Source of the DNA: Bacteroidales bacterium
Lineage (GTDB): Bacteria > Bacteroidota > Bacteroidia > Bacteroidales > VadinHA17
DNA: 38,453 nt
Assembly: GCA_025358645.1 (NCBI GenBank)
Contig: JANYIW010000254.1
Location: forward strand, 1-38,453
Reading direction: 5' to 3'
Shown in pieces: positions 1-38,453 of this stretch. Below the pieces are notes generated by a model. The model was not told the origin of the DNA, did no database searches, and worked only from the letters and a program-made list of their open reading frames with translations. Made by a program: the position numbers and the translations under genes. Every line of letters begins with the position of its first letter. Position 1 is the stretch's first letter.

Positions 1-646
1 TATGTTTCAACAACTCTTCAACCGCTACAAAAAGTACCGATTTACTGACCTGATTGCCATGAGCCCCATCTTTCCAGTGTCGGACCGGACTTATTGTAAA
101 AACTACCTGTAATTGAGGAAAGAGTGAATGAAGTTTGTCAAGCTGTGCTGTCCATAAAGTCACTATTTCTTGTACTGTCAGCATTTTAGTTTCAAATTGT
201 TCAGAGGGTATTTTATGGCAGTTTGAGACAATCAGTCCTGATTTCTTCAATTTATAAACCCTTGCTGTTCCAAGTGTAATAAATAAAAATCGGGTCTGTT
301 TTAAAAAGTCAAATGCCTCTTTAGACCTTCTGTTAATCTTTTCAAGTATTACTACCGGATCGTCAGATGAAAAATCAGTGTAGTGATAGAAACTAAGCCA
401 TGTACCATCATAAAGATGAAGATCATCAATGAAAAATTCTCTTTCTTTTGTTATAGTATCCAGAGTATTGCAAACTGAGGCCGGATTGAATACTGCTCCG
501 GCAGGATTAATCATTACCGGCATACGACCTATCTCCATTTGAGATCCGATAGAGGAGGCAAAACATGAGCCTATGAACATGACCTGATCGCTATAGGTGA
601 TTTTAACCGGTGATGGTTCAATAGTAAATGTGGTTCTTAGTTCCAT
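1..646 (-). CDS. GSCFA domain-containing protein (partial, C-terminus outside window)
   Basis: My translation of the reverse strand from ATG at 644-646 gives MELRTTFTIEPSPVKITYSDQVMFIGSCFASSIGSQMEIGRMPVMINPAGAVFNP...FTISPVRHWKDGAHGNQVSKS, open to the left edge. It contains the family-naming GSCFA motif and SPVRHxKDG. Absent from the ORF track because it has no stop in the window. Confidence 0.9.
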   Translation of the reverse strand, partial: MELRTTFTIEPSPVKITYSDQVMFIGSCFASSIGSQMEIGRMPVMINPAGAVFNPASVCNTLDTITKEREFFIDDLHLYDGTWLSFYHYTDFSSDDPVVILEKINRRSKEAFDFLKQTRFLFITLGTARVYKLKKSGLIVSNCHKIPSEQFETKMLTVQEIVTLWTAQLDKLHSLFPQLQVVFTISPVRHWKDGAHGNQVSKSVLFVAVEELLKH

Positions 647-667
647 GTCTCTTAAAGCTTTAACAAA

Positions 668-1495
668 TCAGGTCTGCTTCCTGTTTATCCAGTTCAATAT
701 ATATTTAAATACTTCGTCCCTGAATTGTTCATTATGTAACTCATGATAAGCTCCATCCCAGATTTTAAAGTCAACCATGTTTGTTTTTCCTGCAAATTCC
801 CGGCTACCCTCAGGGGAAGTAATCATATCATCACTCCCATGTATAATAAGTGTTGGAACTTTTAGTTCGGAAGCATGAGTAAGAGAATACTTTGCAGCGT
901 TCATTGCACCTGCAAAAAGGCTGACTGAAATTTTTCCATGAACAAGAGGATCTTTTTTGTAATTATCTACAATAGTCTTATCGTGAGATATATGATTTAC
1001 ATTTAATCCCGAAGACTGGATAAGTCCCGGAAGCACGTATTTCATTACAGAAGCCATCATTATTTTGATCTTCGGAGTTTCAAAAGAGAGTCGAAGCCAT
1101 GGAGAGGTGACTATTGCTCCTTCCACCTTTGGCTTTCTCCGTAAGAGATAGTCGAGGACTATGCCACCGCCCAGACTATGACCATAGATATAAACAGGGC
1201 ATCCCGGGAAAGTCTGATTGCAGCTTTTTAACAGGATATCAATCATCTCTCCAACAAGAGCGTAACTTTTTATATTACCTCGCCTTCCTTGTGATCGGCC
1301 ATGTCCGGGAAGATCTACGCCGAGAAAACCAATGCCCTCTTTTTTAAATAATTCTGCCCAGTATAAATATCGTTGAACATGTTCTCCAAGACCATGAACC
1401 AGGATTATTACTGCTTTTGTATTTTCGCCCGGGCTCTGAACCATCCCATTTAATATCTGTCCGTTGCTCAGCTTAATATTGAACTCCATACTCAA
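668..1495 (-). CDS. alpha/beta hydrolase (monoacylglycerol lipase-like, serine aminopeptidase S33 type)
   Basis: VHGLGEHVQRY, GVDLPGHGRSQG, nucleophile elbow YGHSLGG, late HGSDD and AYHELHNE motifs. Confidence 0.88.
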   Translation of the reverse strand: MSMEFNIKLSNGQILNGMVQSPGENTKAVIILVHGLGEHVQRYLYWAELFKKEGIGFLGVDLPGHGRSQGRRGNIKSYALVGEMIDILLKSCNQTFPGCPVYIYGHSLGGGIVLDYLLRRKPKVEGAIVTSPWLRLSFETPKIKIMMASVMKYVLPGLIQSSGLNVNHISHDKTIVDNYKKDPLVHGKISVSLFAGAMNAAKYSLTHASELKVPTLIIHGSDDMITSPEGSREFAGKTNMVDFKIWDGAYHELHNEQFRDEVFKYILNWINRKQT

Positions 1496-1551
1496 TTTTT
1501 TTTAAAAATACTAAAGTTGATCAAATAATCCATATATGCTCAATACTGAAT

Positions 1552-1591
1552 TTTAATTTATCCTTAATCAAACCTTAATCCCTTCTTAATC
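1552..1591 (+). promoter_or_regulatory. Array of CTTAATC direct repeats at 11-bp period (candidate OmpR/PhoB-family response-regulator site)
   Basis: CTTAATC at 1563-1569, 1574-1580 and 1585-1591, plus degenerate TTTAATT at 1552-1558, all in 11-bp register. A TAAATTTG (-7-like) box follows at 1612-1619. Confidence 0.55.
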
Positions 1592-1821
1592 CCACCTCTT
1601 TTATTAATATTTAAATTTGTGTCAGATCAGTTTTTAATTAATAATAATTGTTTATGTCATCAAACCTAATTAGTAAAAAGTAACGAATATCTTAATATTT
1701 TAATTTATATAACATTTAGAACAGGATAAGCATTTCGATTATATTTAACTGAATATCAATATTATACAAATGCTCTTTATTTATAAACCAGATAGAATAT
1801 TACGATTTTAAGATATTAAGA

Positions 1822-1853
1822 TTTGCATATCTTTATTTATCTGTATAAATTTG
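1822..1853 (+). promoter_or_regulatory. Bacteroidetes-type promoter of the ECF sigma gene
   Basis: TTTG (1822-1825), 20 nt, TAAATTTG (1846-1853), matching the TTTG / TAnnTTTG consensus. Located 25 nt upstream of the ATG at 1879. Confidence 0.65.
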
Positions 1854-1878
1854 TTTCAACAATAAAAACCGAAGCGTT

Positions 1879-2385
1879 ATGACACAGTATGACTTTAATA
1901 ATAGCCTGATAGAAATGAAGACAAATCTTCAAAGATTTGCGATGAGCCTCACCTCCGATCGTGACAGCGCTCTGGATCTGGTACAGGATACTTATCTTAA
2001 AGCTATAACTTATAAAGATAAATTCGTCGATTACACCAATCTCAAAGCCTGGGTATTTACAATAATGAAAAATACTTTCATTAATAACTACAGGCGTAAT
2101 GTTAAGGAGAATACAATTATTGATGGGACACAGGATCTCTATTATATAAATCAGCCACACGACAAAGGCTTCATTTCGCCCGAGTCGAAATATGCAGAAG
2201 GTGAAATCGAAAATGCAATAAATTCCTTAAGTAATGAATTCAGGATCCCATTCAGGATGCATTTAGAAGGCTTTAAATATAAGGAGATTGCTGATGAGCT
2301 TGGACTAAAAATAGGAACAGTCAAAAGCAGAATCTTTTTTACACGTCAGAAATTAATGCTGATGTTAAAGGATTATAGCAGATAG
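1879..2385 (+). CDS. RNA polymerase sigma factor, sigma-70/ECF family
   Basis: Region 2 (ALDLVQDTYLKAITYKDKF...LKAWVFTIMKNTFINNYRR) and region 4 (FRIPFRMHLEGFKYKEIADELGLKIGTVKSRIFFTRQKL). Confidence 0.93.
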   Translation: MTQYDFNNSLIEMKTNLQRFAMSLTSDRDSALDLVQDTYLKAITYKDKFVDYTNLKAWVFTIMKNTFINNYRRNVKENTIIDGTQDLYYINQPHDKGFISPESKYAEGEIENAINSLSNEFRIPFRMHLEGFKYKEIADELGLKIGTVKSRIFFTRQKLMLMLKDYSR

Positions 2386-2426
2386 GATTATTTTTCAGAT
2401 AAGTAGTTAGGTAGATTAGGATTAAG

Positions 2427-2453
2427 AAGGACTGAGCAATTCAGTCCTTTTTT
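2427..2453 (+). terminator. Rho-independent terminator after the ECF sigma gene
   Basis: Perfect 9-bp stem AAGGACTGA-GCAAT-TCAGTCCTT followed by TTTT. Confidence 0.85.
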
Positions 2454-2477
2454 ATTACTCTCACAATCACCCCGGCC

Positions 2478-3413
2478 CTATACTGAGGCAGCTTCAATAT
2501 TATCCATAAATCTGCAATAGGTTCTTCTCCCGATCACAGATTCCTCAAAAAGTTTCTTATAATCTTTCCTTGAAAGGTTTTTCCAGTTTTCAGCTGTCAT
2601 GAGCCCGACTTCCGCCGGGAGTTCAAATTCAGGAGTTTTATGAGGTTTTGAACTTTTATTCCATGGACATACTTCCTGACATTTATCACAACCAAAAACT
2701 CTCCCTTCCGATTTTACAGCCAGATCAACCGGAATCGGAGCTTTGGATTCAATAGTAAGATAAGCTAAGCACTTTCGGGTATTAATTGTTCTGTTATTGT
2801 TGATAGCTCCGGTAGGACATGAATCGATACATAACGTACAGGTTCCACAACTATCCTCCTCTGCAGGCTGATCATAATCAAAGTCAATATTAATAACGAT
2901 GACTCCCAGAAAGAAAAATGAGCCTATTTTCCTGTTTATCAATATTGAATGCTTACCAGGCCATCCCAAACCTGCTTCCCTGCCCCAGGCTTTTTCGAGA
3001 AGTGGTGCGGAATCAACATAAGATCTTCCTACAGCCTCAGGATGAATGCTTTTTATAAAGTCACGGATCTTATTGAGCTTTTCTCTGATAACATCGTGAT
3101 AATTAGCTCCATAAGCATATCGGGAAATCATAGGGATACCATTGCCTCCCTGTTTTTTCTCGGTATAATAATTTAACCCCGTAACTATAATTGATTTTGC
3201 ACCGGGAAAAAGAATCCGGGGGTCAAGTCTTTTTTCAATATTCTGACCCAGGTAGGTCATATCGCCATTCATACCTGTATAAGCCCATTTTGTTAAGATA
3301 TCTCTATGCTCATCGAGCGATCTTGCCCGGGCGATGCCACAGAGATCAAAGCCAATTTCTGCGGCATATTCTTTTATTAGCGTGGAAGAGGATTTATCAA
3401 CTAAAGTAGTCAT
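2478..3413 (-). CDS. queG: tRNA epoxyqueuosine(34) reductase QueG
   Basis: GFDLCGIARA N-terminus, CGTCTLCIDSCPTGAI and GCDKCQEVCPWN 2x4Fe-4S motifs. Confidence 0.94.
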   Translation of the reverse strand: MTTLVDKSSSTLIKEYAAEIGFDLCGIARARSLDEHRDILTKWAYTGMNGDMTYLGQNIEKRLDPRILFPGAKSIIVTGLNYYTEKKQGGNGIPMISRYAYGANYHDVIREKLNKIRDFIKSIHPEAVGRSYVDSAPLLEKAWGREAGLGWPGKHSILINRKIGSFFFLGVIVINIDFDYDQPAEEDSCGTCTLCIDSCPTGAINNNRTINTRKCLAYLTIESKAPIPVDLAVKSEGRVFGCDKCQEVCPWNKSSKPHKTPEFELPAEVGLMTAENWKNLSRKDYKKLFEESVIGRRTYCRFMDNIEAASV

Positions 3414-3424
3414 ATAAAATGAGT

Positions 3425-3745
3425 TTAGAGAAATCCAAGTTCAAGTTTAGCTTCATCGCTGAGCATACTCCTGTCCCATGGCGGATTGAATGTGAGTTTA
3501 AGATCACAATCTTTCACTCCTTTTGTACCACCCACCTTATATTTTACCTCCTCAAGCAACTCCTCTGCCATTGGGCAATTCGGCGCAGTCAGTGTCATAG
3601 TTATGTGTGCAATATGCTCATCATCGACATTGATATCATAGATTAATCCCAGATCATAAATATTCACTGGCATTTCCGGATCATAAATACCCTTTAGAAT
3701 TTCTCCAATCCTGGTTTCAATTTCCAATTGCTCATTCGGATCCAT
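3425..3745 (-). CDS. DUF59/MIP18-family Fe-S assembly protein (SufT-like)
   Basis: GIYDPEMPVNIYDLGLIYDI...MTLTAPNCPMAEELLEEVK; embedded in the suf cluster. Confidence 0.9.
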   Translation of the reverse strand: MDPNEQLEIETRIGEILKGIYDPEMPVNIYDLGLIYDINVDDEHIAHITMTLTAPNCPMAEELLEEVKYKVGGTKGVKDCDLKLTFNPPWDRSMLSDEAKLELGFL

Positions 3746-3754
3746 AATGTAAAT

Positions 3755-4177
3755 TTACTTATTTTTTGCATTAAATGCCATCGCGTAAAGCTTCATCTGA
3801 CGTACCATTGAAAGCAATCCATTGGAACGGGTCGGAGAGAGGTTTTGCCTGAGTCCAATTTTATCTATAAAGTACAGATCGGTAGCTATTATTTCATCCG
3901 GAGTCCGGTTTGTCATTACTTTAATCAGAAGAGCTACAATTCCTCTTGTTATTATGGCATCGCTATCGGCGGTAAATGATATCAGTTTGCCATCATAAAC
4001 CGGATGGAGCCAAACCTTTGACTGACATCCCTCAATAAGAAAATCTTTTACTTTGTACTTCGGATCGATAACAGGCAAATCCTTCCCCAGATCGATCAGC
4101 AGGTTGTACTTATCCATCCAGTCGTCGAATAAAGAAAACTCCTCAATAATATTATCCTGTACTTCTTTAATTGTCAT
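3755..4177 (-). CDS. sufE: SufE family cysteine desulfuration protein
   Basis: NLLIDLGKDLP...FLIEGCQSKVWL...SDAIITRGIVALLIKV; adjacent to sufS. Confidence 0.92.
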   Translation of the reverse strand: MTIKEVQDNIIEEFSLFDDWMDKYNLLIDLGKDLPVIDPKYKVKDFLIEGCQSKVWLHPVYDGKLISFTADSDAIITRGIVALLIKVMTNRTPDEIIATDLYFIDKIGLRQNLSPTRSNGLLSMVRQMKLYAMAFNAKNK

Positions 4178-4186
4178 ATTATTTAT

Positions 4187-5404
4187 TTAGGCAAACATGC
4201 TTTTCACTTTTTCAATCCCATCAGCAAGAGTGTCAATTTCCTCTTTTGTATTATAGAAACAGAGGGAAGCCCGCACTGTTCCATCAATTCCAAAACGATC
4301 CATTACCGGTTGCGCACAATGAGTTCCGGTTCTGACAGCAATTCCCATTTTATCCAGAATCATACCTGTGTCATACTGGTGTATATCTTTAATATGAAAC
4401 GAAATAGTAGAAATCTTCTTTTCGGAATTCCCGTATATTTCTAATCCTTTTATTGTTGATAATCTTCCGGTTGCATAAATAAGAAGTTCTTTCTCCCTTA
4501 TTGCAATGTCCTCCCTGCCGATAACTGAAACATAATCGAGTGCGCTGGCCAGTCCTATCGCAGCTGGATAGTTCATTGTGCCTGCTTCAAATTTAAAAGG
4601 GAGTTCGTTATATGTAGTTTTTTCAAAAGTAACTTTATCCACCATATCGCCACCGCCCTGAAATGGAGGCATTTCTGAGAGCCATTTCTCTTTGCCATAT
4701 AACACACCAATTCCCGCCGGGCCATAAATCTTATGCCCTGAGAAAACATAAAAATCACAGTCCATTTCTTTCAGATCAACAATTCCATGTTGAATTCCCT
4801 GGGCGCCATCGATAAGTACCGGAATATTTATTGAATGAGCGGCTGTTATTATCTCTTTTAGCGGGAGAATTGTTCCAAGGGCATTGGATGCCTGAGTGAC
4901 AGATACCAGTCTGGTCCTGGATGACAGGAGTTTGTAGTATTCATCAAGCATTACTTCGCCATTGTCGTTTATAGGGATTATACGTAATACAGCGCCTCTC
5001 CTCTCGCACATCATCTGCCAGGGTACGATATTAGCATGGTGCTCAAGACGACTTAGGATTATCTCATCACCGGCCTTAATATATCGTTCACCGAAGGAGA
5101 ATGCAATTCCATTTATTGAACCTGTAGTCCCTGAAGTAAATACTACTTCTTCTCTTTTGTCTGCGTTTATGAAAGCCCTGACCTTTTCTCGTGCATTCTC
5201 GTAAGCCTCAGAAGACATGTCGCTTAAAAAGTGCACACCCCTGTGAATATTGCCATTGTACGACTTATATACCTCATCTACAGCATCAAGTACACAGTTT
5301 GGTTTCTGAGTGGTAGCCCCATTATCAAAATAAACAAGTGGTTTACCATAAACCTTCCGGCTGAGGATTGGAAAATCTGCTCTTATTTCATTTATTTCTT
5401 TCAT
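4187..5404 (-). CDS. sufS: SufS-type cysteine desulfurase
   Basis: VYFDNGATTQKP, NIHRGVHFLS, FSGHKIYGPAGIGVLYGK, RTGTHCAQPVM active-site segments. Confidence 0.96.
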   Translation of the reverse strand: MKEINEIRADFPILSRKVYGKPLVYFDNGATTQKPNCVLDAVDEVYKSYNGNIHRGVHFLSDMSSEAYENAREKVRAFINADKREEVVFTSGTTGSINGIAFSFGERYIKAGDEIILSRLEHHANIVPWQMMCERRGAVLRIIPINDNGEVMLDEYYKLLSSRTRLVSVTQASNALGTILPLKEIITAAHSINIPVLIDGAQGIQHGIVDLKEMDCDFYVFSGHKIYGPAGIGVLYGKEKWLSEMPPFQGGGDMVDKVTFEKTTYNELPFKFEAGTMNYPAAIGLASALDYVSVIGREDIAIREKELLIYATGRLSTIKGLEIYGNSEKKISTISFHIKDIHQYDTGMILDKMGIAVRTGTHCAQPVMDRFGIDGTVRASLCFYNTKEEIDTLADGIEKVKSMFA

Positions 5405-5416
5405 AAGATTATCAGT

Positions 5417-6775
5417 TTATCCGCATTTTACCATACAACTTGCACATCTCGAAAGTTCTCCTTTCAGCCTTTGCATAACAAGGTTGTCCATCCTCTCACG
5501 AAGTGGTTCAATCTTAATATTTTGTATAACTTCATGAGCGAATCCGAACATAAGCATAAGCCTGGCCTCACGTTTATTTATCCCTCGCGACTGCAAATAA
5601 AACAGAGCATCATCGTTAAGCTGACCGATAGTTGCACCATGACTGCATTTTACATCATCAGCATATATCTCGAGTTGCGGTTTAGTATCCATTTTTGCAT
5701 CATCAGTAAGAAGGATGTTGTTATTCCTCTGGTAAGCAAGAGTACCCTGAGCATCCGGGCGGACGAAAATACGTCCATTAAAAGCTCCTGTCGACATATC
5801 ATCAAGAACTCCCTTAAACAACTGGTTACTTGTGCAATGAGGAAAAGCATGATCTACATTCACAAAATTATCGATATGCTGCCATTTATCACCCAGGAAC
5901 AAACCGTACGAATAGCTCTCTGCACCTTCACCTCCCAGGTAATGATAGGTACTGTTTCGTATAAGACCACCATGAAGGGTAATATTATTTGAAGAGGTGA
6001 CACTGTTCTTCTCCTGATGAATAAATGTATTGGTTATTTTACATGCATTATTATGTTCATTCTGTACTCTTATTATATCGAAATGAGCATTTTCACCCAC
6101 AAATACTTCTGTCACGGCATTTGTTAGAAATTTCTGCGGTGAAAGTGTGTGGTCGCAGATTATTATAGAGAAATTCGAATTTTTTTCTGCTATTATAAGA
6201 TTTCTGTGCTGATTGAACATATCGTCGTCAGATTGAACCAGGTTTACAACCTGAACAGGTTTGGTCAGAGTCACCCCTTCGGGGATATAAATAAAGACAC
6301 CATCCGAAGCCATTGCGGTATTAAGATGTATCAAACCGTCGGTTTCACTCTTTGCATACTTTCCAAAATGCTGTTCAAACTTGTCTGGAAATTTTATTGC
6401 AGCTTCGTTGAGACTACCAATCCATACACCGCCTGGCAATTGACGGAGTTTCTCGTTTAATGTAGGATAAAATCCATTCAATAAGACTACCCCATAAGTA
6501 TCAAGATCAGTTACCTCACAACGAAACTTCTCCGCCTTGATAAAATCAGAAGGGACAGGCATGAAATAGTTCTCGTAATCGTGGTTAAAAAAGATGTCGA
6601 GATTGGTGTATTTATAGGCTTCATTCTTCTTTGAAGGGATTCCCAATTCACTGAATTTTTCAAATGAGGAAGCCCGGAAAGTATTAATAAAGGGAGCGGA
6701 TATACTGGAAATCTTATCAATATTATCTTTATAAAGTCCGAGATATTTTTCTGTTATTTCAGATTTTCCGTTCAT
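5417..6775 (-). CDS. sufD: Fe-S cluster assembly protein SufD
   Basis: SufBD core: NNILLTDDAKMDTKPQLEIYADDVKCSHGATIGQLNDDALFYLQSRGI. Confidence 0.95.
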   Translation of the reverse strand: MNGKSEITEKYLGLYKDNIDKISSISAPFINTFRASSFEKFSELGIPSKKNEAYKYTNLDIFFNHDYENYFMPVPSDFIKAEKFRCEVTDLDTYGVVLLNGFYPTLNEKLRQLPGGVWIGSLNEAAIKFPDKFEQHFGKYAKSETDGLIHLNTAMASDGVFIYIPEGVTLTKPVQVVNLVQSDDDMFNQHRNLIIAEKNSNFSIIICDHTLSPQKFLTNAVTEVFVGENAHFDIIRVQNEHNNACKITNTFIHQEKNSVTSSNNITLHGGLIRNSTYHYLGGEGAESYSYGLFLGDKWQHIDNFVNVDHAFPHCTSNQLFKGVLDDMSTGAFNGRIFVRPDAQGTLAYQRNNNILLTDDAKMDTKPQLEIYADDVKCSHGATIGQLNDDALFYLQSRGINKREARLMLMFGFAHEVIQNIKIEPLRERMDNLVMQRLKGELSRCASCMVKCG

Positions 6776-7536
6776 GATGCTGCATTATTTTCAATCTCTT
6801 TTTTGATCCAGTCGTATCCTTTTTCTTCCAGTTCAAGGGCAAGTTCTTTACCTGCAGTTTTTACAATCCTTCCATCATAAAGAACATGAACCACATCCGG
6901 TACTATATAATCGAGAAGCCTCTGATAATGAGTTATTACAATGAAAGAATTATCAGGGCGTTTAAGTTTGTTTACTCCATTAGCGACAATACGCAAAGCA
7001 TCTATATCGAGTCCGGAATCTGTTTCATCAAGGATAGCAAGTTTTGGCTCCAGCATTGCCATTTGAAAAATCTCATTTTTCTTCTTTTCACCACCGGAAT
7101 ATCCCTCATTTACAGACCTGTTAGCAAGTTTTGAATCGATCTCCACAAGTTCTTTCTTATCTCGCATCATTTTAAGAAAATCAGATGCTGACAGAGGATC
7201 AAGACCTTTATGCTTACGATGTTCATTAACAGCAGTTTTCATGAAGTTTACCATACTCACCCCTGGAATTTCAATGGGATACTGAAATCCCAGGAATATT
7301 CCTTCTTTTGCTCTGTCTTCCGGCGCCATTTCCAGAAGATTTTTTCCTAAATATGTAACTGTTCCTTCGGTTATCTCCACAAATTCCCTGCCGGCCAGAA
7401 CTGCTGCAAGAGTGCTCTTTCCTGATCCGTTGGGTCCCATTATTGCATGGATCTCACCTGGTTTAACATCAAGACTTATTCCTTTTAAAATACTCTTACC
7501 TCCGATTGAGGCTTTTAAATTATTAATAATCAACAT
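6772..7536 (-). CDS. sufC: Fe-S cluster assembly ATPase SufC
   Basis: Walker A GPNGSGKS, VNEGYSGGEKKKNEIFQ signature, LAILDETDSGLDIDALR. Overlaps the sufD start by 4 bp. Confidence 0.96.
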   Translation of the reverse strand: MLIINNLKASIGGKSILKGISLDVKPGEIHAIMGPNGSGKSTLAAVLAGREFVEITEGTVTYLGKNLLEMAPEDRAKEGIFLGFQYPIEIPGVSMVNFMKTAVNEHRKHKGLDPLSASDFLKMMRDKKELVEIDSKLANRSVNEGYSGGEKKKNEIFQMAMLEPKLAILDETDSGLDIDALRIVANGVNKLKRPDNSFIVITHYQRLLDYIVPDVVHVLYDGRIVKTAGKELALELEEKGYDWIKKEIENNAAS

Positions 7537-7563
7537 AATAATATACTTGTAAAAAAATTTATT

Positions 7564-9012
7564 CTAACCTACGCTGCCTTCAAGGCTTATCTGGAGAAGC
7601 TTTTGGGCTTCAACAGCAAATTCCATTGGCAGTTTATTAATTACCTCCCGGGCATATCCATTAACAATAAGTCCTATTGCATCTTCAGTTGAAATACCCC
7701 TCTGATTGCAATAAAAAATCTGATCCTCACCAATTTTGGAAGTTGTTGCTTCGTGCTCAACAATAGCGGTTGAATTATCTACCTCCAGGTAAGGAAAGGT
7801 ATGAGCTCCGCATTTATCTCCAAGTAACAGGGAATCGCATTGCGAATAATTTCTCGCGTTTGATGCATTTTTTAAAACCTTAACAAGTCCCCTGTAGCTG
7901 TTCTGACCATGACCGGCAGAGATCCCTTTTGAGACAATTGTGCTCTTTGTATTTTTACCTATATGAGTCATTTTAGTCCCGGTGTCAGCCTGTTGGTAAT
8001 TGTTTGTAACAGCAACCGAATAAAACTCACCTGTGGAATTATCTCCCCGTAAAATACATGAAGGATATTTCCAGGTTATTGCCGATCCGGTTTCTATCTG
8101 GGTCCAGGAAATTTTTGAACTTTCTCCTTTGCACATTCCCCGTTTAGTTACGAAATTGAAAACTCCGCCTCTTCCTTCCTTATCGCCAGGATACCAATTC
8201 TGAACTGTGGAGTATTTCACCTCGGCATTTTTTTCAGCGACTATTTCTACGATGGCTGCATGGAGCTGATTTTCGTCCCTTGATGGAGCAGTACATCCTT
8301 CAAGATAGCTAACATAGCTTTCTTCATCTGCAATTAAAAGTGTTCGCTCAAACTGACCGGTATTTGCCGAGTTGATCCTGAAATATGTTGAAAGTTCCAT
8401 AGGACACCTTATCCCTTTAGGAATATAACAGAATGAACCATCGCTGAACACTGCTGAGTTAAGTGTTGCAAAAAAATTATCTGTATAAGGAACTACCGAA
8501 CCCATATATCTTTTTACAAGGTCGGGATACTCTTTTACGGCATCACTGAATGAACAGAAGATTATTCCCATTTCAGCCAGTGTTTCCTTGAAAGTCGTTT
8601 TGACCGAGACACTGTCAATAACTGCATCAACAGCTACCCCCGCAAGATGCTTTTGCTCTTGTAAAGGGATCCCCAGCTTGTCAAATGTTCTTTTTAGTTC
8701 GGGGTCAATATCGTCAATACTTCCAGTATTCTTTCTTTCTTTCGGAGCAGCATAAAAAATAATTTCCTGATAATTAATCGGCGCTATCTTAAGATTTGGC
8801 CATGTTGGCATTTTCATTGTCAGCCAATGGCGATAAGATTTCAATCTGAAATCGAGTAACCACTGCGGTTCATTCTTCTTAGCAGAAATAATTCTTACCA
8901 CTTCCTCACTCAGACCTTTCGGGATCCTGTCCATTTCGATATCGGAATAGAATCCATATTTATATTCGCCTGTAGTTACATCACTTAATATTTTATCCTG
9001 ATCTTTTTCCAT
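7564..9012 (-). CDS. sufB: Fe-S cluster assembly protein SufB
   Basis: [78 protein letters not shown]. Confidence 0.97.
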
Positions 9013-9087
9013 CTTAATAATTATCGAGTCATTAACATGTTAACAAAAAAACCCACTTCCATTTATTCTATCAGTTGATTTTTTTCG

Positions 9088-9152
9088 TTTACCCCGGCCC
9101 CAAGGGGAGCGAAAAAATCACAATTAAGCCCCCTTGGGGGTTTGGGGGTAAA
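9088..9152. repeat. GC-rich imperfect inverted repeat upstream of sufB
   Basis: Left arm TTTACCCCGGCCCCAAGGGG (9088-9107) and right arm CCCCTTGGGGGTTTGGGGGTAAA (9130-9152); reverse complement of the right arm is TTTACCCCCAAACCCCCAAGGGG. Sits in AT-rich intergenic DNA. Confidence 0.75.
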
Positions 9153-9344
9153 AAACAGCTATCAATAACTATTCCGTTAATTGTATTTAATCTAAATAAA
9201 CATACAAAAATATAAAAAAATAGGATTAGAAGAAGAATTCTACGGTAAATCTGCACAGATTATGAGATGAAGAGATTCTGAGACATCTCAAGTGAGTCGT
9301 GAGTCGTCTGTAGTATCAGACTAAGAGAGGAAGTTACGCAATGG

Positions 9345-10412
9345 TTATTTGCTTTCCTTATATTCCTTTAATATGGATTGAAATATTTCTTTCACAGAAG
9401 AAATTTTAGTTGCCCTGAAAGCATTTGCTCCGGCAAACGCGTATCCATTTTCAAAGTTACCTTTCAGTGCATTAATAAGTGCAATAATTATACAGTAAGG
9501 GCTTTTTGAAATATCACAGGTCTTAATGCATTTAAAAGGACATTTCTTAGGCTGTTTTTTACCTTCTCTGACTTTAGTGATAAAGTTGCTCAGAATTGCA
9601 CGTCCCGGCATACCAACCGGACTCCTTATTATTTCAATATCAGAACTTACAGCGTCAATATAAGCTTGTTTGAATGCTGCTGAGGCATCGCATTCGTTGG
9701 TAGTGACAAAACGGGTGCCCATTTGAACTCCTGAAGCCCCCAGATCGAGAATTTTGTGTATATCTTCACCGGTATAAATGCCCCCGGCAGCTATAAGTGG
9801 AATTTTTTGATCGTATTTATCTTCAAATATTTTCAATTCACTTACGATTTCCGGCACGAGCTTTTCAAGAGAATAATTATTATCGAATATCTGCTCTTCT
9901 TTAAAGCCCAGATGGCCTCCTGCCTTTGGTCCTTCTACAATAACTGCATCGGGTAGATAATTATAGTTAGTTTTCCACTTTTCACATATAATTTTTGTTG
10001 CCCTTGCTGATGAGACAATCGGGATAAGTTTTGTAGTACTATCCTTCTTTAAAAAAGAGGGCAGATCAAGAGGAAGCCCTGCTCCAGCGGTAATAAGATC
10101 AACCTTTTCTGAGATAGCTGTTTTTATCATATCCGTGAAATTAGTCATGGCAACCATGACATTGACACCGATTATACCAATAGTTTTTTCGCGTGTTTTG
10201 CGTATCTCTTCTTTAAGTCCGTATATACTTGCTTCAAGAAAATCAGAAGAAAAATCTTTGTACAAAAGTCCGAGTCCGGCACTCGATATAACTCCCACGC
10301 CACCTTCATTTGCAACTGCGGAAGCGAGTCCTGAAAGAGAAATTCCCACTCCCATCCCACCCTGAATAATTGGTACTGCTATTGCAAGATTCCCAATTCT
10401 TAGTGCCTTCAT
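9345..10412 (-). CDS. Nitronate monooxygenase-like NAD(P)H-dependent flavin oxidoreductase with C-terminal Cys cluster
   Basis: PIIQGGMGVGISLSGLASAVANEGGVGVISSAGLG, EGPKAGGHLG, PLIAAGGIYTGEDIHKILDLGASGVQMGTRFVTT. Confidence 0.9.
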   Translation of the reverse strand: MKALRIGNLAIAVPIIQGGMGVGISLSGLASAVANEGGVGVISSAGLGLLYKDFSSDFLEASIYGLKEEIRKTREKTIGIIGVNVMVAMTNFTDMIKTAISEKVDLITAGAGLPLDLPSFLKKDSTTKLIPIVSSARATKIICEKWKTNYNYLPDAVIVEGPKAGGHLGFKEEQIFDNNYSLEKLVPEIVSELKIFEDKYDQKIPLIAAGGIYTGEDIHKILDLGASGVQMGTRFVTTNECDASAAFKQAYIDAVSSDIEIIRSPVGMPGRAILSNFITKVREGKKQPKKCPFKCIKTCDISKSPYCIIIALINALKGNFENGYAFAGANAFRATKISSVKEIFQSILKEYKESK

Positions 10413-10579
10413 TTTGAATTTTTTTATTTTGCCAAAGGTAGGTTATTTAACCAATCTCACTAAGGAAAAGCGATATTTAACATTTATTAAGGTATGATGG
10501 CACAAAGACACAAAAACCCAAGAGCATAACTTGTTGTAAAAAAATCTTAACTTTAAAAAACTAATTTTAAATTAAATTT

Positions 10580-12202
10580 ATGAAAAGAGTTGTAATCGCT
10601 TCAGCATTCTGTATTTATGCTTTTCTAAATCTTTCGGCGCAGGCAGAGAAGGAGATAAAAGCTGAAATAAAGCATGTTACAGTTTTCCCCGACAGGGCCC
10701 AGGTTGATCATGAAACAACTGTAACAATCATGCCGGGAAAAAGTGTTCTCAAATTATCAGGACTCTCTCCATATATTGATGTTCAGAGCATTCAGGTAAA
10801 AGGATATGGAGATTTTACAATCCTTTCTGTAAATCAACAGAATAACTACCTTCAGAATCTCGAAGACTCCCCTGAAGTTAAAAGCATCAGGAGTCAGATT
10901 GAAACACTACAGCTAAAAATCGAAGATGAGAATGCAGCTATAAGTATCCTTAAGCAAAAAGAGGCTTTTCTTACTGCGAACAAGGCCATTCTTGTTAAGG
11001 AAACAACATTCTCTCTTGAGCAATTCAAAAATGTCATGGATCTGTATACCAATAATATGGATCAGGTCACAATGACAACATTGAAAAAAGAAAGGTTAAT
11101 AAAAGATTTCAACAAACAGATTCTCGCTCTTCAGCAACAGGTAGCCCATAAGCTTGGCAGACAGCAACTTCCTTCTGGTGAAATTCTGGTTTCTGTTGCA
11201 TCGGAAAAACAGGTTTCCGGGAAACTTACTTTCAGTTATGTGGTTGCAAATGCAGGCTGGTATCCCTCTTATGATATAAGGGTTGATGATATAAAAAATC
11301 CTGTGGCAATATTTTATAAGGCAAATGTATTTCAGAATTCAGGAGTCGAATGGAAAGATATTAAACTGAGTTTCTCAAATGCCACTCCATGGGTAGCAGG
11401 TGATATTCCTATTCTGAATCCATGGTTTGTTGATTTTTATTATCCTGTAGCAAGAATGATCCAAGGAAAGGCTGCTGGTATAAGCATGAGCCGAAGTGAG
11501 GCTCCTGCAATGATGGAAATAGCAGCCAATGACAAGAAAATGGAGGAAAAGGCGTTGGAAGCCGCCCCGGTATTGGTTCAAAAGCAGGTTGGAGAGACAA
11601 CGATCACATTCGACATTGCTGTTCCCTACACTATTCCTTCGGATGGAAAGCTTCAGACTGTAGAAATCCAGCGGCTTACTGCTCCTGCTGATTATAAGTA
11701 TGTTACTCTGCCGAAGCTATCACCACTGGCTTATCTCACCGCAAATATTACTGATTGGGCAAAATTAAGTCTCCAGAGTGGGGAGGCTACTCTGTATTTT
11801 GAAAATTCGTTCGTTGGAAAATCGACACTTAATGTAAACCAGTTAACCGATACCCTTACTATCTCACTGGGAACAGATAACAGTATTCTGGTAAAAAGGG
11901 AGAAACGAAAAGATTTCACCAGCAGGAAAGTGATTGGATCGAACAGAACCGATACCTATTCATTTTTACTTACTATTAGGAATAATAAATCAAACCCCAT
12001 TAAAATTACTCTGAACGATCAGGTTCCGGTTTCATCAAATAGCAGTATCAGCATTGACACTATTGAATTGTCGGGTGGGAAGATGAATAAGCAAACTGGT
12101 GAAATAAAGTGGGATCTTGATATAAAACCACAGGAAACCAGGCAGATAGTATTAACTTATTCTGTTAAATATCCAAAAGATAAAACTGTAATTCTTGATT
12201 GA
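10580..12202 (+). CDS. DUF4139 domain-containing protein, MuiA (mucoidy inhibitor) family
   Basis: N-terminal VTVFPDRAQVDHETTVTIMPGKSVLKLSGLSPYID, coiled coil, SYVVANAGWYPSYDIRVDDIKNPVAIFYKANVFQNSGVEWKDIKLSFSNATP, and the C-terminal beta domain. Confidence 0.87.
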   Translation: MKRVVIASAFCIYAFLNLSAQAEKEIKAEIKHVTVFPDRAQVDHETTVTIMPGKSVLKLSGLSPYIDVQSIQVKGYGDFTILSVNQQNNYLQNLEDSPEVKSIRSQIETLQLKIEDENAAISILKQKEAFLTANKAILVKETTFSLEQFKNVMDLYTNNMDQVTMTTLKKERLIKDFNKQILALQQQVAHKLGRQQLPSGEILVSVASEKQVSGKLTFSYVVANAGWYPSYDIRVDDIKNPVAIFYKANVFQNSGVEWKDIKLSFSNATPWVAGDIPILNPWFVDFYYPVARMIQGKAAGISMSRSEAPAMMEIAANDKKMEEKALEAAPVLVQKQVGETTITFDIAVPYTIPSDGKLQTVEIQRLTAPADYKYVTLPKLSPLAYLTANITDWAKLSLQSGEATLYFENSFVGKSTLNVNQLTDTLTISLGTDNSILVKREKRKDFTSRKVIGSNRTDTYSFLLTIRNNKSNPIKITLNDQVPVSSNSSISIDTIELSGGKMNKQTGEIKWDLDIKPQETRQIVLTYSVKYPKDKTVILD

Positions 12203-12214
12203 ATTATTAATTAA

Positions 12215-12595
12215 TTGTTTATGAATTTTTTGGGAAATCTTATCTGGCTGATATTTGGAGGCTTAATCATTTCGATTGAGTACTTAATTGGAAGTATTGT
12301 GCTTATGATAACCATCATCGGTATTCCTTTTGGTATACAGACACTGAAAATGGCTTCACTTTCATTGTGGCCATTCGGACGTGATACTCGTGTACAAACC
12401 AGAGCTTCCGGTTGTTTATATATTCTAATGAATATTATCTGGCTGATTTTCGGCGGTATTTGGATAGCAATCACTCACGCTATATTCGGAGCGCTTCTAT
12501 GTGTAACAATAATTGGTATTCCGTTTGGTTTACAGCATTTTAAACTTACTGCAATTGCGTTGTCGCCTTTTGGCAGGGACATTGTAAAAAAATAA
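12215..12595 (+). CDS. YccF domain-containing membrane protein
   Basis: Two tandem copies of N-[LI]-IWLIFGG...TIIGIPFG...PFGRD typical of YccF. Confidence 0.9.
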   Translation: MFMNFLGNLIWLIFGGLIISIEYLIGSIVLMITIIGIPFGIQTLKMASLSLWPFGRDTRVQTRASGCLYILMNIIWLIFGGIWIAITHAIFGALLCVTIIGIPFGLQHFKLTAIALSPFGRDIVKK

Positions 12596-12613
12596 AAGGA
12601 AGAAGATACCCGA

Positions 12614-13645
12614 ATGAAAAAATCTGAAAACAAAATAAAATCTATTGAAGAAATTGGGAAATTTGGTCTGATCAGCCATATTGCCGAAAATGTAAAAACC
12701 GGGAATAAGACCACCATTAAAGGGATTGGTGATGATTCTGCTATTATTGATTCAGGAAAGAATTTAACTCTGGTTTCAACCGATCTTCTTCTGGAAGGCA
12801 TTCATTTCAATCTGATTTATACTCCTCTTAAACATCTTGGATACAAGGCTGTTATCAGGGGAATTTCTGATATATATGCTATGAATGGAACGCCGGGACA
12901 AGTTATGATTGCTCTCGGCATCAGTTCAAAATTCAATCTTGAACAGGTTGAGGATTTTTATGAAGGAATTTCACTCGCATGTAAAAAATACCATGTCGAT
13001 CTGGTTGGAGGAGATATCACAAGTTCGCTTACTGGTATGACTATCGGAGTCACTTCTGTTGGTACAGTTGAAAAAAACAAACTTGTTAAAAGGGATGGAG
13101 CCAGGGCAAATGATCTGATTTGTGTTACCGGCGATTTCGGCGCTTCCTTTATGGGCCTTCAGCTTTTGGAAAGGGAAAGAAAGCTCTTTGTCAGAGAGAA
13201 AGTGACTCAACCCGATCTTGCAGGATTTGAATATGTTATAGGAAAGCAGCTTAAACCTGAATTTCCGGTTTCGACTTTGACTGAACTCAGGAAAGAAGAA
13301 ATCACACCCACTTCCATGATCGATGTGACCGACGGATTGGCTTCCGACCTGCTTCAGATCTGCAGATTATCAGATACCTGTTGCAGGATCTTCTACAGTA
13401 AGGTGCCAATAGATTACGAAACTTCGAGACTGGCGGAAGAATTCAATATAGATCCAATGACTCCTGCTCTAAACGGAGGTGAAGACTTTGAACTTCTTTT
13501 TACGATTCCTCTTGGGCAGGCCGGGAAGATCAAGATGATAGAGTCTGTAAAAGTGATTGGTCACATGACCTCATCGGGTTCCGGCAATTATATTGTAGGG
13601 GATGATGGTTCAGAAGTTGAGATACCGGCACAGGGATGGAAATAA
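12614..13645 (+). CDS. thiL: Thiamine-phosphate kinase
   Basis: GIGDDSAI, STDLLLEGIHF, ISDIYAMNGTPGQVMIALGIS, LVGGDITSS, MIDVTDGLASDL, NGGEDFELLFT. Confidence 0.95.
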   Translation: MKKSENKIKSIEEIGKFGLISHIAENVKTGNKTTIKGIGDDSAIIDSGKNLTLVSTDLLLEGIHFNLIYTPLKHLGYKAVIRGISDIYAMNGTPGQVMIALGISSKFNLEQVEDFYEGISLACKKYHVDLVGGDITSSLTGMTIGVTSVGTVEKNKLVKRDGARANDLICVTGDFGASFMGLQLLERERKLFVREKVTQPDLAGFEYVIGKQLKPEFPVSTLTELRKEEITPTSMIDVTDGLASDLLQICRLSDTCCRIFYSKVPIDYETSRLAEEFNIDPMTPALNGGEDFELLFTIPLGQAGKIKMIESVKVIGHMTSSGSGNYIVGDDGSEVEIPAQGWK

Positions 13646-13661
13646 TAAAAAGATTAAAGTA

Positions 13662-14435
13662 TTATCTGGCCCTGATAATTCCTCTTTCAGATTTTCTGAT
13701 AAATTCCAAAATATAATTTCTATCCTCTGAGGGTTTGAATTCAGTCTCAACATATTCCATAGCCTGCGAAATATTCATCCCTTTCTGATAAATAGCCCGG
13801 TATATTTCATGAATCTCATCAATCCTCTCCTTACCAAATCCTCTTCGGGTTAATCCGACAGAATTTAATCCGAGGAATGAGAGGGGGTCGCGGTCAGCTT
13901 TTATAAAGGGCGGAACATCTATACGGACCTTTGCACCGCCACCTACCATTACATGAGCTCCTATATGACTGAATTGGTGAACCATTGTTCCTGCACTGAG
14001 AATAGCCCAATCGTCAATATCAACTTCACCGGCCAGCGCGGTGGAATTACCTATTATAACATTGTTTTGTATTGCACAGTCGTGACCGACATGAGCATAG
14101 GCCATCAAGAGGCAATTCTTTCCGATCACGGTCTTTCCAACGGCAGCAGTGCCCCGGTTAATTGTAGCACACTCCCTCACAGTAGTGTTGTCACCAATTT
14201 CAGCAGTTGTTTCCTCTCCACGGAACTTAAGATCCTGAGGAAATCCCGCCACAACTGCAGACGGGAATATTCTGCAATTCTTCCCGATTCTGGAGCCATC
14301 CATTATCGTAGTATGGGGGCCAATCCATGTTCCTTCGCCTATAATAACATTGCCTGCTATATATGCAAATGGTTCAACAATAACATCTTTGCCGATTTTT
14401 GCTTCAGGATGTATAAAAGCTAATTTTGAGATCAT
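13662..14435 (-). CDS. lpxA: Acyl-ACP--UDP-N-acetylglucosamine O-acyltransferase
   Basis: Left-handed beta-helix hexapeptide repeats, HPEAKIG, NTTVRECATINRGTA, AYAHVGHDC, GLTRRGF. Confidence 0.95.
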   Translation of the reverse strand: MISKLAFIHPEAKIGKDVIVEPFAYIAGNVIIGEGTWIGPHTTIMDGSRIGKNCRIFPSAVVAGFPQDLKFRGEETTAEIGDNTTVRECATINRGTAAVGKTVIGKNCLLMAYAHVGHDCAIQNNVIIGNSTALAGEVDIDDWAILSAGTMVHQFSHIGAHVMVGGGAKVRIDVPPFIKADRDPLSFLGLNSVGLTRRGFGKERIDEIHEIYRAIYQKGMNISQAMEYVETEFKPSEDRNYILEFIRKSERGIIRAR

Positions 14436-14443
14436 TAAAATTT

Positions 14444-15838
14444 TTATTTGTTTTTTACTACTTGTGCAGTCATTTCTCCTTCTAAAACAAGTATGTTTCC
14501 TACAAATGCCTGACCAAACATCGTGGCTATCCCGCGTCGCATTACATCAGCAAATTCCATTTTAAGTATGACAGTATCTCCAGGAACTACTTTGTGTTTA
14601 AACTTAAGTTTGTCGATTTTAAGAAAATAAGTTGAATACTTTTCTGGTTCTTCAACCGAACTGAGTACAAGCAATCCCCCGGTTTGAGCCAGGGCTTCAA
14701 CCAGAAGTACTCCTGGCATTATTGGTTCATCTGGGAAATGACCCTGAAAGAATGATTCATTAAATGTAACATTCTTGATCCCTACAATTGAGGATTCATC
14801 AAGAGCAATTATTTTATCAACCATTAAAAAAGGGAATCTGTGAGGCAGTCTTTTTTTAATGTCTTCAATCGTAAAAACCGGAGGTTGCGTAGCGTCATAA
14901 ACAGGAATATCACGTTTTGAGAGCGCTTTTTTCATCTCCTGCCGGATGATCTTAGCGAGCCTTGTATTGGCATAATGCCCCGGACGGGTAGCAACAATTT
15001 TACCTTTAATCGGGTGACCAACCAGGGCAATATCTCCCATAATATCAAGTAGTTTATGCCGGGCCGGTTCATTCGGGTATCGTAATTCGGTATTATTAAG
15101 TATACCTGCTTTATGTGTATTTATCCCCGGGCGGTTAAAAAGTTTAGCGATCCGGTCAATTTCAGACTGTTTAACTTCCTTTTCAAGGATTACAATCGCG
15201 TTATCCAGATCACCTCCTTTTATAAGTCCCTTATTATAGAGGGACTCCAGTTCATGAAAAAACACAAATGTGCGGCTTTTGCAAATCTTCTCTTCAAAGT
15301 CATCAATTGAATCAAGGATAGAATACTGATTACCCAGGATTTTGGAGTTATAATCAATAAGAACATTCACGCTGAAATGATCGTCGGGATAAACAATAAG
15401 ATCCACACCGTGTTCTTCGTCTGAGAAGGTAATCTTCTGTTTTATAACGAAGTAATTTCTATCTTCTTTCTGATCGATAATACCTGCTTCCTTAATTGCT
15501 TCAACAAACATCCAGGCAGAGCCACCCATTATCGGGGCCTCGGGTCCGTTTAACTCTATGAGGGCATTATCGACCCTCAGTCCATGAAATGCGGCCAGAA
15601 CATGTTCAATAGTTGCCACGGAGGCATTGTTTTGAACAAGAGTCGTTCCTCTGGAAGTATCTGTAACGTGTTCAGCAAGAGCATCAATTAAAGGTTTTCC
15701 CGGAAGGTCCACTCTGCAGAATTTGTATCCATGATTTACCGGAGCTGGTTTAAATGTAATTGTTACACAATTCCCTGTATGCAGCCCATATCCGGTAAGG
15801 CTTATCTCTTTTGCGAGAGTCCTTTGTTTTTCACTCAT
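14444..15838 (-). CDS. lpxC/fabZ: Bifunctional UDP-3-O-acyl-GlcNAc deacetylase / 3-hydroxyacyl-ACP dehydratase (LpxC-FabZ fusion)
   Basis: LpxC half: SLTGYGLHTG, TIEHVLAAFHGL, LLDIMGDIALVGHPIKG. FabZ half: LPHRFPFLMVDKI, FFQGHFPDEPIMPGVLLVEALAQTGG. Confidence 0.96.
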   Translation of the reverse strand: MSEKQRTLAKEISLTGYGLHTGNCVTITFKPAPVNHGYKFCRVDLPGKPLIDALAEHVTDTSRGTTLVQNNASVATIEHVLAAFHGLRVDNALIELNGPEAPIMGGSAWMFVEAIKEAGIIDQKEDRNYFVIKQKITFSDEEHGVDLIVYPDDHFSVNVLIDYNSKILGNQYSILDSIDDFEEKICKSRTFVFFHELESLYNKGLIKGGDLDNAIVILEKEVKQSEIDRIAKLFNRPGINTHKAGILNNTELRYPNEPARHKLLDIMGDIALVGHPIKGKIVATRPGHYANTRLAKIIRQEMKKALSKRDIPVYDATQPPVFTIEDIKKRLPHRFPFLMVDKIIALDESSIVGIKNVTFNESFFQGHFPDEPIMPGVLLVEALAQTGGLLVLSSVEEPEKYSTYFLKIDKLKFKHKVVPGDTVILKMEFADVMRRGIATMFGQAFVGNILVLEGEMTAQVVKNK

Positions 15839-15884
15839 CAGTGTTAATTATTAAATTAAAATCAGGGTACAAAAAAAATAAAAA

Positions 15885-15911
15885 TATTTCGAACAATCCA
15901 GAAAATTGTTC
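15885..15911 (-). terminator. Weak hairpin plus T-rich tract between lpxD and lpxC (attenuator or terminator candidate)
   Basis: GAACAAT (15891-15897) / ATTGTTC (15905-15911). On the minus strand it is followed by GAAATATTTTTATTTTTTTT. Confidence 0.35.
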
Positions 15912-15959
15912 TTTAACTGAATTTTTTACAACCGATTCATTCACGAATGCAAAACAAAA

Positions 15960-16997
15960 CTACTTCTTTTTCAGAGACTCTATCTCTTTTTCCAGTGAAT
16001 CAATCTTTACTTTCATTTCCGGTAATTTTTTAAAAATAACTGAAGATCTGAGAAACTGTTTCAGTTCTATTGCCGGGGAACCAATGATAACCGTGTTTTC
16101 CTTTTTAACATCACCTAGAATTCCACTCTGTGCTCCTATTTTTGTACCATTTGCAATTTTTATATGACCGGAAAGGCCAACCTGTCCCCCAAACATACAA
16201 TTCCTTCCGACTTTTGTTGATCCTGATATTCCTGTCTGAGCAGCCATTACTGAATTCTCGCCCACCTCCACATTATGACCTATCTGGATAAGATTATCGA
16301 GTTTAACACCTCTACGGATTATTGTCGAGCCCATAGTAGCGCGGTCAATTGTAACATTAGCGCCTATCTCAACATGATCCTCCAGAACAACATTTCCTAA
16401 CTGGGGGATTTTCATAAATTCACTGTCGGACTGTGGAGCAAATCCGAATCCGTCACTACCGATCACCGACCCGGCATGTATGATACAACCCTCACCTACA
16501 AGACATTCGTGATAGATCTTCACCCCCGGGTTTAAAATACAATTATTCCCAATTATAGTTTTGTCTCCGATATAAACATGAGGATAGATTGAACACCCAT
16601 CGCCAATAATGCAATTCTCACCTATGTAGGCATAAGGCCCTATGAACACGTCGGATCCGATTTTTGCACTTGTTTCAATAATTGCGGTGTCATGTATTCC
16701 TTTCTTTCGTGGTCTGGACTGATCCACCATCCGGAGAAGAGATGCAAATGCCTCATAAGCATTTTCTACCTTAATGAGTGTGGCGGCAACCCTGGCAGAA
16801 GGAACAAAACTTTTATTAACAAGAACAATAGATGATTTTGTCTCATATAGATAATGCTCGTATTTAGGATTGGCAAGAAACGACAAAGCGCCACTTTGCC
16901 CCTCTTCTATTTTAGCTATTGTATTGACTTTAATATCGGGATTGCCCTCTATCTCACCTTTCAAAAACCCGGCAATTGTTTCTGCAGTAAATTCCAT
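15960..16997 (-). CDS. lpxD: UDP-3-O-(3-hydroxymyristoyl)glucosamine N-acyltransferase
   Basis: LpxD N-terminal ubiquitin-like domain, hexapeptide repeats, [64 protein letters not shown]. Confidence 0.95.
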
Positions 16998-17012
16998 AAC
17001 AGTAATATTTTA

Positions 17013-18338
17013 TTATCGACATTCTTTTGGATAACACAGGAAGTATTTAGTTATTCTCGCTGAGAGGAACCGGTGGTCAAACATATCTGAAACATTTGAT
17101 ATGTCAGCAGTTTTCCCACTTTTAAGCAGTATTTTAACAACAGGAGCATCAGGTGTATAAGTCAGGTTTGAAATGCTATCTGTAAAAACATAATACTCTT
17201 CCAAACCAGAAATCAGATTCAGTATATTCTTTGCCTTGTCGCTAAGGTCGCGTACTCTTTTCAAAGGGAAAGGGTCATTCTGCAGTTCGACGGCGAAAAG
17301 ATCCCTCCGTAACAATCTGCCGGACAAATCTGAAAGTACCTTATCGGAATGGTCAGTCCAGTATTTGGCACAGACCATTATATCCGAATCATCGAGTCTT
17401 GTAAAATTTGCGGCAATCAGTCCCGGAGTAAATTTTCCATCATCTGTTAAATCGGAATGAGTGATATTATTGTATAGAAAAAACCTGAGTGCAGGGGTTG
17501 TATATAAGTCATTCCCTTCATTGGCAATTTCTTTTGCTCTTTTTAGTATTTTCACCAGGAGACTTTCGGCAGAAAGGACCGTTTTATGCATATAAACCTG
17601 CCAGTACATGAGCCGGCGGGCAATAAGAAATTTTTCAAGTGAATAGATCCCCTTTTCATCTACAACCAGACTATCGTCAACAACATTCAGCATTCTTATT
17701 ATCCTGTCTGATCCAACTGATCCTTCAATTACGCCGGTAAAAAAACTATCTCTTCGCAGATAATCAAGTCTGTCCATATCCATCTGACCGGAAATCAGCT
17801 CATGCAAAAATTTCCTGGAGTACTTGTCTGTGAAGATTTCAATGGTAAGATCGAGATTACCGTTGAATTTTTCATTCAGTTTTCTCATCAGCAGAAGAGA
17901 AATATCTTCATGTGTAATGCCGCTGATTATTGAATTTTCAAGTGCATGCGAAAATGGACCATGACCGGCATCATGCAGAAGTATAGCTATAAGAGTGGCT
18001 TCTTCTTCAACAGGTGAGATCATTACTCCCTTGCTTCTGAGGGTAGCGATAGCCATATTCATCAGATGCAATGCACCAAGTCCATGCTGAAATCTGCTAT
18101 GGTTTGCGCCAGGATAAACAAAACTTGTTAACCCCAACTGTTTTATATTCCGTAATCTCTGGAACCAGGGATGCTCAATAAGGTCAAAAACAAAATCGCC
18201 CGGGATGCTTATAAACCCATAAACAGGGTCATTAATTATTTTTCTCTTATTTGTCAGATAGACCACCTGGAAAATTTTATCTACAAAAATAGGAATAAGT
18301 TTTAGAATGCAATAATCCGGAAGCTTTAACCGGCACAC
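17013..18338 (-). CDS. HD domain-containing phosphohydrolase
   Basis: DPVYGFISIPGDFVFDLIEHPWFQRLRNIKQLGLTSFVYPGANHSRFQHGLGALHLM, LLHDAGHGPFSHALE, GQMDMDRLDYLRRDSFFTG. The first ~27 aa are poor sequence and the true start may be an internal GTG near TNKRKIINDP. Confidence 0.9.
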   Translation of the reverse strand: MCRLKLPDYCILKLIPIFVDKIFQVVYLTNKRKIINDPVYGFISIPGDFVFDLIEHPWFQRLRNIKQLGLTSFVYPGANHSRFQHGLGALHLMNMAIATLRSKGVMISPVEEEATLIAILLHDAGHGPFSHALENSIISGITHEDISLLLMRKLNEKFNGNLDLTIEIFTDKYSRKFLHELISGQMDMDRLDYLRRDSFFTGVIEGSVGSDRIIRMLNVVDDSLVVDEKGIYSLEKFLIARRLMYWQVYMHKTVLSAESLLVKILKRAKEIANEGNDLYTTPALRFFLYNNITHSDLTDDGKFTPGLIAANFTRLDDSDIMVCAKYWTDHSDKVLSDLSGRLLRRDLFAVELQNDPFPLKRVRDLSDKAKNILNLISGLEEYYVFTDSISNLTYTPDAPVVKILLKSGKTADISNVSDMFDHRFLSARITKYFLCYPKECR

Positions 18339-18371
18339 AAGTCCAATTTTAAATAAGTTTCAACCTCCCAT

Positions 18372-19340
18372 TCAGGAGGATAAGGGACTTTCAAATGGAT
18401 TTTCCTTATTAAAGTCAGGCATGTAATTAAGATTACTATCCATTTCCTGAATCCATCCATTTCTGAAACCCAGAGCTTCCATTGTCTCAACTACGGACTC
18501 ATATTCTGCTTTGCAGAGATTGCGGTTAAGTATCGGATGTTGTTTCACCTGTGATGTAGGATGGTATTGAGACATGAGTGAAAGATGAACACCAGGTGAC
18601 AACTCTTCAGCAATTGAAAATAAAACTTTTTTACTCTCTTCATCATGACCCGGTAAGACAAGATGTCTGACCAGCAGTCCGTTTTCTGCCCTGTTATTTT
18701 CATCAATTGCAAGCGTTGATCCCTTCTGATAATACATCTCTTTAATAGCTCTAAGCGCTATTTCCGGATAATCGGAAGCATCTGAATACCCTGATGCAAT
18801 CTCCTTAGTAACATATTTATAATCCGGAAGGTACACATCAATTAATCCCGACAGGCTTTGGATGGTTTCCAGTTTATCATAACTATTTGTATTGTATACT
18901 GTTATTGGTTTGTAGCCTCGCGAATTCAAACCTTTAATTATTGCTTTTACCTGTGGTACTACATGGGAAGGAGATACAAAACCAATTGCAGATATGCCTC
19001 CTGAAAGTATGCTGACTATCTTATCAAGAACCTCCTCCAGATCTGTTCCGGCATTTCCGGCAACTGATCCACACTGACTTATTTCATGATTCTGACAATA
19101 AAGACAATGAAGATTGCATCCGGTAAAAAATATGTTACAAATACCATCCGATCCGCTTATGACGGGCTCCTCTCCTCTGTGAATACAGACCGAAGCAATG
19201 TTCAAGCCTGCATCCGTTCCGCAGTAGCCTGATCCGCCTTCGAACCTGTTTATTCCACACTCCCTCGGACATAAGGTACAATTCTCAAGAATTAACCTGT
19301 CATTATTGTCATATATATCTGCCTGTTTCACAGTGTTCAC
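18372..19340 (-). CDS. Radical SAM protein, pyruvate-formate-lyase-activating-enzyme-like
   Basis: GCNLHCLYCQN (CX3CX2C), upstream CTLCPRECGINR...GYCG Cys cluster, GFVSPSHVVPQ. Confidence 0.9.
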   Translation of the reverse strand: MNTVKQADIYDNNDRLILENCTLCPRECGINRFEGGSGYCGTDAGLNIASVCIHRGEEPVISGSDGICNIFFTGCNLHCLYCQNHEISQCGSVAGNAGTDLEEVLDKIVSILSGGISAIGFVSPSHVVPQVKAIIKGLNSRGYKPITVYNTNSYDKLETIQSLSGLIDVYLPDYKYVTKEIASGYSDASDYPEIALRAIKEMYYQKGSTLAIDENNRAENGLLVRHLVLPGHDEESKKVLFSIAEELSPGVHLSLMSQYHPTSQVKQHPILNRNLCKAEYESVVETMEALGFRNGWIQEMDSNLNYMPDFNKENPFESPLSS

Positions 19341-19461
19341 TGAAATGTATTAATCTGTTCCCTGTTAGTTTTAAGTGATTTGCAAAGATCTAAATGTTTC
19401 CTGATTTTCAAGCTACGTATTTGAACCACAAGCATAATACTTCAATATTAATACTGAATAT

Positions 19462-19492
19462 TTTGGTGATTTAATATAAATATGTACCTTTG
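19462..19492 (+). promoter_or_regulatory. Bacteroidetes-type promoter of rimP-nusA-infB
   Basis: TTTG (19462-19465), 19 nt, TACCTTTG (19485-19492). Confidence 0.6.
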
Positions 19493-19518
19493 TCAGCGAA
19501 TTGAGGAGAATTTGACCT

Positions 19519-19536
19519 AGGGGACCAGAGTCCCCT
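19519..19536 (+). promoter_or_regulatory. 5'UTR hairpin upstream of rimP
   Basis: AGGGGAC-CAGA-GTCCCCT perfect 7-bp stem, followed by ATTTTATT, 24 nt before the rimP ATG. Confidence 0.6.
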
Positions 19537-19559
19537 ATTTTATTCTCGGTTTTTGAAAA

Positions 19560-20012
19560 ATGATAGAAAAACAGAAAATACAGGGATTAGTAGAGGAGTT
19601 TACAAAGGGAACCGGGCTCTTTCTTGTTGCTGTTAAAATAAATAATGGTAACAGGATTATTGTACTTGTTGATAAAAATGAAGGTATAACAATTGATGAA
19701 TGCGCAGCAATACACAGGCATATTGAAAATGGACTCGACCGCGAAACAGAGGATTTTGAATTGCAGGTATCCTCTCCTGGCCTGGACTTGCCTTTTGTAG
19801 TTATTGAACAATACATCAAAAATGCGGGTAAAAAAGCCGAAGTTGTGGACTCCGAAGGATCAATATATATCGGGAAACTTAAAAATGTTACCACAGGTGG
19901 ATTTGAGCTTGAAACTGAAATAAAAACAAAAGGAAGACCAATAGAACTGAAGGATATTTCGTTCAATTTTGAACAAATAAAATCGACAAGAATTATTTTG
20001 ACAATTAAATAA
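19560..20012 (+). CDS. rimP: Ribosome maturation factor RimP
   Basis: Position before nusA; LEVEFTKG-like start (LVEEFTKGTGLFLVAVKINNGNRIIVLVDKNEGITIDECAAIHRHIE, LQVSSPGLDLPF). Confidence 0.92.
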   Translation: MIEKQKIQGLVEEFTKGTGLFLVAVKINNGNRIIVLVDKNEGITIDECAAIHRHIENGLDRETEDFELQVSSPGLDLPFVVIEQYIKNAGKKAEVVDSEGSIYIGKLKNVTTGGFELETEIKTKGRPIELKDISFNFEQIKSTRIILTIK

Positions 20013-20032
20013 TAATAAGAGGTTTACACCAG

Positions 20033-21271
20033 ATGGAAAATGTTAATTTAATCGACACTTTTTCGGAATTCAAGGAGCTGAAAAATATTGATCGCCCTAC
20101 AATGATGAGCGTTCTTGAAGATGTGTTCCGGAGCATGCTCGCAAAAAAATATGGTTCAGCTGATAATTTCGACATAATTGTCAATATTGACAAAGGCGAC
20201 TTTGAAATATGGAGGAATAGGGTTGTTGTTGAAGACAAAGAGCTCACTGATCCCATAATTCAGATTCCTCTTTCAAAGGCCAAAGAGATTGATGGAGATT
20301 ATGAGGTAGGCGAAGAAGTCTCTGACGAAGTTAAATTTCTTGACTTTGGAAGAAGAGCTATATTATCCTTAAGACAAAACCTGACAGCACGTATTCTCGA
20401 TCTGGAAAAAAATAATATTTATATCAAATATAAAGACCGGATAGGTGAAATAGTCACTGGAGAAGTATACCAGGTTTGGAAAAGGGAAATCCTTGTGCTT
20501 GATGATGATGGAAATGAACTTATCCTGCCAAAAAGCGAACAGATCCCTTCCGATCATTTTCGTAAGGGAGATTCTATCAGGGCTGTTGTGATAAAAGTTG
20601 AAATGAGAAACAATACACCTTTTATCATCCTGAGCCGTACCTCACCCATATTTCTGGAAAGGCTGTTTGAACTTGAAGTTCCGGAAATTTTTGATGGTCT
20701 GATTACAATCAAAAATATAGTAAGAGTACCCGGTGAACGTGCAAAGGTAGCAGTCGAATCTTATGACGAGAGAATTGATCCGGTTGGTGCATGTGTCGGA
20801 ATGAAAGGCTCCAGAATTCATGGTATTGTAAGGGAATTGCGAAACGAAAACATAGATGTTATAAACTATACTTCCAATAATCAGCTTTTTATACAGAGGG
20901 CGCTCAGCCCGGCAAAGATTACATCAATCAAACTTGTTGAAGAGACAAAGAGGGCAGAAATATATCTGAAACCCAATGAAGTTTCACTTGCAATTGGTAA
21001 AGGGGGTCTGAATATTAAGCTGGCAAGTCAGCTCACAGGATATGAAATCGATGTTTACAGGGAACCAGGCGGAGAAGATGAGGAAGATGTTAATCTTGAT
21101 GAATTTGAAGATGAAATTGAAGATTGGATAATTGAAGAACTCAAGGCTATTGGTTGCGACACAGCAAGAAGTGTTCTGAATCTTTCAATAAGTGACCTTG
21201 TAAAGAGAACTGATCTTGAAGAAGAGACTGTAAAAGAGGTTGTTAACATTCTAAGAGCCGAATTTGAATAA
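20033..21271 (+). CDS. nusA: Transcription termination/antitermination factor NusA
   Basis: VRVPGERAKVAVESYDERIDPVGACVGMKGSRIHGIVRELRNENIDVI, KH domain AIGKGGLNIKLASQLTGYEIDV. Confidence 0.97.
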   Translation: MENVNLIDTFSEFKELKNIDRPTMMSVLEDVFRSMLAKKYGSADNFDIIVNIDKGDFEIWRNRVVVEDKELTDPIIQIPLSKAKEIDGDYEVGEEVSDEVKFLDFGRRAILSLRQNLTARILDLEKNNIYIKYKDRIGEIVTGEVYQVWKREILVLDDDGNELILPKSEQIPSDHFRKGDSIRAVVIKVEMRNNTPFIILSRTSPIFLERLFELEVPEIFDGLITIKNIVRVPGERAKVAVESYDERIDPVGACVGMKGSRIHGIVRELRNENIDVINYTSNNQLFIQRALSPAKITSIKLVEETKRAEIYLKPNEVSLAIGKGGLNIKLASQLTGYEIDVYREPGGEDEEDVNLDEFEDEIEDWIIEELKAIGCDTARSVLNLSISDLVKRTDLEEETVKEVVNILRAEFE

Positions 21272-21334
21272 AAATAAATATAAACTTTTAACGATCAGAG
21301 GTTTTTGAAGTTTTAATAAAGGCAAGGCATATTT

Positions 21335-24300
21335 ATGACAGAGGATATCAAGGTTACAAGATTAAGCAAAGCAGCCCGCGAATTCAATGTGGGAATATCC
21401 ACTATTGTCGAATACCTGCACAAAAAAGGGTTTGATCTTGATCCCAACCCAAATACTAAACTTCCGTTTGAAGCTTATATTTTGCTGGTAAAAGAGTACA
21501 GTACAGATATCAGCGTAAAAAAGGAGTCTGAAAAACTAATCCTTAAAGATCTCCATAGAAAGAAGGAATCAGTCTCTATCAATGATTTTTCAGAGAAGAC
21601 TGAGGCTGAAGAATCTGAGAGAGAAGATAATGTACTTGTCACAGATTCTTCAGGAGTAAAGTCAACGGTAGATATTAAAACTGAAATCAGAAAACCCGAA
21701 GTCAAGCTTGTTGGTAAAATTGATTTGGAAAAGACATTAAAACCAAAGGTTGTAAAAGTTATTCCTCATAAAGAGGAGAATATACATAAGCCTGTCCAGG
21801 AACCGGTTGAACCTGCAAAGGCTGAAAAGAAAAAACAAGTCGCCGAAACAGCAACACCTGAGATTATCACTCCTGTTGAAGAAAAAAAATCTAAATCAAA
21901 TATTGACCTTCGTATTGTCGGGAAGATTGATCTTGATACAATTGCTAAAGACACAAAACCTGTAAAAAAAGAGGAACATAAAAAGAAATCAAAAATTGTT
22001 GCGGACGAGCAAAACAAAGTAAAGGAGATCATCCCTGAGACTGTGACGAAACCAGTCGCTAAGCCGGAACCTGAAATTATAGAAGAACCGGTTGCTGAGC
22101 CGGTAATTGATGAACTCAGGATTGAAGAAATTACTAAAGATGTTGTTATACCCGGGACAGAAGAAGATATTGTTGCTCTTTATAAGACTGATTTCAAAAA
22201 ACTGGTTGGACCAAGGGTTGTCGGAAGAATTGATCTTCCAGTTGAAGAGAAAAAGAAAACTACTCCTTTTCAACCTGTCAGAGTTAGCGGCGAATCCGAT
22301 TTCAGGAGGAAAAAGAGAAGAAAGAGAATACTGAAAGAAAAAGAAGGAGTACCCGTTGTTAAACCGGTAACAACCGATAAGAAAGAAAAACCCACTAATA
22401 AAAAGGTGGTAAAAAGAAGACCTGTCAGGGCCGTAGTGAATGATGAAGAAGTTCAGAAGCAGATAAAAGAGACACTTGCAAGGCTCACCACAAAAGGTAA
22501 ATCCAAAGGTTCAAGATACCGCAGAGAAAAAAGGGAGGCTGTAAGCCAGAAACACCAGGAAGTTGTTGATCAGCAGGAACTCGATAAAAATATTCTTAAA
22601 GTCACTGAATTCGTGTCGGTTAATGAACTTGCTTCGATGATGAATACTCCCGTCACTGACATCATTTCGACATGCATGAATCTTGGCCTGTTTGTTTCAA
22701 TAAACCAGCGACTTGATGCAGAAACTATGGCGCTTCTTGCAGATGAATTCGGCTACAAGGTAGAATTTGTCAGTGCTGAATTACAGGAGGCCGTTCGTGA
22801 AGAAGAGGATAAAGAGGCAGATCTTAAACCAAGGCCACCCATAGTTACCGTTATGGGACATGTTGATCATGGTAAAACAAAGTTACTCGACTATATAAGG
22901 AATACCAACGTGATTGCTGGTGAGGCCGGAGGTATTACTCAACATATCGGCGCTTATGGTGTTATCCTGGAGGATGGACGACAGATAACATTTCTTGATA
23001 CTCCTGGTCATGAGGCATTTACAGCTATGCGTGCACGTGGCGCTCAAATAACCGATATAGCAATTATCGTGGTTGCAGCTGACGATGGTGTTATGCCACA
23101 GACAAAAGAAGCTATTAATCATGCCTCAGCAGCCGGGGTCCCGATAATTTTTGCTATCAACAAAATTGATAAGCCAACTTCAAATCCTGATAAGATAAAA
23201 GAGGCTTTGGCAACTATGAATTACCTGGTTGAAGATTGGGGAGGAAAGTATCAATCCCAGGAAATTTCTGCAAAGAGCGGACTTAATATTGATGTACTTC
23301 TTGACAAAATACTTCTTGAAGCAGAGATGCTTGAACTAAAAGCTAATCCCGACAAACCAGCTCTCGGAACAGTTATTGAATCATCTCTTGATAAGGGCAG
23401 GGGATTTACCGCGACTGTCCTGGTTAAAGCCGGAACTCTCCGAATCGGCGATGTTATGCTGGCAGGCAGCTGCTTTGGACATATCAAAGCTATGTACAAC
23501 GAAAGAGGAAATAAGGTTGAAGTAGTCGGACCGGCCACTCCTACACTTGTTCTGGGATTGAATGGCGCACCTCAGGCGGGCGATAAATTTAACGTGATGG
23601 AGAGCGATCGTGAGGCAAAAGATATTGCAACAAAGAGGGCTCAACTCCAGAGAGAACAGGGTCTCCGTACTCAGAAACATATTACACTCGATGAAATAGG
23701 CCGGAGAATTGCCATAGGAAATTTCCAGGAACTTAACATAATAGTGAAAGGTGATGTCGACGGTTCAGTAGAAGCTTTAAGCGACTCACTTATTAAACTC
23801 TCAACACCTGAGATCCAGCTTAATATTATTCATAAGGCAGTCGGGCAGATTTCAGAATCTGACGTTCTTCTTGCTGCAGCCTCGAACGCCATTATAGTCG
23901 GGTTCCAGGTAAGACCGTCTGTGAGCGCCAGAAAACTTGCTGAAAAAGAGGAGATCGATGTGCGTCTCTATTCAATCATCTACAATGCTATTGAAGAGAT
24001 ACGATCCGCTATGGAAGGTATGCTCATGCCTGAAGTCAGAGAAGAGATTGTAGCAACTCTTGAAATACGAGAGATCTTCAAGGTCACGAAAGTTGGAACT
24101 GTTGCCGGTTGCTATGTTAAAGAGGGCAAAATAACAAGGAATACCAGGATAAGAATTATTCGCGATGGTATTGTAATTTATACCGGGGAACTTGGATCAC
24201 TCAAACGATTCAAGGACGATGTGAAAGAAGTCGTTGGTGGTTATGAATGCGGACTCAACATCCATAATTTCAATGACATAGAAGTAGGCGATATGGTTGA

Positions 24301-24337
24301 AGGCTACCAGGAATTCGAGGTTAAAAAGACTCTATAA
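21335..24337 (+). CDS. infB: Translation initiation factor IF-2
   Basis: [65 protein letters not shown]. Confidence 0.98.
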
Positions 24338-24706
24338 CAGAGCTGTATACTTTTCAGCTGTAAGAAGGTCATTAATCTCAGAAGGGTTGGTTATTTTGAT
24401 CTTAACCATCCATCCTTTTCCATAGGGATCCTTGTTAACAACATCAGGAGATTCTTCAAGTGCGGGATTCATTTCCAGAATCTCTCCACTAACAGGCATA
24501 AACATGTCGGAAACTGTTTTTACAGCTTCAATAGTGCCGAACACCTCTTCCTTCTTAAGTGTTTCACCAATTGTTTCAATCTCAATGAAAACCACATCAC
24601 CTAACTCACCCTGAGCAAAATCAGTCACTCCGATGTAACCGATGTTTCCTTCTACCCGAAGCCACTCATGGTCTTTTGTGTACAATAAATTTACAGGAAC
24701 ATTCAT
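24332..24706 (-). CDS. gcvH: Glycine cleavage system protein H
   Basis: [34 protein letters not shown], lipoyl site [20 protein letters not shown]. Confidence 0.96.
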
Positions 24707-24731
24707 ATTTGAGATGATTAATTTAGTTAGC

Positions 24732-24769
24732 CAAAAATAAAGCTTTTTTTGTTTATCAAAGGTGATAAA
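24732..24769 (-). promoter_or_regulatory. Candidate gcvH promoter with overlapping palindrome
   Basis: On the minus strand TTTG (complement of 24757-24760), 17 nt, TATTTTTG (complement of 24732-24739). Palindrome TTTATCA-N4-TGATAAA at 24752-24769. Confidence 0.45.
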
Positions 24770-24813
24770 TACCTTTATTTGAAATTCGTTATAGTATCCT
24801 CATCACATGATTA

Positions 24814-25839
24814 TTAAATACTCCTGGCACTCTTAGAAGACCCTTTGACTACCATCTCCGTCTTAATAACTATTGTTTGAGATGGCAGATTATGTTTTTT
24901 TTCTATACGATCAATAAGTAATTTTACAGCTTCCCTTCCTATGAGGTAACCATGTTGTTCAACTGACGACAAAGTCGGAGTTGTAATATCAGAGATCATC
25001 CCGCTTGTAAAACCGACTACTGAAACATCCTCAGGTACCTTGAACCCGCACTCTTTAATCATATTCATTGCCTCAACTGCAGTCAGGTCATTTACAGCAA
25101 AAATCCCATCCGGCCTTTTTTCCCGTTTCATTAGCTCCGGAACTACTATCCTTGCTTCTTCCCTGGTATCACAACTAATAATGTTTTGATTGTTTATCGG
25201 CTGGTTAAAGTATTTCAGAGCTCTCACATACCCATCTTTTCGGCTCTTCCCTATCTGAAGATTCTGAGGTCCCGCCAGGTGGACAATATTTTTACATCCA
25301 ATATTAATTAAATGTTTAACTGCATCGAATGCCCCCACTTCATCATCCACCACTACCCTGTCTGTATCAATCTCGCTGCTTATCCTGTCAAAGAAAACCA
25401 ATGGTATCCCATTTTCCTGGATCTTTCTGAAGTGATTAAAATCGCTGGTAACTTTCGTAACTGATACCAATATTCCATCAACCCTGCTTGATAATAAAGT
25501 TTCAACTGCCTTGACTTCCCTCTCATAAGATTCATTCGATTGGCAGAACATTACATGGTATCCTGAATCGTAAGCCAGATCCTCAATGCCACTGATTACT
25601 GTAGAAAAAAAATAGTGAACTATTTCCGGAACAATCACTCCTATTATTTTGGTAAGTCCGCTTTTAAGACTAAGCGCAATCGGATCGGGTTTATAGTGCC
25701 ATTTTTCCACTAGATCACGAACTGATTGTTTGGTTGATAGACTTATGTCCCGATGGCCCTTTAAAGCTTTTGAAACTGTGGATGGAGATATCCCTAATTC
25801 TTTTGCTATATCTTTTATGGTAACCTGGCCTTTGAACAT
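24814..25839 (-). CDS. LacI family transcriptional regulator
   Basis: HTH VTIKDIAKELGISPSTVSKALKGHRDIS, then periplasmic-binding-like domain (IIGVIVPEIVHYFFSTVISGIEDLA, DGIFAVNDLTAVEAM). The track ORF starts at 25911 but MFKGQVTIKDIA at 25839 is the likely start. Confidence 0.93.
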   Translation of the reverse strand: MFKGQVTIKDIAKELGISPSTVSKALKGHRDISLSTKQSVRDLVEKWHYKPDPIALSLKSGLTKIIGVIVPEIVHYFFSTVISGIEDLAYDSGYHVMFCQSNESYEREVKAVETLLSSRVDGILVSVTKVTSDFNHFRKIQENGIPLVFFDRISSEIDTDRVVVDDEVGAFDAVKHLINIGCKNIVHLAGPQNLQIGKSRKDGYVRALKYFNQPINNQNIISCDTREEARIVVPELMKREKRPDGIFAVNDLTAVEAMNMIKECGFKVPEDVSVVGFTSGMISDITTPTLSSVEQHGYLIGREAVKLLIDRIEKKHNLPSQTIVIKTEMVVKGSSKSARSI

Positions 25840-25998
25840 TTTCTTTTCTACTGATATTTTCCCTCTTCCCGAAATATAGCGATATATTCTGACTTTCACA
25901 AAAAACCACAAAAATCGATGCCTGAACGAGATTATTCTTATTCAAAAAGAATAATAATTAACTAAGGAACGAATAAAATGAATAAAAAATTAGCATTT

Positions 25999-26008
25999 CA
26001 AACGTTTG
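25999..26008. promoter_or_regulatory. Candidate LacI-family operator 1
   Basis: Perfect palindrome CAAACGTTTG in the intergenic region between the divergent lacI-type gene and susC. Confidence 0.55.
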
Positions 26009-26072
26009 CGGAACTATATGTTAACCAATTGAAATTTAATGCTTTCAATTACTTCTTATGAAATTTCTTTAA

Positions 26073-26107
26073 TACATTTGTATTATTTGATAAACCTGGC
26101 GAACGTT
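26073..26107 (+). promoter_or_regulatory. Candidate susC promoter -7 box and operator 2
   Basis: TACATTTG (TAnnTTTG) at 26073-26080 and GCGAACGTTATA with an AACGTT core at 26102-26107. Confidence 0.4.
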
Positions 26108-26157
26108 ATAAAAACAATTTGAAAGAAAACTATAAAACTTTTTAAACCAAACAGTCT

Positions 26158-29136
26158 ATGAAAAAACAAATTTTAACGACGCTCTCTATGCTTTTTCTTG
26201 GTATCCTTTTTTCCGGAATTATAAATGCTCAGGGAATTAAGATCTCAGGTAAAGTAACAGACGCTTCAGATGGTTCTCCTTTAATCGGCGTTACAATCCA
26301 GGAAAAGGGAACCACTAACGGGTCGATAACAGATGGAAACGGTAACTTCAGCTTAACGGCTGCTCCTACCTCCACACTGATTTTCTCATATATTGGTTTT
26401 GCTCCTCAGGAGATATCTGTAAATAACAGGAAATCAATTAATGTAGTGATGTCGATGAGTGAAAAAAGCCTTAAGGAAGTTGTAGTAATTGGTTATGGGA
26501 CTGTTAAAAAATCCGATGCCACAGGTTCTGTAGTTGCTGTTAGCTCAAAAGATTTTAACAAAGGTGCTATAACATCACCGCAGGATCTGCTGGTCGGAAA
26601 AAGTCCGGGCGTAGTAATTACCAATGCCGGAGGGGCTCCGGGTAGCGGCGCTACTATCCGTGTTCGTGGAGGTTCATCATTAAATGCTTCCAACGATCCT
26701 TTGATAATCATTGACGGAGTTCCGATCGCCAACACTAATATTGCCGGTAGTTCAAACTTCCTTTCATTTATTAATCCTAACGACATCGAGACCTTTACGG
26801 TTCTGAAAGATGCTTCTGCTACAGCTATCTATGGTTCAAGGGCTTCAAACGGTGTAATCATTATTACTACAAAAAAAGGTAAGGCCGGCAGCAAATTAAG
26901 CATTACTTACAATGGAAACACATCAATAGCAAGCGCAATTAAATTTGTGGATGTTTATTCAGGTGATCAGATGAGGCAAATCGCGCTGGATCATAAAGAT
27001 ATGTATGGCGCTGAAAGTTTAAGTAAGCTGGGAATTGCAAATACCAGCTGGCAAAAGGAAATTTTCCGTACTGCCGTATCACATGATCATAATTTAAGTG
27101 TATCAGGCTCTTATAAAACATTGCCTTACAGGGTTTCAATTGGATACACTGACCAGAATGGAATTTTGAAAAACACTGATATGAAAAGGCTTACAGGTTC
27201 TATAAGTCTTGATCCCACTTTCCTTAAAGACAATTTAAAAGTTAATTTCAATGCCAAAGGGATGACCACCAACAATAATTTTGGTGATGCGGGAGCAATA
27301 GGTTCGGCGGTTAACATGGATCCTACTCAACCGATAAAGGACGGCAATCCCCTTTCTGATGGTTATTATCAATGGAGTAATTACGGAGCAAATCTTGGAA
27401 CGCCTAATCCGGTTGAGCAGCTTTTTGCTGTCGATAATAAGTCTATTGTGACCAGAGTTATCAGTAACATCCAGTTTAATCTGAAGATTCCATTTGTCGC
27501 CGGACTAAATGCGAATCTGAATTTAGCAACTGATTATACAAAAAGTAAGGGACATAACAACATTCCTTTGTCTGCCCCTTCCAATCTGACCTCTCCTCTT
27601 TCCGGCAGATTAAATGATTATAATAGTACGAATTCCAATAACCTGCTTGATTTTTATTTGAACTATACAAAAGAACTGGGCAGTATCCAAAGCAAAATTG
27701 ATATTACGGCAGGTTATTCCTGGCAACAATTTAAGCGTGAAAGCTTTAACTATACCCGGGGAATTGAAGACGATACCCATCCTTATCAAAAAACTGACAG
27801 TACCTACCGTGCACCTGTTTATCTGAGATTACTTTCATTCTTTGGCCGTTTTAATTACACTTTCATGGACAGGTATCTGCTAACAATGACTATCCGCGAG
27901 GATGGTTCCTCCCGTTTTTATGATGGTTTTTCAAAGGCTCCCACATCCAACCAATGGGGATATTTCCCTTCAGCAGCATTTGCCTGGAAAATTAAAGAGG
28001 AATCGTTCTTAAAAAATGTTAATGCAATTTCTGATTTGAAACTGAGACTGGGCTGGGGAATTACCGGACAACAGGATATTGGCAGTGATTTCCCGGCACA
28101 GGCAATCTATACTCAATCTTCACCCGGATCTTATTATCTTATCGGAGGCGAATATGTGCCTACTTTGCGACCAAGCGCTTATGATGGTTCAATAAAATGG
28201 GAACAAACAAAAACCCAGAATTTAGGATTGGATTTTGGTTTCCTGAAAGATCGTATTACAGGATCCTTCGATATTTATAAACGTGTAACTACGAATATGT
28301 TGAACACTGTTACAATTCCCAGCGGCAGCAACTTTTCCAATACGTTATTCACAAATGTTGGCAGCCTGGAAAACAGAGGTGTAGAAGCAACATTAAATCT
28401 TACCCCGATTTCAAAACAGGATATGTCGCTGACAATAGGATTCAATCTGACCTATAACGTTAACAAAATTCTCAAACTGCTTATAACTGATGATCCCAAA
28501 TTTATCGGCGTTCTTTATGGTGATGCTTTCACCGGTCAAAAGCAGGTGACAAGAGTCGACTATCCTGCTTACTCATACTTCCTGAATAAGCAGGTATATG
28601 ATGCAAATGGCAATCCGATTGAAGGTTTATACGTTGATCTTTCCGGGCTGGGTGGTACGGTGAACGGTAATAATCTGGATAAATATATCTACCATAATCC
28701 TGCACCTGATTATTTATTGGGGTTATCTGCCCGTTTTGCTTACAAAAACCTCGACATTTCTGCTTCATCACGTGCCAGCATCGGAAACTATGTATATAAT
28801 CAGGTTGCAGCAGGCGCTTCATATGATCAGTTATACCAGATTGGATATTTTAAAAATTTCACCACATTTCTGAGTGATACAAAATTTGTGAAACGCCAGT
28901 TTACAAGCGATTATTTTGTCAGCAATGCTTCATTTTTAAAATTAGATAATCTAAGCGCAGGTTATAAATTCGACAACATTTATAATAAATTGAGTGCACG
29001 CGTAAGCCTGACGGTTCAAAACCTGATGACAATCACAAAGTACAAAGGTATTGATCCCGAAGTTCTGGGAGGTATTGACAACAATTTCTATCCAAGGCCC
29101 CGTACTTTTATGCTTGGTTTAAGTTTAACTTACTAA
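26158..29136 (+). CDS. SusC/RagA family TonB-linked outer membrane protein
   Basis: CarboxypepD_reg-like start (KISGKVTDASDGSPLIGVTIQEKGTTNGSITDGNGNFSL), VVVIGYGTVKKSDATGSV, plug domain VRGGSSLNASNDPLIIIDGVPI, C-terminal GIDPEVLGGIDNNFYPRPRTFMLGLSLTY. Confidence 0.97.
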   Translation: MKKQILTTLSMLFLGILFSGIINAQGIKISGKVTDASDGSPLIGVTIQEKGTTNGSITDGNGNFSLTAAPTSTLIFSYIGFAPQEISVNNRKSINVVMSMSEKSLKEVVVIGYGTVKKSDATGSVVAVSSKDFNKGAITSPQDLLVGKSPGVVITNAGGAPGSGATIRVRGGSSLNASNDPLIIIDGVPIANTNIAGSSNFLSFINPNDIETFTVLKDASATAIYGSRASNGVIIITTKKGKAGSKLSITYNGNTSIASAIKFVDVYSGDQMRQIALDHKDMYGAESLSKLGIANTSWQKEIFRTAVSHDHNLSVSGSYKTLPYRVSIGYTDQNGILKNTDMKRLTGSISLDPTFLKDNLKVNFNAKGMTTNNNFGDAGAIGSAVNMDPTQPIKDGNPLSDGYYQWSNYGANLGTPNPVEQLFAVDNKSIVTRVISNIQFNLKIPFVAGLNANLNLATDYTKSKGHNNIPLSAPSNLTSPLSGRLNDYNSTNSNNLLDFYLNYTKELGSIQSKIDITAGYSWQQFKRESFNYTRGIEDDTHPYQKTDSTYRAPVYLRLLSFFGRFNYTFMDRYLLTMTIREDGSSRFYDGFSKAPTSNQWGYFPSAAFAWKIKEESFLKNVNAISDLKLRLGWGITGQQDIGSDFPAQAIYTQSSPGSYYLIGGEYVPTLRPSAYDGSIKWEQTKTQNLGLDFGFLKDRITGSFDIYKRVTTNMLNTVTIPSGSNFSNTLFTNVGSLENRGVEATLNLTPISKQDMSLTIGFNLTYNVNKILKLLITDDPKFIGVLYGDAFTGQKQVTRVDYPAYSYFLNKQVYDANGNPIEGLYVDLSGLGGTVNGNNLDKYIYHNPAPDYLLGLSARFAYKNLDISASSRASIGNYVYNQVAAGASYDQLYQIGYFKNFTTFLSDTKFVKRQFTSDYFVSNASFLKLDNLSAGYKFDNIYNKLSARVSLTVQNLMTITKYKGIDPEVLGGIDNNFYPRPRTFMLGLSLTY

Positions 29137-29154
29137 TATTCAAAAAATATATAT

Positions 29155-30771
29155 ATGAATAAAAAGATTTTAATACTAGGAGTTGTTCTTTCAACATTGA
29201 TGATAGCATCATGTGTGAAAGACCTGATTGTGAATCCGAATGATCCAAATATCATAATGTCAGGCAACTTAGGGAATAATCCTGTTTATATGAGGGAAGC
29301 CCTGGGAAAAATATATGCCAGTTTCATAATCAGCGGGCAAGGGGCGAATGGTGGAGCTGATATCAGCGCTTCAGATGAAAACTTCTTTACTACTACAAGG
29401 GCACTCTGGAATTGTCAGGAAATAACTACCGATGAAGCAATTTGTGGTTGGACCGATGTTGGTATTAATGATTTAAATACACAGACCTGGAATGCAAATA
29501 ATCCTTTTCTTACTGCACTGTATCAACGGTTAAGCCTGAGTGTGACCTATGCAAACGATTTTATTAAAAAGACTAATGGAAGTACAGACCCCACGTTGCT
29601 TCAATATAACGCTGAAGCCCGGTTTCTGAGGGCATTGGCTTACACCTGGGATATTGATCTGTTTGGAAATCCTCCTTTTACCACGGATGCCGATGTAGTT
29701 GGAAAATTCTTCCCAAAACAGATTGAGAGGGCTAAATTGTTTAATTATGTAGTTTCTGAATTGCATAGTATCGAAAACAAGCTGGGAGCTCCAAAATTTT
29801 CTTATCCTCAAGCTGACCAGGCTGCCTGCTGGATGCTACTCGCCAGGTTATATCTGAATTCTGAAGTGTTTACGGGAACTGCAAAATGGGATAGCTGCAA
29901 AATATATTGTGATAAAGTGATCAACAGCGGAATCTATTCACTGGCTGCCAATTACCGGAAGAATTTTAGTGCTGATAACGACGGTGCCCACAACCCGGAA
30001 ATGATTTTTGCCTGGGCTCAGGATGGAATAAATACACAAGGCTATGTTGGCAGCACTTTTATCATTGAGTCATGCAGCGATCCTGTATTTATACGTGCAG
30101 AAAGATTTCATGGCCTGACCTCAAACACCAACTGGAATGGCAACAGAAGCAGGATTCAATTTATGAATGTATTAGTTGATACATTAGCTACCTATGGTAA
30201 TGTACGCATACCGACAAGCGATTCAATTTTTGCTCAATGCAAGGACAAACGGGTATATATGAAGACCAAGAAAAGCATGAATATCCCAAGCTCTTCATCT
30301 AGTGGTGATTATGGGATTGGAGTATATAAGTTTACAGCGAAAAATGCGGATGGCAGTCAGGCTGCTAATTATAATCCAGCTTATGCCAGTACGGATTTCC
30401 CGGTTTTCCGCTATGCTGATGCTTTATTAATGAGAGCCGAAGCGTTGCACAGGTCAGGTGATAACGTTAACGCTGTACTGGATGTGAATGCTGTCAGAAG
30501 GCGTGCTTATGGAAATGAATCAGGCAATATAACAGCTGCCCAGCTTACCGATAAGTTTTTGCTTGATGAACGCGGCCGTGAATTCTATTATGAAGCTCAA
30601 CGGCGCACCGATCTGGTTCGTTTCGGAAAATTCACTGACGGTAACTATAACTGGCAATGGAAAGGCGGTGCATTTAATGGTACAAATACTGACAGCCATC
30701 TGAATATCTTTCCAATTCCCGGAGCTGAAGTGTCTGCAAATCCAAATATTCACCAGAATACAGGTTACTAA
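29155..30771 (+). CDS. SusD/RagB family nutrient-binding outer membrane lipoprotein
   Basis: Lipobox LMIASCVKD, AEARFLRALAYTWDIDLFGNPPF, PVFRYADALLMRAEAL, LLDERGREFYYEAQRRTDLVRFGKF. Confidence 0.96.
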   Translation: MNKKILILGVVLSTLMIASCVKDLIVNPNDPNIIMSGNLGNNPVYMREALGKIYASFIISGQGANGGADISASDENFFTTTRALWNCQEITTDEAICGWTDVGINDLNTQTWNANNPFLTALYQRLSLSVTYANDFIKKTNGSTDPTLLQYNAEARFLRALAYTWDIDLFGNPPFTTDADVVGKFFPKQIERAKLFNYVVSELHSIENKLGAPKFSYPQADQAACWMLLARLYLNSEVFTGTAKWDSCKIYCDKVINSGIYSLAANYRKNFSADNDGAHNPEMIFAWAQDGINTQGYVGSTFIIESCSDPVFIRAERFHGLTSNTNWNGNRSRIQFMNVLVDTLATYGNVRIPTSDSIFAQCKDKRVYMKTKKSMNIPSSSSSGDYGIGVYKFTAKNADGSQAANYNPAYASTDFPVFRYADALLMRAEALHRSGDNVNAVLDVNAVRRRAYGNESGNITAAQLTDKFLLDERGREFYYEAQRRTDLVRFGKFTDGNYNWQWKGGAFNGTNTDSHLNIFPIPGAEVSANPNIHQNTGY

Positions 30772-30790
30772 TTTATAAAACATGACTCTC

Positions 30791-31807
30791 ATGAAAAAAT
30801 TAATATTTTACATAACAATTCTTGGCTTATTGCTCAACGCCTGTAAGAAGGATGAGACAAAAGTCGTGATGCTTACAAATCCAACTCCGCCAACTTTAGC
30901 ATCCTTACCTGATCTGACCCTTCAAAGGACCCACGGGTTGGATACTCTGGTTTTTGTTGGCACTGCAGTTAATCCTGGGTTCAAGGCTTCAGCCACGTAT
31001 TTTCTTGAAGCCTGTGCAACAGGGAACAATTTTAAAGATTCACTACAAGTGCTTTCGAGTAATCAGGATGCCAGCTTAAAAATTACAGTAAGCGCCCTGA
31101 ATGGGATTTTGCTTCAGAAATTCACTGCTGATGTTGCTAATGCCGTTGACTTTCGAATAAGATCGGTATTATCAATAGATGCCGGTACAGGAGCTGTACC
31201 CAAAATTTATGCTTCTGATCCTGTATCAGCTAATGTTATCATTTTCGGTTTACCTCGTCTTGATTTAATAAACTCAGGTATTACCCAGAAGATCGAATCA
31301 GCTTTGGGTGATGGAAAATATATTGGTTATGTGAAACTGGATGCTACAAAACCATTTACATTAAAGGACCCTGATGCTAATATCACATATGGAGCCAATG
31401 GTACTTTACTTGCAGTTAATGGTGCCGCATTCCCGGTTGCAGCGAACGGATGGTATCAAATTAAAGCTGACACCAAAGCGCTTACCTACACAAATAAAGC
31501 TTACAATATTGGCCTTATTGGTGATGCTACTCCGAATGGCTGGAATTCCCCGGATTCAAAAATGGCTTATGATGCCAAAACCGGATCGTGGTTCATTTCG
31601 CTTGCCCTTATAAACGGATCCTGCAAATTCAGATTAAATGATGCATGGGATCAGGGCATCAATTTAGGAATCGGGACAGGATATTCAACTGACAATCTGT
31701 ATAATAGCTCAAGTAGTGCGAATATCCCCGTTACGATTGGTAACTATACAGTGCGACTCTACATAAACAATGCTCCTTTCAGAGTTACTTTTACATTGAA
31801 CCAGTAA
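30791..31807 (+). CDS. SusE-like starch-binding outer membrane lipoprotein
   Basis: Lipobox GLLLNACKKDE; SusE N-terminal region; C-terminal SusE/F-like module GLIGDATPNGWNSPDSKMAYDAKTGSWFISLALINGSCKFRLNDAWD. Start taken at MKKLIFYIT (track ORF starts 9 nt earlier). Confidence 0.85.
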   Translation: MKKLIFYITILGLLLNACKKDETKVVMLTNPTPPTLASLPDLTLQRTHGLDTLVFVGTAVNPGFKASATYFLEACATGNNFKDSLQVLSSNQDASLKITVSALNGILLQKFTADVANAVDFRIRSVLSIDAGTGAVPKIYASDPVSANVIIFGLPRLDLINSGITQKIESALGDGKYIGYVKLDATKPFTLKDPDANITYGANGTLLAVNGAAFPVAANGWYQIKADTKALTYTNKAYNIGLIGDATPNGWNSPDSKMAYDAKTGSWFISLALINGSCKFRLNDAWDQGINLGIGTGYSTDNLYNSSSSANIPVTIGNYTVRLYINNAPFRVTFTLNQ

Positions 31808-31828
31808 TTATTAAAAATGAAATTATTT

Positions 31829-33679
31829 ATGAAAAGATTAACCTTATATAGATTTCTGTTTGTTCTTCTTACTGTAACAATCATTTTTGTCTCATGTAAA
31901 AAGGAACAATCGAATGTCAGATTAGATCCGAAGCTTGCTACGTCGCAGGTAATAAATGTTAAATCTGACTCTGCTACTGTTGTAGGTTTTGTAGTTGCTG
32001 CCGGAGATGGTTTTTCAGAAAGGGGTGTTTGTTACAATACACAGACAGGTCCTACTACATCTGACTCAAAAGTTGCATTCAGCAATCCGGTCACTAAAGC
32101 AACATTTAATGTGAAACTATATAGCCTTGCATATGCTACTAAATATTATGCGCGTGCATATGCTATTAATACAAATGGTACAATCTATGGAGAAGAAGTT
32201 ACATTTACCACTTTACCCGTTGTACCTGCACTTACTACTGCCGCAATTACTGCAATAACCGGTAATTCAGCCGCAGGTGGTGGCAATGTTACCGTTGGCG
32301 GTGGCGCTAATGTCACTGCCCGTGGTATATGCTTTGGCAAAAATCATAATCCAACTCTTTCAGATACCAAAACGGTAAATGGAACGGGGACTGGAGCATT
32401 TGTCAGTGCGCTTGCCAGTTTAAAGGGAAATACTATCTATTATGTACGTGCATATGCCACAAACAGTGCTGGCACAGGATATGGTCCTGAAGTAACTTTT
32501 ACAACTCTTGTTGATCTGCCTGTTGTTACAACCACTGCAGTTACCGGTATAACCAAAATTGCCGCTGTATCTGGTGGAGAAGTGACTTACGATGGTGGTG
32601 GCCCGGTTACAGCACGGGGTCTTGCCTGGGGAACTTCAGCAAGCCCGACTATTACCGGTAGCATAATTGATGGTGGTACCGGTACCGGTGTTTTTATCAG
32701 CAATCTTACCGGTCTGACACTTTTCACAACATATCATATTCGTGCTTATGCAACTAATAGCGCAGGAACAGCTTATGGCAGCGATGTTCAATTTACAACG
32801 TTAGCAAATACCCGTATCTGGAATATACCTGGTGATTATGTTGCCGCCAGTTACCCCGGGTCAACATTAGCTGACTGGTCTCCTGATAAATCACCTCAGA
32901 TAAAAAGCACTGTAACTGCACCTGACAATCTTGAGGGATATGTTTACATGTCCAAAACTTCAAACCAGTGGAAATTTGCAACCCAGCTTAATTGGGATGG
33001 TCCAAATTATACGGCCGGAACAGTTCCCGGAACATTGAGTGAATCAGGCGATAATATTACCTCGCCGGCAGGTTATTACAAAATAAACGTAAATGCGGCA
33101 CCTGCTCCCATGACTTATACTGCGGTTGCAACTGTGTGGGGAGTCATCGGTGATGCCTCTCCCAACGGATGGAATGATGAAACTGCATTAACATACAATC
33201 CGACCTTAAGAACATGGACAGGTGGTATGTCACTTACTGCTGCCTACTTCAAATTCAGGGCTAATCATTCATGGGACTATAATTATGGGAGTGATTTGGC
33301 TGATGGAAAGCTAAGTGCCGGTGGTGCAAATATTCAGATAACTTTGGCAGCTGATTATGCAATTACTCTGGACCTGAGCAATCCCAACGCTTATACTTAC
33401 TCTTTAAACAGATGGGGATTAATCGGTGATGCAACACCCGATGGATGGAATTCTGACCAGAACCTGATGTGGGATGCAACAAATAAAGTATTCAAGGTAA
33501 CTGTTAATCTTGTTGTCGGTGCAATTAAATTCAGGGCAAACGACGCATGGGATCTGAATTACGGTGGTGATATAAATGCACTTACATCAGGAGGTGCGAA
33601 TATTGCAATTACCACTGCCGGAAATTACACGATCACCTTTGATCCATGGGGACTTAAAGCAACTGTTACCAAGAACTAG
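31829..33679 (+). CDS. SusF/SusE-like outer membrane lipoprotein with three FN3-like repeats
   Basis: Lipobox TIIFVSCKKEQ; three ~98-aa repeats ending in YYVRAYATNSAGTGYGPEVTFTTL-type motifs; C-terminal VWGVIGDASPNGWND / RWGLIGDATPDGWNS modules. Start chosen at MKRLTLYRF. Confidence 0.85.
   Translation: MKRLTLYRFLFVLLTVTIIFVSCKKEQSNVRLDPKLATSQVINVKSDSATVVGFVVAAGDGFSERGVCYNTQTGPTTSDSKVAFSNPVTKATFNVKLYSLAYATKYYARAYAINTNGTIYGEEVTFTTLPVVPALTTAAITAITGNSAAGGGNVTVGGGANVTARGICFGKNHNPTLSDTKTVNGTGTGAFVSALASLKGNTIYYVRAYATNSAGTGYGPEVTFTTLVDLPVVTTTAVTGITKIAAVSGGEVTYDGGGPVTARGLAWGTSASPTITGSIIDGGTGTGVFISNLTGLTLFTTYHIRAYATNSAGTAYGSDVQFTTLANTRIWNIPGDYVAASYPGSTLADWSPDKSPQIKSTVTAPDNLEGYVYMSKTSNQWKFATQLNWDGPNYTAGTVPGTLSESGDNITSPAGYYKINVNAAPAPMTYTAVATVWGVIGDASPNGWNDETALTYNPTLRTWTGGMSLTAAYFKFRANHSWDYNYGSDLADGKLSAGGANIQITLAADYAITLDLSNPNAYTYSLNRWGLIGDATPDGWNSDQNLMWDATNKVFKVTVNLVVGAIKFRANDAWDLNYGGDINALTSGGANIAITTAGNYTITFDPWGLKATVTKN
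31925..32806 (+). repeat. Three tandem ~294-bp (98-aa) FN3-like repeat units inside the SusF-like lipoprotein
   Basis: Units at aa 37-134, 135-232 and 233-330 of the 31817 ORF. Each ends in (V)RAYA(T)N(S)AGT.YG..V.FTTL. Confidence 0.8.
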
Positions 33680-33724
33680 TAAGATTTCATATACAAATTG
33701 GATCCTATAGTTTGAAAATAATGA

Positions 33725-33757
33725 AAAGAGGCTGTCGACATTCAAGACAGCCTCTTT
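33725..33757 (+). terminator. Strong hairpin terminator of the susCDEF-like operon
   Basis: Perfect 12-bp stem AAAGAGGCTGTC - GACATTCAA - GACAGCCTCTTT. Confidence 0.85.
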
Positions 33758-33811
33758 AACATTATCTGATTTAGATATCTTTACGGTTGTTATCATGAAA
33801 ATGACTACGCG

Positions 33812-36595
33812 ATGAAAAAGCTGCTTATTGGTATTTTATATTTTGTAGGAGTTTCCGGTTTATTGACCGGACAGATGATAACTACTGATCCTGCTGTTCC
33901 AACTGCGGGAAAACTTATAAGAATCTATTACGACAGCTCAAAAGATGCCGGTGATCTTCATAATTATACCGGCGATCTTTATGCACATACCGGAGTAACT
34001 CTCCTGGGAATTCCGTGGCAAAAAGTAATCGGAACCTGGCCCAACAACTCAACCCAGCCTAAGCTGACTTACCTGGGAACCTATCGCTATGAACTCGATA
34101 TTACCCCTGACATTAAAACCTTTTATTCCCTTTCTAATACTGACATTGCAACCAAGATTTGTCTGGTAATACGCAATGCTGCAGGTACTCTTCAAACCAG
34201 GCCTGATATTTTCCTGAATGTTTTTCAGCCTGGACTAAATGTAACATTTACTCTCCCTGTAAAATCTTCATTTGTTGCCGAACTATATAAACAAATACCA
34301 GTTAGTGCTTCTGCCACTCTTGCAGATTCGGTTTCATTGTATATTAATAATAAGTTCATTAAATCAGGGGCAACAGCTGATCTGCTAAACTATACCATAC
34401 TCCCTGATCAATACGGTGAATTTGTGGCAAAGGTAATAGCATGGAAAGAACCGGCTTTTGCTATTGATTCATTTTTTTATTATGTGAGAAAACCTCTTGT
34501 GACGGAAAGCCTGCCGGCAGGAGTAATTGATGGAATTAATTATACCGGCAACTCATCTGTTACCCTTGTTCTGCATGCTCCTTATAAAAATTATGTATTT
34601 GCAACAGGCGATTTTACAAATTGGCTGGCGAGGGAAAAAGGTTATATGAAGAGAACACCTGATGGAGAGAGATACTGGGTACAGATAAATGGACTTACGC
34701 CTGGTAAAGAGTACAGATTTCAATATCTCGTCGATAATTCCCTGTATATTGCGGAACCCTATTCAGACAAGGTTCTTGATCCGGATTATGACCAGTATAT
34801 TTCTTCGTCTACATATCCGCACTTGATCCCATTTCCCAAAGACACGGCTTCAGGCATTGTTTCTGTACTTCAGACTTCACAGGTCCCATATTCATGGAAA
34901 ATAACAAACTTTCAGGCTCCACCACAATCGAGTCTTGTAATCTATGAATTACTTGTTCGCGATTTCACAGCCAACCACAATTACCAGACAATAATTGACA
35001 CTCTTAACTATCTTCAAAATCTGGGAGTCAATGCAATTGAGCTCATGCCTGTTTCCGAGTTTGAGGGAAATTCAAGCTGGGGATATAATCCTACATTTTA
35101 TTTCGCGCCTGATAAATACTACGGTCCTAAAAACGATCTTAAAGCATTAATCGACAGTTGTCATAATCGGGGTATCGCAGTAATAATGGACATGGTTCTG
35201 AATCATTGTTTCGGACAATCACCCTTTGTTCAACTTTATCTTGATCACTACGGAACTGATCAGATTTACATGAAGATACCCAATCCATGGTTTAATGCTC
35301 AATCACCAAATCCTGTTTATAAATGGGGCGCTGACTTTAATCATGAGAGCCCTTCAACGCAACAGCTTGTTGACCGGATAAATGCTTATTGGATGACTGA
35401 GTATAAAATTGATGGCTTCCGTTTTGATTTCACAAAGGGATTTACCAACACCCCGGGTGATGGTAGCAGTTATGATCCATCACGAATTGCGATTCTTGAA
35501 AGAATGGCCTCTCAGATATGGAAAGTAAAGTCAAATGCATATGTCATTCTCGAACATTTCGGACCAAATAACGAAGAGCTTGAACTTGCAAATTATGGTA
35601 TGATGCTCTGGGGAAATAATAATTACAATTATGGGGAAGCGTCGATGGGTTATACTTCTGATCTCACATCAGTAAGTTATCTGGGCAGAGGCTGGTCTGT
35701 TCCTAATCTTGTAAGCTACATGGAAAGCCATGATGAAGAACGTCTTATGTATAAGACAATTACATTTGGAGCTTCTCAGGGGAGCTATAACACAAAAGAT
35801 TTAAAGACAGCTCTGAAAAGGATGGAGCTAGATGCCCTGTTTTTCCTCACTGTCCCCGGACCGAAAATGATATGGCAATTCGGAGAACTTGGATACGATG
35901 TTTCAATTGATTTTGGAGGGAGAACAAGTGAAAAACCAATAAAATGGGATTATTTTTTTAACTCTGATCGTCACAGGCTATTTGTAGTCTATAAGCTCCT
36001 GAATAATCTCAGAAAAACTCAGCCGGTATTTGGAACCAGTAACTATTCATATTCACTCTCTACTCCTTTTAAAAGTCTTCAGCTGATTTCTCCTGACATG
36101 AAAGTTAATATTCTGGGAAATTTTGGCATCACTTCATCAACAATCAGCCCGGCTTTCCCCCAGACAGGTAAATGGTATGAATACTTTACCGGTGACTCAA
36201 TTACAGTTGTTAGCATGAATGATCCGATAAACCTCCAGCCTGGAGAATACAGACTTTATACAACCAAAAAGCTGGCGTCTCCAAAATTATTACTGGGTAT
36301 TGAGGATCAGAAAATGCCGGATAGAGATCACTTTATCTCTGTCTATCCAAATCCGTCACAGGGAGAATTCAACTTTGAGATAAAAGGATTACAGCCTACA
36401 CCCATATCAATAACTGTTTTCGATATAACAGGAAAGATCATCAGACAATTTAATACTTCAGTCTCGTCTGATGGTATACAATTAATTAAATGGGATGGGA
36501 AATCAGAAAATGGCAATAAAAGCCAGAATGGCTTATATTTAGTTCAAATCAGAACCGCGAAGAAAACTCAAACAGTTAAAGTAATAATAGAATAG
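33812..36595 (+). CDS. GH13 alpha-amylase family protein with type IX secretion C-terminal sorting domain
   Basis: GH13 signatures VNAIELMPVSEF, VIMDMVLNH, DGFRFDFTKG, VILEHFG, MESHDEER; C-terminal SVYPNPSQGEFNFEI...ITVFDITGKIIRQF...NGLYLVQIRTAKKTQTVKVIIE typical of T9SS type A sorting domains. Confidence 0.92.
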   Translation: MKKLLIGILYFVGVSGLLTGQMITTDPAVPTAGKLIRIYYDSSKDAGDLHNYTGDLYAHTGVTLLGIPWQKVIGTWPNNSTQPKLTYLGTYRYELDITPDIKTFYSLSNTDIATKICLVIRNAAGTLQTRPDIFLNVFQPGLNVTFTLPVKSSFVAELYKQIPVSASATLADSVSLYINNKFIKSGATADLLNYTILPDQYGEFVAKVIAWKEPAFAIDSFFYYVRKPLVTESLPAGVIDGINYTGNSSVTLVLHAPYKNYVFATGDFTNWLAREKGYMKRTPDGERYWVQINGLTPGKEYRFQYLVDNSLYIAEPYSDKVLDPDYDQYISSSTYPHLIPFPKDTASGIVSVLQTSQVPYSWKITNFQAPPQSSLVIYELLVRDFTANHNYQTIIDTLNYLQNLGVNAIELMPVSEFEGNSSWGYNPTFYFAPDKYYGPKNDLKALIDSCHNRGIAVIMDMVLNHCFGQSPFVQLYLDHYGTDQIYMKIPNPWFNAQSPNPVYKWGADFNHESPSTQQLVDRINAYWMTEYKIDGFRFDFTKGFTNTPGDGSSYDPSRIAILERMASQIWKVKSNAYVILEHFGPNNEELELANYGMMLWGNNNYNYGEASMGYTSDLTSVSYLGRGWSVPNLVSYMESHDEERLMYKTITFGASQGSYNTKDLKTALKRMELDALFFLTVPGPKMIWQFGELGYDVSIDFGGRTSEKPIKWDYFFNSDRHRLFVVYKLLNNLRKTQPVFGTSNYSYSLSTPFKSLQLISPDMKVNILGNFGITSSTISPAFPQTGKWYEYFTGDSITVVSMNDPINLQPGEYRLYTTKKLASPKLLLGIEDQKMPDRDHFISVYPNPSQGEFNFEIKGLQPTPISITVFDITGKIIRQFNTSVSSDGIQLIKWDGKSENGNKSQNGLYLVQIRTAKKTQTVKVIIE

Positions 36596-36654
36596 AAATA
36601 ATAATGTTCGGCCCCTATATGGTGCCTCCTACACGCATGAACTTTAGCCTGATT

Positions 36655-38453
36655 TTAATACTTCTTCAGAACAATCGCTGAAAGAGGTCCCAGGTTAATA
36701 TTAAGTCCCAAATCAACAGTTTCATAAGATTTTCCATCCCCAGGTAAAACCTCTTTGAATTTACTTTCATTTTTTACCGGAATCAAGACTGACTGTTCTT
36801 TATCCGACAGGTTAAAAGCCATCACCATTTCTTCGTTCCCAATAATCCTGTTATAAGCTAAAACCATCTTCTGATCATCAACAACAGAGAACGAAAGATC
36901 ACCGTATATCAGTACCGGATTTTCTTTTCTCATCTTACATAACTTCCAATAAAATGATCTTAGTGATGTATCTGGTCTGACAACATCAAGAGTTCGGCGT
37001 TTAGCAGGATCAAAAGCAGCACGTTCATCCTCATAAACAAGATCATCCCATACCATTGGTTTTCTGCAATCCGGATCATCCGCACCCCACATCCCGACCT
37101 CATCACCATTCCATATCTGAGGAGCGCCAATAAAAGTAAACTGATGAATCAGGAGAATAATTTGCTCCTTCCTTGTGCGCTGATCAGGCTTATTAATTTT
37201 ATAATCAGGATTATCAGATGGCTTAGATTTGTATTTATCCATCGTTTTATTGAACAATGAAGTGGAAAGTCTTGGGGAATCATGGGTGGATGATACATTC
37301 ATCATTGCCTGAAGATTTTCGATTTTAATACCTTTATTGATCCGGCTAATTTCTTTTACAAATTCTGAAGGTTTCAATACCGGCTCAGCCTGACCGAAAA
37401 ATCCTCTGGCAACCCGGTACCATCTGTAATTCATTATTGCATCATATTGATCTCCTTCCAGATAAATCTTCGGATCAAATAGTTTATCGGGCCATTCCAG
37501 CCACCAGATTTCTCCGACAAGATATGCCTGCGGATTTACTGAACGCACAACTTTTCGGTACTCACGCCAGAATCCCATTGGTATCTCTCCTGCAACATCG
37601 AGTCTGAAACCGTCGACACCGTCAGCCGGATTGCCATCCCCGTTCGGATCAAGCCATCTGCGGGTAACATCGAATATGTGTTTTTTCAATGATTCCGAAT
37701 GAAGATTGCCCTCAAAAGGCATTATCTTGTCATCGGGAGGGATTATATCCTTTTTTAATACTGGCATGTAGGGATTATTGCCTCCCCATCCTTCATATTT
37801 TAGTACATGCCCAGGTATTGAAGGATCATCAAACTGTGTAATTGTATACCAGTCAACATACTTTGAATTCTTCCCTTGCTTCTTTATATCGTTAAGCGCC
37901 CAGAATGTTTTGCCTGTATGATTCCATGAATAATCCATTATCACTTTGATGCCTCTTTTATGAAATTCATCCACAACCTTCAGGAAAAGTCTGTCAGCAG
38001 AGGTCCATTTCCATGTCGAAGGGTCATCATGAATTTCCGATTCCATCATTGCTGCGTCACCCTTTGGATCAGGTCCGAAATTTCTGTCGATATGTGTGTA
38101 GTTCCTGGCATCATATTTATGAAGTGACGGAGAATCATTCAGCGGATTAAAATAAATCGCAGTTACGCCGAGTGAATGAATATAATCAATTTCATCAAGC
38201 ACACCCTGCAGATCACCTCCGTAACGGCGTGCCTGGATTTTTGAATTGAAACCTTTAACTTTTACGCTGTCGAGCCATGGTTCATGAGAATACCAATCGT
38301 GGCCCCAGGGTGTTATCTTCCAGTTGGCCGGTAACTTATCGGGATAGGAACCAGTCATATCAGTCGGGGTAGGATCGTTTGATGGATCACCATTACGGAA
38401 TCTCTCAACAAAGATCTGATACCATATTGCCTCTTTTGCCCAGGCTGGAACAG
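36655..38453 (-). CDS. GH13 alpha-amylase family protein (neopullulanase/cyclomaltodextrinase-like), 5' end outside window
   Basis: VTAIYFNPLNDSPSLHKYDARNY, VIMDYSWNH, DGFRLDVAGEIP, YLVGEIWW, SSTHDSPRLST. The frame stays open past the track's Met at 38358 and reads ...VPAWAKEAIWYQIFVERFRNGDPSNDPTPTD-MTGSYP to the window edge. Confidence 0.93.
   Translation of the reverse strand, partial: VPAWAKEAIWYQIFVERFRNGDPSNDPTPTDMTGSYPDKLPANWKITPWGHDWYSHEPWLDSVKVKGFNSKIQARRYGGDLQGVLDEIDYIHSLGVTAIYFNPLNDSPSLHKYDARNYTHIDRNFGPDPKGDAAMMESEIHDDPSTWKWTSADRLFLKVVDEFHKRGIKVIMDYSWNHTGKTFWALNDIKKQGKNSKYVDWYTITQFDDPSIPGHVLKYEGWGGNNPYMPVLKKDIIPPDDKIMPFEGNLHSESLKKHIFDVTRRWLDPNGDGNPADGVDGFRLDVAGEIPMGFWREYRKVVRSVNPQAYLVGEIWWLEWPDKLFDPKIYLEGDQYDAIMNYRWYRVARGFFGQAEPVLKPSEFVKEISRINKGIKIENLQAMMNVSSTHDSPRLSTSLFNKTMDKYKSKPSDNPDYKINKPDQRTRKEQIILLIHQFTFIGAPQIWNGDEVGMWGADDPDCRKPMVWDDLVYEDERAAFDPAKRRTLDVVRPDTSLRSFYWKLCKMRKENPVLIYGDLSFSVVDDQKMVLAYNRIIGNEEMVMAFNLSDKEQSVLIPVKNESKFKEVLPGDGKSYETVDLGLNINLGPLSAIVLKKY

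Follow-up and report, generated by a model that had tools for sequence, protein, structure and literature searches.

The four phased half-sites that lie upstream of an ECF sigma factor gene in the window (the whole stretch of 38,453 nucleotides analyzed here, contig C190 in a genome of 4.06 Mb and 414 contigs, designated G000) are best read as the operator of an activator-dependent promoter, P1, at which one OmpR/PhoB-family response regulator, RR1, would switch on the sigma factor gene; we put the probability of this reading at about 0.78. The control of solitary ECF sigma genes is often not known, and here a promoter motif, a candidate regulator and part of a regulon are connected purely by sequence, in a genus that this analysis knows from metagenome assemblies only. 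It appears that a sensor system turns on a gene regulator of the second tier in these uncultured bacteria, a prediction for which a single purified protein and a single DNA fragment would make a sufficient test.

The array occupies a 383-nt intergenic region of 21% GC between a divergent alpha/beta hydrolase gene and the ECF sigma gene (Table 1). Its half-sites are direct, one helical turn (about 11 bp) apart and upstream of a promoter, as is expected of an OmpR/PhoB-family operator. The main sigma factor consensus of Bacteroides is TAnnTTTG with TTTG near −33 (PMC7366714), and at P1 the −7 box TAAATTTG is present while the −33 slot is filled by the end of the last half-site. The first-pass annotation, made from the letters of the window, had described three exact CTTAATC copies, a degenerate fourth copy in register, the −7 box, the missing −33 element and a second promoter (P2) nearer to the sigma gene, and all of these are confirmed in the sequence. 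The tandem half-site layout that it proposed also stands, whereas its unit of two or three half-sites gives way to one of four.

Table 1. Coordinates of the array, its promoters, the adjoining genes, the RR1 gene and a sister array; positions are those of the window unless a contig is named.
Feature	Position	Strand	Remarks
Alpha/beta hydrolase gene	668-1495	-	Divergent from sigma gene
Predicted RR1 operator	1552-1591	+	Four 7-bp half-sites TTTAATT, CTTAATC, CTTAATC, CTTAATC at 1552, 1563, 1574, 1585; period 11 bp; register kept in relatives
−33 slot of P1	1588-1591	+	AATC in place of TTTG; overlaps last half-site; 24 nt before −7 start
P1 −7 box	1612-1619	+	TAAATTTG; starts 21 bp past end of last half-site; distance identical in 27 sites
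Inferred leader	1626-1878	+	From P1 start near 1626 to sigma gene; about 250 nt; deduced from box position
P2	1822-1853	+	TTTG 1822-1825, 20 bp, TAAATTTG 1846-1853; kept before nearly all genus orthologues, with the array or with none
ECF sigma factor gene	1879-2385	+	Predicted target; 168 aa; Sigma70_r2 and r4_2
RR1, OmpR/PhoB-family response regulator	G000:C369:3887-4567	-	Outside window; receiver PF00072 and Trans_reg_C PF00486
Sister array, TTTAATC x4	G000:C26:1648-1687		L038, L080; period 11 bp; others at L044, L054, L057, L058, L064, L116

Orthologues of the sigma gene were collected from same-genus genomes for comparison of their upstream regions, and nine of these loci retain the array in register, together with its 11-bp phase and −7 box, a number that rose to 13 with a later pattern search. 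Conservation of the phase in close relatives had been set beforehand, in the first-pass annotation, as a test capable of refuting its reading, and the phase has held. The nine array-bearing orthologues form one clade in the sigma-factor tree (support 97/97), and the array was not found upstream of the remaining genus orthologues whose upstream sequence was compared. The pattern search fixed only the four TTAA cores, spaced 11 bp apart, and a TAnnTTTG placed 22 bp past the last core; allowing no mismatch, it gave matches in 16 of the 62 genus genomes and none with the reversed-pattern control. The resulting set of 27 genus sites (from which the exact matches G334:C115 and G335:C85, of other sequence, are omitted) has one geometry throughout, with four in-phase cores and TAnnTTTG at offset 60. 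At the position before the core, which the pattern leaves free, a C is found in 25/27, 19/27 and 24/27 sites for copies 2, 3 and 4, respectively, and the core is followed by T or C and then, in copies 2 to 4, mostly by C, a convergence on CTTAATC. Such occurrences elsewhere in the genomes are far above background, with zero or one match to the reversed-pattern controls, so that the second refuting test set in the first-pass annotation, a lack of other genomic occurrences above background, was also passed. A related pattern allowing up to two mismatches matched in 3 of 294 other genomes across the order. As a whole word, CTTAATC was not found in the literature collection searched, which is weak evidence of novelty. 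A four-copy YTTAAY array before a polysaccharide-export-like gene (G000:C259:12086-12125, L041) was left out of the regulon because a good TAnnTTTG is missing where the offset would place it, and the one-mismatch matches G006:C66, G025:C26 and G026:C118 were dropped as unlike CTTAATC arrays.

At several of these sites RR1 is the gene directly beside the array. RR1 has the receiver and winged-helix Trans_reg_C domains expected of the cognate regulator of an OmpR/PhoB-family operator, is linked to the arrays by adjacency as well as co-occurrence, and counts BasR among its solved relatives. In the window genome it is 78% identical to RR1 of G010 and divergent from a PAS-domain histidine kinase gene, and neither an array nor a superoxide dismutase (SOD) gene adjoins it there. 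The earlier statement that the window holds no response regulator is correct as to the OmpR family, because PF00486 is matched nine times in the genome, each time on another contig (0/9 on that of the window).

With presence called at an identity of at least 72%, RR1 was found among the first 40 genus genomes in 10 of the 11 ECF-array genomes and in 0 of 29 others. Over all 62 genomes, 13 have both RR1 and the array, 3 the array only, 2 RR1 only and 44 neither, which places RR1 in 13/16 array-bearing genomes vs. 2/46 others (Fisher 6e-9, a value that ignores kinship). The pairing has about three independent origins, namely the main clade, the G010/G346 cluster and G033, and the last-added 22 genomes taken alone give p = 0.055, again with kinship ignored. 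RR1 was not found in G017, G334 and G335, whose ECF gene is preceded by the array and whose completeness is 87, 89 and 94%; incompleteness of the assemblies would by itself produce three such misses in the 13 main-locus genomes with a probability of 0.11. RR1 with no exact array is found in G332 and G333. Internal-stop flags had marked the RR1 genes of these two genomes and of G025 as broken, a reading that was rejected as the loci show nearly full-length frames. In a lake metagenome genome outside the genus sample (L160), CTTAATC/TTTAATC arrays lie at 2080 (-), 5304 (+) and 7781 (+), around a 69%-identity relative of RR1 and another regulator. The sequence evidence speaks strongly for the earlier proposal of an OmpR/PhoB-family activator site in place of the −33 element, and RR1 can now be named as the candidate.

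It is important to consider whether another OmpR-family regulator binds the site, for example the sister regulator RR2 of the TTTAATC arrays, with RR1 co-occurring for other reasons. RR2 is related to RR1 (about 50% identity, in a separate clade) and has tandem arrays of similar form at its loci, an RR2-like gene is present in G017 and G335, where RR1 was not found, and the window genome has nine OmpR-family regulators to choose from. We nevertheless consider this unlikely, as RR2-like genes also occur in G008, G013 and G018, genomes without a CTTAATC/offset-60 array, the RR2 arrays start with T and have their −7 box closer by one helical turn (offset 49 vs. 60), and it is RR1, not RR2, that lies directly beside the offset-60 arrays. 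The RR2 loci consist of RR2, its kinase, a four-copy TTTAATC array and then a gene that, where scanned, has FG-GAP and UnbV domains. Offset-49 arrays are also seen near related regulators in Spirosoma (L165, L169-L173) and Chitinophaga (L202, L203, L205), with scores just above the reversed control, a hint that the box type may be widespread in the phylum; together with the RR2 arrays they support the word as a site of this regulator subfamily. The sister geometries, with the box at offset 60 or 49, provide a natural test of how an OmpR-family activator contacts the RNA polymerase of Bacteroidetes where the promoter has no −33 element.

Returning to RR1 as the candidate regulator, the array lies before ECF genes in two settings: upstream of the orthologue of the window's ECF gene in the 13 genomes, and before ECF paralogues in three further genomes, G010, G346 and G033 (two copies in G033, one a partial match), where it stands directly before the gene with a short leader. 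The order RR1, array, SOD gene (iron/manganese family) is found in G006, G031, G034, G026, G337 and G348, and one-mismatch forms of the array precede a SOD-family gene in G005 and at a second G006 locus; the SOD assignment is by Pfam in G010 and G006 and by similarity in the other genomes. In G010 the divergent kinase gene is followed by RR1, the array, the ECF gene, one further gene and the SOD gene, and in G346 by RR1, the array, the ECF gene and the SOD gene. Two similar genes of G348 (L264 1666-2235; L258), whose products start MKIxxKNM, each lie near an offset-60 array, and the one scanned encodes an AraC-type HTH protein; the array also precedes the genes of two similar unannotated proteins in G019 and, with one mismatch, in G031. 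The array downstream of RR1 in G025 was not counted as a SOD site as the next gene is unlike SOD. Since a superoxide dismutase gene is a co-target of the array, oxidative or redox stress is suggested as the signal.

Under the RR1 reading, the PAS-domain kinase, once active, would lead to phosphorylated RR1, which, by analogy with PmrA and PhoB, would bind as a pair of head-to-tail dimers to the four half-sites, which share one face of the helix. The start-proximal dimer would then fill the −33 position and bring the polymerase that carries the main sigma factor to the −7 box of P1; in PhoB, the transactivation loop faces sigma region 4 (PMC3973317). We infer that RR1 acts here by activation rather than repression, and that transcription would run from the predicted start through the leader to reach the ECF sigma gene, adding to the expression that P2 provides. 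The first-pass annotation had left room for a separate small RNA ahead of the sigma gene, an option for which no support was found: no terminator-like site was seen in 1400-1950, an Rfam scan returned no family above its threshold, and the arrays of G010, G033 and G346 have short leaders to their ECF genes. No anti-sigma gene was recognized adjoining the ECF sigma gene, whose neighbors are the hydrolase gene and a QueG-family gene, and for this reason the signal is probably passed on through how much of the sigma factor is made. A broader picture, in which RR1 and its kinase form a hub that has taken control of other regulators on repeated occasions, a redox-stress system acting mainly via second-tier sigma factors and regulators and using a rigid four-half-site code (box 21 bp after the last half-site) that can be told from the code of the sister system, is more speculative, and we hold it to be possible rather than probable.

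The array would work like the PmrA and SphR boxes and, as to its target, like the CseBC-SigE and PorXY-SigP cascades, to which we liken it without identifying it with any. The PmrA/BasR box of Klebsiella and Salmonella likewise consists of head-to-tail half-sites starting CTTAAT that are bound by the OmpR-family regulator PmrA (PMC3973317), but it has two half-sites and an enterobacterial sigma-70 promoter where the present array has four and a Bacteroidetes TAnnTTTG box, and the targets are unrelated. The cyanobacterial Pho box of SphR, another OmpR/PhoB-family regulator, is built of tandem 8-bp repeats CTTAACCT, three or more in number and separated by 3-bp linkers, and so has the same 11-bp period (PMC1906773). 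Its targets are phosphate genes, whereas ours are ECF sigma, SOD and AraC-type genes; the likeness concerns the box. A Pho-box reading prompted by this resemblance was dropped after the regulator and targets had been found, as no phosphate gene was recognized among the array targets seen (ECF sigma, SOD, AraC-type and unannotated genes). In CseBC-SigE of Streptomyces coelicolor, a two-component system controls transcription of an ECF gene without an anti-sigma factor (PMC6767563), and the window shows the same features in the predicted regulator site at the sigma promoter and the lack of an adjoining anti-sigma gene. The comparison concerns the cascade layout; sigE and cseBC share one operon, in another phylum, while RR1 usually lies elsewhere in the genome. 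PorX of Porphyromonas gingivalis is not known to be an OmpR-family protein. PorXY-SigP likewise comes from the Bacteroidota, its response regulator binding and activating the promoter of the ECF gene sigP, yet the reported PorX site CG(A/C)AAAAA-N5-T(T/A)TCTTTGC differs from the phased CTTAATC array, the sequence of the array alone being compared (PMC8265659). The type of cascade is already known, and the candidate regulator appears unusually well determined for a case of this kind, built from genome comparison.

The array is placed between two divergent genes, and P2 is a promoter common to the whole genus, so one may ask whether the regulator represses here, or acts on the hydrolase gene, with the sigma gene driven by P2 alone. 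This seems improbable, considerably more so than binding by another regulator, as the distance from array to TAnnTTTG is constant in the 27 sites and on the sigma or SOD side, the −33 element is replaced rather than overlapped, and in G010, G033 and G346 the short-leader array stands before the ECF gene only. Least of all can we credit a chance repeat, even in so AT-rich an intergenic region, as the in-phase YTTAAYY run at 11-bp period is four long vs. a longest run of two in 20,000 dinucleotide shuffles of that region (and of two in 300 shuffles of the whole window), and as the array is conserved in 13 genomes with reversed-pattern controls at zero and the order-wide matches as rare as given above.

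With activation from P1 by RR1 retained as the preferred reading, P2 has probably the longer history. Its region, consisting of TTAAGATTTG, ATATC and then a TAnnTTTG-like box, is recognizable before nearly all genus orthologues, and because it is common to orthologues with and without the array while the array at this locus is confined to one clade, P2 probably came first, with the array promoter added afterwards in that clade. A perfect inverted repeat, AAGATAT-N10-ATATCTT (1810-1816 and 1827-1833), surrounds the −33 TTTG of P2, and since this block is kept before nearly all genus orthologues, a second regulator may act there. Near the ECF orthologue of other families in the order there is a gene judged by eye to be MerR-like (L081, L082, L084, L085), and it is possibly the older regulator of P2. 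Elsewhere in the window, at 14444-15838 (-), an LpxC gene is fused to a FabA-like domain and adjoins LpxD and an LpxA-like gene.
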